Assembly (NCBI GenBank): GCA_029227175.1
Contig: JAQXZK010000034.1
Location: 1-64,000, forward strand
Source: Bacteroidales bacterium
GTDB taxonomy: Bacteria; Bacteroidota; Bacteroidia; Bacteroidales; Bacteroidaceae
Direction of reading: 5' to 3'
DNA: 64,000 bases
Part shown: in pieces, positions 1 to 64,000 of the stretch
How the letters are laid out: every line of letters begins with the position of its first letter
How positions within the stretch are numbered: the first letter of the stretch is position 1
The notes under the pieces: model-generated
Seen by the model: only the letters and a program-made list of their open reading frames with translations
Database searches by the model: none
What the model was told of the DNA's origin: nothing
Position numbers and translations under genes: made by a program

Positions 1-659
1 TTGGCGAAATGGATGATGTCGCTGAACTCGCGCTGGTCTTCCGAGAGGAAAGCATAGGCATTGATGCTCCCGACGATTTTCTTGTAGCAGGCATCGACCC
101 TTTGGCGTGCCTGCTGCATGGCGCGTCTCGGGATGCCCTGAGTCTCTGCCGTGCGGACGGCAATGAAGGCCTGCATGTCGGCCGACAGCCTCTTCAGGTG
201 TGCCACCTCTTCCCCGATGCCCAGGAGCTCCATCTCCGTGCTGTAATTTTTCAGGATGTCATCGGCCAGACTCTTGAACAGCGACAGTCGGCGGATGTAT
301 CGCTTGACGCGCGTGATGCCGTATGTCTTCATGAAGTTCTCCATCTTCGCAGCGGCATCCTTCAGCTCGTCCGTGTCGGCCATCCTTCGCTTGTAAGTGA
401 CGATGGCCTTCATGGCGTTGTACACACTGCCGCACAGCGAGCAGGCCTTGTTGATTTTTCCGGTGAGCACGCTCTTCCCCGGCAGACTGTAGTACACGTT
501 CTCCTGCTGCAAGGCACGCGCGTACTCCTCTATTTGGGCAGACAGCCTCTCTCTGAGCGCACTGTCGGCCCGTAACTTCTCTATAAACTCCTCGTGAAAC
601 TGCTTGTGGGCGGCATTTGCCATTCTTGATACACGGAACACATTAATTTGTAGACTCAT
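1..659 (-). CDS. DUF6261-like Bacteroidales hypothetical protein (C-terminal end outside window)
   Basis: Reverse strand is open from ATG at 657-659 to the window edge: MSLQINVFRVSRMANAAHKQFHEEFIEKLRADSALRERLSAQ...; absent from the ORF track because no stop lies in the window. The + ORF 9..575 is its antisense shadow. Family name recalled, not searched. Confidence 0.7.
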   Translation of the reverse strand, partial: MSLQINVFRVSRMANAAHKQFHEEFIEKLRADSALRERLSAQIEEYARALQQENVYYSLPGKSVLTGKINKACSLCGSVYNAMKAIVTYKRRMADTDELKDAAAKMENFMKTYGITRVKRYIRRLSLFKSLADDILKNYSTEMELLGIGEEVAHLKRLSADMQAFIAVRTAETQGIPRRAMQQARQRVDACYKKIVGSINAYAFLSEDQREFSDIIHFA

Positions 660-1021
660 ACTTAAAACGATTAAATGAAACAATAGATTTAAAATACTTG
701 TCGGATTATCTCCTCACCTGCAGCAACTCTCTATCACATTGTGTCTCTTTGAAAATAGATATTTCCCTGCCTCTCCTAATAACTTATTCCCGGCATCATC
801 TCTCGATACGTTTTTCAAAGGACGTCATTTCCCATTACCGATGGGGTTGCCCGCTGTCAAGCAATCCGATGAACGTGTGAAAAAGGCGGAGCACTTATTA
901 CGCCGCTGTTTCCACCCACAAAATTACGACACAATGTTTACATTACAAAACAATTTACCGTAAAATTTAGCAGAAATGTTAAAATATCATTTCATTTCAC
1001 TGAAGTAAAGACTACCGACTC

Positions 1022-1446
1022 ACTGCTTCGGAGTACAGTAAGTCCGACAAACCTTCTTCGCGCAACGTCCGGGATATCCGACAGAGTGGCAGACACTCCC
1101 GTCTCGTGTGTAAATGCTCTTTGTCAGGCGACAAAACTCATCATCCTGTGTGTAAATACCATCTGTCGCTTTGACAAACGCTCCTGCACGGTGTATAAAT
1201 GCCCTCTGTCGGGTGACAGACCTCATTGTCACATGTGCAAATACCTTCTGTCGCTTTGGCAAACGCTCCTGCACGGTATGTAAACACTCTCTGTCAGTTG
1301 ACAAATCATCTTTACACATCGTTCGGAACACTATGTCATCCCGAAAAACCATCTTGTCACATGTGTAAATGCTCTCTGCCGGTCGACAAACACGTTTTAC
1401 ACATCGTTTGGCATGCTTTGTCACCCAGCGACCATGAACAAAGACA
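1022..1446. repeat. Degenerate tandem array, alternating 42/43-bp units (85-bp dimer)
   Basis: Unit starts at 1107, 1149, 1192, 1234, 1277, 1319, 1362, 1404. The 1149 and 1234 units differ at only 3 of 43 positions; core CTCTGTCRGGTGACAAA. Confidence 0.9.
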
Positions 1447-1675
1447 TCACACTTGACCTGACCCTCAATAACTTGCCGATTAGGATTAAAGGAAACGGCA
1501 TATGCAACACCGGAAATATCATCTTCCCAGGCTTCTCTCTGATGGAAACAATTTACCCCTGCCACAACTCGTGATGTGTGGCAGGGGTAAACCTTGTAAA
1601 TGCGGGCATCGGCATTCCCTCCCATGTGAGCGAGAGAATCGTTACGCCTTATCCCATCTTACTTATGCCGTCATT

Positions 1676-4600
1676 TTACTGCGGAATAATTGTAAAGCCC
1701 CAACGGTAATCCCGGTTTGCCGGCAGGGTATATTGCGGCATCGGACGGTCACCCCAACTGTCAAAGCCAGCCAGACCCTGTTGCTTCATGTCTATGCAGA
1801 CCTCAACAAACGAACGAGGAGTGATATCGTTGACGTGTGTCTGACGACGGATGACGTTGCGCGCCTTTTCTTCGCTGTGGCCGGCAATTTCTTCAGGAGT
1901 GAAATTGTTCCACTGGCGTGGGCGGTTGACTGCTTCTTCCGAGTCAAAGTCTTCCACGCTATTGCGCAAAGCATTGAAAGCGATAAGACTGTCGGCAACA
2001 ATCTTTAGCCCATGTCCTTTTGCATCGGTTAGTGTGAGGAAGCGGGTATCTGTGTGATGACCTGTTTCCTGGGGACGAACGTAGGGATAGTTCTGCTTGT
2101 CTGCGGTAGATGTATAGAGGCCTACCATGGTTCCGGCCTTGCGGTCGATGTAGTTCTCTTCTGGTCCACGTCCGAAGTAAGTGAGTTTGTTCATACCCTG
2201 TGGGAGGCGGAAACGCACACCGATGCGGGGAACATTGAGCTTGGACGCAGCCCGACGTGCTTCCTGACTGCGAGGACTCTCTGTGGCAGTGAGTGTTTCC
2301 TCGCTGACCTCAGTCTTGGCAGCCTCGGCTTCCGTTGAAGTGAAATGAGACTTGACATTGATTACACCGCTTGGGTGAATGGTGTAGGTCATGGCATAGA
2401 TGTTTCCGGCTGCAAGCAGGTATTCGGCCGTGAGGACTACTGCTTTCCCTTCTTGGCGGATGGAGGTTGCCGTCACGTTGAAGTTTTTGCTGCTCTGCTT
2501 CCAGATTTGTTCACGCTTCGGCTGGCCGTTTCCATAGTCATTGTCGGTAGGTGCTCTCCAGAAGTTGGGCTGGATGCCGAAACCTTCGTTGAAATACTCA
2601 CGGTTGTTGACCTTGTAGGAAGTAACGAGCCCGGACTTCTTGTTGAAGACGAACTGCAGGGTAGAAGAAGAAACCTTGATTTCATCGCTGCCATCGTTCA
2701 CAGTCAAAGCTTTTCCGGCTGTGTTGAACTGCTGCGGCAGAGACTCGACAGGAAGTTGAACCTGGTCAGTAGCCACGACATGACCAGCAGGAATACAGCC
2801 AAGTGACTTATTGGCAACAGTCTGGAAGTTGATGAAGTATTCGGTAGCGGCCTTTGGCTTGAGTACACCCAAATTTACGTTGAATTCCTTGCTCTGTTGA
2901 GGACCTAAGTCAAAGTTGAGCTTGCCAGCCTTGAGAGTCTTACCATTTGCCGTAATCTGATAGTTAACGGTATAGTTTTTCAAGTCTGTGAAATAGAAAC
3001 GGTTTGTGATGGAGAAGCGGCCGGCAGCAGCATCGACAGCCTTGATACTGATATCCTGGTGCATGTACTTAATCTCAGCCATGGCAGGATGAGGATCGCG
3101 GTCTGGATTTACCACACCATTGCACAGGAAGTTTCCGTCGCTTGGCGCATCTTTTCCATAGTCGCCTCCGTATGTCCAGTAATGACGACCCTGCTCGTCA
3201 GTTGCATCAATACCCTGGTCAACCCAGTCCCAAATGAAACCGCCTTGCAGATTCGGATACTTGTAGATAGCTTCCCATTGTTCGCGGAAACCACCGGTAG
3301 AGTTACCCATGGCGTGAGCATATTCGGATGGAGCAATAGGCCGGTCTGAGCCGTTTTTACCCATCTCCTCGAACCAGTTTGAGTCAGGATATTGCGGAAC
3401 AAACATATCGGTATTCCACTCCCACAAGGCGCGTTCGTAATTGACAGGACGATTCATGAGGTCCTTGTCTGCATCCTTGAGGTAAAGGTATGTCTGATAG
3501 AAGTTATAACCGTTTCCGGCCTCATTGCCCAAAGACCAGAAATTCACACACGGATAGTTCTTGTTGCGCTCGAACATGTTTTGAGTGCGATAGAGATGTG
3601 GCTTGAGCCATTCTGGGTTATTGCCCAATGTTCCACCCTTCTTGAGGCTGTAGTACATACCGTGGCTTTCTATGTTGGCCTCGTCGTAGACATACAAACC
3701 GTATTCATCGCACAATTCATAGAATCTACGCTGTTGAGGATAGTGGCAGAGGCGGACAGCGTTGAAGTTGTTGAGCTTCATCAGCTCAAAGTCCTTACGC
3801 AGCAACTCTTCGGTTACGTAATGTCCGGTTGCCGGATTATGCTCGTGGATGTTGGTGCCCTTAAGTTTGATGGGCTGACCGTTAACCATCATGACTACAT
3901 ACGGCTTACCGTTGGCTGCTAACTGGTCGATAGGTTTGATTTCAATGCGACGGAAACCGACATTGAAGGGAATCACCTCGCTCACGTTGCCATTTTCTTT
4001 GACAGAGAGCAACAATTTATAAAGATTCGGATGCTCGGATGTCCATGTAAGTACATCCTTGAGTTCCTGACGGTCAAAGACGATAGTGGTATTTTCCTTT
4101 CCGGGGAACACCTGCATGGTTTTTTCTCCGGTCAAAACAGTCTTTCCGCTTTGGTCAAGGAGTTCGTATGAAGCTGTGAGATGAGACTGTTTGGAAGAGT
4201 GATTTGTCACCTGAAGTTTCAAACCGAAAATACCCGTAGTATAGGAATCGTCAAGCGTTGAAACCACGCTAAAGTCTCGGATGGCAACTTTTGGCTCTGC
4301 CATAAGATAGACGTCGCGCTCAATGCCGCTGATGCGCCAAAAGTCCTGACACTCGAGGAAGGATCCCGTAGAAAAGCGGAAGACCTTGAGGGTTACCACG
4401 TTCTTCGAACCCTTCTTCAGATAAGGAGTAATGTTGAACTCGGCTGGGTTTTTGGAGTCCTCGCTATAACCGATTTCCTGCCCGTTGATATAGACATAAG
4501 CAGCAGACTTGATACCTGCGATGTGTAGCAGGACGTCCTTGCCATCCCATGATGTCGGAATGTCAAGTTCTCGGCGATAAACACCAACCGGATTGGCAAT

Positions 4601-5020
4601 GGGAATTTCGGGAGGATTCGGATTGCGGGGTTTGAATTCATAACCGTGATTGACATAAATGGCCGGACCAAAACCTTGTACTTCCCAGTTTCCGGGAACG
4701 GTAATATCCTTCCAGAGAGAGGTGTCAACATCGGCTGCCGTAATGTTTGCCGGAAGATCCTTGTGAGAATCTACATAGTAGAACTTCCAGGTTCCGTTGA
4801 GAGACACATGGTTTACACTGTTGTCGAAAGTTCCCTTTAACGCTTCATCGCGTGTAGGATAGTTCATGAATGACGTTCTGGCCGGTTCCTTCCCGACTGC
4901 AACAGTTTGGATGTCCTGCCAATAAGGAAGGTGCTCTTTCTGCACTTGAGCAGAGAGTGTCAAAGCCTGTGTGAAAACAAGCGCACTCAGTGTTAGATTT
5001 GTAAGAGTTTTCTTTCTCAT
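1676..5020 (-). CDS. Glycoside hydrolase family 2 beta-galactosidase (LacZ-like), secreted
   Basis: 1114 aa; signal peptide; GH2 motifs WSLGNEAGNG and APSEYAHAMGNSTG; C-terminal small-chain-like domain. Confidence 0.95.
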   Translation of the reverse strand: MRKKTLTNLTLSALVFTQALTLSAQVQKEHLPYWQDIQTVAVGKEPARTSFMNYPTRDEALKGTFDNSVNHVSLNGTWKFYYVDSHKDLPANITAADVDTSLWKDITVPGNWEVQGFGPAIYVNHGYEFKPRNPNPPEIPIANPVGVYRRELDIPTSWDGKDVLLHIAGIKSAAYVYINGQEIGYSEDSKNPAEFNITPYLKKGSKNVVTLKVFRFSTGSFLECQDFWRISGIERDVYLMAEPKVAIRDFSVVSTLDDSYTTGIFGLKLQVTNHSSKQSHLTASYELLDQSGKTVLTGEKTMQVFPGKENTTIVFDRQELKDVLTWTSEHPNLYKLLLSVKENGNVSEVIPFNVGFRRIEIKPIDQLAANGKPYVVMMVNGQPIKLKGTNIHEHNPATGHYVTEELLRKDFELMKLNNFNAVRLCHYPQQRRFYELCDEYGLYVYDEANIESHGMYYSLKKGGTLGNNPEWLKPHLYRTQNMFERNKNYPCVNFWSLGNEAGNGYNFYQTYLYLKDADKDLMNRPVNYERALWEWNTDMFVPQYPDSNWFEEMGKNGSDRPIAPSEYAHAMGNSTGGFREQWEAIYKYPNLQGGFIWDWVDQGIDATDEQGRHYWTYGGDYGKDAPSDGNFLCNGVVNPDRDPHPAMAEIKYMHQDISIKAVDAAAGRFSITNRFYFTDLKNYTVNYQITANGKTLKAGKLNFDLGPQQSKEFNVNLGVLKPKAATEYFINFQTVANKSLGCIPAGHVVATDQVQLPVESLPQQFNTAGKALTVNDGSDEIKVSSSTLQFVFNKKSGLVTSYKVNNREYFNEGFGIQPNFWRAPTDNDYGNGQPKREQIWKQSSKNFNVTATSIRQEGKAVVLTAEYLLAAGNIYAMTYTIHPSGVINVKSHFTSTEAEAAKTEVSEETLTATESPRSQEARRAASKLNVPRIGVRFRLPQGMNKLTYFGRGPEENYIDRKAGTMVGLYTSTADKQNYPYVRPQETGHHTDTRFLTLTDAKGHGLKIVADSLIAFNALRNSVEDFDSEEAVNRPRQWNNFTPEEIAGHSEEKARNVIRRQTHVNDITPRSFVEVCIDMKQQGLAGFDSWGDRPMPQYTLPANRDYRWGFTIIPQ

Positions 5021-5046
5021 GATTGTTTTATGTAAAGATGAAAATA

Positions 5047-5937
5047 TTATTTGCCCTTGATATGATCGAACCCTTCTCCGTAGACACCGATGACAGCACT
5101 TTGGGAGACGAAAGCATGAGGGTCAGCTTCCTTGATAAGACGGAATATGCGCGGAGACTCGCGACGTTTGGCCAAAACAAAAAGCATATGAACCTTTTGT
5201 CCGGTAAAGAACCCCGTGCCGTCAATAATGGTCACACCGCGCTTGACCTCCTGATTGATAAGCTTCCCAATGATTTCATGCTTATTGCTGATGATGAAGA
5301 ACTGGACTGAACGGCGGGCACTGTTGACTACATAATCCAATACGGAAGTCATGATAAAGAGGTTGGAATAACCGTATATCAGCTTCTCTATGTCTCGGAA
5401 AAGAAAATAGCTACACGAAATGATAATGATATCTGTAAGCATGATGACCCGTCCGAGAGAAACATCCCGATATTTGTTTATAATAGCGGCTATAATGTCT
5501 ATTCCTCCTGTACTTCCGTTGGCGGAAAAGGCAATGCCAACACCTGTTCCACAAAGCGATGCACCGATAATACAAGCCATGAACGGCTGGTCGTTTAGAA
5601 TGGTGAAACCATGAAACATCTCTTGTTGAAGTGAAATGATTATGGTCAACACCGAAACTGCAAATACTGTCTTGATACTGAATTTCCATCCCAACTGCCA
5701 AATGGACAGTAACAACAAAATGAAGTTGATAAAAAAATACACGTACTGCACATGAAGGCCTGTTGCAAAATATACCAATGATGAAATACCAGGAACGCCT
5801 CCTGTCATAATGTTATTGGGAAGCAGAAATATAGTCCAGCCAAGGCCATAAAGCGCCATTCCAACGAAGATGTACAGATAATCATGTATCTCGTTTAATA
5901 TTGTTAGCCGAGAAATCCTTCGGGAAGAAATTTCCAT
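5047..5937 (-). CDS. YitT family membrane protein with DUF2179-like C-terminus
   Basis: Multi-TM N-terminus; GSTGGIDIIAAIINKYRDVSLGRV motif typical of YitT. Confidence 0.88.
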   Translation of the reverse strand: MEISSRRISRLTILNEIHDYLYIFVGMALYGLGWTIFLLPNNIMTGGVPGISSLVYFATGLHVQYVYFFINFILLLLSIWQLGWKFSIKTVFAVSVLTIIISLQQEMFHGFTILNDQPFMACIIGASLCGTGVGIAFSANGSTGGIDIIAAIINKYRDVSLGRVIMLTDIIIISCSYFLFRDIEKLIYGYSNLFIMTSVLDYVVNSARRSVQFFIISNKHEIIGKLINQEVKRGVTIIDGTGFFTGQKVHMLFVLAKRRESPRIFRLIKEADPHAFVSQSAVIGVYGEGFDHIKGK

Positions 5938-6106
5938 AGAACCGATTTAATTTTGGAAAAAATTCAAATTTCGCACAAAAATAACTATTAAATCGATGCA
6001 GACAAACAACTTTCTCTTTCTTTACCAAAAAGATAAATTGCTTTTAGGGTAAACTATCAAACAAACTTGTACTTTTGCAGCAAAATAAACAGCAAAGAAC
6101 CACATA

Positions 6107-6688
6107 ATGCTAGATAACATAAAGAAGTGGCACGTAATACTGGCCAGTAATTCTCCTCGTAGAAAGGACCTGTTGAAAGGGCTTGGAATTCCATTTGAAA
6201 TTCGTGTATTGAAAAACATAGACGAAAGTTATCCATCTCATTTGAAAGGAGCTGAAATACCATTATACATCAGCGAGAAAAAAGCAGAGGCTTATCTGTC
6301 ATCCCTTAAAAAGGATGAGTTGCTGATTACGGCAGATACAATTGTAAGCCTGGATGGAAACGCTCTTGGAAAACCGGAAACAGCTGAAGAGGCTGTAAAA
6401 ATGTTGAAAGAACTTAGCGGACGGACACACGACGTCTTTACCGGTGTGTGTGTGTCAACCCAGACCCAAAAGAGAAGTTTCGTATCAGAAACAAAAGTCA
6501 GATTTGCCCCTCTGGCAGAAGATGAGATAGAGTTCTATGTTGAACACTTTCATCCACTTGATAAGGCTGGTGCCTATGGCATACAGGAATGGATTGGTTT
6601 TGCCGGTGTAGAGGCGATAGAAGGAAGTTATTTCAATGTAATGGGATTGCCTATCCAAAGGCTCTATACACTGCTGAAAGAGTTTTAA
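6107..6688 (+). CDS. maf: Maf-family nucleotide pyrophosphatase
   Basis: ILASNSPRRKDLL and ADTIVSLDGNALGKP motifs; 193 aa. Confidence 0.95.
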   Translation: MLDNIKKWHVILASNSPRRKDLLKGLGIPFEIRVLKNIDESYPSHLKGAEIPLYISEKKAEAYLSSLKKDELLITADTIVSLDGNALGKPETAEEAVKMLKELSGRTHDVFTGVCVSTQTQKRSFVSETKVRFAPLAEDEIEFYVEHFHPLDKAGAYGIQEWIGFAGVEAIEGSYFNVMGLPIQRLYTLLKEF

Positions 6689-6705
6689 AAAAACATATTT
6701 GTTGC

Positions 6706-7392
6706 ATGGAACCAATAGATTTTGTATCGGTAGGACCGGGTAATGTAGATAATGTGACTTTAGGCTGTTTCCGCGCACTATGTGAAGCAGATGATATATA
6801 TGTATTCTCCACGCAAGGCATCTCACGTGCCGAACAGATTATTCTTAAACTGAAAAAGTCTCTGAAAAAGAAAATTCATGTAGTGGAGATTCCGATGAAA
6901 ACGGACAGGGCTGAAGTAAATCAAGTATATGACAGACTTGCCAGGACGCTGAAGGACTTATCGGACGAAAAGCGAAAAGTAGCAGTAGCAACAGAAGGTG
7001 ATTCTGGTATCTTTGCCACTACACACTATGTACAGGAACGTTTGGTCACGTTACAGGTCCCAGTGCGACAACATGCCGGGATTCCTTCATTCATCGCTTC
7101 CGGAGCGGTAGGACACCTTCATCTCATCAAGCAGCAGGAACGACTATTGATTGTGCCTGGAAAGATTACGATGGAAGAAATGTCTGTACTCATAGAGGGA
7201 GGTACCAATCTAATCATCATGAAATTGTCAATGGCAAAAGACTTGATTTTGGACTGTATGGAGAAATATGCTGACTGGCATTTCCATTACTTCTCATCAG
7301 TTGGTACAGATGAAGAGTTTTATACTGACGATAAAAAAGAAATAAGGAAACAACCGTTCCCTTATTTCTCACTGATGTATATCTCAAAATAG
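6706..7392 (+). CDS. cbiL: Precorrin-2 / cobalt-factor II C20-methyltransferase (tetrapyrrole methylase)
   Basis: MEPIDFVSVGPGNVDNVTLGCFRALCEADDIYVF... with GDSGIFATTHYVQERL; start trimmed from the 6589 ORF to the internal ATG after the maf stop. Confidence 0.8.
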   Translation: MEPIDFVSVGPGNVDNVTLGCFRALCEADDIYVFSTQGISRAEQIILKLKKSLKKKIHVVEIPMKTDRAEVNQVYDRLARTLKDLSDEKRKVAVATEGDSGIFATTHYVQERLVTLQVPVRQHAGIPSFIASGAVGHLHLIKQQERLLIVPGKITMEEMSVLIEGGTNLIIMKLSMAKDLILDCMEKYADWHFHYFSSVGTDEEFYTDDKKEIRKQPFPYFSLMYISK

Positions 7393-7398
7393 CCGCAT

Positions 7399-10356
7399 CT
7401 ATTCGGCCTTCATTACAACCCCAATCTTCTTTTTGCCATCCATCTTGACAATAATTGGAGTGTCAAAGTGTATGTGGCGCAGATATTGTGTCTCCTGTTG
7501 GGCAGGAAGACTGTCTAAATAGGAGGTGTCATAATAACCGTCACCCCGATATGCGTTAATGGTGAAGTATCCGACTCCAAACGAAGTAAGATTCTGAAAG
7601 AAATGTGTACCTTGACTCGGGTCTACACGATAGTTAGTCAAACCGGCTTCCACAATCACCTTTGCTGCCGAGATATTGGGCCATTTCACCGGTATGCCAA
7701 GATATGGGTCGCTGCTTCCCCAACGCCCCGGGCCGACCAACACGTAGTTCTTCTCTTCAACAGCAAACTGCCGGTTCAATTTCTCTACCTCATCCGCAAT
7801 GGCAGGATTGTTGATTTGATTATATTCGTTTGTCTTTACGTAGATAATATCATAAATGTTATTGACAATACCGTTGCCCAAAGAGTTATCACTGCGCAAA
7901 ATGAGGTTCTCATCCTTCAGCTGAGTGAGGTCTTCCTTGATCTCTTGGTCATTGTCAACAATTGGGCGAATCTGTAACAGATAGAATGTTCCTCCGCTGC
8001 GTCCTGCATCGTCAAGATTGACTGCAAATTCTATCTCGACCGGTCTTTTCATCTCTTCGTGTCCGAACTTCAAGGATAGTCGCAGAATTTCAGGGAGAGG
8101 GAACATGTTATACTTCAGCACACCAGCAAAAGTAATCAACTTGCGACCACCCGGATAGATGCCGTCTCGAATCACCATATCCTCAAAATCGTAGGTAGAA
8201 GCAATCGCTTCCAAGGCACCCTGATTGTCTGCTTCACGGATACGTAGTTTTTTCAGGTTAAAGCCGTCGTCAACCTTGAAGTCAAGTGTTTGCTGCTGAC
8301 TCATGTCAATGGCATAGAATTGAGTCTGCGTTTCCCGTAATGCCATCTCCATTTCACTGGTCTGCAAGACCTTGTCCGGATGATAGGGACTAACGCGCAG
8401 GGTTAGTCCTCCATCCACAATGTATTTGCCCAAGCCTAATGCGAGATTGGCAATACCTTCTTCCGGCTTTTCCTCACCAATGGGATAGTGGTTAGTGCTA
8501 CGCATAACACCTGAAATACAAGGGTAGAAATAATTTCCATAGCACTGCCCGACAACTTCCTGAAGCACAACAGCCATTTTTTCCTGGTCAATAACGTTGC
8601 TGGTTGCCATCATATAAGCCTTGCTGTCTTTATAATAGACAGAAGCATAGACACCCTTGATGGCGTTGAGAAGTGATGACAACATGAACTCCTTGTTCTC
8701 AGAGAAAGGAATCATGTAAGTTGAATACACACCGGCAAACGGTTGATAATGCGAGTCCTCCAAAAGACTTGAGGATCGTATGGCTATCGGTGATTGAACC
8801 ACATTGATGAATGTCATGAAGTCATCGCGAAGACGTGTCGGGAGTTTGGCGTCAAGAAATGCCTTTAATATGGATTCATCGTCAGCATCACTTAAGGCCA
8901 ATGTGTATAAAGCATTCGACTCCATGAATTCGTCGAAAATATCTGTGCAGAGCACGACTGTCTTGGGAATCTGGACATCGACATCCTTAAACTGGTCAAA
9001 TTCTGCGTGCTGTTTCAAGATGTGGTCAATGAATGCCAAACCACGTCCTTTTCCGCCTAACGAGCCATCACCAATACGAGCAAAGTTGGAATACCGGTCA
9101 AATCTCTCACGCTGGAAAACAGCGACAACTCCTTGATTCTTCATTCGTCGGTATTGCACAATAGCGTCAAAGATGATTTGGCGGTGTGCGTTAATATCAC
9201 GGTTTTCACGCCAGGTAATTTGTTTCAAGAACTCTGAAAGCGAGAACATGGCTCTGGAACAAAGCCATCGGGAGATGTTGTTGCGCGTGATGTGCATCCA
9301 AAGTGAATCGGCAGGAATTGTCATGATGTTGTCCTGCAAGTCGCGAAGGTTGTGAACGCGCACAATTTCCCTACGTGTCTGAGGGTCACGGAATATCAAA
9401 TCTCCAAAACCGAAATCTGTCTCAAGGACTTTTCGTATGTCCTGATCCATCTTCTTGGAGTTCTTGTCAATGAATGCAGCCCCATAATACTGATGCACAT
9501 AATTCCGATAACTATCCTCACTGCTTTGAAGCACAAGGGGTATGTATTCGTCTCGACTCCTAATTTCGTCCAGCAAGAACAGACCTGCCTGACCGTCATC
9601 AGCAACACCGGCACGAGGGAAACGGCCATCGGTGATAATGCCCAATGTGTTATCATGATACTTGTTATACAGATCCATGGCTTCTTCATACGAACGCGCC
9701 AACACGATTTTCGGACGACCACGTTTTCGCATGTTGGCTTCCATGGCATTCAATGCTTCCGTTGAGAAGGACTTCATCTGTTCCAACACATAGTGATAAA
9801 GGTTGGGGAGTATAGAGGAGTAGAAACGGATGGAATCCTCAACAAGCATAATCATTTGGACACCGGCCTCGCGCACATCATACTCAAGATTCATCTTGTC
9901 TTCCATCAACTTGATGATTGAGAGCAACAACTCGGTGTTACCAAGCCAACAGAACACATAGTCAAACTGAGACAGGTCTTCATGCTCCATGCGCTTGCTG
10001 ATGCCATGAGAGAATGGCGTCAGCACAACCATGTGCGTGTCAGGATACCGAAGTTTGATGTTTCGGGCGATGTCAAACACATCGTTATTGTCAGTTCCCG
10101 GCATGACAATGACCATTTCAAAGCGATTTTTCTGCAGCTCTTGCTCTGCCTGTTCTGAATCAGAAACAAGCGTGAACCGAGGAGGAGTACTCAACCCTAA
10201 TCCCGCGTATTCCGTAAAAATCTTTTCGTCTATACGCCCGTCATCTTCCAACATGAATGCATCGTATGGGTTGGCTATCAAAAGTACTCTGTAAATGCGC
10301 TCCTTCATCACGTTGACAAAGGAGGTGTCTTTCAAATAAGGACCTCTTTTTTTCAT
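7399..10356 (-). CDS. PEP synthase-like PEP/pyruvate-binding domain protein with N-terminal receiver-like domains
   Basis: 985 aa; IAIRSSSLLEDSHYQPFAGVYSTYM and GGKGRGLAFIDHIL match PPDK N-terminal style; two CheY/receiver-like blocks upstream. Confidence 0.8.
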   Translation of the reverse strand: MKKRGPYLKDTSFVNVMKERIYRVLLIANPYDAFMLEDDGRIDEKIFTEYAGLGLSTPPRFTLVSDSEQAEQELQKNRFEMVIVMPGTDNNDVFDIARNIKLRYPDTHMVVLTPFSHGISKRMEHEDLSQFDYVFCWLGNTELLLSIIKLMEDKMNLEYDVREAGVQMIMLVEDSIRFYSSILPNLYHYVLEQMKSFSTEALNAMEANMRKRGRPKIVLARSYEEAMDLYNKYHDNTLGIITDGRFPRAGVADDGQAGLFLLDEIRSRDEYIPLVLQSSEDSYRNYVHQYYGAAFIDKNSKKMDQDIRKVLETDFGFGDLIFRDPQTRREIVRVHNLRDLQDNIMTIPADSLWMHITRNNISRWLCSRAMFSLSEFLKQITWRENRDINAHRQIIFDAIVQYRRMKNQGVVAVFQRERFDRYSNFARIGDGSLGGKGRGLAFIDHILKQHAEFDQFKDVDVQIPKTVVLCTDIFDEFMESNALYTLALSDADDESILKAFLDAKLPTRLRDDFMTFINVVQSPIAIRSSSLLEDSHYQPFAGVYSTYMIPFSENKEFMLSSLLNAIKGVYASVYYKDSKAYMMATSNVIDQEKMAVVLQEVVGQCYGNYFYPCISGVMRSTNHYPIGEEKPEEGIANLALGLGKYIVDGGLTLRVSPYHPDKVLQTSEMEMALRETQTQFYAIDMSQQQTLDFKVDDGFNLKKLRIREADNQGALEAIASTYDFEDMVIRDGIYPGGRKLITFAGVLKYNMFPLPEILRLSLKFGHEEMKRPVEIEFAVNLDDAGRSGGTFYLLQIRPIVDNDQEIKEDLTQLKDENLILRSDNSLGNGIVNNIYDIIYVKTNEYNQINNPAIADEVEKLNRQFAVEEKNYVLVGPGRWGSSDPYLGIPVKWPNISAAKVIVEAGLTNYRVDPSQGTHFFQNLTSFGVGYFTINAYRGDGYYDTSYLDSLPAQQETQYLRHIHFDTPIIVKMDGKKKIGVVMKAE

Positions 10357-10859
10357 GGATGTATGTCGACAGATGATTTGTTATCGTTCTTGATGATTTC
10401 CTGGTGGTTATTCCCGGTCAAAATACTGGTTCCCTTCAATACAATATATTCTACCGATAAGGAATTCTTGGGATTAACCTTTACATAAATTTCGTTAAGT
10501 TTGCAATCCGTTCCATTTATCAATACGATACAGCTCCACTTGCCATTATATTCTTTCAACGTAAGCTTACGCTTGTTATAGGCCTTCAATGTGATAGTCG
10601 CCATCTCGTCCGTAACGTTACTGGTTTTATAACCGTAAGCAAATTTATTCTGAATGTAATTCAACTCGTTGTTGCTTCCATCTATATTATGCCAATAGAC
10701 ATGAATAGGATTTGATTTGTTCAGTTTGCCGTTTACAAGATTGACATCGTAATTGACACAATTCTTGTTTAGACTTCGGGAAATAAAAAACAGAGGTTCT
10801 GATGCCTTCAGTATAACACACGTGAGACACAAGAATAGTGTCAAGAGTCCTTTCTTCAT
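10353..10859 (-). CDS. DUF4833-like secreted protein
   Basis: 168 aa with signal peptide; NPIHVYWHNIDGSNNELNYIQNKFAYGY; 4-bp overlap with downstream gene. Family name from recall. Confidence 0.65.
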   Translation of the reverse strand: MKKGLLTLFLCLTCVILKASEPLFFISRSLNKNCVNYDVNLVNGKLNKSNPIHVYWHNIDGSNNELNYIQNKFAYGYKTSNVTDEMATITLKAYNKRKLTLKEYNGKWSCIVLINGTDCKLNEIYVKVNPKNSLSVEYIVLKGTSILTGNNHQEIIKNDNKSSVDIHP

Positions 10860-11134
10860 CTTTTATAGTTAAATATTTTATGGGATGTCTGTTTACAAGT
10901 CTGCAAAGATATGAATTTCCACGTGATTTTTAGGCAATTCACTCAAAACAGCAGGAAGTTTGTCCGATATTAACAACAAAAAAGAAAAAAGCAACATGGA
11001 CCGGAAATTAATTGCCTTATAGAAAAAGGTGTTTTCCCCTTTATACATATCTTTGTGAACCTCACGCCAGCGTTACTTCCTTGAAGAAAAGGATGTATGC
11101 AGCCCCAATAATGTAATTTTTAAACCCAAACATT

Positions 11135-12070
11135 GTGAATATAGTAAGAAAGGTAATCTTGTGGATTATAGTCATAGCGTGCTGTTTGCCGTTGTTGGTT
11201 ATTGTTGCGGTTCCTCCTATCGTGCTAAATGCGCTGTTTAATAAAAAGGTAATATACGATAGGATATATACGGCATCTGAGTTTGGATTACCCGATCCCG
11301 ACACACTGAATTTACAGGCGTGGGACGACCTAAAGATAAATGTCCTGGAGTTGCGGCCTGACACCTGCAAGGCTGTCATCATCTGTTTGTCGGGCATAGA
11401 GAAGCCTTCTGTTACGGCATTCTATGGGCATGCGCGCCTGTTCCTGCCCAAGGGCTATGCGACACTTTTAGTCGATGTACGAGGGCATGGAGAAAGCGAT
11501 GGCAATCGTATTTGTGCGGGATACCATGAGATGCGAGATGTTAAGGCTGTGACCGACTACATCAGGCAGCAGCCAGCTTATCAGAATCTTCCCGTTGTGG
11601 CCATGGGTCTTTCGTTAGGTGGTGGAATAGCCATCAACAGCATGGCCGAGAATCCAGACATTGATATTTTGGTTACGCTTTCTGCCTTTTCTTCGCTGGA
11701 AGATGTGGTAGCCGACTTACTGACTTACTATGGCATGCCATCTTTTATAGGCACATGCATGAAGCCATCCACCTGGCTATCAGCCTCCATCATGTATGGC
11801 GTAAATCCCTTTACACTGTCTCCCAAGTCACGCATCAAGAAATTGAACGGACGTCCCGCTTTGCTGATGCACACCCGCCAAGACAGCAACGTGCCATTCA
11901 AGAGTTTTGAACGGCTGACGCAGGCTGCAATTGACTCTGTTGAGACCTATGTGCTTGATATTGATGAACATTTCATTACGCCGGATTTTTTTATGCCGGA
12001 AAAGGATGAGTCATACACCCATACGTTGATGTCTTTCCTGGAACGAGCTACGAAGCAAATGGCCAGATAA
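11135..12070 (+). CDS. Alpha/beta hydrolase (GTG start)
   Basis: N-terminal TM; ATLLVDVRGHGESDG and VVAMGLSLGGGIAINS nucleophile elbow; late His region. Confidence 0.85.
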   Translation: MNIVRKVILWIIVIACCLPLLVIVAVPPIVLNALFNKKVIYDRIYTASEFGLPDPDTLNLQAWDDLKINVLELRPDTCKAVIICLSGIEKPSVTAFYGHARLFLPKGYATLLVDVRGHGESDGNRICAGYHEMRDVKAVTDYIRQQPAYQNLPVVAMGLSLGGGIAINSMAENPDIDILVTLSAFSSLEDVVADLLTYYGMPSFIGTCMKPSTWLSASIMYGVNPFTLSPKSRIKKLNGRPALLMHTRQDSNVPFKSFERLTQAAIDSVETYVLDIDEHFITPDFFMPEKDESYTHTLMSFLERATKQMAR

Positions 12071-12088
12071 CAATTGATTGTAAATAAG

Positions 12089-13051
12089 ATGAAAAAGTTT
12101 TTTATCCTTTCGGTTTGTGCTGCCATCATAGGGCTGTTGCTTTATATGACTTATCGGATAGGTCCTTTGTTCAGTTTCTATCTCTTTCCGCCAAGTGTGC
12201 AGGAATATGTACGTCACGCTGTTCTTTTGATGGATCAACACGGAATTTATAGCAACACGGCTACATGGGACAGCATCAGGCAAGAAACCCTTGAAGCTGC
12301 CAAAGTGGCCCGAACATACGAAGAAACACACGACATTCTGGAGAAAGCTCTGAAGGTGGTCGGAGGCAAACATTCGTTTCTGTCCGTTGCCTCCAAGTCT
12401 GTGGAGGGGGAAGACATGACCATGCAGTCTCCAGTCGTTCGTCTGGATGACGATGGCATCCTGTATGTCATGCTCCCTCAGTTTACGGGAAGTCCGAAGC
12501 AGGGAGATGAATATGCCACGAAAGCATACGAACTGATTCGGCAGCATAAGGAGAATATCAAAGGGGTTATCATAGACTTGCGTCACAATACAGGAGGAGA
12601 CATGGGGCCTATGATTACAGCCATTTCACCGTTTCTTCCTGATGGCGAATTTATATCCTGGGGCATTAAAGGTCGGAAAATTCCGGTTGTCCTTGAAAAA
12701 GGGAAAGCCATAGGAGGAGGGACTCCAATCTCTATCAGTGAGCCATTCAAGGTAGAGGATAAGCCTATTGCTATCTTGCAGGATAGCCTCACTTGCAGTT
12801 CGGGTGAGATTGTTTTGCTTGCTTTTCGAGGACTGCCACATACCAGGACTTTTGGTACTCATAGTGGAGGGTATTGCAGCTCGAACATGAGTTACCATCT
12901 GTATGACGGAACAATCATGCAACTGACAAACGGCAAGGACGTTGCTCGCACGGGAGAAGAGTTCTGCGAATATCCGATTGCCCCTGACGAGGAGTGCAAT
13001 GATGCCGATGAAAAGGCGAAAGAATGGCTTGAGTCAATCATCAGAGAATAA
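12089..13051 (+). CDS. S41-family peptidase
   Basis: GVIIDLRHNTGGDMGPM and ILQDSLTCSSGEIVLLAFRG motifs; start trimmed to ATG at 12089. Confidence 0.85.
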   Translation: MKKFFILSVCAAIIGLLLYMTYRIGPLFSFYLFPPSVQEYVRHAVLLMDQHGIYSNTATWDSIRQETLEAAKVARTYEETHDILEKALKVVGGKHSFLSVASKSVEGEDMTMQSPVVRLDDDGILYVMLPQFTGSPKQGDEYATKAYELIRQHKENIKGVIIDLRHNTGGDMGPMITAISPFLPDGEFISWGIKGRKIPVVLEKGKAIGGGTPISISEPFKVEDKPIAILQDSLTCSSGEIVLLAFRGLPHTRTFGTHSGGYCSSNMSYHLYDGTIMQLTNGKDVARTGEEFCEYPIAPDEECNDADEKAKEWLESIIRE

Positions 13052-13078
13052 CATATTAAACCACCATATCTTTTTTTT

Positions 13079-14407
13079 ATGAACATCAGACTTGAACAGC
13101 CACGGGACTTCCGTGAAGTGGAAAACCTTACACGTGAGGCTTTTTGGAATGTATACCGCCCGGGGTGTACGGAGCATTTTGTTTTAAACCGATACAGGAA
13201 GAACCCGGATTTCATGCCTGAACTCGATTTTGTGATGGAAGAAGATGACAGAATCATCGGCCATGTGATGTTCTCTAAGGCAAGTATCACGCAAGAGAAC
13301 GGAAGCGTATGGCCGGCATGGACTTTTGGACCAATCAGTATACTTCCGGCTTACAAGCGTAAGGGCTATGGCTTGAAACTCCTGCAATATGCCATTGGGG
13401 AGGCCCGCGAGGCCTGTGTAGGAGTGCTGTGTATGGAAGGAAATATAGATTTCTATAGGCACGCAGGTTTTGTGCTTGCAAGCTCATTGAAGATTCACTA
13501 TCATGGCGAGCCCAAAGAGAGCGAGGTGCCTTATTTTCTGGCACAGGAACTGATTCCCGGATATTTGCAGGGGATAGAGGGGACCTACCATACGCCTAAA
13601 GGCTATTATGTGGCAGATGAATATCCCGAATATTTCGCCCATTATGAGTCTACCTTTCCAAGCAAGATTAAGAAACTCCAGAGCGGACAGTTGCCTCAGT
13701 TCTGTCAAAGTTGCTGCATGCCGTTGACGAAAGAGGAGGATTGTGGCAGATGTTCCGATGGAAACATCTGTTTTGACTACTGCAAGTATTGTTATGATGG
13801 GGGCAGGTTTTTGCATGATTATACGATGGAGGAAATGATTGCCCACTGCTCGCAGTTTGCCGGTACTTTTGAGCCTCCGATTTCCAAAGAAGCATACATC
13901 CTTCAAATGAGGCATATTTTTCCTCAGTTAAAGCGTTGGCGTAACCCGAACGTGGACGGTTCCGACACCCAATCCGTCAGCGGTTTCTTGTCTGCTGTAC
14001 AGGTAGCCGACATAGAGCACTTGATAGATACCCTGCCCGTTGCTTATATCTCTTCTGTCGACGGTGAGGGATTCCCCTGGACAAAGGCCATGTTTTCACC
14101 CCGGAAACGCGATGGAATCAAGGTTTTCTACTTTACGACCAACACGAGTTCCTTGCGTGTTGCCCAGTATGAAGCCAACTCCAAAGCCAGTCTGTATTTC
14201 TGCGATGAAAGAGGATTCAGAGGTGTAATGTTACGTGGTAGAATGGAAGTCCTGACCGATGCAGCCAGTAAGGAATTGATTTGGCGTGAAGGTGATACGG
14301 AATATTATCCTGGCGGATTGACAGATCCCGACTACTGCGTACTTCGGTTTACCGCTATTGACGGACGCTTTTACAGTGATTACAACCCCCGAAGTTTCAC
14401 GGTTTAA
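13079..14407 (+). CDS. Trifunctional fusion: GNAT acetyltransferase + Cys-rich zinc ribbon + PNPOx-like FMN split barrel
   Basis: GNAT motif LPAYKRKGYGLKLLQYAI; CQSCCMPLTKEEDCGRCSDGNICFDYCKYCY; C-terminus VAYISSVDGEGFPWTKAMFSP...SLYFCDERGFRGVMLRGRMEV. Confidence 0.85.
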   Translation: MNIRLEQPRDFREVENLTREAFWNVYRPGCTEHFVLNRYRKNPDFMPELDFVMEEDDRIIGHVMFSKASITQENGSVWPAWTFGPISILPAYKRKGYGLKLLQYAIGEAREACVGVLCMEGNIDFYRHAGFVLASSLKIHYHGEPKESEVPYFLAQELIPGYLQGIEGTYHTPKGYYVADEYPEYFAHYESTFPSKIKKLQSGQLPQFCQSCCMPLTKEEDCGRCSDGNICFDYCKYCYDGGRFLHDYTMEEMIAHCSQFAGTFEPPISKEAYILQMRHIFPQLKRWRNPNVDGSDTQSVSGFLSAVQVADIEHLIDTLPVAYISSVDGEGFPWTKAMFSPRKRDGIKVFYFTTNTSSLRVAQYEANSKASLYFCDERGFRGVMLRGRMEVLTDAASKELIWREGDTEYYPGGLTDPDYCVLRFTAIDGRFYSDYNPRSFTV

Positions 14408-14421
14408 CAGCAATCTGTCAA

Positions 14422-14465
14422 GCGTTTGAATGGCGTTTGAATGATGTTCGAACACCGTTTAAAGA
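14422..14465. repeat. Four 11-bp direct repeats (last two degenerate)
   Basis: GCGTTTGAATG / GCGTTTGAATG / ATGTTCGAACA / CCGTTTAAAGA, head to tail. Confidence 0.75.
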
Positions 14466-14589
14466 AAACCGGGATTGGCCTCGAAAGTCGTGCGACTCAG
14501 ACAAGCTGATTCCTTATTTAGGAGTAAAATAATCTGACAATTTACGGCTTGGCTCAGCCAAAGGCTATTTTCGGACTCGCCTTTTCTAT

Positions 14590-14633
14590 TAAATGACACG
14601 GTCGAATAATATAAATGACATGATCGAATAATA
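14590..14633. repeat. 22-bp direct repeat, two copies
   Basis: TAAATGACACGGTCGAATAATA then TAAATGACATGATCGAATAATA. Confidence 0.85.
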
Positions 14634-14730
14634 GTTTTGGCAAGGGTCAATTTATGACACGTTTCAAGTGCCTCTACAAGTATCTGTAGAGGGGGTATAG
14701 CCGGTTTACCGCTAAACATATTATGATGGT

Positions 14731-14774
14731 AAAAAATCCATACACCTTCCAGTTGGATGTGTGTATGGATTTTA
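14731..14774. terminator. Bidirectional hairpin terminator
   Basis: AAAATCCATACAC-15 nt-GTGTATGGATTTT, perfect 13-bp arms between convergent genes. Confidence 0.85.
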
Positions 14775-14788
14775 TAGCGATAGGATTC

Positions 14789-15379
14789 TTACTTGGAAAG
14801 GCAGAATCCGACCATCATGCCGTCATAACTCTTGGCCAGTTCGCTAACCGTATTGAGGGTAGGATTGTTGAGCGTATTGGCCATAAAAGTCACGATGCCT
14901 AGCAGCTTGTCTGCATTGAAAAGGATTTTAAGTGAAGACGTACTTGCCGTAATCTTCGCATTGACTTTCGCAAGGTTTGAGTTTCCAAACGAGAAAACGA
15001 TGCGGTTGTTGCTTGAGTCGTACTCGTATGTGCCTTGCAAGGTCTTTTTGCCATTGATAGTGAATGTTTTGTCGCTTTTGAAGGTGAATGATACAGCGCC
15101 TGCCTTGAGCCCAATCTTGGCCAACTGTTCGTCAAATTTGCTTTCTATGGTGGTCGATGCGGCTGCACCTCCGGCCGACATCAAGATGTTGTCCGACTCA
15201 AATTCGACTGCCGAGCCCTTCAGCACCCAGGTTCCTGTGATGTCAGTAGCCGTAGACTTGCCTGTAATCAAACTCACGGTGTTTGAAATCTTGTCCAGAA
15301 TGTTGCTCAACTGGGCATTTGCATGCGGCGTGTTGCACATACAGGCCAAAAAAGTCATGATTAGAGATAACTTCTTCAT
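14789..15379 (-). CDS. DUF4923-like secreted protein
   Basis: 196 aa; signal peptide; GTWVLKGSAVEFES...; family name recalled. Confidence 0.7.
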   Translation of the reverse strand: MKKLSLIMTFLACMCNTPHANAQLSNILDKISNTVSLITGKSTATDITGTWVLKGSAVEFESDNILMSAGGAAASTTIESKFDEQLAKIGLKAGAVSFTFKSDKTFTINGKKTLQGTYEYDSSNNRIVFSFGNSNLAKVNAKITASTSSLKILFNADKLLGIVTFMANTLNNPTLNTVSELAKSYDGMMVGFCLSK

Positions 15380-15402
15380 AAATAATTATAGTAGTTATTT
15401 AG

Positions 15403-16014
15403 TCAAAGAAGGCTTTTATTCAACTCCTGATTGATATTGCTGATGTAGTCGAGCAGTTCTTCACGCCCCTTGCGCGTTTCCGAAGAGGTGATGAAATAGG
15501 GCGGTAGTTCTTCCCATTCCTCCTGCAACTTCTTCAGATAGGCATTGATGTTTGACTTCAAGGCACTACCGCCGGATTTATCGGCTTTGGTAAAGACAAT
15601 GGCAAATGGAATCCCGTTTTCACCCAGCCACGTAATAAACTTCAAATCTATCTCCATAGGAGCATGCCGGCTGTCTATCAACACAAACAAACAAGTCATT
15701 TGTTCGCGAAGCAGGATATAATCGTTAATGATACGGCTGATCTGCTGCTGCCCCTTCTGCCCACGTTTGGCATAGCCATATCCAGGGAGATCGACCAGGT
15801 ACCAGTTCTTGTTGATGAGAAAGTGGTTGATGAGCAGCGTCTTGCCCGGAGTAGAAGATGTCATGGCAAGTCCTTTGCGGTTGGTCAGCATATTGATGAG
15901 ACTTGACTTGCCTACATTTGAACGACCAATGAAGGCATACTCGGGAAGACGGCCTTCCGGACATTTCCTGACGTCAACATTACTGATGACATATTCCGCA
16001 CTTTTAATTTCCAT
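15403..16014 (-). CDS. engB: Ribosome biogenesis GTP-binding protein EngB/YsxC
   Basis: [34 protein letters not shown]. Confidence 0.95.
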
Positions 16015-17470
16015 AAGTTTCTGTTTTCTTTTGATTAAAATTAAGTAGCCACAATCCCATGAAAGTCAACAATCCGTTGAACATCAGGAGTTCATAACCG
16101 AATTTGTAATTCCAGAGGCTGACAGTAAGCTGATTGATAACGTAACAAATGATAGGGGATGCAATGGCAATATAGGGCACATAGCGGTCTTGCGTAGCAC
16201 GTCGCGTAAATAAGCCATAGGCATAAAGGCCAAGCAGGGGACCGTATGTGTAGGACACAATGGTAAACAAGGCATCGATGATACTGCTGTTATCAAGAGC
16301 CTTGAACAAGAGAATAAAAAGAATAAAGACAGCAGTGATGGCCAGATGAATCCGCTTGCGAGTTTTCTCTGCTCGTTCACGACTCATTTTGTCTGTCTCT
16401 AAAAGGTCAATACAGCAACTCGTCGTAAGTGCAGTCAACGCTGAGTCAGCGCTACTGAATGCAGCCGCAATGATGCCTATGGTGAATGAGACCAGCACTC
16501 CATAACCCAGATACCCGCCTGCGGCAAACAATGGCAGCATCTCGTCTCCTTTCGCCGGCAAATCCATGCCCATTTCACCGGCAAGAACCGTCAACAAAAT
16601 GCCCAATGAAAGGAATAGCAGGTTCACAGGCACAAATGCCAGCCCATACCAATACATGTTCTTCTGAGACTCTTTCAATGTCCTGCACGAAAGGTTCTTC
16701 TGCATCATATCCTGATCAAGACCGGTCATCACAATGGTAATAAATATACCGCTGACAAACTGCTTGACAAAGTGCTGGGTCGAATGCCAGTCGCTCCACT
16801 CAAATATCCGGCTGTAAGGATGCTCGCGTATGGTCCGGACCATGCCGGCCAAGTCAAGATGAAGCAGATGGCCCACCTGCCATATAATCAGAACCAAAGA
16901 GACAAGCATACACAAAGTCTGAAAACTGTCTGTCCACACAATGGCTTTTATGCCACTTTTGCGAGTATAGAGCCATATCAGAACGAGAATGCCGATAATC
17001 GTCATTCCAAACGGGATATGCAAGTTCTCAAAAACAAACTGTTGCAGGATAATCGCCACCAGATATAACCGTGCTGCTGCACTGACCATCTTTGAAACCA
17101 GAAAAAAGGAAGCGCCGGTCTTGTAGGTACACCGGCCGAATCGGGTCTTCAGATAGGTGTATATAGACGTCAGGTTCAGCCTATAATAAAGCGGCAGAAG
17201 CACCTGAGCTATAACAAGGTAACCGAAGTAGAACCCCAGACACGTCTGCATATAAGTCATGTCAATGTACCTTACCATACCGGGAACCGAGACAAACGTG
17301 ACACCGGACAAGGAGGCGCCAATCATACCAAAAGCGACAAGATACCAGGGAGAGTTTCTATTCCCTCGAAAGAAAGTATCATTGTCTGCATTTTTCCCGG
17401 TAAAATGGGAGACAACAAGCAATAATCCAAAGTAAACGAGGATAGTAAGCAATATGTATAGTCCGTTCAT
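16004..17470 (-). CDS. Sodium:solute symporter family protein
   Basis: About 12-13 TM segments; [31 protein letters not shown]. Start trimmed to MNGLYIL. Confidence 0.9.
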
Positions 17471-17588
17471 GGGATGTCTTAAAAAGATTGCAAAAATAGA
17501 CATAAGCCTTCTAACTTCAAATTATTTTTGGCTCATATTAGGTTTATTTAGTATCTTCGTACCTCGTTACAAAAAACTAAAACGAACC

Positions 17589-18206
17589 ATGAACCAGCAA
17601 TATCCCTCCGCGCTCTTACAGAAAGCCATTGACGAATTTGCCAAATTGCCGGGAGTAGGGCGCAAAACAGCATTGAGACTGGTGTTACATCTGCTTCGCC
17701 AAGACACAGAAACGGTACAGGCGTTTGCTGACGCAGTCCTACATCTCCGTCAAGAGGTGAAATACTGTAAGGTGTGCCATAACATCTCCGACAGCGATAT
17801 ATGCGAAATATGTGCCAATCCATCGAGAGACACATCGCGTATCTGCGTCGTAGAATCCATTCGCGACGTCATGGCGGTCGAGGCCACTCAGCAGTTCCGC
17901 GGCTTGTACCATGTGCTGGGAGGTATCATCTCTCCGATGGATGGTATAGGCCCCAGTGATTTACAGATTGACAGCCTGGTAGAACGTGTTAAGAAAGGTG
18001 GAATAGACGAGGTCATTCTTGCACTTAGCACGACCATGGAAGGAGATACTACAAACTTTTATATATACCGCAAGTTAGAAGGACTTGATGTAAAACTCTC
18101 GGTGATTGCACGAGGCATTTCCGTGGGTGATGAATTGGAATATGCCGACGAGATAACATTGGGACGTAGTATCCTCAACCGTACGCCGTTTGATGGCCGA
18201 TTGTAA
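17589..18206 (+). CDS. recR: Recombination mediator RecR
   Basis: [18 protein letters not shown]4 zinc finger [16 protein letters not shown]; Toprim region. Confidence 0.95.
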
Positions 18207-18229
18207 AACCTTATAAAAAGAACCCCTTT

Positions 18230-18682
18230 ATGGATGAAAAGTTGAGAAAAATCCAAATAGCATACTTTGCCTTATATACGATGATAGCTCTGCTGATTGT
18301 ATTAGGTGAGACTGATATCTGGTCATTGGACGGGGTATGGACAGACAAACAGGTATGGGCTTATTATTACCAGACCATCGTCATACTGCTCACCGTGGCA
18401 TGTGTTCCCGCTGCACTAAAATACTTTGCCGTCTGGTTATCTCACCAAATAGATCAGATGCCTCTGGCCGAAGCGTTGAAGGCTTATGTCAGACTGTCAC
18501 TTTTGCGCATTGCCCTCTTGGCTTTGCCTGCCATTGCTGGAGTAGTGGGGTATTACCTGCTCCTAAACACCTCTTGCCTGCTGTGTACATGCATTTCATT
18601 GATTGCAACCTTCTTCTGTTGGCCAAGCATGGAACGCATGAAACGTGACCTGCACATTGAAGCGGATAATGACATGCCATGA
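18230..18682 (+). CDS. Hypothetical membrane protein
   Basis: 150 aa, hydrophobic segments; overlaps following GT2 gene by 4 bp. Confidence 0.75.
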   Translation: MDEKLRKIQIAYFALYTMIALLIVLGETDIWSLDGVWTDKQVWAYYYQTIVILLTVACVPAALKYFAVWLSHQIDQMPLAEALKAYVRLSLLRIALLALPAIAGVVGYYLLLNTSCLLCTCISLIATFFCWPSMERMKRDLHIEADNDMP

Positions 18683-19560
18683 AACTGCAGGTTGTCATCG
18701 TAAACTATAATGTATGCTTCATACTGGAGCAATGCCTGAGAACCGTAGAACAAGCCCTGAAAGACATTGGCCCATGTATGGTTACAGTCATAGACAACGC
18801 TTCGACCGACAATTCCAGCAGTTATCTTCCACACCGTTTCCCACAAGTCCATTTCGTGTGGAATCAAGAAAATAAAGGGTTTGCAGCTGCCTGCAATCAG
18901 GCCATTCGCCTGAATGATTCTTCAACCTATGTGCTCCTGCTTAACCCCGATACCCTCCTACAAGAAGATACACTCTTACGTTGCATAGACTTCCTAGATA
19001 ATCACAAGGAAACCGCAGCTGTCGGTGTACGTTTACTTGATGGCAAGGGGCATTATCTTCCCGAATCCATGCGTCGAATCCCCACGCTCATGGGAGCCTT
19101 TGGCCATTTTACTGGTTTAGAAAGATTATTCCCGGAATCATCATGGGACACCTATTACATCCGGCCTTCTCAAGAGGAAGTTCCTCAGGAAATCGATGTC
19201 CTGCCGGGAGCCTTTATCATGATTCGTCGAAAAGAGCTGGAATCATGTGGAGGATTGGATGAAGAATATTTCATGTATGCAGAAGATATAGAACTGTCAT
19301 ACCAGCTAAGGAGTAGAGGACTACAACTGTTCTGTCTGCCTCTTTCCATCACACACCTCAAAGGAAAGAGCACCCATAGACATACGCCATTCTTCATCCG
19401 ACATTTCTATGGCACCATGATTACCTTCATCAGAAAACATCCGGAACTATACCCCCCGTATAAGGCTCTGCCAGCCATCTTTTTTCTCCATATACTAATG
19501 TCTGTACAATATCTGATCATTAAAATCAGAGTATTCTTCGAAAAGAACCATCAAGAATAG
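18679..19560 (+). CDS. Family 2 glycosyltransferase
   Basis: VVIVNYNVCFILEQCLRTV, VIDNASTDNS, LLLNPDTLL, EEYFMYAEDIELSYQLRSRG. Confidence 0.92.
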   Translation: MKLQVVIVNYNVCFILEQCLRTVEQALKDIGPCMVTVIDNASTDNSSSYLPHRFPQVHFVWNQENKGFAAACNQAIRLNDSSTYVLLLNPDTLLQEDTLLRCIDFLDNHKETAAVGVRLLDGKGHYLPESMRRIPTLMGAFGHFTGLERLFPESSWDTYYIRPSQEEVPQEIDVLPGAFIMIRRKELESCGGLDEEYFMYAEDIELSYQLRSRGLQLFCLPLSITHLKGKSTHRHTPFFIRHFYGTMITFIRKHPELYPPYKALPAIFFLHILMSVQYLIIKIRVFFEKNHQE

Positions 19561-19592
19561 ATATTTTTTTTCAAAGAAAATCGACAGATTTG

Positions 19593-19622
19593 TTGCAAAA
19601 ACCAAAATTATGCCTACCTTTG
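19593..19622 (+). promoter_or_regulatory. Bacteroidetes-type promoter for tRNA-Asp
   Basis: TTG-N19-TACCTTTG upstream of tRNA-Asp. Confidence 0.7.
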
Positions 19623-19651
19623 CAACCGCAATCACGAAATGATAGCCTTTT

Positions 19652-19725
19652 GGTGCGTTAGTTCAGTTGGTTAGAATACATGCCTGTCACGCATGGGGTC
19701 ACGGGTTCGAGTCCCGTACGCACCG
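19652..19725 (+). tRNA. tRNA-Asp (GTC)
   Basis: Acceptor GGTGCGT/ACGCACC, T-loop GGTTCGAGTCC, anticodon loop CTGTCAC. Confidence 0.95.
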
Positions 19726-19757
19726 CGATAAACGTTGAAAATCAATAAATTACAAAG

Positions 19758-19801
19758 AAAACACCCGATTTTACACCCAATAATGTAAAATCGGGTGTTT
19801 T
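19758..19801 (+). terminator. Hairpin terminator after tRNA-Asp
   Basis: AAACACCCGATTTTACA ... TGTAAAATCGGGTGTTT. Confidence 0.85.
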
Positions 19802-19923
19802 GATTTAATAGCAAAGTGGGCAATACAAATAATATCTACTGAGCCGAGGTAACCGGTGGGCTGGTAGAAGATTATGGTGTACATAAAAAATCCTCACCTT
19901 TGGTAGATGAGGATTCAAGATTG

Positions 19924-19997
19924 TGACCCCGACAGGATTCAAACCTGTAACCTTTTGATCCGTAGTCAAATGCTCTATTCAGTTGAGCTACGGGGCC
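19924..19997 (-). tRNA. tRNA-Arg (ACG)
   Basis: Reverse strand GGCCCCGTAGCTCAACTGAATAGAGCATTTGACTACGGATCAAAAGGTTACAGGTTTGAATCCTGTCGGGGTCA; anticodon ACG. Confidence 0.95.
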
Positions 19998-20045
19998 GAA
20001 TCACAATTTAGTGTCATAAACATTAAGCGATAAGTAGTTTTTTCG

Positions 20046-20119
20046 TGACCCCGACAGGATTCAAACCTGTAACCTTTTGATCCGTAGTCAAATGCTCTAT
20101 TCAGTTGAGCTACGGGGCC
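20046..20119 (-). tRNA. tRNA-Arg (ACG), second identical copy
   Basis: Same 74-nt sequence as 19924-19997. Confidence 0.95.
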
Positions 20120-20201
20120 GAGATTCTCTCGCTTTTGCGGTTGCAAATGTATCATGTTTTTCTATAACACGCAAGTCTTTTGATATCTTTTTTGAAAAAA
20201 A

Positions 20202-22505
20202 TTACTCTACAAAGCGGTAATTAAAGAGTTGCCAGCCGATTGATATGCCCACATTCCACTCTTTCTGAGGTGAACTGTAATGGTTTACATAACCCGATAT
20301 GGCGCCAAAGGGGAGGCGACAGACAACAGACAATTCTCCTATGTATTCCTGTTTAGAAAACAAACTGCCATAATAGGCCTTTGACCGACTGTCGCATAAT
20401 ATAGGCGAGAATGGAGCATATACATAGAACTCACTACGAATATGGAACATATCGTTGATGGTATAGATGGGGCGAATACCTACAGCCAGGAATTGATTAG
20501 CCCGGAACGCCTCGTTATACATGATTTTGCTATGTGGAGTAGGCGTGAATGCCGGGGCCATCATTTTGGTTGCGGTATAGTTTTGGGAAAATTTACGGGT
20601 GGAGTAAACAGCCTGCGCCATCCATCCAAGCGTAAATTTATCGCTGAGTGGGTGATACATCTCTTTCAAGACAGAGAGTTTGGCCCAGTAAACAGGCTTA
20701 ATATGCTGACCCAGCACCGGATTGTCTTCCAAATAAAATGACTCGGACTCACGGAATCCTTGTAACCAGAATTGTTCGCGCTGGCCACGAGTGGCATACT
20801 GTCTGGCATTCAGAGTACTGCCATTTAGTCCGACATACAAACCAAGCATATTATATAAGCTTTTGTCTCTTTTGCTGTTTTCGTAGTCAACGATAGATGT
20901 CTTGTAATAATAGTCGACAAGGCGACCGATACCGAACCCGAACTCCATTCTGCGATTGGACTTGTAAGGCAACGAGAGCAGAGCCTTGGCAAAATACTCT
21001 TTAGAAGCATTAAATGTGGGGTTATCATGTTGAGAAAAGAGCTTGTCCTTCTTGTAATAATCGAAAGTACTCACGGAACCGATGAGACGAAGAGCAAAAG
21101 GGACACGTCTGATAAAGTCAAAGCGACCCATTAGTTGCACGTTGTTATATATCTTACCTATCTGTCCGTCAAGCGTGATTTCCTTGGCAATATTGCTGAT
21201 ACTCTTATAGGTTGTCCCCAAATAAATCTGGTTGGAACTGGTTGTTGAGATATTACCACCGATACGGGCTGTAAGTTTTGAGTTCATTTTGACCTTCAAG
21301 TGCAGCGTGTATGTGCCGCTCGTGGGATGATATACAGCATGCGGTGTGATTTCAGATACCATCTTTCCGGCAAGCAATCTGAAATAAGTACGCTTAAACT
21401 CTTCGTAGTCAAAAAAACCATCAGCATTAAACCGGAATTCCTTACGCAGATAAGACTTCTCTCGCTCGCTGACACCCTCAAAGACGATATCGGAGAATGA
21501 AAACGGAGGCATTCTCCGCTTGAATTCAGCGCGCTTGGCACGTAGTTCTTCTTCTCGGACACGCCGCGGTATGCGAGCCTTGATAGAATCCATCAGTTCC
21601 ATGGTGCGATTATATCCGATATCATGCAACTCCTGCAAACGGTCAAACGAGAGCAGACTCACGTCATCATACCGGAACCTCAAAAGGAAACCCAAAGAAT
21701 CCGGCATGTCATAGTCTGTCTTCTGCATCACCATATTCTCTATTTGGCTCATAAAGTCGTCTATTTTGGGCTTTTCAGGATTGGATGATACCACACTGCC
21801 TATCATGATATCGGGCTTGAAATCTTCCATCATGACATCTGTAGGGAAGTTATTGTATATGCCACCGTCGTACACTAAGTTTTGGTCTATTTCTATCGGT
21901 TTGAAAACAAAAGGGAAACTCATCGACGAACGAACGGCATCACCTAAATCACCCCGACGGAGAACAATTGCTCGCTTATGGTATACGTCAGAAGCGACAC
22001 AACGAAACGGTACGAAGAGCTTGTCGAAATCACCCTGACAGGTTGCTGTCGCCTGTCCGAAAAGTTCCAAAAAGACAAGATTCATCTGAATAGGAGGAAC
22101 CACGCTTGTAGGTATGGACAATGTAGGGCGTTTGAGGGAATCCTGATTGAAGAATCTTAAATTGAAGAATTCGGGGGTAGGGCGCTCCTGCTTGAAATAA
22201 TACTGGTAGTGAGTCTCGATTTCACCTGTGTACCAACGCTTGAAGTTTGGTGACTTGATGAGTTCGAACATTTCATCGGGAGAATAGCCCATTGCATAGA
22301 GGGAGGATATGATAGCCCCCATCGAAGTGCCGGTAACATAGTCAATAGGTATGCCATTTTCTTCCAGCGCTCGAATGATGCCGATGTGTGTCATACCCTT
22401 GGCTCCACCACCGCTCAATACTAAACCAACACGTTGAGGGCAAACTGTTTGAACGAAAAGCACCGCAAACAATAACGAAATCAATATTTTTTTTTTCACG
22501 AACAC
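20202..22505 (-). CDS. Patatin-like phospholipase with C-terminal Omp85-like beta-barrel
   Basis: LSGGGAKGMTHIG, VTGTSMGAIIS (GxSxG), DGGIYNNFP; beta-strand-rich C-terminus ending in FVE. Confidence 0.9.
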   Translation of the reverse strand: MFVKKKILISLLFAVLFVQTVCPQRVGLVLSGGGAKGMTHIGIIRALEENGIPIDYVTGTSMGAIISSLYAMGYSPDEMFELIKSPNFKRWYTGEIETHYQYYFKQERPTPEFFNLRFFNQDSLKRPTLSIPTSVVPPIQMNLVFLELFGQATATCQGDFDKLFVPFRCVASDVYHKRAIVLRRGDLGDAVRSSMSFPFVFKPIEIDQNLVYDGGIYNNFPTDVMMEDFKPDIMIGSVVSSNPEKPKIDDFMSQIENMVMQKTDYDMPDSLGFLLRFRYDDVSLLSFDRLQELHDIGYNRTMELMDSIKARIPRRVREEELRAKRAEFKRRMPPFSFSDIVFEGVSEREKSYLRKEFRFNADGFFDYEEFKRTYFRLLAGKMVSEITPHAVYHPTSGTYTLHLKVKMNSKLTARIGGNISTTSSNQIYLGTTYKSISNIAKEITLDGQIGKIYNNVQLMGRFDFIRRVPFALRLIGSVSTFDYYKKDKLFSQHDNPTFNASKEYFAKALLSLPYKSNRRMEFGFGIGRLVDYYYKTSIVDYENSKRDKSLYNMLGLYVGLNGSTLNARQYATRGQREQFWLQGFRESESFYLEDNPVLGQHIKPVYWAKLSVLKEMYHPLSDKFTLGWMAQAVYSTRKFSQNYTATKMMAPAFTPTPHSKIMYNEAFRANQFLAVGIRPIYTINDMFHIRSEFYVYAPFSPILCDSRSKAYYGSLFSKQEYIGELSVVCRLPFGAISGYVNHYSSPQKEWNVGISIGWQLFNYRFVE

Positions 22506-22528
22506 AAAACAGATTGGTTTTTATATTG

Positions 22529-23359
22529 TTATCTTTTTAAAGTATAGGAAACGCTCCTGGTGTATTGATTCCCGTGACTATTCGTTGTTTCCGTCAGCAT
22601 AGAAATCTCACCTTGCGTTGTCATGATATAGGTGTAGGACACTTTTCCTGTACTGTCTTCGCTGTCAAGTGGAGAAACCTCCTTGAGTAATGTCGGGCTG
22701 TGAGCCCCTAACAGATTGGCATAGAATGCCGTCTCATGCACAGATAAGGGATAACGTTCTACACCAAACAGGATTGGGATTCTATTGGGAATCATACGAA
22801 TATTTTCAGGTTCAAAGGTCAATCTGAATGATTGGGTATGTCCCTGCATTGTAGTTTTCATCTCAGCGGTAACGTTGTCCTTATAAACTATGTCGCATTG
22901 GGCAAATAATACGCCATCTATCATTTCCGTTACACAGGTAAGCCTACCAGCCTCAGTATAAGCAAATCGATAGGTCCGTCGTTGCTCTCCACCCATTCGC
23001 TCGGCCGACAAAGCAAAACCTTCATCGTTCAAAACATACTGGATGGCCTCACGGCCATTGTCTATGGTGACCATCCGGTCTGCATAAGTTACATAGGTTT
23101 GTTCTTTCAGTTCAAAAGGAGCCGTTGCAGATTTGGATTGTTGATGAAAAACACGCTCGCTCAACAAGCCATCTGTATAGATGTATGTGTTTTGTGTTGA
23201 AATGGTAGGTACACCCGCCTCTACAAACGACTCTTGTAACTCAACAGAAGTGTATTCCGATAATCGGTATTTCCTCTCGTGAGCAACTGGAAGCGGTTCA
23301 CTTGACGTACACGAGGCAAGGCATAGCATACTTGACAATAAATATACACCATACTTCAT
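22529..23359 (-). CDS. Putative lipoprotein (DUF4595-like)
   Basis: Lipobox LCLASC; 276 aa beta-rich. Family tentative. Confidence 0.6.
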   Translation of the reverse strand: MKYGVYLLSSMLCLASCTSSEPLPVAHERKYRLSEYTSVELQESFVEAGVPTISTQNTYIYTDGLLSERVFHQQSKSATAPFELKEQTYVTYADRMVTIDNGREAIQYVLNDEGFALSAERMGGEQRRTYRFAYTEAGRLTCVTEMIDGVLFAQCDIVYKDNVTAEMKTTMQGHTQSFRLTFEPENIRMIPNRIPILFGVERYPLSVHETAFYANLLGAHSPTLLKEVSPLDSEDSTGKVSYTYIMTTQGEISMLTETTNSHGNQYTRSVSYTLKR

Positions 23360-23419
23360 GGCAGCAAAATTATAAAATTAATCCTATCTTTGCGGAATCA
23401 ATAACGAAATTTAAATGAC

Positions 23420-24505
23420 GTGAAGAATATAGCTGTCTTATTATCCGGCGGAGTGGATAGCTCTGTAGTTGTCCACATCCTTTGCGAACAAGGGTACCGG
23501 CCCAATCTGTTCTACATCAAAATTGGCAGAGATGACGTGGACTATATGGATTGCTCTGCCGAAGAAGATCTTGAAATGTGCCGATTCATCGCACATAAAT
23601 ACGGGCTTCCGCTTGATATAGTTGACCTGCAAAAAGAATACTGGGAGAACGTGGCTGCATACGCCATTGACAAGGTGAAACGTGGACTTACTCCCAATCC
23701 TGACGTCATGTGTAACAAGCTCATCAAGTTTGGCTGCTTTGAAGAAAGAGTAGGGAAGGACTTCGACTTTACGGCAACAGGACACTATGCAAGCATTGTA
23801 AATAAAAATGGAAAAATTTGGTTAGGAACAGCTATAGATCCCGTTAAGGACCAGACAGACTTCTTGGCACAGATAGACTACCTGCAAGTAAGCAAACTGA
23901 TGTTCCCATTAGGAGGACTGATGAAGACTGAAGTGCGCGAGATAGCCCAAAAAGCACAATTGGCTACGGCCAAAAGAAAAGACAGTCAGGGAATATGCTT
24001 TTTAGGAAAGATAAACTATAACGATTTTGTAAAAAGATTTCTTGGAGAACGAAAGGGAAAAATCATTGAAATAGAAACAGGAAAGGTAATCGGACAACAC
24101 AATGGATTCTGGTTTCATACAATTGGACAAAGAAAGGGGTTAGGATTGAGCGGTGGCCCATGGTTTGTTGTCGCTAAGGATGTAAAGAAGAACATTGTTT
24201 ATGTCAGTCATGGATACGACACACAAATGCAGTATGGATACGAATTTTCCATGCACGATTTCCATTTCATCACAGAAGACCCGTGGAGCGGAACAGCCGA
24301 CAACGAGGAAATCCCTGTAACATTCAAAATAAGACATACACCTGATTTCTCACACGGCATTTTACGGCGGGAAGGCAATGGCTTTCACCTGAAGTCAGCA
24401 GAAGCATTACAAGGCATTGCACCGGGACAATTTGGCGTCATATACGACGAACGTCACAAGGTATGTATCGGAAGCGGAGAAATCTATATGCCGCTAAACC
24501 AATAA
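23420..24505 (+). CDS. mnmA: tRNA-specific 2-thiouridylase MnmA (GTG start)
   Basis: [39 protein letters not shown]. Confidence 0.95.
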
Positions 24506-24647
24506 ACACCTGACTGCAAAATCTTTTAGATTAGATATATACAAACACGCAGGGGTAACTATATCAGAATATTATATTAAACATAATATTGATAGGAGAA
24601 CAAACATGTGTTTCTAAAACTCCAATCGGTTATATAACGCTAATTGT

Positions 24648-25559
24648 TTAGATTTCCAAGGCACCAACAATATCTTGGACAGCGTTGAAATGATGTCTGT
24701 CAAGATAATCATTGATTCCATCGATAATCTTAACCGTTATGCTTGGGTCAATAAAATTAGCTGTTCCAATTTCAACAGCCGACGCACCGGCCAACAAGAA
24801 CTCTATAGCGTCCGTGGCCGACATAATTCCGCCCAGTCCAACAACTGGAATTTTCACGGCCTTTGCCACCTGCCATACCATTCTCAAGGCGATAGGTTTT
24901 ACCGCAGCACCAGACATGCCACCTGTAACGGTAGACAATACCGGTTTGCGATGTTCGGCATCAATAGCCATACCCAATAAGGTATTGATAAGAGAGACGC
25001 TATCCGCACCGGCAGATTCAACTGCACGCGCAATTTCCGTAATATCTGTTACATTCGGAGATAGTTTGACGATCAATGTCTTATGATATGCCTTCCGGAC
25101 AGCAGATACGACCTCAGCAGCACCTTTGGCTGTCACGCCAAAAGCCATACCGCCTTGCTTAACGTTTGGACATGAAATATTCAACTCGATGGCAGGAATA
25201 TTTGCTAACTCGTTGATGATACTTGCTGTTTCTACATAGTCATCAATGGCAGAACCGGACACGTTCACAATCATGTTGGTGTCGATATCTTTAATCCTGG
25301 GATATATCTCATCGACAAAATGGTGCACACCTTTATTTTGAAGTCCTACAGCATTCAACATGCCCATAGGTGTTTCTGCCATACGCGGATAAGGATTTCC
25401 TTCACGCTTGTGCAAAGTGGTTCCCTTGACAATGATACCTCCCAATCGGCTCAAATCGATGAAATCAGCAAATTCCTCACCGTAACCGAATGTTCCGGAT
25501 GCTGTCATCACCGGATTCTTAAGTGATAATGAACCTATATTTACTTTTAGATTTGCCAT
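24648..25559 (-). CDS. pyrD: Dihydroorotate dehydrogenase, class 1B
   Basis: [53 protein letters not shown]. Confidence 0.95.
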
Positions 25560-26335
25560 AATAACTGTTCAATTTTAAATACCGGACCATCTTTACATAC
25601 ACACAAATGACCTTCATGGGTGTTCTCCACGCAGCAAAGGCATGCTCCAACGCCACAGGCCATTTTATTCTCCAAGGAGACCTCACAGGCAATGTGGTTT
25701 GCCTGGGCATATTTAGCCACAGAAACCATCATGGGCTTCGGGCCGCAACAATACACCTGGTCAAACTTTACCTTATCTAATATAGAGTGTTGAGTTACAA
25801 AGCCCTTTTCTCCTAAGGAACCGTCTTCTGTCGTTACATAGACATCTCCAAACAGAGCAAACATATCCAGCAGCAGCAGATCTTTCTTGCTTCTGGCTCC
25901 AAGCAGAAAGGTCGGTTTCATGCCGTGTTCTTTCAACTCTTTTCCAAGATTCAATAGCGGAGCAACGCCTACACCACCACCTATCAAGATAGGCGATATT
26001 GCCTCTTTGTTTGCCGGTATCGTGAAGCCATTACCCAGCGGCAAGACCGCATTTATTGTTTCCTTTGGCTTCAACAAGGCCAGTTTACGAGTACCCTCAC
26101 CAACGAGATGAATCAGAAACCATATCTCTTTCTTCTCCACATCAACATAATTGATGGATATAGGTCGGCGGAGGTAGGTTGCCGGAGAATTTTCTACTTT
26201 AAGTTCAGCAAACTGTCCGGACTTTATTTCCGGAAACGGTTGAGAGTCGGATAAAGTTGTCTTCAGTAACACATAATTTGAGTTGATAGACACATTCTCA
26301 ACCACTGACAAATCTATAATGTATTTTTTATTCAT
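25547..26335 (-). CDS. pyrK: Dihydroorotate dehydrogenase electron-transfer subunit
   Basis: [16 protein letters not shown]-terminal [27 protein letters not shown]; overlaps pyrD. Confidence 0.93.
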
Positions 26336-26384
26336 AGTGTAGCAAAGATACTTCCTTTTATTGAACTATGATGTAAAATAGTGC

Positions 26385-26822
26385 CTATTTTTCTATCTTG
26401 AAAGTCTCAAACGTGTTATCATCATAGAAGATTTTTATTTCTACAATCTTACGTTGTAAACATTTTTGATTGTTAATTGATTGTAATTCAAGTAATTGCT
26501 TGTTTACTTGGGCTAGTTTTAGGCGCAAATCTTCGATGTTTTCAGATTCCGCCTGTCTATCTGCTGGAGAAGGCTCCTTCTCGTTCGACGGATTAGCGTT
26601 GTCTGGCGAAAATAAATCGCTTTCTCCATTGACTAACCAGTCTAAACTAACATAAGGATATCTGTGCTGAAGTTTGGACAACACTTCCAAACTGGGGTAT
26701 TTGTTACGCCCTGACAGGATATGAGCTATTGTAGCCTGTGCCACACCGATGCTATCTGCAAATGCACTTGCATTCAGGGATTCTCTATCCATGATTTGCT
26801 TGATACGTTCTGAAACTGTCAT
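26385..26822 (-). CDS. XRE-family helix-turn-helix regulator
   Basis: N-terminal SLNASAFADSIGVAQATIAHILSGRNKYPSLEVLSKL (HTH_3). Confidence 0.88.
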   Translation of the reverse strand: MTVSERIKQIMDRESLNASAFADSIGVAQATIAHILSGRNKYPSLEVLSKLQHRYPYVSLDWLVNGESDLFSPDNANPSNEKEPSPADRQAESENIEDLRLKLAQVNKQLLELQSINNQKCLQRKIVEIKIFYDDNTFETFKIEK

Positions 26823-27819
26823 TTTTTTGCCAAGATTTTAGAAAATTACAATCATAAAACTGGTACAAATGTACAAAATTATTTATTACAAACGTGTTAA
26901 TATTATTATAATAACACAAGTATAAAATGAATCTATCGTTGTAATTCATAGTATTACAAATATACAGAAACAACTCTGAATTGGAACAATGTTACGTATA
27001 TTTTAACTTTAACATCTATTTGTAATTTATTGAAAATTAAGTACATATTATTCAATAAACACATTCTTTTATCGACTTTACCGGACAGGGTCTGCTACCT
27101 TAAAACCTGTTTTTTAATCATAAGCTTAAATAAACCTTCATACAACCCTCTTAATCAATAGGATTTATATGGTTATACTATGGCGTGTTTTTGTTTAGCG
27201 TACTTTTGTAAATAATCAGCCACTCCCCTATCATTACAACTATACATATCATCCGCATATATTACAAGTATATTGTTACATCCATATACACAAAAAAGGA
27301 TATGTAATATTATATTTGTAATATTACGTTTGCAATCTGCGCGAGACAATTATTTGACAAAATTTTTCATTGTCTCAAAATTTTGCTATTCAAAGGATAT
27401 GGAAAGTCAGGTTGGATTACGATTTAGGTTTTACATTTAAAAAACAGGCGGAGTAACCGAGGCAACCACCCCGCATGACGGCTATGTCGAGATGAAGCAG
27501 GAAGTAAGACAGCATGGAAAGAGGCATGAGAACCTATCTGCGTTCTAATGAACGATTGGGTTTAAAATTCTTTACAGAAAATCTTGACTAAATAAGCAAA
27601 ACAGTAAGGATTTGCTGTGAAAATGAGCAAGTGCCCTATTCCGTTCAAAAGGAACAGAAAATAAAAAATGAGAAAATGACCCCCATCAGGCATTTTTTAT
27701 CCCAAAAACGTCAAAAATTTTGGCTAAATACCTTCAAAATTCCCCAACACAGGTACGAAATAATCCGAAAAAAATAAAATGGAAAACGATTCGAAAACAA
27801 TGTATCTGGCCGATTCGTG

Positions 27820-28836
27820 TTAATGTAGAATTTTAAAGAGTAGTTCTTTCATTAAGTCGCCGTCGCTCAGAGAGGTGTTCCCTATTCCTTTAGACTTGGC
27901 ATCTGTCTCGCGTAGCTCCCCTATTATTTGCATCGTTTTGACTCCGGAAAAGACCTTCATCCCCCTCATGTAGTCTTTGGCTGCCCAAGGTGACTTCAAT
28001 CCTAAAAACGAGGCAACGCCCTGATCGGTTCTTTCGGGAGCATAGTAAGCCTGCATAAGCATGGAGAAGAAGCTGAACAGATAGGCCACTGTCATTTGAA
28101 TAGGGTTGTTTTTCGGGTTATTTTCGAAGTAGTTGATTATTCGATTAGCCTTCAAAATGTTTCGATCTAAAATGGCGTTTTTCAGTTCAAAGACATTAAA
28201 TTCTTTGCTGATGCCTATGTTCTTTTCCACCAAGTCTGCCGTAATGATGAGGCTGTTTTTGCATGAGAAGGCCAACTTATCCAGTTCTCCCGTGAGGCGG
28301 TTCAGGTCTCCCCCAACGTATTCCACCATCAGTTCGACAGCTTGATTGTCTATCTTCAATCCTGTTTTGCTTACGTAGTTTTCAATAAAAGCAGGTAACT
28401 GAGCGTCTTTCAGTTTCTTGGATTCATACAACACCCCTATTTTCTCTATTTCTCCTGCCAATTTTTTGCGCCGATCGAGTGTGCCTTGTTTGTGGCACAG
28501 GACCAGAATCGTTGATTCAAGTGGTTTCTGGACATAATAGAGCAGGTCTTCTATATTCTTGATGTTTTGGGCTTCCTTAACAATGACCACCTGGTGTTCG
28601 GCCATCATCGGATATCTCTTGGCTGTATTGATCACATTGGCAATATCAGTGTCGGCACCATATATGACAGTCTGGTTAAATTCTTTTTCTACGTCTGTCA
28701 ACACGTGCTGTTCTATGTACGATGAAATGGCATCAATATAATAATCTTCTGTCCCCATCAGATAGTACACAGGTTTATATCGGCCTGTTTTCAGGTCTGC
28801 CATCACACTGTCGAATGTTATTTCCGCTTTTGCCAT
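27820..28836 (-). CDS. holA: DNA polymerase III subunit delta
   Basis: PVYYLMGTEDYYIDAISSYIEQ...; 338 aa. Confidence 0.92.
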   Translation of the reverse strand: MAKAEITFDSVMADLKTGRYKPVYYLMGTEDYYIDAISSYIEQHVLTDVEKEFNQTVIYGADTDIANVINTAKRYPMMAEHQVVIVKEAQNIKNIEDLLYYVQKPLESTILVLCHKQGTLDRRKKLAGEIEKIGVLYESKKLKDAQLPAFIENYVSKTGLKIDNQAVELMVEYVGGDLNRLTGELDKLAFSCKNSLIITADLVEKNIGISKEFNVFELKNAILDRNILKANRIINYFENNPKNNPIQMTVAYLFSFFSMLMQAYYAPERTDQGVASFLGLKSPWAAKDYMRGMKVFSGVKTMQIIGELRETDAKSKGIGNTSLSDGDLMKELLFKILH

Positions 28837-28901
28837 TGCTTATTATTGTTCATGCATTTCTTGACCGGCTGAGAGGCTGCCCCCCTATGCCGTATGCTTT
28901 C

Positions 28902-29678
28902 TTACCAGTCGAATTTCAGGTGCTTGACTGTCTTCTTTTCCTGGATAATTGTTTGGAGACTTTCAATGCCTATCTCGACGTGTTTTTGCACAAAATTCGA
29001 GGTAACCATAGCATCACTGCGCTCGGTTTTAACCCCCTCCGGAAGCATGGGTTGGTCTGAAACTAAAAGCAATGCCCCAGTCGGAATATGGTTGGCAAAA
29101 CCACAACTGAAAAGTGTGGCCGTTTCCATATCCACAGCCATAGCACGAGTTTTCAGCAGAAACTCTTTGAAGTTGTCATCGTGCTCCCAGACTCGGCGGT
29201 TGGTCGTGTAAACCGTCCCCGTCCAATAATCAAGTCCGTTGTCGCGGATGGCCGATGAGACAGCACGTTGTAGCATAAAGGCCGGAAGCGCAGGGACCTC
29301 AATCGGTAGATAGTCATTTGACGTACCTTCGCCCCTGATGGCGGCAATCGGCAGAATCATGTCTCCTATCCTGTTTTTCTTGTCGATTCCTCCACATTTG
29401 CCGAGGAAAAGGCAGGCCTTGGGCCGGACAGCCATTAGTAGGTCCATGATAATGGCAGCATTCGGACTACCCATGCCGAAGTTGATAATCGTGATTCCAC
29501 CTGCCGTTGCAGAAGGCATGTTTACACCATCTCGCAGCACGGGTACGCCAAATTTTTCGGCAAAGATATCGACATAGTTATTGAAGTTGGTCAGTAAAAT
29601 ATACTCGGAGAAGTCGGCTAACGGACGTTTTGTATAACGAGGCAACCAATTACTGACTATTTCACTTTTGGTTTTCAT
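28902..29678 (-). CDS. amn: AMP nucleosidase
   Basis: NFGMGSPNAAIIMDLLMAVRPKACLFLGKCGGI; AVDMETATLFSCGFAN. Confidence 0.9.
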   Translation of the reverse strand: MKTKSEIVSNWLPRYTKRPLADFSEYILLTNFNNYVDIFAEKFGVPVLRDGVNMPSATAGGITIINFGMGSPNAAIIMDLLMAVRPKACLFLGKCGGIDKKNRIGDMILPIAAIRGEGTSNDYLPIEVPALPAFMLQRAVSSAIRDNGLDYWTGTVYTTNRRVWEHDDNFKEFLLKTRAMAVDMETATLFSCGFANHIPTGALLLVSDQPMLPEGVKTERSDAMVTSNFVQKHVEIGIESLQTIIQEKKTVKHLKFDW

Positions 29679-29784
29679 ATAACTATTGCTATATTTGTCT
29701 GAATTTTAAGTTGAAGGACAAATTGTTTGACCTATATTTGATTTACAAATATACGGTAAAATCGATAATAATAAAATTTTTTTC

Positions 29785-30237
29785 ATGGATATTCTTTCTC
29801 TTCCTTCATTTGAACCCAAAATCAAGGATGTCGACGGACAAAGACTGATATTTGACCAGATACGCCGTCGATATGTCGCGCTGACACCGGAAGAATGGGT
29901 TAGGCAGCATTTCGTCCACTTTCTGACGGATCAATTAGGATATCCCGCCGGGTTGCTGGCCAATGAAGTACAGATATCTCTGAACGGCACCAAAAAACGT
30001 TGTGACACGGTTTTATACAATCGGCAACGTAGTCCATACATGATTATAGAATACAAACGTCCGAATACGGTGATTTCGGATAAGGTCTTTAACCAGATTC
30101 TTCGGTACAACCTCACCATGCATGTAAGATATCTTATTGTAAGTAACGGAATTACGCACTATTGCTGTAAAGTAAATTACGAAGAGAACTGTTACGATTT
30201 TTTAGAAAAAATCCCCCATTTCAACGAGTTGCTGTAA
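29785..30237 (+). CDS. Stand-alone HsdR N-terminal-like PD-(D/E)XK nuclease-fold protein
   Basis: KRCDTVLYNRQRSPYMIIEYKRPNTVIS (D...ExK). Confidence 0.85.
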   Translation: MDILSLPSFEPKIKDVDGQRLIFDQIRRRYVALTPEEWVRQHFVHFLTDQLGYPAGLLANEVQISLNGTKKRCDTVLYNRQRSPYMIIEYKRPNTVISDKVFNQILRYNLTMHVRYLIVSNGITHYCCKVNYEENCYDFLEKIPHFNELL

Positions 30238-31063
30238 CATGGAACAATAAAAAAACACGTGAAGTAGCCGATGCACAAGGGCCTTTATTGAACTCATGCG
30301 AGAGCAAGACTGTTTGCTCCGAGGCAGAAATCATCTACGATTTATAGAGAAAATTAGGGTCAGTAGAAAACAAGGTGAGGGTAACCACCACTGTAGCTGT
30401 CCTTCGGAAGAAGCAGGTCGAAGGGAAAAACGTCAAAACGTCAAACGTCAACTCGATGCAATCCTTATTTTGCATCTGTCCATTCATTCAATATCTGATT
30501 TCTAACAGTTCTTACAGTTGACAGTTTTCCAAACTTGAGACTGCCATCCGCCATAAAGAAGTAAATATATTATATTTAAATTTTGACCCTCGTATTATGG
30601 GCAAAATCCTGTCGTCTGTAATCTGTAAGATGTGTAAGTTTTTTTGACCTTCACGCAATTCGGGACAACTATTGCATACGTGCCGGAATGAGCCGTATCT
30701 TTGCAGGTGTGATTCGGACGGGTATTCATCAGCCTCCGCGATGAGGAGCGATGAGGACTCATTGAGGAGCCTTTGAGGGCCCGGCAAGGCTCGGAAATGG
30801 TCGTCCGTCGAATCCGATTATCAAACCTAACACCGTCCTCAACGGCATACAAATGGTCGGCAAACTCTACCTCTGCGCTGGCTTTGAGGAAAAACAACCA
30901 TGGCACGTATAACACCTATCGATGTCATTAACCCAAATCGGTTACTCAGGTTATCTCGCAGATATACTGTAACTCTATGTTGTAAATCAAATTCTATTTT
31001 GTGCATCCATAGGAAAAAACTATCAGTCGCGTTGATGAGTACCCTGGCCTCCCCTTAAAAAGC

Positions 31064-31097
31064 AGATGGCCATGTTGAACGTACAACATAGCCATCT
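31064..31097. terminator. Hairpin terminator downstream of zinc-ribbon gene
   Basis: AGATGGCCATGTTG-6-CAACATAGCCATCT, one mismatch. Confidence 0.75.
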
Positions 31098-31120
31098 TCA
31101 TTAAAACGTGCGGTTTTTCT

Positions 31121-31945
31121 TTATTCTTCCTTAGAAAGTCTGCGGCGACGTGCCGGTTTTTCTTTCACATCCTGCTTTACTTCAACCTTTATACCAGCCA
31201 GTTCCGGGTCTATCATGATACGTCCACAATATTCGCAAACGATGATTTTCTTACGTGAACGGATATCGAGTTGTCTCTGAGGAGGAATCTTGTTGAAGCA
31301 ACCGCCACAAGCATCACGTTGCACATAGACAATGCCCAAGCCGTTTCGGGAATTCTTTCTGATGCGCTTGAATGAGGTAAGGAGTCGTATTTCAATCTTC
31401 TTTTCCAGTTCCTGTGCCTTTTCACGGAGTCGTTCTTCTTCCTGGCGTGTTTCAGCAATAATCTCTTCAAGCTCTGATTTCTTTACCTGAAGGTCTTTGG
31501 TACGTTCTTCAAGTTCTTCCTGGCTCTTGGCTTCTTCTTTAACCTTTTCTTCGTGCTGTGCGGTAAATTCTCGGATACGCTTTTCACAAAGTTCAATTTC
31601 CAAGGTCTGGAATTCAATTTCTTTGCTCAAGAAGTCATATTCGCGGTTATTGCGTACATTTTCCTGCTGCTCCTTGTATTTAGCAACAGAAGCACGTGCT
31701 GTTTCGATTTCTGCACGCTTTCCTGCGATAGATTTTCTGAGATCAACAATATCTGTATGAATACGTTCAATGCGTGTATTCAAGCCTGCGATATCGTCCT
31801 CCAAGTCCTGCACTTCAAGAGGCAATTCTCCGCGAATAGTCTTGATTTCATCGATTTTTGACAACATTGTCTGTAACTGATACAGTGACTTGAGCTTCTG
31901 TTCTACGCTCATTTCCGATGTAACTTCTTTCTTTTCTCTTGCCAT
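31121..31945 (-). CDS. Coiled-coil C4-type zinc ribbon protein
   Basis: Long coiled coil, then CGGCFNKIPPQRQLDIRSRKKIIVCEYCGRIM. Confidence 0.9.
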   Translation of the reverse strand: MAREKKEVTSEMSVEQKLKSLYQLQTMLSKIDEIKTIRGELPLEVQDLEDDIAGLNTRIERIHTDIVDLRKSIAGKRAEIETARASVAKYKEQQENVRNNREYDFLSKEIEFQTLEIELCEKRIREFTAQHEEKVKEEAKSQEELEERTKDLQVKKSELEEIIAETRQEEERLREKAQELEKKIEIRLLTSFKRIRKNSRNGLGIVYVQRDACGGCFNKIPPQRQLDIRSRKKIIVCEYCGRIMIDPELAGIKVEVKQDVKEKPARRRRLSKEE

Positions 31946-31993
31946 AATTATAATATATGTGTAGATGTTTTTTCTATTTATTTGCCACCTCTA

Positions 31994-32785
31994 TTAGAGA
32001 TATTTGATTGGATTGGTATTTATTTTCGTCAAGACGACCCTTAGATCCGGCGATAACTGGCGAAGGACATCGCGGAACAAATCCTTGGTAAACTGTTCAC
32101 TTTCGTAGTGCCCTATTTCGCACAGCAGAATATCCTCGTGGTCGAAGAAATCATGGTAATGCACCTCCCCCGTTACGAACACGTCAGCACCTTTTTCTGC
32201 CGCTTTTTCAATGAGAAAGGCACCCGAACCACCGCACAAGGCTACTTTACTGATTTCTCTACCTTTCAAAAGATTGTGTCTGAGACATTCTACCTCAAAG
32301 ATTTGTTTAAGCATGGCCATAAATTCGCTTTCGGTCATAGGTGTCGGCAGTTCTCCGAGTACACCCGATCCGGTCTCGTTCCATTCCTCTGCCCCGACAC
32401 CTTCAGGCTGCAACACGCGTACATGCTGCAGGTTTAATTTCTCAGCCATTTTGAAGCTTACTCCCCCATGAGCATTGTCCATATTGGTATGGGCTGAATA
32501 TATGGCTATTCCGGCTTGAATAGCCTTCAGAATGCAACGCTCTACGAGATTGCGACCGGTAATCTGTTTGCAGCCTCTAAATATCAGCGGATGGTGCGAA
32601 ATGATTAGGTTACAATCCTGAACGACAGCTTCTTGGATAATGTCCTCAGTAATGTCCAAACACAATAAAACCCCTGTAACTTCCGCATCTGTCAATCCAA
32701 TTTGCAAGCCAGCATTATCATAACTTTCCTGCAACGGCAGAGGCGCGAAATGTTCAAGGGCATCAACGATTTCCTTAACTTTCAT
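31994..32785 (-). CDS. Nif3-like dinuclear metal centre protein
   Basis: NLIISHHPLIFRG, YSAHTNMDNAHGGV, VTGEVHYHD. Confidence 0.93.
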   Translation of the reverse strand: MKVKEIVDALEHFAPLPLQESYDNAGLQIGLTDAEVTGVLLCLDITEDIIQEAVVQDCNLIISHHPLIFRGCKQITGRNLVERCILKAIQAGIAIYSAHTNMDNAHGGVSFKMAEKLNLQHVRVLQPEGVGAEEWNETGSGVLGELPTPMTESEFMAMLKQIFEVECLRHNLLKGREISKVALCGGSGAFLIEKAAEKGADVFVTGEVHYHDFFDHEDILLCEIGHYESEQFTKDLFRDVLRQLSPDLRVVLTKINTNPIKYL

Positions 32786-33073
32786 ACCTTGTTTTGGATA
32801 AAAGGGTGTGCAAAGATATACATTTTACAATAAATTATGCGATATAAAGTATTGTTTTTAGTTCCCGCCAGTAAAATTTTACTATAATCCCTAACTAGTT
32901 AGAGCGGGCGGTTATCTCGGTTGCTCCATGATTTTTTTCCAAAAAATCGGCCAATAGACATGAGTTCAACGAGAAATATTCATAAAAAATATGATTTTAA
33001 TATTATATCGCTTAAATTTGCATCAATTCCACAAAAAGTGGAAGATTTAACCTTAATAATAAAATACAAGATT

Positions 33074-34519
33074 ATGTCAACACGAAGAGATTTTCTAAAG
33101 ACTGTGTCTCTGGCTACAGGTGGTGTAGCATTGGGCGGAGTTGACTTGATGGCTTCCAATGCAAAGAAAAAGAAAGTCGTTTCAACTCCTACTCCAGAAA
33201 AAGTGAAGATTGCTTATATCGGTATTGGCAACCGTGGTGAACAAATCATCAACGATTTTGCCAAAACAGGTATGGTTGAAGTGGTTGCACTCTGTGATGT
33301 CGATATGGGCGCGCCACACACACAGAAGACTATTGCCAAATATCCGAATGCCAAGCAATACCGCGACTTCCGCAAGATGTTCGATGAAATCGGTAACGAA
33401 TTTGAGGCTGTTGCCGTTGCTGTTCCTGATTTTGCTCACTTCCCCATTTGTATGCTTGCCGTTTCAGAAGGCAAACATGTATATGTAGAAAAGCCTATGT
33501 GCAGAACCTTCTACGAAGAAGAGCTCCTCATGGAAGCAGCTAAGAAACATCCGAACGTAGTGACACAGGTAGGCAACCAAGGACACTCAGAGGCAAACTA
33601 TTTCCAGTTCAAGGCCTGGAAAGATGCCGGCATCATCAAGGATGTGACCGCTGTAACAGCCCACATGAACAACTCACGTCGTTGGCATCCGTGGGACACA
33701 ACAGAAGAGCCATACGCTTCCTATAAGATAAAATACCCGCCTGCTCATGCCCTTCCCAAAGACATGGACTGGGACACTTGGTTAGGAACAGCTGCCTATC
33801 ACGACTACAGTCCTGACTATCACCTCGGACAGTGGCGTTGCTGGTACGACTTTGGCATGGGTGCCTTAGGCGATTGGGGAGCACACCTCTTGGATACCGT
33901 ACATGAGTTCTTGGAACTTGGACTTCCATACGAAGTGACACTTACCCATGCCAAGGGCCATAACGACTATTATTTCCCCTATTCATCAACCATTCTCTTC
34001 CGTTTCCCGGCACGTAAGGATATGCCACCGGTAGACGTAACATGGTATGACGGTATAGATAATCTTCCACCTATTCCTGCAGGATATGGCGTTCAAGGTC
34101 TCGATCCGAATATTCCGGTAACCAACCAAGGAGCCATCAAGACAAAGCTCAATCCGGGTAAGATTATTTACTCTAAGGAACTCACCTTCAAGGGAGGTTC
34201 TCACGGAAGTCCGTTGACCATCATCCCTGCCGAGAAGGCCAAGGAAATGGCAGACAAGTTGCCGGAAGTGCCCAAGAGTCCGTCTAACCACTTCCAGAAC
34301 TTCTTGCTTGCATGCATGGGCAAAGAAAAGACACGTTCTCCGTTCGAAATCAACGGTGTGCTTTCACAGGTATTCTCTTTAGGTGTAATCGCACAGCGAC
34401 TGAATACCCAACTCTTCTTTGATGCACGCACCAAGCAGTTTACGAACAACAACTTTGCCAACTCGCTTCTCGTCGGCACGCCTCCACGCAAGGGCTGGGA
34501 AGAATTCTACAAATTATAA
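33074..34519 (+). CDS. Gfo/Idh/MocA-family oxidoreductase with Tat signal
   Basis: MSTRRDFLKTVSLATGGVALGG; YIGIGNRGEQIIND; HVYVEKPMCRT. Start trimmed from the 32921 ORF. Confidence 0.93.
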   Translation: MSTRRDFLKTVSLATGGVALGGVDLMASNAKKKKVVSTPTPEKVKIAYIGIGNRGEQIINDFAKTGMVEVVALCDVDMGAPHTQKTIAKYPNAKQYRDFRKMFDEIGNEFEAVAVAVPDFAHFPICMLAVSEGKHVYVEKPMCRTFYEEELLMEAAKKHPNVVTQVGNQGHSEANYFQFKAWKDAGIIKDVTAVTAHMNNSRRWHPWDTTEEPYASYKIKYPPAHALPKDMDWDTWLGTAAYHDYSPDYHLGQWRCWYDFGMGALGDWGAHLLDTVHEFLELGLPYEVTLTHAKGHNDYYFPYSSTILFRFPARKDMPPVDVTWYDGIDNLPPIPAGYGVQGLDPNIPVTNQGAIKTKLNPGKIIYSKELTFKGGSHGSPLTIIPAEKAKEMADKLPEVPKSPSNHFQNFLLACMGKEKTRSPFEINGVLSQVFSLGVIAQRLNTQLFFDARTKQFTNNNFANSLLVGTPPRKGWEEFYKL

Positions 34520-34554
34520 CCACAATCTATAAAATACAATAATATCTATACATC

Positions 34555-35361
34555 ATGAAGAAAATTATTCTTCCGGCAATCATCTTGGCATGCATGGCAA
34601 GTTGCAAGCAAGCAGACAAACCGGCCGAGGCAGCTCCTTGTTGCCCAATGGCCAAAAACATCGAACTTGCGTTCAAAAACTACGAAAACACCGCAGACAA
34701 CACCCTTACCGACGCCGAAAAAGCTGACGGATGGACGCTCCTGTGGGATGGTGCCACCACACAAGGATGGAGAGGTGCCAAACTGGAGGCCTTCCCCGAA
34801 AGTGGCTGGGTTATTGAAAACGGTATTCTTAAGGTACAGCCCAGTGACGGTAAGGAATCGGCTAACGGTGGTGATATTGTTACTACCCGCACGTACAAGA
34901 ATTTCATCCTCAAGGTAGACTTTAAAATCACACCGGGTGCCAATAGCGGTATCAAATACTTTGTAGACCCGACCTTGAACAAGGGCAAAGGCTCTGCCAT
35001 CGGTTGTGAATTCCAGATTCTGGATGACGACCTCCATCCGGATGCCAAGTTGGGCGTAAAGGGTAATCGCAAGCTGGCCTCCCTCTACGACCTTATTCCG
35101 GCTCCCGAGGTTAAACCTTTGGACAAGGAAGGCTTTAACACTGCAACCGTTATCGTAGCCGGCAAGCATGTCGAACATTGGCTCAACGGTGAAAAGATGG
35201 TTTCATACGACCGCGACAGCCAGCAGTGGAACGCACTTGTAGCTTACAGCAAGTACAAGAACTGGCCGAACTTCGGAAATCTTGAAGAAGGATACATTCT
35301 CCTTCAGGACCACGGAGACGAGGTATGGTTCAAGAATGTGAAAATTAAGGAACTGGATTAA
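34555..35361 (+). CDS. DUF1080 (3-keto-disaccharide hydrolase) lipoprotein
   Basis: Lipobox [43 protein letters not shown]. Confidence 0.92.
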
Positions 35362-35365
35362 ACTC

Positions 35366-35412
35366 AAATCTAAATGAACCGATTGGGGTTAAAAATCTAA
35401 TGAACTGATTTG
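35366..35412. repeat. Dispersed 3'-flank motif, 27-bp tandem pair
   Basis: AAATCTAAATGAACCGATTGGGGTT / AAATCTAATGAACTGATTT; related copies near 24621, 27545, 30927, 51271, 51350 and 61654. Confidence 0.75.
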
Positions 35413-35422
35413 AATTGAAGAA

Positions 35423-35455
35423 GAGGAGAACTCCACAAGAGTCTCCTCGTTTTTT
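35423..35455 (+). terminator. Rho-independent terminator
   Basis: GAGGAGA...TCTCCTCGTTTTTT. Confidence 0.85.
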
Positions 35456-35475
35456 ACTGCAAGTAGGAAAAAGAC

Positions 35476-36318
35476 ATGAAATATAATGAATACATCTTTA
35501 AGACGAATCCATCAACAGAAGTTGTGAACGATGTCCTGACAGCATTGCTGGGCGAAGTCGGATTCGAGAGCTTTGACGAATATGAGAAAGGCGTAAAGGG
35601 GTACATCCAGCGTTCTTTGGTAAACGATGACGCCATCCGGTCCATCATAGACACCTTCCCCATCGAGGCTACGACCATCACCTATTCATCGTCCGAAGTG
35701 GAAGACAAGGACTGGAACGAGCAATGGGAACAATCCTCCTTTCGGCCTATTCTCGTTGACGACATATGCGTTGTCCATGGGACCGCGCACACCGACCTGC
35801 CTTCCGTGAAATATGACATCACCATCAAGCCGCAAATGTCTTTCGGAAGCGGGCAGCATGAGACCACCTATCAGATGCTCTCCGAGATACTACAACTGAA
35901 TCTGGAGGGAAAAACCGTATTGGACATGGGATGTGGCACCGGCATACTCGCCATACTTGCCAGCATGCGAGGAGCCAAACATTGTGTAGCCATCGACATA
36001 GACGAGTGGTCGGTCAAGAGTGCCCGAGAGAGCATCATGCTGAATCATATTGACAATATTGACGTGTATGAGGGAGATGCCACATATCTCTCTCAGGTGG
36101 GTCCATTCGATGTCGTCTTGGCAAACATCAATCGCAACATTCTGCTGAACGACATGCCTCTGTATGTGGCGCGCATGTATGCAGGCTCCCGGCTCTTGAT
36201 GAGCGGTTTCTATACAGAAGACTTTCCACTCATACGCGCAATGGCCGAGCAGCAAGGATTGACGCTACTCCAAAGCCGAGAACACAACGAGTGGATGGCC
36301 GTTATGTTCGAAAAATAG
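35476..36318 (+). CDS. prmA: Ribosomal protein L11 methyltransferase
   Basis: MSFGSGQHETTYQML, VLDMGCGTGILAILASMRGAK, LANINRNILL. Confidence 0.93.
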   Translation: MKYNEYIFKTNPSTEVVNDVLTALLGEVGFESFDEYEKGVKGYIQRSLVNDDAIRSIIDTFPIEATTITYSSSEVEDKDWNEQWEQSSFRPILVDDICVVHGTAHTDLPSVKYDITIKPQMSFGSGQHETTYQMLSEILQLNLEGKTVLDMGCGTGILAILASMRGAKHCVAIDIDEWSVKSARESIMLNHIDNIDVYEGDATYLSQVGPFDVVLANINRNILLNDMPLYVARMYAGSRLLMSGFYTEDFPLIRAMAEQQGLTLLQSREHNEWMAVMFEK

Positions 36319-36410
36319 GCCGAAATGCTGACGAAACGGGTCGATTACCTCATCTACTCCACCTGTTTTTTATATAGAAAATTTTAACTGAAGAAAAATC
36401 AAACCGCTTT

Positions 36411-36441
36411 TTTGTCAGTAAAAGAAAAGTGGCTATATTCG
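36411..36441 (+). promoter_or_regulatory. Putative promoter upstream of TPP riboswitch
   Basis: TTTG-N19-TATATTCG. Confidence 0.55.
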
Positions 36442-36452
36442 CACACGTAAAG

Positions 36453-36532
36453 ACAAAGGGGTGCCCTTGTGAACAAAGGGCTGAGATTACACCCTCGAAC
36501 CTGATGCAGTTTGTACTGCCGTAGGAATTGTA
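36453..36532 (+). promoter_or_regulatory. TPP (THI-box) riboswitch
   Basis: GGGGTGCCC...GGGCTGAGATTACACCCTCGAACCTGATGCAGTTTGTACTGCCGTAGGAATTG. Confidence 0.96.
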
Positions 36533-36660
36533 TTTATGGGCGTCTGCTCTTCCCTTCACACTCACACCCTCCTTTCTCTTTGCTATAACAATCCTCCCCA
36601 AAAAACATCCCTGATACTGACAGGCGATGTAACAGGTACTAAAAAAACATCTCAAGACCC

Positions 36661-36858
36661 ATGAAGATTATCATCAACGGAAAGGAGCAGGAAACACAGG
36701 CTGCAAACATCAAGGAACTGGCAGCAAGTATGAATCTACCCGAGAAAGGAATCGCCATTGCCGTATGCAACACCATGATTCCTCGCACAGACTGGGAGAA
36801 GACCTCACTCGAGGAGAGCATGCACATCATCATCATTTCAGCAGCCTGCGGAGGATGA
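36661..36858 (+). CDS. thiS: Sulfur carrier protein ThiS
   Basis: 65 aa ubiquitin-like protein ending in GG; first gene after the TPP riboswitch. Confidence 0.93.
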   Translation: MKIIINGKEQETQAANIKELAASMNLPEKGIAIAVCNTMIPRTDWEKTSLEESMHIIIISAACGG

Positions 36859-37499
36859 TACAGTTCATTACACACTTCACCGAGCGCTACACCTACGCTG
36901 ATAGCGCCCGTATGGCCCTGTCCGGTGGATGCCGCTGGATTCAGTTGCGCATGAAAGACGCATCAGCCGCAGAAATACTGCCAGTAGCTCTGGAGGTACA
37001 AGCCCTATGTAAGCAGCACCATGCAACATTTATCATTGACGATCAAGTCGAATTGGTCCAGGAAATACATGCTGACGGTGTCCATCTGGGCAAGAACGAC
37101 ATGCCCATTGACCAAGCCAGAACGATACTTGGACCGGATTATATCATTGGCGGAACGGCAAACACCTTTGCCGACGTCGTGATGCACTACCGGCATGGGG
37201 CCGACTACATCGGCTGTGGCCCCTTCCGTTTCACGACAACCAAACGAAACCTCTCTCCCATCCTCGGAGTCGAAGGCTACAGCGGCATCCTCCGTCAGAT
37301 GCAAGATGCCGCTATCCGCCTGCCAATTATTGCCATTGGAGGTATCTGCCGCGAAGACATTCCCCCTATCATGCAGACCGGCGTGAGCGGTATAGCACTC
37401 AGCGGCACCGTATTGAGGGCTTCCGACCCTATCGGCGAAATGCAGACCCTCATAGCGATGGAACATCATTATCATTGCCAACAAGAAACATCAAAATAA
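36855..37499 (+). CDS. thiE: Thiamine phosphate synthase
   Basis: GGCRWIQLRMKDAS, FIIDDQVELVQEIHADGVHLGKNDMP; ATG overlaps the thiS stop. Confidence 0.93.
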   Translation: MIQFITHFTERYTYADSARMALSGGCRWIQLRMKDASAAEILPVALEVQALCKQHHATFIIDDQVELVQEIHADGVHLGKNDMPIDQARTILGPDYIIGGTANTFADVVMHYRHGADYIGCGPFRFTTTKRNLSPILGVEGYSGILRQMQDAAIRLPIIAIGGICREDIPPIMQTGVSGIALSGTVLRASDPIGEMQTLIAMEHHYHCQQETSK

Positions 37500-37502
37500 A
37501 AT

Positions 37503-39985
<2,483 letters not shown>

Positions 39986-39997
39986 CAGGAGTGCAAA

Positions 39998-40798
39998 ATG
40001 GAATTGACAAAAGAGCAGAAACTTCGCTACCACCGTCATCTCGTCTTGCAGGGAATCGGTGAAGAAGGACAGACCAAATTATTGCAAAGTCGCGTCCTCA
40101 TTGTCGGTGTCGGAGGGCTCGGTTCGCCTGTTGCACAATACCTCTCGGCAGCCGGAGTCGGTACATTGGGACTGGTAGATGGCGACTTGGTGAGCCTGAC
40201 AAATCTGCAACGTCAGGTCATTCATAAAACCGGTGACCTAGGACGTCCCAAAGTCGATTCAGCCGAGGAGGCCATCCATCTGCTGAATCCGGATATAAAG
40301 GTCATCAAACACGAATTCTACCTCAGCGAGACGAATGTCGCAGCACTTGTCCGCGACTATGACTTCATCGTGGACGGGACAGATAACTTCTCTTCCAAAT
40401 ATCTCATTAACGATGCGTGTATCATGGAGGGAAAACCATTCTGCATGGGTGGAATCCAACGTTTTGGCGGGCAACTGATGACTCATCTGCCGGGAACGGC
40501 CTGTTACAGGTGTCTCTTTCCCGAGCCTCCATCCATCCGTAATGTAGAAACTTGTTCTATGGTGGGTGTACTGGGCTCTGTGGCCGGAATCATGGGAACA
40601 CTGCAGGCCACCGAGGCCATCAAGTATCTCACCGGAATGGGGGAACTGTTGACCAACAGGCTGTTGACTTTTGACGGCTTGACTATGCAATTCCAAGATA
40701 TCCGGATGGGACGTCAGCCACACTGCGCCCTGTGCGGTGAGCATCCCACCATTACGACCTTGAAAGAATATGCATTCCAACCATGTTCTAAACGATAA
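39998..40798 (+). CDS. thiF: ThiF/MoeB/HesA-family adenylyltransferase
   Basis: RVLIVGVGGLGSPVAQYLSAAGVG; TDNFSSKYLIND. Confidence 0.92.
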   Translation: MELTKEQKLRYHRHLVLQGIGEEGQTKLLQSRVLIVGVGGLGSPVAQYLSAAGVGTLGLVDGDLVSLTNLQRQVIHKTGDLGRPKVDSAEEAIHLLNPDIKVIKHEFYLSETNVAALVRDYDFIVDGTDNFSSKYLINDACIMEGKPFCMGGIQRFGGQLMTHLPGTACYRCLFPEPPSIRNVETCSMVGVLGSVAGIMGTLQATEAIKYLTGMGELLTNRLLTFDGLTMQFQDIRMGRQPHCALCGEHPTITTLKEYAFQPCSKR

Positions 40799-40804
40799 AA
40801 AACT

Positions 40805-41941
40805 ATGTTTTCAGATATACTCAAAGAAATATCCTGGGAAGAGACCACAGACAGGATTGCTTCCATGACAGACGCAGATGTCCGTCGCGCCCTTTCCAAA
40901 TCCCGTTGTGATGTCAACGACTTTATGGCGTTGATTTCACCGGCGGCAGAACCCTATCTGGAGTTTATGGCGCAACTCAGCCGCAAGTATACAGAGGAGC
41001 GTTTCGGCCGTGTCATGTCTATGTTCATACCGCTCTACATCACTAATTCTTGCAGCAATTCATGTGTCTATTGCGGCTTCCATCGGCAGAACCCGATGGC
41101 ACGCACCATTCTCACGCCGGAACAGATTGAAGATGAATATCGGGCCATCAAGCGTCTGGCTCCGTTCGAGAATATTCTTCTCGTGACAGGCGAGAATCCA
41201 GCCAAAGCAGGAGTCCCCTATCTGGCCAAGGCTCTGGACATCGCCAAGAAATATTTTTCAAACCTCAAGATTGAAGTGATGCCTCTGCACACAGAAGAGT
41301 ATGCCGAACTCATCGGTCATGGACTGAACGGTGTCATCTGCTTTCAGGAGACCTATCACCGCGAGAACTACAAGACCTATCATCCGGCCGGCATGAAGAG
41401 CAATTTTGAATGGCGTGTGAACGGATTTGACCGCATGGGACAGGCCGGAGTCCACAGCATTGGCATGGGGGTACTCATCGGTTTGGAGAAAGACTGGCGT
41501 ACCGACGTGACCATGATGGCTCACCACCTGCGCTACCTACAGAAGACTTACTGGCGGACGAAATACAGTGTCAACTTTCCCCGCATGCGGCCGGCGCAAA
41601 ACGAGGGTTTTCACCCGAATTGCCTCATGACGGATAAGGAATTGGCACAGGCTACCTTCGCTATGCGCATATTCGACCACGATGTCGACATCAGCTACTC
41701 CACCCGCGAACCGGCCTATATACGCGACGGCATGTGTACGCTGGGAGTTACGACCATGAGTGCAGAGAGTAAGGTGAATCCCGGCGGTTACCACACCGAC
41801 CCTCAGGCCCTGGAACAATTCACGGTCAGCGACGAGCGCAGTGCCCGGGAAATCAACCGACGGCTTCGGGAACTGGGTCGCGAACCGGTATGGAAAGACT
41901 GGGATTCAAGCTTCGACTACATGAACCGTGTAAACCGATAA
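40805..41941 (+). CDS. thiH: 2-iminoacetate synthase ThiH (radical SAM)
   Basis: CSNSCVYCGF radical-SAM CxxxCxxC; QETYHRENYKTYHPAG. Confidence 0.95.
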   Translation: MFSDILKEISWEETTDRIASMTDADVRRALSKSRCDVNDFMALISPAAEPYLEFMAQLSRKYTEERFGRVMSMFIPLYITNSCSNSCVYCGFHRQNPMARTILTPEQIEDEYRAIKRLAPFENILLVTGENPAKAGVPYLAKALDIAKKYFSNLKIEVMPLHTEEYAELIGHGLNGVICFQETYHRENYKTYHPAGMKSNFEWRVNGFDRMGQAGVHSIGMGVLIGLEKDWRTDVTMMAHHLRYLQKTYWRTKYSVNFPRMRPAQNEGFHPNCLMTDKELAQATFAMRIFDHDVDISYSTREPAYIRDGMCTLGVTTMSAESKVNPGGYHTDPQALEQFTVSDERSAREINRRLRELGREPVWKDWDSSFDYMNRVNR

Positions 41942-41964
41942 CCAATCACAAGCATCAGCAAGAT

Positions 41965-42444
41965 ATGGATATGAGTCAGGAAGACAGAAAATGGATGAGA
42001 CAGGCTATCCGTCTCAGTGTGGAGAATGTGGATAACGGAGGAGGTCCTTTCGGCGCTGTCATTGTTAAGGAACACTCGCTCATTGCCGAGGGAGTGAACC
42101 GTGTGACAGCCAACAATGACCCGACCGCTCATGCCGAGGTCAGCGCCATTCGCGCCGCCTGCCTCAGGTTGAAAAGTCACAGTCTGGAAGGATGTACCAT
42201 CTACACCTCGTGCGAGCCGTGCCCCATGTGTCTCAGCGCCATCTATTGGGCCGGTATAAGGCGTATTTGCTACGGGAACACCAAGGCGGATGCCGAGCAC
42301 ATACACTTCGGCGACAAGTTTATCTACGACGAGATAGCCAAACCCTGTGCCGAGCGTTCCATCCCTATGGAATCCATCATGCGTGACGAAGCACTTGAGG
42401 CCTTCCGCAAGTGGGAGGAGAAGGAAGACAAGATACCCTACTGA
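41965..42444 (+). CDS. Nucleoside/guanine deaminase (CDA fold)
   Basis: PTAHAEVSAIRAAC and TSCEPCPMCLSAIYW zinc motifs; start trimmed to ATG after thiH. Confidence 0.9.
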   Translation: MDMSQEDRKWMRQAIRLSVENVDNGGGPFGAVIVKEHSLIAEGVNRVTANNDPTAHAEVSAIRAACLRLKSHSLEGCTIYTSCEPCPMCLSAIYWAGIRRICYGNTKADAEHIHFGDKFIYDEIAKPCAERSIPMESIMRDEALEAFRKWEEKEDKIPY

Positions 42445-42898
42445 CGGTTGCCGGGCGCAGGGTCGGCGAGCACTGACGCAGCATGCCAAGGCTGCTCTGT
42501 ATAAAGACGTTTTTTTTATCCGATTGGCTTCTTCGGCCTGCTTTAGAGCGCGGACGGTGCATTGCGATGCTTCGTCCAAAGCCCTGTTTGGGCCAGAACG
42601 TGATTGGACAGTCCACATCGCAAGAACATGATTATACAACACATAAAAAGATACTTGCCTCGACACATAGGTATGAAATAGGATGAGAGGTTTTTGGGGC
42701 AATGATTACAGAGTTCAAGTGATGTAGCATAGATTTTGTAATTTTTTTTCAATAGAAAGGGGGATGGGCAACGCATCCGGCTTCCTTTCGCTCCCCGCCT
42801 GCCAGCAATCTTCCTGCGGAGAATGTCGCAACACCTCCCCTCTCCAGCCGGCAGCCAGGGGCAGGTAGGGCTTTCCTCCTGCATGGATTCAGGGTATC

Positions 42899-42923
42899 AA
42901 ATGCAAAAGATTTTTTTGCATTT
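42899..42923. terminator. A/T-flanked hairpin
   Basis: AAATGCAAAAGATTTTTTTGCATTT. Confidence 0.6.
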
Positions 42924-42959
42924 ATTCACTGTAAGACGGCAAAATAAACTACATAAGGC

Positions 42960-43464
42960 CATTTGAAGCCTTACAAGACCTTTGCGGAAAAATTCATTTT
43001 TACATTGCACAACATCAATTAACGTGCGGAAAATTCCGCAAAGGTTCTGCAAGCCTGCAAGACTTCTGCGAAAAAACTCATTTTAACATTGCATAACTTC
43101 GATTAACGTGCGGAAAATTCCGCAAAGGTTCTGCAAGCCTGCAAGACTTTTGCGGGAAAAATCATTTTTACATTGCATAACTTCGATTAACGTGCGGAAA
43201 ATTCCGTAAAGATTCTGCAAGCCTGCAAGACTTCTACGGGAAAACTCATTTTAATATTGCGCAACTTTGATTAACGTGCGGAAAATTCCGCAAGGGTTCT
43301 GCAAGCCTGCAAAGGGCCTGCGTTTTTTTTCGCAAAGCCTCTGCACGACAGCAAGGCGGCGGCGTTTTATCCCTCAAAAGGTCTGCAAGCTGACCAAGAA
43401 GCCGGGGTTTCTCCTGCCAAGTCTCTGTCGGGTTGCAAAGGTCTGTCGCCCGGGGATGTCAAGC
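42960..43464. repeat. 84-bp (2 x 42-bp) tandem array followed by degenerate 42-bp units
   Basis: TTAACGTGCGGAAAATTCCGCAAAGGTTCTGCAAGCCTGCAAGACT... starts at 43019, 43103, 43187, 43271 (exactly 84); 42-bp units at 43297, 43339, 43381, 43423. Confidence 0.95.
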
Positions 43465-43723
43465 ATCCTCACAGGTGTCAATCCTTCTGCGCGACAGGAA
43501 TCCTTCTGCTTGTCTGTTATCTTTCGCCCCCATGCAAAGGCCGGCAGTCCATCTCCAGCGTGAGCACGATTCCGGGATGAATGTCTTCGTGCATGAGATC
43601 GCATCTATCGCGTTGCGCGCGCCATTCAAGAAGGCCTTCTGAATGTAGACATTCTCCGGCGAATTGTTGATGCTCCTGACGACTGGGTATATCTGCCCGT
43701 GTGCGTCTTTCGTGCGGGGTACT

Positions 43724-43764
43724 CCCGGAGGTGTGGGAGAGCGAAAACATCCCACACCTCCGGG
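43724..43764 (-). terminator. Hairpin downstream of GH2 gene
   Basis: CCCGGAGGTGTGGGA-11-TCCCACACCTCCGGG, perfect 15-bp arms. Confidence 0.8.
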
Positions 43765-43784
43765 CCCTCATAGCATGGCCCTCA

Positions 43785-46697
43785 TCAAAACAAGTCGTAG
43801 AGAACGGCATAGCATCCCTCTTTGGCTTTCCGGAAACGGAATGCCGGGAGGGTCGTCACGCTTCTGCCTTTGGGAAGATGAACCTTTCGGAAGACCTTCT
43901 GTTCGATGCGTTTTCCCTTGGGGTCGACCAGTGTAACCTTCAAGTCTACTACGGCTTCATCGGCAAGGTTGAAAATAACGGGAGTGATGACATCGTCCGG
44001 CCCATAGACCACATCGACATCCTGGCTACCGGCCCAACGGCGTTGGAATACCTGTTTGTTGGCATAATAGGCCAGTTTGGGCACGCCCACGGCATCTACC
44101 AACGGTTTCTGGTAGGTAAACATGTTGGCACCTGACTCCAAGCTGCACCACGAGAATCCGTCATAGCCAAGCAGTGTCTGTTTCTTCATCGACTCCCAGG
44201 CAGAGAAGGCCTGGAACGCCTGGCTGACGCGCCACTCATTGGCCTGCAATTTCCGGCCGATACTTCCCTCTTCGTATTCCCACTCGTAGGACTGCACCTC
44301 GTACCACGGTTCGTTCCGGACCAACGCCCAGTTAGGCTGCGCAGCCGACTCTTCGTGCTCAAAATTGAAATAGCATTTTTCATTGGCCTTCAAGCAGGAT
44401 GCTGCCCAGGGATTGGGGGCTTTCCTCAGATAGCTCCACTTGGCGCCGTAACCCGTGTAGGCATCCTGACTTCCACGGGTCATGAGCTTGTCCATAATGA
44501 CGGGCGTCGGTGTCATGGGATTGCCCTTGTAGTCGATGGTTCCGTCATAGTTCCCATAATGGGTATGCTGCCAGAAGGATGTAGGCGAAATCAGTCGGCT
44601 GGTATCGGCACTGCTTATGCTCTGGAAAATGCGGGTCATATAGTCATTCGAGTCTGAGAGACCGTGTCTTTTAAAACGATTGGGGTGATTGCTCGCTTCC
44701 CACATCACGATAGAAGGATGATTATAGACCTCCATCATGTAGCGGGGATAGCCGTCAAAGTCCACATTCCAGGCCTCTCCCTCACGCACCCAGCCGGCAG
44801 TTTGCCAAAGCAGGTAAACACCCATCTGATCGGCATACTCTGCATAGCGCGGGTCGTTGATTCCGTCGATGGTGTCTTTCTCTGCATGGACATGGATGCG
44901 CAACAGGTTGCCGTTCATCTTTTTTATCATCATCAAATCCCGGACAACCGTTTCGGCCGGCACGCAACGGTTGGTCTTGGCCGCTGTTTCGACGGGGTAT
45001 CTGTGACCCATGATTTGCGCTCCGTTGAGCATTTCCACATGATGATTGACATAAAGCGTACCTTCGCGCTGCTCAATGGTGCGTATGCCGGTGGTGGTGG
45101 CCAAATCGTCGAGGGGCTGTCCATCCTTGTCCGTTAGAATCACTTCCACCCGGTAGAGCGTCGGACTCGTTGTCTCCCAAAGTTGCGGATGCTCAACGGG
45201 CACCTGCACGACATACTCGTTGTCTACCGAGGGGCGGATTTCTATGTTCCTGCTGACAGAAGCCACCCGCTCACCCTCCGTAGGGAACCAGGGATAATAG
45301 TTGACCTCAAGCCGGGCCATCCTGCTCTCAACTTCGCGGTTCTGAACCACAATTCGGTGAGTCTGCACAGCCCGGTCACCGTCAAGTGAAGCGGTGTGTA
45401 CCCGACAGGCCTTCAGCTGGCACCGATGGGTCAGCAACAGCGTTGTACGCCCCAGCTGCCAGCCGATGTATGGGTCTGAAGGAGAATGTTCCATGACGTG
45501 TGCAGCCTTATAAGGCTTTACACGCACGGCTATCACATTCTCACTGTTGGCCAAAAGGTAATTCGTAACGTCTATATCCTGAGGATGCCTGCCTTGCAAT
45601 ACAGCGGCCACTTGTCCGTTGACCCACACCTCACCTCCCGGGTCGAGAGTCTCCAAGTGCAGGGTAGCGCGTTCAAATGTCCCGATTTGCAATTTATGAC
45701 GCAGGTAATAGCTTTCTTCCTTTTCAGCCAGTCCGCCATGGACAGAAGGCAACTTGACATTGTTCCAGTGGCTGTCATCATAATCGGCCTCCTGCCAGCC
45801 GTTCATAGAGGGGACTTCCTCGAAATCCTCAAAGAGCGGAAGAGCGATGCTGTAAGGAGTGCGTCGGTTTGTAAAGTCCGGCACAAAGTCGTAAAGCGAA
45901 ACCTCTTCCACCAGCATTTCTCCTTGGGGAGAAGCAAAGACGATGCGGTCAAAATCCTGTGGGCCTTCGGGCGCAATGGGGCAGCAGACTTCCTGCCGGC
46001 CATTCAGTTTCAGGAAGAGTTTCCTGTTGGCAAAGTCTCCATAAAGCTCGATGGTACGACAGCCCCCTCTGTCGAGGGAGACAAGACTCTGTCTGTTTGT
46101 GCCGGATGAAACGACGAGATTCTGCCGTTCTCCAGTGAGCGAACATACGGTGCTCTCTCCCCGTTGCAGAGCAATGGCAAACGAGGAAGTGCCCTCCCCG
46201 AGCTTTGTCTTGAAGCGGAAGCGCCAGTTCACGGAAGGAACGGAACGAATCACCCGGGCATGACGGATGGAAAGTGCGCCATTGGAAATAGTCGCCCCCG
46301 TTGCAGTCCACTCCTTCCATCTCTCTTTTTGCTGCTGCGCCTTATCAGCCTTGTAGCCTATGGCGTTCCAATGCTCGAGGCGTAAGGTCTGACGTATCCG
46401 GGTCGACGGCTGAGGTTTAATGGCATCCAGACATGACTTGACATCCTGCTCACTGAGCAATGGACGGTTCAGTTCAGGATTCTGCCAATAGTTTGCAGCA
46501 AACCCTGCATATTGTTCCAGGAAATCAATGCGCTGAGACAAATCCATCCATTCCGTTTCACCGTGGAAATCGGTCTCGCCATTGGCCTTCGCGTCCTGCG
46601 TAAAATAGCGCATCTCGAAAGAGCTGGACACCTGCGCGTTCACTTGTGAAGTAATGAGTATGCAGCATGAAATGCCAACTAAAAAATTCTTCTTCAT
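43785..46697 (-). CDS. Divergent glycoside hydrolase family 2-type protein, secreted
   Basis: 970 aa; signal peptide; sugar-binding jelly roll (LHLETLDPGGEVWVNGQ) and TIM-barrel region HPSIVMWEASNHPN. Confidence 0.85.
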   Translation of the reverse strand: MKKNFLVGISCCILITSQVNAQVSSSFEMRYFTQDAKANGETDFHGETEWMDLSQRIDFLEQYAGFAANYWQNPELNRPLLSEQDVKSCLDAIKPQPSTRIRQTLRLEHWNAIGYKADKAQQQKERWKEWTATGATISNGALSIRHARVIRSVPSVNWRFRFKTKLGEGTSSFAIALQRGESTVCSLTGERQNLVVSSGTNRQSLVSLDRGGCRTIELYGDFANRKLFLKLNGRQEVCCPIAPEGPQDFDRIVFASPQGEMLVEEVSLYDFVPDFTNRRTPYSIALPLFEDFEEVPSMNGWQEADYDDSHWNNVKLPSVHGGLAEKEESYYLRHKLQIGTFERATLHLETLDPGGEVWVNGQVAAVLQGRHPQDIDVTNYLLANSENVIAVRVKPYKAAHVMEHSPSDPYIGWQLGRTTLLLTHRCQLKACRVHTASLDGDRAVQTHRIVVQNREVESRMARLEVNYYPWFPTEGERVASVSRNIEIRPSVDNEYVVQVPVEHPQLWETTSPTLYRVEVILTDKDGQPLDDLATTTGIRTIEQREGTLYVNHHVEMLNGAQIMGHRYPVETAAKTNRCVPAETVVRDLMMIKKMNGNLLRIHVHAEKDTIDGINDPRYAEYADQMGVYLLWQTAGWVREGEAWNVDFDGYPRYMMEVYNHPSIVMWEASNHPNRFKRHGLSDSNDYMTRIFQSISSADTSRLISPTSFWQHTHYGNYDGTIDYKGNPMTPTPVIMDKLMTRGSQDAYTGYGAKWSYLRKAPNPWAASCLKANEKCYFNFEHEESAAQPNWALVRNEPWYEVQSYEWEYEEGSIGRKLQANEWRVSQAFQAFSAWESMKKQTLLGYDGFSWCSLESGANMFTYQKPLVDAVGVPKLAYYANKQVFQRRWAGSQDVDVVYGPDDVITPVIFNLADEAVVDLKVTLVDPKGKRIEQKVFRKVHLPKGRSVTTLPAFRFRKAKEGCYAVLYDLF

Positions 46698-46894
46698 AGG
46701 TTATACATATATTTATTAAGGTTATGTCACGTTTTCCAGTGGTAAAGATAGCGCAAATCGCAAACAGAATCAACAAACCTGCTTAATTGCTATGATGACA
46801 GAGTCTATTTGAAAAAACAAAGAGGATGCGTCATCATGGGCACACCCTCTTCGTGTAATCATCAAGGCCTGGTATTCCCAGTTTGTTTAAACAT

Positions 46895-48487
46895 TCAGAA
46901 CTCTTCGACTTTCAAGTCGGTACGCATCTTGTCAAGTTGTTTTCTGAGTTCTTCCACCTTCTCTTTGTACCGCACATCGTTAATGGCGTTATACATTTCG
47001 CTGGGGTCCTCCTGTAAATCGAAGAATTCATCGTAGCCTGGCTCCTTGCCCGTCTCATCATAGAAATGGATGTACTTGTAACGCAGATTGAACACTCCGT
47101 CATGGCGCATCACATTGTGTTCGGCCGTATGGTCATAGAAGTGATAGTACAGGTATTCACGCCAGTCGGCCGGACGCTGTCCGTTGTTCTGCAGAACCGG
47201 AATGAGTGAAAGACCGCTCATATTGGCCGGCTTCTCAATGCCCGCAGCAGCCAGATAGGTAGGTGCAAAGTCTATATTCTGTACGAGTGTAGTAGACTCG
47301 ACACCGCCCTTCATTCCCGGATAGCTGATAATCAACGGCGTGCGGAAGGACTCCTCGTACATGAAACGCTTGTCAAACCAGCCATGTTCGCCCATGTAGA
47401 ATCCCTGGTCGCTGGTGTAGACAATGATAGTATTGTCCATCAGGTTGTTCTTTTCCAGATAGTCGAGAATCTCGCCTACCGAATCGTCGACCGACTTGAT
47501 GACGCGGAGGTAGTCCTTCACATAACGCTGGAACTTCCAGCGTACGATTTCCTCATGAGACATCTTGTCTATATTGGCCAGCATCCATGCGTTTTTCTTG
47601 GCATACGCTGCATCCCATGCCTCGCGCTGTTCCTTGGTCATCCGCTGAAGCATGTCTTCTCCGTATGGGTCAAGATTCTCCTTACATTCACTTCCGTCAT
47701 ATCCGTAAAGTTTGAGGTCGAAAATCATAGACATGTCCTTGTCTATTGACATGCGTTGCTGCTTAGCAGCACAACCTCTGTGATTGTAGTCATCGTAGAA
47801 AGTCGACGGAACGGGGAAGTCTATGTCTTCGTAAAGGTCGAGGTACTTGATATCGGGCATCCAGTTGCGATGAGGTGCCTTGTGATGCACGTAGAGACAA
47901 AACGGCTTGTTGGGGTCACGCTTCTCCAGAAAATCAATCGCATGCTTTGTGACCAAATCAGTGGCATAACCTTCTTCCGGCACATATTCGCCATTGGTGT
48001 CGGCTGTCTTAATACCCGGATTGTAATATTCGCCCTGGTTTCTGAAAATCTTGTATTCGTCAAAACCACGTGGTTCGCAGAGCATGTGCCACTTTCCAAT
48101 CATGCCGGTCTGATAGCCGGCCTCCTGAAGCAACTCAGGCACGAAGGTGACAGACGTGTCAAGCACGTTGTCCAGCATGGTTTGTCCGTTCTGATGACTA
48201 TACAAGCCGGTAAGCAGGCAAGCTCGACTTGGGGTAGAGAGCGAATTCTCGACATACGCATTTCTGAACAAAACACCACGCTGTGCCAGGCGGTCTATGT
48301 TGGGCGTAGGAGCTAATTGAGAGAGCGGGTGGCCATAGGCACTGATAGCTTGAAATGCGTGGTCATCGGTCATGATGTGGATGATGTTCATCTGTTTGGG
48401 CACGACCGGTTGCTTGGTGCATGAAGACAAAGAAGTGGTCAACAATACAGCAGGCAGCAAAGAGCCTGAAAGTAATTTCGTATTCAT
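46895..48487 (-). CDS. Family S1 sulfatase, serine-type active site
   Basis: IMTDDHAFQAISAYG; NSLSTPSRACLLTGLYSHQNGQ (S-x-P-S-R); lipobox LSSC. Confidence 0.93.
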   Translation of the reverse strand: MNTKLLSGSLLPAVLLTTSLSSCTKQPVVPKQMNIIHIMTDDHAFQAISAYGHPLSQLAPTPNIDRLAQRGVLFRNAYVENSLSTPSRACLLTGLYSHQNGQTMLDNVLDTSVTFVPELLQEAGYQTGMIGKWHMLCEPRGFDEYKIFRNQGEYYNPGIKTADTNGEYVPEEGYATDLVTKHAIDFLEKRDPNKPFCLYVHHKAPHRNWMPDIKYLDLYEDIDFPVPSTFYDDYNHRGCAAKQQRMSIDKDMSMIFDLKLYGYDGSECKENLDPYGEDMLQRMTKEQREAWDAAYAKKNAWMLANIDKMSHEEIVRWKFQRYVKDYLRVIKSVDDSVGEILDYLEKNNLMDNTIIVYTSDQGFYMGEHGWFDKRFMYEESFRTPLIISYPGMKGGVESTTLVQNIDFAPTYLAAAGIEKPANMSGLSLIPVLQNNGQRPADWREYLYYHFYDHTAEHNVMRHDGVFNLRYKYIHFYDETGKEPGYDEFFDLQEDPSEMYNAINDVRYKEKVEELRKQLDKMRTDLKVEEF

Positions 48488-48581
48488 AATAATGTGTTAA
48501 GTATTAAATCATAGGAACCTGTTTCCCAAGTTTACAAGGTAAAATATTTATTAACTTGAATGTGACAAAGATAGGGAAACA

Positions 48582-48612
48582 TTGTCTAACTCCCAATAAA
48601 TCTCTACTTTTG
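48582..48612 (+). promoter_or_regulatory. Bacteroidetes-type promoter for cobJ-cobH
   Basis: TTG-N20-TACTTTTG, about 15 bp upstream of the start. Confidence 0.7.
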
Positions 48613-48626
48613 TAATACATTTCAAT

Positions 48627-50057
48627 ATGAATTTACAAAATATGAAAAAATCTCTTATAACAGTTGTCGGTATTGGGCCCGGGTCTATGGAAGACATTAC
48701 ACCTGCTGTTATGGCGGCACTTCAGTCGGCAGAGGTAGTCATTGGGTACAAGTATTATTTTCAGTTTGTCAAACCTCTTTTATTGCCGGATGCAGTCTGC
48801 ATAGATACAGGCATGCGCAAGGAACAAGAACGCGCTCAGGAGGCATTTGAACAGGCCGAAACCGGCAAACAGGTATGTGTGATTTCATCAGGCGACAGTG
48901 GAATATACGGCATGGCTCCCCTACTGCTCGAGATGCAGAAAGAACGGAAAAGCAACATCGAGATCAATGTATTGCCGGGAATTACCGCCTTCCAAAAGGC
49001 AGCTTCGTTGTTGGGAGCCCCGATGGGTCATGACTTCTGCGTCATTTCCATGTCCGACCTGATGACCCCCTGGAGCATCATCGAGAAACGCATACGTGCA
49101 GCTGCGGCAGCCGACTTTATCACTGCCGTCTATAATCCGAAGAGTGAGAAACGTTATTGGCAACTGAACAGGTTGAGAGAAATTTTCTTAAAAGAAGGAC
49201 GCTCGCCGGAGACCGTTGTGGGTTATGTGCATCAAGCCGGACGAACAGACGAACACGCGGTCATCACCACGCTGTCCGATTTGGATATTGACGACATAGA
49301 CATGTTTACCATCGTAATCATAGGCAACTCGCAGTCGTTCGTATCAAACGGACAGTTTATCACGCCCCGCGGATATTACCGTGACAAGGAGCAGGAGACT
49401 GAGGGAAAGAAAATCGGACAGCAAATCATGATAGAAAGTTTCAAGACTATTGCTAAAGAGCTGAAAGATGCATCTATTCCGCTTGACCGGAAATGGCCTT
49501 TGTTACATGCCATACATACCACTGCCGATTTCGAGATGGAACAGCTGCTGCTCGTCGACAACAAGGCGACAGAGGACATGCACCGAGCTGTTACTGGTGG
49601 AAGGTGCAAGACTATCATTACAGACGTCACAATGGCTGCATCGGGCATACGCAAAGGCGCACTCAGCCGGTTGGGCGTTGAAGTAAAATGTTACCTGGAT
49701 GACCCGAGAGTAGCACCCATGGCCCAGCAGCTTAACATTACCCGCACGCAAGCCGGCATCCGTCTGGCCGTAGAGGAACATCCGGATGCCATCTATGTTT
49801 TTGGGAATGCCCCGACTGCCTTGATGGAACTATGTCAACTCATGAGGAACAAGAAGGCAAACCCGACAGGAATCATTGCCGCTCCGGTAGGTTTTGTCCA
49901 CGTCTGCGAGAGCAAACACATGGTGAAGACCTTCACTCAAGTGCCAAAGATTATTGTCGACGGGCGCAAGGGCGGAAGCAATCTGGCAGCCACCCTCGTC
50001 AATGCGGTGCTGACTTATGACGATGCACAACAGCTTTTACCCGGAAGAGACTTATGA
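48627..50057 (+). CDS. cobJ: Fused precorrin-3B C17-methyltransferase / precorrin-8X methylmutase (CobJ-CobH; CbiH-CbiC)
   Basis: N-term TVVGIGPGSMEDITPAV, SSGDSGIYGMAPLLLE; C-term TDVTMAASGI...FGNAPTALMELCQL...IAAPVGFVHVCESK. Confidence 0.93.
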   Translation: MNLQNMKKSLITVVGIGPGSMEDITPAVMAALQSAEVVIGYKYYFQFVKPLLLPDAVCIDTGMRKEQERAQEAFEQAETGKQVCVISSGDSGIYGMAPLLLEMQKERKSNIEINVLPGITAFQKAASLLGAPMGHDFCVISMSDLMTPWSIIEKRIRAAAAADFITAVYNPKSEKRYWQLNRLREIFLKEGRSPETVVGYVHQAGRTDEHAVITTLSDLDIDDIDMFTIVIIGNSQSFVSNGQFITPRGYYRDKEQETEGKKIGQQIMIESFKTIAKELKDASIPLDRKWPLLHAIHTTADFEMEQLLLVDNKATEDMHRAVTGGRCKTIITDVTMAASGIRKGALSRLGVEVKCYLDDPRVAPMAQQLNITRTQAGIRLAVEEHPDAIYVFGNAPTALMELCQLMRNKKANPTGIIAAPVGFVHVCESKHMVKTFTQVPKIIVDGRKGGSNLAATLVNAVLTYDDAQQLLPGRDL

Positions 50058-51247
50058 AATATACAATCGTTGGTATTAGCGACCGGTTGCAGGACGAGCC
50101 TTTTGTCGCTGCAATCATGCAAGCCATCCATGATGCAGACGCTTATTGCGGAGGCAAGCGTCATTACGAACTGGTGAACAGACTGCTCAAGCCTGACACT
50201 CCATGGAGAGACATCAAGGTGCCAATCCGCGAGGTGTTCGAATCCTTGAGCTGTTACCGACAGGTCGTTGTCTTTGCTTCGGGAGACCCTTTCTTCTACG
50301 GTATCGGGCAAACCATCCAGCGCCTGCAACCTGAAGCCGAGATTACGGTCTATCCCACATTCAATTCGCTCCAGCAACTGGCACACAGGCTACTGCTCCC
50401 CTATCAGGAAATGCGTGCCGTATCGCTGACGGGAAGGCCCTGGACGATGTTTGACGCTGCACTGGTGAGAGGCGAAAAATTGATAGGCGTGCTGACAGAC
50501 CACCGCAAAACACCACGCGCCATAGCACAGCACATGATGGACTATGGCTATAATAATTACCTGATGTATGTGGGCGAAACCATGGGAAACCCCATGAGCG
50601 AACGCGTCACGACCTGCACCATTGAACAGGCTGCAGAGCGTAGCGAGGAATTTGCCACACCGAACTGTCTGTTTCTGCAAAGGAAATCCCTCCGAAAACG
50701 TCTGTTCGGCATTCCGGAATCAGACTTCGCACTGCTCAACGGAAGGAGCAAGATGATTACCAAAATGCCAATTCGCCTGCTTACAATCAGCATGTTAGAC
50801 CTGTGCGGGCGCAAGTCGTTTTGGGACATCGGATTCTGCACAGGCTCCGTGTCTGTTGAGGTAAGGATGCAATACCCGGAGATAGAAATAAACTCTTTTG
50901 AACAACGTCCGGAGTGCCTGGACATCATTCAGGAGAATTGCAAGCGACATGGAACTCCCGGTATACAGACACATATCGGAGACTTTTTGGAGATGAATCT
51001 GCAGGACTTCAGCGCACCGGATGCAGTCTTCATCGGCGGGCATGGCGGCCGGCTCATAGAAATGGTTGATAACATTCAGAAAGTTCTCGAACCGGGTGGA
51101 GTCATTGTATTCAATGCCGTCAGCCGGGAAAGTCAGGAAACATTCGCGCAAGCCATTGCAAGAACAGGATTGACGATGCAAAACACGACACACATCGTCA
51201 TCGACGAGTTCAACCCCATTAAAATCATGAAAGCCGTGAAGGAATGA
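50054..51247 (+). CDS. cobL: Bifunctional cobalt-precorrin-7 C5 / precorrin-6B C15 methyltransferase (CbiE-CbiT; CobL)
   Basis: ASGDPFFYGIGQTI; C-term FWDIGFCTGSVSVEVRMQYP methyltransferase motif I; ATGA overlap with the previous gene. Confidence 0.92.
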   Translation: MKYTIVGISDRLQDEPFVAAIMQAIHDADAYCGGKRHYELVNRLLKPDTPWRDIKVPIREVFESLSCYRQVVVFASGDPFFYGIGQTIQRLQPEAEITVYPTFNSLQQLAHRLLLPYQEMRAVSLTGRPWTMFDAALVRGEKLIGVLTDHRKTPRAIAQHMMDYGYNNYLMYVGETMGNPMSERVTTCTIEQAAERSEEFATPNCLFLQRKSLRKRLFGIPESDFALLNGRSKMITKMPIRLLTISMLDLCGRKSFWDIGFCTGSVSVEVRMQYPEIEINSFEQRPECLDIIQENCKRHGTPGIQTHIGDFLEMNLQDFSAPDAVFIGGHGGRLIEMVDNIQKVLEPGGVIVFNAVSRESQETFAQAIARTGLTMQNTTHIVIDEFNPIKIMKAVKE

Positions 51248-51300
51248 AAGGCGATATCAAAGATATACGGTAACACTCCGATTGGGGCTTAAAAGTTAAA

Positions 51301-51366
51301 GTTATTTCAGACCTTGCTTTAAATTATTTCAGACATCATCTTAAATTATTCCAGCCCAATCGTTCT
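51301..51366. repeat. Three 22-bp direct repeats
   Basis: GTTATTTCAGACCTTGCTTTAA / ATTATTTCAGACATCATCTTAA / ATTATTCCAGCCCAATCGTTCT at 51301, 51323, 51345. Confidence 0.8.
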
Positions 51367-51437
51367 TTCAGATTTGTACTGAATCTGAATGCCGATGGGT
51401 GGATGTTTATCTGGAAGCATCGCCGGGAAGCCATCAT

Positions 51438-52517
51438 TCAGAAGCGGATCAAAAGCTCAGCCACGAGTTTGGTCTGTTCGCTTTCCTTCGCTCCGCCATG
51501 CGGATACCAGTAGTTTTCGTAGTTCAAACGGAGGTCGGTAAGAAAATAAGGATTGCGCACATGAAGTACGACGCCCAAGGTCATGCGGTGGCGTTCGTAG
51601 TCGGTCAACAGCAGGCGTGTCGGATTCTGTTCATCAAAACCACTCTTCCCGTCCGAGAAATCGGTCATGTAGTCATACCTGCCCCGGAAACTGATACCTT
51701 GAAAGAACCCTCTCTTGATAGGCGTATGGTAAGAAGCAAAGGCATCGATGGCATGAATGTCGTCGAAAGCCTGTTGTTGATAGTGCTTGTGCAGATATTC
51801 AAACTCCAGATGCCAGCGTTCATCTTCATAGTACGTAGCCAGGTCATAATCTGTGTGATAGATGTTTCCGCTCATCGTATGGGCACGCTGCACGCTGGCT
51901 GAGAGATTCCACACATCATAGGGAAACATTTGCAAACGAAATGAAAAGATGCCTGGTTTGTGCCAAGCGGTCTTCTCGTTGGCGTAGTTACTGCCATTGG
52001 AAACACCACCCTCTACAATCATGCGAAAAGGTGCCGTCACCGTATAACCCATCCTGATGCCGACATCACGTATGCCCTGCGTCTGCTTACAGATAAACGA
52101 ACGGTTAGCGAAGAAATAAGTCTGTGGGGTTCGGTGAGCGTCTATCGTAAAGGGCATGCGCTGCTCTCCGATGGAAACCGTAAAGTTCTTAAAGGGAATC
52201 AGTCCGGCATACATATCCTTGATTTTTACATTACCCTCATCGCAGAAGTCGACTTCCATCTTATAAAAGGCGCGCAAGGGCAATGTTCCGTCAGCACTCA
52301 AACGGGCATTCCTCAACTCGAAACGACTCATGGCCGGTCCTGTCTGATACTCGTAGCGGCCACGCAATGTACCCCTGATTTTCGGCATCGAAAGTCCCGG
52401 TACGGACTTCTCTTCCTTCTTGTCCGATTGTGTTCCTGCCAGTAACGGACTTGCAGTCATCCACATCATCACGACTACAAGCAACAGAGAAATTTCTTTC
52501 TTTAATATCTGATTCAT
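51438..52517 (-). CDS. Phosphate-selective-porin O/P-like outer-membrane channel
   Basis: Signal peptide; beta-barrel; LRGRYEYQTGPAMSRFELRNARLSADGTL..., C-terminal LVAELLIRF. Confidence 0.8.
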   Translation of the reverse strand: MNQILKKEISLLLVVVMMWMTASPLLAGTQSDKKEEKSVPGLSMPKIRGTLRGRYEYQTGPAMSRFELRNARLSADGTLPLRAFYKMEVDFCDEGNVKIKDMYAGLIPFKNFTVSIGEQRMPFTIDAHRTPQTYFFANRSFICKQTQGIRDVGIRMGYTVTAPFRMIVEGGVSNGSNYANEKTAWHKPGIFSFRLQMFPYDVWNLSASVQRAHTMSGNIYHTDYDLATYYEDERWHLEFEYLHKHYQQQAFDDIHAIDAFASYHTPIKRGFFQGISFRGRYDYMTDFSDGKSGFDEQNPTRLLLTDYERHRMTLGVVLHVRNPYFLTDLRLNYENYWYPHGGAKESEQTKLVAELLIRF

Positions 52518-52538
52518 CTTTTTCTCTATGTATACACC

Positions 52539-54338
52539 TTAACCGTAAAGAGTTCCTTCTTCGTCAATGAGCAATACCTCCAGCCTGTCAGGATGGGGAA
52601 AGACTCGCTCACAAGCCTTCCGGCAGCAATCCAAGATACGTGCGATAAATCTGGAGCAATCCGCCTCGTCCAGCAATGTCCACAACTCGCGGGCCATGGT
52701 CATCTGTCCTATCACGTCCGTGGCCCGGACAGAGCACCCGGCATCCTGTGCCACCTGCATCAAGAATGTTTTGTTCATGACGACCTTGTGGCTATGGGTA
52801 TCAAGATGTCCTTCAGCCAACTTGACTGCCTTTCCTATCATCAATCCAAGTGTGACATAAGGAATTTGCTGTTCCAGCGCTATTTTCAAGGTCTCTCCGA
52901 TGAAGTTTCCATAGTGGACAAAGGCCTGCGGCGGGAGACAGGCATATCTCTTCTGAATTGCCTCCTCGCTCTTTGCTCCGGAGTTGATGACCAGACGAGG
53001 CGAACCGATGGCTTTACAAACCTCTATCTGACGACGAATCGCATCCACAAAGGCCTCGTTAGAGAATGGGCGCACTACACCAGAAGTGCCAATGATTGAA
53101 ATGCCATCCACAATACCCAGACGCGGATTGAAAGTACGCTTGGCGAGTTCCCTCCCCTGCGGAACACTGATTTCGACGTCCAGTCCTCCCGGGTAGAGAA
53201 CTGTCAGCTCACGCGTTATCATCTCGCGGGGAGCAGGGTTGATTGCCGGTTCGCCTACAGGGATACCGAGTCCGGGAAGTGTGACGCGCCCAACTCCTTC
53301 TCCTCCGTAAAAACGGATGCCGGAATGAATCGCGAACGACACCTTCACTCGGATTTCACAGCCATTAGTGACATCCGGGTCGTCACCGGCATCTTTCTTT
53401 ACCACGGCTACAGCAGCCTGATTCATGATTTCCGTTTTCTGAATCGGCATAGAGAGCACCTCACCGTCAGGAATTGTGAACGATACCTGTTGGCGCACCC
53501 TCCCGTCCAACAAGGCTAACAGAGCAGCCTTACCGGCAGCCGTAGCACATGCCCCAGTCGTGAATCCGCTACGCAAGTCGTAGAAGGTAGGCATTAAGCG
53601 CTCAATCTCCTTGCGAAGTCCAAACTCTCCCGTTACCTTTATAAATGACGATGGCAGGACAGGTCGTTCAACGACAAAGATGCGGATGCCGAGTTTGCGT
53701 GCAGCCTCTATCTTGGCATCAAAACCACCGCTCGCCCCACTTTCCTTGGTGAGGATAGCATCCGGACTGACTCTCCGGCATACGTCTTCTTCCGAACCTC
53801 CCATTTCATAATACAGCAAATAATCTCGGGGAAAGCCGCAGGCATCAGCCATATCAAGAGATGACTGACGGTTCAATATCCGGAAATAGGTATCGGCGTG
53901 ATGTTCCCAATAAGGTTTCAGTTTGGATATGGTCTTTACTCCGGTTAAAGCCAGCAGACGCTTAACGTTTGACTTTCCCAGTTGCTCGATGGCATCGGCA
54001 TAGTCGCGACAATATACAATATCATCCGCATGAGGAGCATAAAGTCTCTCACAGCGTATGACCGGCAAGGAAAGCATCGAAGCACATGCTGCTATGTTTT
54101 CGTGCAGGTTGACGGCAAAAGGATGGGCTGCGTCTACAAGCAGGTGTATGTCGTGTTCAAGGCACCATAGCCTCATCTGGTCAACATCCATTCCTCCCGT
54201 AATTCTCACACCATGCAGACTCACGATTTCCTGTTCTGCACCCAGCGTCGAGTAGTAGAATGGCTTTCCCGCATCATCAGCCACCCGTACAGCCATCCGC
54301 CCCTCTGTTGTTCCGCCGAATATCAGAATCATGGTCAC
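52539..54338 (-). CDS. cbiD: Fused precorrin-6A reductase / cobalt-precorrin-5B C1-methyltransferase (CobK/CbiJ-CbiD)
   Basis: N-term ILIFGGTTEGRMA, LVDAAHPFAVNL; C-term LRSGFTTGACATAAGKAAL. Confidence 0.93.
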   Translation of the reverse strand: MTMILIFGGTTEGRMAVRVADDAGKPFYYSTLGAEQEIVSLHGVRITGGMDVDQMRLWCLEHDIHLLVDAAHPFAVNLHENIAACASMLSLPVIRCERLYAPHADDIVYCRDYADAIEQLGKSNVKRLLALTGVKTISKLKPYWEHHADTYFRILNRQSSLDMADACGFPRDYLLYYEMGGSEEDVCRRVSPDAILTKESGASGGFDAKIEAARKLGIRIFVVERPVLPSSFIKVTGEFGLRKEIERLMPTFYDLRSGFTTGACATAAGKAALLALLDGRVRQQVSFTIPDGEVLSMPIQKTEIMNQAAVAVVKKDAGDDPDVTNGCEIRVKVSFAIHSGIRFYGGEGVGRVTLPGLGIPVGEPAINPAPREMITRELTVLYPGGLDVEISVPQGRELAKRTFNPRLGIVDGISIIGTSGVVRPFSNEAFVDAIRRQIEVCKAIGSPRLVINSGAKSEEAIQKRYACLPPQAFVHYGNFIGETLKIALEQQIPYVTLGLMIGKAVKLAEGHLDTHSHKVVMNKTFLMQVAQDAGCSVRATDVIGQMTMARELWTLLDEADCSRFIARILDCCRKACERVFPHPDRLEVLLIDEEGTLYG

Positions 54339-56176
54339 TCGGATACTTTGGTGCGGAACATGTGAGAGAATCCCTTGTCATACAACTTTGAAAAGCCCTG
54401 CCGATTGTCTATCGCGTCACCGACAACAAGCAGTGTTGTCAACGTAAGGTTGTTTTCGCGTACCAAACGTGCCAGGTCCTTCAACTGTCCACGATATATC
54501 TTCTCGTCCTTCCATGTCAGTTTATAGCACGCTGCAACCGGCGTTTCGGGTGGATATGCTTGAAGCAGTTCCTCCTGCACGCGCTCCACAATAGAGGCAC
54601 TCAGATAGATACACATTGTGCTTTGAGACTGGGCCAATTTATGAAGTTGTTCCTTTTCAGGCATAGGTGTACGCCCCTCTCCTCTTGTCAGGATAATAGT
54701 CTGTACGCGTTCCGGTATGGTGAACTGAGAACGGAGTGCCGCTGCTGCTGCCTGGAACGAAGAGATGCCCGGTGTTATGTGGTAGTCCATCTTGTACTTG
54801 TCAAAGAAAGCCATCTGTTCTTGAATGGCACCATAGATGCATGGGTCTCCGGTATGCAGGCGAACGACCAGTTTGCCTCTGTCGTAGAACTCTTTCATGC
54901 ATTGGAATTGTTCTTCAAGATTCATTGTCGCAGAACTCCGTACAACGGCACCCGGTTTGGCGTAATAGGTCAATTCTACCGGCACCAGACTGCCGGCATA
55001 CAATATCAAGTCAGCCTGCTGCAAGAAGCGTTTTCCACGGACCGATACCAGTTCAGGGTCTCCGGGTCCTGCTCCAACGATTTCAATATGTCCTCCTCGA
55101 GACAATTCCGACTTCCGCGTAATGGCAACGGCAAAGGTGAATTGCCGACCCTCTTCTAACGTAACTTTTTGCTTCTCAAGCAACAACCGACCATTGTGGC
55201 TGCTCTTCAATGCGGCCGATTCGGCTACACCCCATATACCAGTGACTTCATGTACCTTTTCCGATGGATTCGGCACTTCTACCTCAGACAAGTCTTCAGT
55301 TTCATAGACTATCATACGTGTCCATGACCATTCGGCAGCCAGTGCAGCCATCAGTGGCTCATGACGTTTCAACTCTATGGTGTTGAGGGTTGAGACTGCA
55401 TGTATAGAGAGTCCCGCATGATGCAACTGCTCTACGATGTAGTCGGCCACTCCCTCTGTCCGGCAGTCGCGCCGGCATCCAACTCCTACGTGCAAGACGG
55501 GAGGGAAGAATTGAATCACCTGACAGGTCGTGCGCTCAATTTCATCATGTATGAAAGGCGAAACGACGAGCAAGAGAGCGGTTGTCTGCCAGTCCACCTC
55601 AGCGATGTGTCTGCAAACCGTGACATGAGAAGGCTTGGTGCGCAGCAATTCGTCTATGCCGGCATCTTGAACCTCAACCAGCAATGTCGTCGGCTGCAAT
55701 GCCACAAAGGCAGAGATAGCCTTATTCATGGCATAATGATTGGCCTGACAACGCCATCCGTAATCCTGCATCCAGCGGTCTATGGACCATAGGCCGAGAT
55801 TGTCGCTCTGAGTTGTGATGACAGGTTCTCCGCCTATTTCCCTTGCTATCTGGCGAGTCAGTATGTTGGCTCCGCCCACATGTCCGCTAAGAACCGGAAT
55901 CACAAACCGTCCAGTAGTATCTACACACACAACAGCCGGGTCTTCATACTTGTTTTGAATATAAGGAACTATACTGCGCACACAGATGCCCATTGCACCG
56001 ATAAAAACAATGGCTTCACAGTCGGCGAAATGTTCGTTGCAGAATGAGCGGATGGATGTGATTTGCTTGCAGCCGGGAACACTTCTATTATAATATATAA
56101 TAGCATCATTCAGTACAAGTTGAATTTGACGGGCAAGCGACAGGGCACTTTCAGATACAGGTAAAATAGCAATCAT
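54335..56176 (-). CDS. cobM: Fused cobalt-precorrin-5A hydrolase / precorrin-4 C11-methyltransferase (CbiG-CobM/CbiF)
   Basis: N-term FIGAMGICVRSIVPYIQNKYEDPAVVCVD, LSGHVGGAN; C-term IEIVGAGPGDPELVSVRGKRFLQQADLILYAGSLV. Confidence 0.93.
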   Translation of the reverse strand: MIAILPVSESALSLARQIQLVLNDAIIYYNRSVPGCKQITSIRSFCNEHFADCEAIVFIGAMGICVRSIVPYIQNKYEDPAVVCVDTTGRFVIPVLSGHVGGANILTRQIAREIGGEPVITTQSDNLGLWSIDRWMQDYGWRCQANHYAMNKAISAFVALQPTTLLVEVQDAGIDELLRTKPSHVTVCRHIAEVDWQTTALLLVVSPFIHDEIERTTCQVIQFFPPVLHVGVGCRRDCRTEGVADYIVEQLHHAGLSIHAVSTLNTIELKRHEPLMAALAAEWSWTRMIVYETEDLSEVEVPNPSEKVHEVTGIWGVAESAALKSSHNGRLLLEKQKVTLEEGRQFTFAVAITRKSELSRGGHIEIVGAGPGDPELVSVRGKRFLQQADLILYAGSLVPVELTYYAKPGAVVRSSATMNLEEQFQCMKEFYDRGKLVVRLHTGDPCIYGAIQEQMAFFDKYKMDYHITPGISSFQAAAAALRSQFTIPERVQTIILTRGEGRTPMPEKEQLHKLAQSQSTMCIYLSASIVERVQEELLQAYPPETPVAACYKLTWKDEKIYRGQLKDLARLVRENNLTLTTLLVVGDAIDNRQGFSKLYDKGFSHMFRTKVSE

Positions 56177-56219
56177 ATCATGAAGAATGTCTCTTTAATG
56201 TTTACTTGTTATTTGGAGG

Positions 56220-57119
56220 TTAGTCATGCAGACCTCTTCCGCGTAGATATTCAACCAACATCTGCGGACGGTCTGTCTGAATAATGCGACACTGGAGACG
56301 GTCTATCAAGTAACCCCAACCGTTATTAACGTCAATCAACGAAGCATCGTCTTCATGACCGCCGGCCATGAACTCCCAAAGCGTGTTGTACCAGATGAGA
56401 GATTTCCCCTCTAACTCCCGGGCAAATTTCCCTGGCAGTTTATTGGAATCGCTTTTGTAGAGCAGTTCAAAAGCAACGGGATTCATGTCGTTGACAAATT
56501 GCAGAATTTCGCTCTCTGCGTTCTTATGATCAAGATTGACAATCGGCATGTATATGACATCATTCAGGTATTTGCCAAAGAAAGCCTTGACATCGGCCGC
56601 ACTCTTTGACCCTTTCATGACAACTTGATGGGTTGTTCCGGTTTCGGCCAGAATGGACATTACCTGTTCAAAATAGCGGTCGGCCTTATCCAAATTCAGC
56701 ATGGCCTTTCCTTTGGTTGCGACAAGGACTTCACGCAGCGTCGGCACTTTCTGTGTAGTACGGATGGCAAGTCCGTTTCTGAGGTTGACCTTGCGAATGG
56801 AGTCCAATGTGATGTCTTCCACCCTTCCCTTGCCGGTTGTTGTGCGGTCTATCGTGGCATCGTGCATGAGGACAAGTTCACCGTCTGCCGTCCGTTGCAG
56901 GTCTATTTCAATGATGTCGGCACCCATTTTAATAGCATTCAAAATACCTTCCAGGGAGTTTTCTGGAAAGTTTCTCCAATCGCCTCGGTGGGAGGCTACG
57001 ATTACAGAGTTTGTGTCTCGGTTCAGTAACCGTTCACGAATTTTGTCTGCTCTGTCCTGTGCATTTGCCAGCACCGCACATAGCAACAAGGCTAAGAAGA
57101 TTCTCGTTTTCATAGTCAT
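56220..57119 (-). CDS. Glycerophosphodiester phosphodiesterase family protein
   Basis: VIVASHRGDWRNFPENSLEGILNAIKMGADIIEIDLQRTADGELVLMHDATIDRTTTGKG. Confidence 0.92.
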   Translation of the reverse strand: MTMKTRIFLALLLCAVLANAQDRADKIRERLLNRDTNSVIVASHRGDWRNFPENSLEGILNAIKMGADIIEIDLQRTADGELVLMHDATIDRTTTGKGRVEDITLDSIRKVNLRNGLAIRTTQKVPTLREVLVATKGKAMLNLDKADRYFEQVMSILAETGTTHQVVMKGSKSAADVKAFFGKYLNDVIYMPIVNLDHKNAESEILQFVNDMNPVAFELLYKSDSNKLPGKFARELEGKSLIWYNTLWEFMAGGHEDDASLIDVNNGWGYLIDRLQCRIIQTDRPQMLVEYLRGRGLHD

Positions 57120-57132
57120 TACGTGTGTTTTA

Positions 57133-59907
57133 TCAGTTAAAAAGGTTTAGCTTCTGCTTTCTTGCCTCTTCCAGTGAGACCAATGGCTCGTCTTTGTCAC
57201 TGTTTTTTGTCCGAAGAAGCGAATAAGTCTTGTCAAGTTCCTGCTCCAGCAGCCGGCGTTGTGATTTGTCGAGAAGACGTGCGGCCACCGTCACGTTTTG
57301 TGAGGCGTCTTTCAGATGTACGACCGGTGCATGGTAGACAGGTGAAATCTTCAGTGCCGTATGTAGTTGGGATGTGGTGGCACCTCCGATGAGCAGTGGT
57401 ATGTCAAGTCCTTCTTTTTCCAGTGCCGCAGCTACCTTGACCATTTCCTCGAGCGAGGGAGTAATCAATCCGCTCAGCCCTATCATGTCAACCTTTTCCT
57501 CTTTGGCGCGCTGCACTATTGTGTCTGTATCCACCATCACTCCGAGGTCTATGATTTCGTACCCGTTACAAGCCATTACAACCGAGACGATGTTTTTCCC
57601 GATATCGTGCACATCGCCTTTCACTGTTGCCAGCAGCACTTTTCCGGCCTTGGTCATTCCCTGACTCCTTTCTGCCTCAATGGCTGGTTGGAGTATGGAA
57701 ACAGCACGCTTCATGGTACGGGCAGTCTTCACCACCTGCGGCAGGAACATCTTTCCGGCGCCAAACAGTTCGCCCACTTCGTTCATGCCGGCCATCAAGG
57801 GACCGCTGATAATCTCCACTGCATTCTTATATGTATGCAAAGCCTCGTTCAGGTCTTCTTCTAGATAGTCACCGATTCCTTTTATCAGGGCATACTTCAG
57901 CCGTTCTTCCAAACCTAATTCGCGCCAAAGATGCAAGGCAGACGGAGTATTGGAGGTATTTTCCCGGTTATGTTGATTGTTCTCTTGAGAGGCCTTGATA
58001 CGCTGTGCCGTCTCTATCAAGAGTTCAGACGCATCGGGACGTCTGTTTAACACCACATCCTCAATGCGCTCAAGAACGTCTGCAGGTATGTCGTTATACT
58101 GCACCGATGACGAAGGGTTCACGATGCCCATATCCATACCAGATCGGATAGCATGATAGAGGAACACGGCGTGCATGGCCTCCCGGATGTAGTTGTTGCC
58201 ACGGAACGAGAAAGAAAGGTTGCTCACACCGCCACTGACGTGTACCTCTGGATAGTGCTTTCGAATCCATTCGGTAGCACGTATAAAGTCCAATCCATAG
58301 TTGTCATGCTCTTCCATGCCGGTTGCCACAGCCAAGACGTTCGGATCGAAGATGATGTCATTTGGGTCGAAGCCTGCCTTCTCTGTAAGCAGTTCGTAGG
58401 CGCGCTTGCACACCTCTATCTTACGTTCATAGGTATCGGCCTGTCCTTTTTCGTCAAATGCCATTACGACAACGGCGGCTCCGAATCTACGGATGGTCTT
58501 AGCCTTATGAAGGAATATTTCCTCGCCCTCTTTTAAAGAGATAGAGTTGACAACCGCTTTTCCCTGAACGCATTTCAAACCAGCCAGGACCACCTCCCAT
58601 TTTGACGAGTCTATCATAATCGGCACGCGGGATATTTCTGGTTCAGAAGCAATGAGATTCAAGAAAGTTCTCATTTCATTTTCCGCATCCAGCAAACCGT
58701 CGTCCATATTGATATCTATAATCAAGGCTCCATCTTCAACCTGTTTGCGGGCTATACCCAAAGCCTCTTCATATTGTTTGTCGTTGATGAGACGAAGGAA
58801 TTTCCTGGAGCCTGCTACGTTACAGCGTTCGCCCACATTGATGAAGCTCATTTCGGGCGTTTTCTCAAAGTATTCGATGCCGGAGAGTTGCAGGGCATTC
58901 ACACGCCTTGCCGGTACATGTGGTTTCCTGCCTGAAATAAACTCTTGATAACGCGCTATGTATTCGTCTGTGGTGCCACAGCATCCGCCTATGATATTCA
59001 CCAGTCCTTCTTCGACATATTCGCTCACCTCGGCCGCCATCTGCTCCGGAGTCTGGTCGTAGAGTCCCAGGCTGTTGGGCAGTCCGGCATTGGGATAGGC
59101 ACTGATGTAATAAGGTGCTTTGGCTGCCAATTGCCTAAGGAATGGTTTCAGTTGTCGGGCACCAAACGAACAGTTCAAGCCGACAGAAAAGATATCGGCA
59201 TGCATCACGCTGGCCAGGAAAGCCTCAAGCGTCTGTCCCGATAAGGTACGACCCGATGTATCGCTGACTGTTACCGAGAGCATGAGAGGTATCTTTCGTT
59301 CTGCCATCTCCATCACTTCTTGTGCCGCATAGATCGCAGCCTTGGCATTGAGTGTGTCAAAGATTGTCTCTATGAGAAAAGCATCGACCCCGGCCTTCAG
59401 CAAGGCCTCCATCTGCTCTATGTAAGCACTTACCAGTTCGTCGAACGTCACGGCACGCATGGCTGGGTCGTTCACATCGGGACTGATGGAGCAGGTCTTG
59501 TTGGTGGGGCCTATTGAGCCTGCCACAAATCTGGGTTTGGAAGTGTTCTCCCTGGTATAGCGGTCCGCCATTTCACGGGCAATCCGCACACCTTCCCGAT
59601 TGATATCGCGCACGAAGGACTCACAATGATAATCGCTCATCGAGATCCGGTTTGCGCTGAAGGTGTTTGTTTCTATGATGTCGGCACCAGCTTCCAGGTA
59701 ACGACGGTGAATCTCACTAATGACATCGGGTCGAGTCAGGTTCAAGATGTCGTTGTTGCCCTTCATCTGACCCACAATCTGCTCGAAGCGGATGTCGCGG
59801 AAGTCGTCTTCCGTGAGCTGGAAATCTTGAATCATTGTACCCATGGCACCATCAAGCACCAGGATACGTTCTCTAATACACTCTCTCAAATTCTTCATGT
59901 CAATCAA
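57133..59907 (-). CDS. metH: Cobalamin-dependent methionine synthase (no C-terminal activation domain)
   Basis: Hcy domain [12 protein letters not shown]; pterin-binding domain; cobalamin motif [11 protein letters not shown]; ends at 924 aa. Confidence 0.95.
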
Positions 59908-60359
59908 TGTTTAAACATTCGCGCCATCTCACGCTTGTCATCACGGTCTTTGAGACTCTGACGTTTGTCAAATTCCTTCTTTCCCTTAGCCAAGGCAATG
60001 ACAACCTTGCAGAGTCCGCGATCGTTGATGAACATTCTGGACGGAACGATGGTAACCCCCGGGTCTTTGATGGCACGTTGCAATTTCTCCAATTCTTTCT
60101 TGGTCAGCAAGAGTTTTCTGTCTCGTCGAGCCTGATGGTTGTTATACGAGCCATAGAAATACTCTGTAATATTCATATTCTTCACCCACAACTCTCCGTT
60201 GGAGAAATAGCAGAATGTGTCGACAAGACTGGCCTTTCCCAACCGGATGGATTTGATTTCTGTTCCCGTGAGTACGATTCCTGCTGTGTAGGTGTCTATG
60301 AACGTGTAGTCATAAGATGCTTTTTTGTTCTTTATGTTGATGCTTGCTGCAAGTTTCAT
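59904..60359 (-). CDS. smpB: SsrA-binding protein
   Basis: [48 protein letters not shown]. Confidence 0.96.
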
Positions 60360-60605
60360 GTTAAATCCGTTTATTCCGTTTGAAGTTCAATACAGGATAT
60401 ACTTTTGTTATGAAGATGTAAAGGTACTATATTTCGTATAATTTTCCCATGCAAATTGTCTTTTTTCTGTCTTTTTTCAACAAAATCGGGTCGATAAGAA
60501 AATGATAGAGAATATATTTTCTACTGGTTCCAAAAAAACAGTCCATCTGACATGCCAATATCGCGCCTGCCGGACACTCCTTTCCCCTTTCGGCCATCAG
60601 TCATT

Positions 60606-60652
60606 ATACAAGATAAGGCCTCCCGAGACTCTCGGGAGGCCTTATCTTGTAT
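60606..60652. terminator. 47-bp perfect palindrome, probable terminator
   Basis: ATACAAGATAAGGCCTCCCGAGA-C-TCTCGGGAGGCCTTATCTTGTAT. Confidence 0.75.
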
Positions 60653-60715
60653 ATCGTTTATCAGTCCATGCTATCCTGTCCCATGGGCGTTCGCAGCAAG
60701 CACTGATTTTTACAT

Positions 60716-61558
60716 TTATTCTTCAATTTCCTGTTCCTTGCTCACTACGATTCTTGCCTGTGAAGCTTCATTCAGATTGTTATAACTCAACAGGTAGTCA
60801 TATTCAATGACGATACTATTCGGTTTGAATCCGTTCTGGCTCTCAAAACGGTAGAACAGTTCTTCCAAATTATATCCGCGATAGAATGTACCAATATAGG
60901 CTATATTTGAAGAGAAAGCTGTCTGATAGTAGTCATACGAAGAATATGCATAACCATTATCGTTGGATGGGGTTGAATTGCGCAGGTGAACAATCGGAGC
61001 ACTTTCGCCTTCATTTTCTTCAACATAGTAAACCATAGTCAGATAGTGGTTTGATTCCAGATAATAGTTTATCGGGAGGAGCACGATATCTGAATTAGGC
61101 ATGAAAGTGGGCTTTATGATTTCCGAACCTACATTGTCTACACCAATACCGATGATGGGGTGTGTGGCGATAGAGTCGTTGAGATCACCCTTATTCTCTA
61201 CAATTTCCACTACGTCATTCTCCAGTGAAACCAATGAGTTCAGGTCAACGCCCTTGATGTGCTGGTCGTCCAAATTAACCTCGGTTATGTTGCTGTCCCA
61301 AGTAAACAGGGCAAACACCGGTTTATCTACAAACTTTGACAATGACTTACCGGAATTTGCTTCAAGATTTGCTACAGATGAAGAAGTGGGAGTTACGGTC
61401 TTGTCACCGACTGTTTCCACATAATATCCGGCAATGCCTGATTTGAAAATACCAATCACATTCATCGAATCATTGACTTCATCTGTATTGAAGCAAGATG
61501 TAAGAGAGACGCTCATGCAAGCAACAAGAGCCCATGTAAATAATTTCTTCAATTTCAT
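60716..61558 (-). CDS. Putative lipoprotein (possibly NigD-like)
   Basis: MKLKKLFTWALVACMSVSLTSC lipobox; family uncertain; start trimmed. Confidence 0.6.
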   Translation of the reverse strand: MKLKKLFTWALVACMSVSLTSCFNTDEVNDSMNVIGIFKSGIAGYYVETVGDKTVTPTSSSVANLEANSGKSLSKFVDKPVFALFTWDSNITEVNLDDQHIKGVDLNSLVSLENDVVEIVENKGDLNDSIATHPIIGIGVDNVGSEIIKPTFMPNSDIVLLPINYYLESNHYLTMVYYVEENEGESAPIVHLRNSTPSNDNGYAYSSYDYYQTAFSSNIAYIGTFYRGYNLEELFYRFESQNGFKPNSIVIEYDYLLSYNNLNEASQARIVVSKEQEIEE

Positions 61559-61703
61559 TTTAATTATTTGGTTTGTTTTTTTCGTGGCGACAAATTTAAT
61601 CAAAAGCTATTGGCAATCACAAATTCTCTTCTCTATTTTTCTTTTTTTAACCCAAATCTAAATGAACGAATTTGGGTTTAATCTCTACGATGCCAACTAC
61701 CCA

Positions 61704-63167
61704 CTATTTCTTCTTAATAGGGTCAAAAGTAACGTCACATCCTAACTTCTTGAAAATCTTTCGGTCTACTTCGCTCAGCATCGTTGTGACATGAACCTGA
61801 CAGCCGTCAAGCATAGGTAGCGTGTCCAAAGCACGTCGACAATGTTCGTCATGCTGACTGAGTACAGCCAGAGTTACAAGCACCTCGTCAGTATGAAGAC
61901 GCGGATTATTACCGTGAAGGAAAGATGTCTTCATGCGCTGAATAGGCTCAATCATATCCTGCGGAATCAACTTCACACTGTGGTCAATACCTGCCAGATG
62001 CTTCATCACATTCAACAGCAAAGCGGAGCATGCACCAAGTAGCGGACTGGTTTCGGAAGTAATTAATGTACCGTCCTGAATCTGAATAGCGGCTGTCGGA
62101 GTACCGGAACTGTCCATGCGGCCCTTAGCAGCCACAGTCGGCTTGCGATCAGACGTAGACAACTTCATCTGGCTCATGAGCAATACAATCTTATTGACCT
62201 CAGAAGCATTGTCCTTACCCTCTGCCAACGCAACAATCGCTGAATAATACCTCCGGATAATCTCCTGCTTGGAAGCCTCACAGCAGACTATATCGTCCGA
62301 GATGCAATAACCGGCCATGTTCACTCCCATATCCGTAGGAGACTTGTATGGACTCTCACCGTAGATTCCCTCAAAAATACTGTTCAGCACCGGAAAGATT
62401 TCTATATCACGATTATAATTCACCGTAGTCTTTCCATACGCCTCAAGATGGAACGGGTCAATCATGTTCATGTCGTTCAGGTCGGCCGTAGCAGCCTCAT
62501 AAGCTACATTCACCGGATGCTTCAAAGGTATATTCCAAATCGGGAACGTCTCAAATTTCGCATAACCGGCCTTCACGCCACGCTTGTTCTCGTTATAAAG
62601 CTGGGAAAGACACACGGCCATCTTGCCGCTACCCGGACCGGGAGCTGTCACTACAACCAGCGGACGTGTAGTGACAACATAATCATTCTTACCGAAGCCA
62701 TCATCCGAATTTATCAATGACACATTTGTAGGATATCCCTCTATGACATAATGATAATAAACCTTCACGCCTAAACGCTCGAGACGATCGCGGAACGAAA
62801 TCGCACTGGACTGACCGTTAAAATGTGTGATTACTACAGAACTCACGTAAAGGCCTCGGCTCGTAAATTCGTCACGCAAGCGGAGAACATCCTTATCATA
62901 AGTAATGCCCAAATCACCACGCATCTTATTCTTGTCAATGTCAACGGCATTGATAACCATAACGATTTCGGCATCATCCTTCAGTTGCAGAAGCATCCTG
63001 AGCTTGCTGTCGGGCTGGAACCCAGGAAGGACACGGCTTGCATGGTGGTCATCAAAAAGTTTGCCGCCAAACTCCAAATACAACTTGTCACCAAACTGGG
63101 AAATACGTTCCTTGATATGTTCTGACTGAATCTTCAGATATTTGTCATTATCAAATCCTTTCATCAT
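61704..63167 (-). CDS. DUF1846 family protein
   Basis: MMKGFDNDKYLKIQSEHIKERISQFGDKLYLEFGGKLFDDHHASRVLPGF; start trimmed from 63206. Confidence 0.9.
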   Translation of the reverse strand: MMKGFDNDKYLKIQSEHIKERISQFGDKLYLEFGGKLFDDHHASRVLPGFQPDSKLRMLLQLKDDAEIVMVINAVDIDKNKMRGDLGITYDKDVLRLRDEFTSRGLYVSSVVITHFNGQSSAISFRDRLERLGVKVYYHYVIEGYPTNVSLINSDDGFGKNDYVVTTRPLVVVTAPGPGSGKMAVCLSQLYNENKRGVKAGYAKFETFPIWNIPLKHPVNVAYEAATADLNDMNMIDPFHLEAYGKTTVNYNRDIEIFPVLNSIFEGIYGESPYKSPTDMGVNMAGYCISDDIVCCEASKQEIIRRYYSAIVALAEGKDNASEVNKIVLLMSQMKLSTSDRKPTVAAKGRMDSSGTPTAAIQIQDGTLITSETSPLLGACSALLLNVMKHLAGIDHSVKLIPQDMIEPIQRMKTSFLHGNNPRLHTDEVLVTLAVLSQHDEHCRRALDTLPMLDGCQVHVTTMLSEVDRKIFKKLGCDVTFDPIKKK

Positions 63168-63322
63168 GAAATGTCTATATTTTAGGTTATGTGAAACTCG
63201 ATGCAAATCAAAATAATCTCAAAAAACGCACAAAGTTATATTTTTTCACGTGTTTAAACACGCCATTGAACCAAAAATTACATCACAATACGTGAGTTCT
63301 GTTTAAGTTCATCAAGTAACAC

Positions 63323-63532
63323 GCTTTTTCTGCAGCCTGTTGGACCACTTCACCAGCATCACACCTTCTTCAACAACAATCCACGGGCATTCATTCAGAT
63401 AGATTCTACCAACTGCATCATGACAAAACCATTTCGGAAATCGGAAAATACCAACTACACGATGACAACGGCATTTTAGAAATCGGAAAGTGAGAGCCAC
63501 GCAAAAACGACAAATAATTGCGAAAGAAATAA
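63323..63532. repeat. 42-bp periodic repeat (two clear units, weaker flanks)
   Basis: TACCAACTGCATCATGACAAAACCATTTCGGAAATCGGAAAA (63407) and TACCAACTACACGATGACAACGGCATTTTAGAAATCGGAAAG (63449). Confidence 0.75.
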
Positions 63533-63533
63533 T

Positions 63534-63564
63534 TTGCAAAAGAAAAAGATTCCATTTACTTTTG
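63534..63564 (+). promoter_or_regulatory. Bacteroidetes-type promoter for the TPR gene
   Basis: TTG-N20-TACTTTTG. Confidence 0.65.
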
Positions 63565-63586
63565 CGCTAACAATATAAACCTAATC

Positions 63587-64000
63587 ATGAGAAAACTTCT
63601 CTTTACTATTATATGTACATGCGCAATGTTTGAATCGGCCGTAGCACAGATGCCGGCCCAGGCACAAACCATGTATCAAAAAGGCGACTACGACAATGCT
63701 CTTACCGCCTACCAGAAACTACTCAAGGCACAACCCTCCAACGGCGTCTACGCGCTACGCTATGGAGTATGCCTGATACGTACCGGCAATCCGCAAGATG
63801 CCATCAATCACCTACAACTTGCCATCAAGAAAAAAGTAACGGGCGGACAATCCTTTCTGGCCGAAGCCTATAACGCACTATACCTGTTTGAAGACGCTGT
63901 CGACATGCAGGAGACCTACATCACAGAACTGGAAAAGCGCAAAAAATCGACAGAAGAGGCCGAAGAGAAATTGGACCTCTACCGCAAAAACCTGCGTATG
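63587..64000 (+). CDS. TPR-repeat protein with signal peptide (3' truncated by window)
   Basis: MRKLLFTIICTCAMFESAVAQMPAQAQTMYQKGDYDNALTAYQKLLKAQPSNGVYALRYGVCLIRTGNPQDAINHLQLAI...; open to the window end, so absent from the ORF track. Confidence 0.8.
   Translation, partial: MRKLLFTIICTCAMFESAVAQMPAQAQTMYQKGDYDNALTAYQKLLKAQPSNGVYALRYGVCLIRTGNPQDAINHLQLAIKKKVTGGQSFLAEAYNALYLFEDAVDMQETYITELEKRKKSTEEAEEKLDLYRKNLRM

Follow-up and report, generated by a model that had tools for sequence, protein, structure and literature searches.

Described intergenic repeats and the two arrays of the window

BOX elements of Streptococcus pneumoniae are dispersed between genes and consist of border modules flanking a variable number of internal repeats of about 45 bp, in the arrangement boxA-boxB-boxC. 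BrickBuilt of Porphyromonas gingivalis is an intergenic minisatellite with 19 dispersed copies, border segments and an association with assembly gaps (PMC4596501). Its unit is 23 nt long (AGAYCATARTATCCTCTCRTRTG), and its leader and tail carry IS5-type terminal inverted repeats (PMC4596501). The REP/BIME elements of the GTAG and CGTC super-families are short, clustered extragenic palindromes, mostly located downstream of genes (PMC3733652). These three are the nearest kinds to the arrays reported here, of which no description was found in the literature. The preliminary description of this DNA, in which the arrays were proposed as an undescribed element, was upheld in this respect.

The window, the whole stretch of 64,000 nucleotides of a Bacteroidales genome that was analysed, holds two tandem arrays, locus 1 and locus 2 (Table 1). 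Both are intergenic, with TRF periods of 85 and 84, respectively. The dyad TTTGTC-N4..6-GACAAA, named P1, recurs through locus 1. BrickBuilt is the nearest described element in kind, being likewise a dispersed and bordered intergenic minisatellite of the Bacteroidales that is tied to assembly gaps. However, its 23-nt unit carries no P1 dyad, whereas the units here are 42/43 and 84 bp long with other sequences, as compared by eye. No inverted pair was seen in the array borders read by eye, many arrays ending at contig ends. The likeness to REP/BIME lies in short clustered extragenic palindromes with a predominantly gene-downstream position. However, the tag GTAG was found in 0/324 and CGTC in 1/324 of the sequences flanking the dyads, and a Y1 (RAYT-type) transposase (PF01797) was absent from the genome, which is 92% complete. 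REP/BIME with RAYT was excluded because both the tags and the transposase are missing. The tetramer GGAG was present in 46/324 flanks as filler sequence only. BOX shares the modular architecture, the level at which it was compared, but its host belongs to another phylum.

The cores quoted in the preliminary description were confirmed in the window sequence, and so was the location of both arrays 3' of a minus-strand GH2 gene. The proximity to GH2 genes had been called a possible coincidence. It indeed looks like one, because the remaining array copies in the genome adjoin many different, unrelated genes. The closest named GH2 relatives, from Phocaeicola and Bacteroides, suggest Bacteroides as the probable genus. 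Besides the arrays, the window contains a TPP riboswitch (36447-36544) ahead of a thiamine biosynthesis cluster, which reaches as far as the gene next to locus 2. At window 63407-63489 lies a two-copy 42-bp tandem repeat (TACCAACTACACCATGACAAAACC...), possibly another, unrelated 42-bp repeat.

Table 1. Arrays, dyads and neighbouring genes in the window
Feature	Position	Strand	Basis
Locus 1, P1-family array, subtype B	about 1040-1440	.	42/43-bp steps, 85-bp higher-order period
P1 dyad 1 of locus 1, exact, TTTGTCAGGCGACAAA	1120-1135	.	dyad count
P1 dyad 2 of locus 1, TCTGTCGCTTTGACAAA	1162-1178	.	dyad count
P1 dyad 3 of locus 1, TCTGTCGGGTGACAGA	1205-1220	.	dyad count
P1 dyad 4 of locus 1, TCTGTCGCTTTGGCAAA	1247-1263	.	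dyad count
P1 dyad 5 of locus 1, TCTGTCAGTTGACAAA	1290-1305	.	dyad count
P1 dyad 6 of locus 1, degenerate, TATGTCATCCCGAAAAA	1332-1348	.	dyad count
P1 dyad 7 of locus 1, TCTGCCGGTCGACAAA	1375-1390	.	dyad count
GH2 beta-galactosidase, right neighbour of locus 1	1676-5020	-	context
Zinc-binding deaminase, left neighbour of locus 2	41890-42444	+	context
Left flank of locus 2, common to the type A array on contig C16 (L002)	42911-42935	+	direct reading
Locus 2, four 84-bp type A units and part of a fifth	42964-43312	+	TRF, comparison with genome copies
Locus 2 tail, looser degenerate units at 42-bp spacing (the stretch named in the preliminary description)	43297 to ~43464	+	
GH2-family hydrolase, right neighbour of locus 2	43785-46697	-	context

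Relationship between locus 1 and locus 2

P1 dyads were counted in both loci as TTTGTC-N4/5-GACAAA with up to two mismatches allowed. Seven P1-like dyads appeared in locus 1 at 1120-1390, against 0.05 expected from dinucleotide shuffles. The same count gave no P1 dyad in locus 2 and nothing above chance there. The cores of the locus 2 tail begin at 43297, 43339, 43381 and 43423, that is, every 42 bp. Five profiles were made: one of locus 1 only, one of subtype B (31 units of the locus 1 relatives), one of subtype C (117 units), one of the 41-bp units seen in a further genus (g14) and one of the 84-bp units that locus 2 shares with its relatives (type A). Each profile was scored on the arrays and on 300 dinucleotide shuffles per array. 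The B, C and g14 profiles recognise one another's arrays with total scores that no shuffle reached. On the five type A arrays, the B profile scores 0 throughout, and the C profile stands above the shuffles for the total of L002 only and is otherwise noise. The type A profile gives 0 or noise level on the B and C arrays. The preliminary description had proposed scoring a locus 1 HMM on locus 2. The best match of the locus 1-only profile there covers 18 bp (43422-43439) at 7.5 bits, equalled by 1/300 and 0/300 shuffles in two runs; two weaker matches accompany it and neither exceeds 5 bits. Thus, one marginal match is left for the shared core that had been claimed. A link between the g14 arrays and type A through a common AAACTCATTTT was tried and did not rise above shuffles, with a marginal exception in one array.

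The profile scores and the dyad counts of seven and none point to two separate families, which appear to have setting and period in common and no demonstrable core. The arrays do prove to be intergenic, periodic at about 42/84 bp and multi-copy in the genome, as had been described, but the view of them as one family lost its support, since the B and C profiles give no consistent signal on type A.

The type A family comprises four further 84-bp arrays, on contigs C16, C178, C74 and C63, with identities of 72-85%. Its profile gives 20 matches in the window's own genome and one weak match of 17.6 bits among 60 other genomes of the same genus. The deaminase orthologue was fetched at 29 same-genus loci, none of which has a tandem array beside the gene. 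Every type A unit bears the dyads TGCARGCYTGCA and TGCGGAAAATTCCGCA. The locus 2 family, too, is built of short dyads, with a sequence relation to P1 that is not demonstrable. In the C74 copies, one dyad pair is altered on both sides (GC to TA); covariation is overall not convincing.

Copy number, spacing and ordered structure of the P1 arrays

The genome to which the window belongs (2.88 Mb in 232 contigs) has the exact P1 pattern (TTTGTC-N4..6-GACAAA) at 61 places, against 2 for the reversed-pattern control. The census of this genome was made by pattern and profile searches and on selected stretches, and P1 arrays were found at about 20 places among the matches listed, extending up to ~600 bp. 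Most of the dyads have an N5 spacer. The distance between neighbouring dyads is 41.5-43 bp in 121/138 cases, and most of the remainder are 84-86 bp. About 13 contigs have an array at an end or close to it (C12, C14, C32, C61, C62, C79, C96, C112, C134, C151, C163, C168 and C202), a count in which a few ends may represent two sides of one locus. This frequency at contig ends suggests that P1 arrays interrupt the assembly. All of the 27 arrays checked from both families are intergenic (27/27). Flanking genes were called by codon usage, and among the 14 arrays with both neighbours called, 8 lie between tandem, 5 between convergent and 1 between divergent genes. The expectation of convergent gene ends in the preliminary description therefore applies to the five and not to the other nine.

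The arrays of subtype C, read by eye, are ordered. A border unit (AAAGTCTCTTAGCGAGTGT-CCGG) is followed by several CACCCCCCAC units, one A-run/T-run dyad unit, several CGGATAAGGCAC units and then CACCCC units again. The B array L014 ends in a border unit similar to that of subtype C, and therefore the two subtypes are tied together. Five other B arrays (L016-L020; contigs C106, C61, C28, C79 and C202) have a further border of ~190 bp in common. It contains a Bacteroidetes-type promoter that points away from the array to unrelated genes, an assignment based on the consensus TTTTG-N19-TAYCYTTG. These borders would be promoter-carrying repeat ends. The promoter is followed in L016-L020 by a hairpin-like start, GGGTGAAACCC. 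SIMPL, DUF6261, methyltransferase, DUF3127 and other unrelated genes lie after or near the ~190-bp borders. A second dispersed repeat (GCAGCCTATCTTATC-AAAGTAGTGCAAAC), presumably similar to a promoter repeat common in Bacteroides, adjoins two arrays (L209:1900-2030 and L014:1400-1480). Also, a PglZ-domain gene of a BREX-type defence family (L014:2116-3345) adjoins one array.

P1 arrays are found beyond this genome as well. In the genus g14, 9/45 genomes match the G199 array, carrying P1 with different fillers. Genera g10, g12, g13 and g15, which belong to the same family, likewise have arrays with different fillers, and so does a further family (G576). Two same-genus species have pure P1 arrays at 23-bp spacing. 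With the strict pair pattern, 388/399 genomes of the family gave no arrays. The gap was fixed at 22-28 bases in the same-genus and family-wide pair searches, and therefore the spacing of ~42 bp in them is partly imposed; the search with a gap of 19-48 bases, which found the arrays of the other family, still yielded ~42 bp. Single P1 matches in several genomes, some of them in coding sequence, are background, since the reversed-pattern controls also gave 1-3. A phage origin was tried with one pattern, and the viral contigs gave no match.

Some of these genomes contain related forms. Short P1-like dyad arrays of ~21-bp spacing in G382 (L236:1480-1565 and L242:1500-1585) sit just 3' of promoter-like sequences on several contigs, which is a 5' leader position and not a post-gene one. 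In G153 (L232:1330-1640), TGTC-N4-GACA and TTGCAGCGCTGCA dyads alternate about every 21 bp, so that one array combines P1-type dyads with a TGCA dyad resembling the one in type A. In G486 (L239:1580-1850), a second array of ~42 bp based on a different dyad (CGGGAATCCCGA) adjoins the P1 array.

Dyad conservation, non-compensatory arms and their possible meaning

The dyad is kept where the filler is not. Of 66 filler comparisons, 8 differ from shuffles at the 2% level, chiefly those among g14, g13 and one own subtype. Conservation of the dyad therefore goes further than that of the fillers. Among 202 dyads of the own genome, positions 1-4 and 6 of the arm are conserved at 91-99%. Position 5 is T or C, with changes that mostly affect a single arm of a dyad. 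It is altered on both arms in 9 dyads against 23 expected (p=6e-6), or in 7 against 13 when distinct sequences are counted (p=0.01), and these statistics come from array copies that are not independent observations. A paired stem would favour the complementary double change, which is under-represented here. This speaks against a stem, whether in RNA or as a cruciform, and in favour of putative half-sites read by a dimeric protein, and it fits a dimer that would need at least one good half-site.

Our tentative preference, held at somewhat less than even confidence, is that the P1 arrays are a cooperative putative protein-binding platform that would form a boundary between transcription units. 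Each dyad would be recognised by a sequence-specific, dimeric DNA-binding protein requiring at least one good TTTGTC half-site. The pitch of ~42 bp, about four helical turns, would align the sites along the same side of the helix, and dimers would load cooperatively across 100-600 bp between genes. The loaded array may then act as an architectural or topological boundary separating the transcription units. The copies would have spread in the genome via recombination or mobilisation of whole arrays. The phasing is only suggestive because the 23-bp pitch in two same-genus species does not correspond to an integral number of helical turns. Counting against the binding platform, fresh duplications alone would also yield motif conservation and an even spacing, the strict pair pattern leaves most genomes in the family without arrays, and locus 2 has no P1 dyad.

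The arrays may instead be a selfish intergenic satellite or a non-autonomous mobile element (BrickBuilt-, MITE- or BOX-like) without host function. A transposase or recombination would copy bordered arrays from one intergenic site to another, and slippage would expand them. We consider this quite possible, if on balance doubtful. In its favour are composite arrays with a border unit and a unit order in common at many unrelated loci, the ~190-bp border common to five arrays beside unrelated genes and the patchy species distribution with high copy number in single genomes (the own genome and G382). Against it, the dyad arms are kept across genera and the fillers mostly are not, and an inspection that was not systematic brought out neither terminal inverted repeats nor target duplications. 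The binding platform is favoured over the satellite, and both may hold together.

Dyad hairpins in transcripts might protect or terminate mRNA 3' ends, as was proposed for REP. At least one gene 3' end adjoins most of the arrays, and the folds of both window arrays are more stable than those of their dinucleotide shuffles (z -3.75 and -4.36), but such folding is expected of any palindromic array. Besides the deficit of complementary double changes, the P1 stem has only 6 AT-rich pairs, and mismatched variants of either arm occur in one orientation inside one array. The Rfam 15 covariance models at gathering score matched only tRNAs and the TPP riboswitch in the whole window and neither array. 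This RNA-level role is improbable. An encoded protein of 14-residue repeats, which the preliminary description had read as xLCxxxK, is hardly credible: 42 and 84 are divisible by three and a 201-aa frame crosses locus 1, but that frame has no Pfam match, the units of relatives are 41, 43 and 23 bp, and the 42/43- and 85-bp steps shift the frame, because of which the coding repeat was rejected for locus 1.

As they stand, the P1 arrays belong with the known kind of dispersed intergenic repeat arrays, and a dedicated binding protein would have to exist for them to be anything beyond that. A broader proposal, which we consider unlikely, is an undescribed chromosome-architecture system of the Bacteroidales. 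A conserved putative dimer recognising TTTGTC-N4..6-GACAAA would repeatedly have favoured intergenic arrays in different genera, with a dyad about every four helical turns and the filler free to evolve, and these would form nucleoprotein boundaries between transcription units. The P1 family matches nothing in Rfam or in the literature searched. Even as a selfish satellite, it is a large repeat family, which coincides with many breaks in the assembly of this genome. Should the dyad be bound by a protein, the arrays would point to a new DNA-architectural protein in one of the dominant bacterial orders of the gut and would serve as a ready probe for finding that protein.
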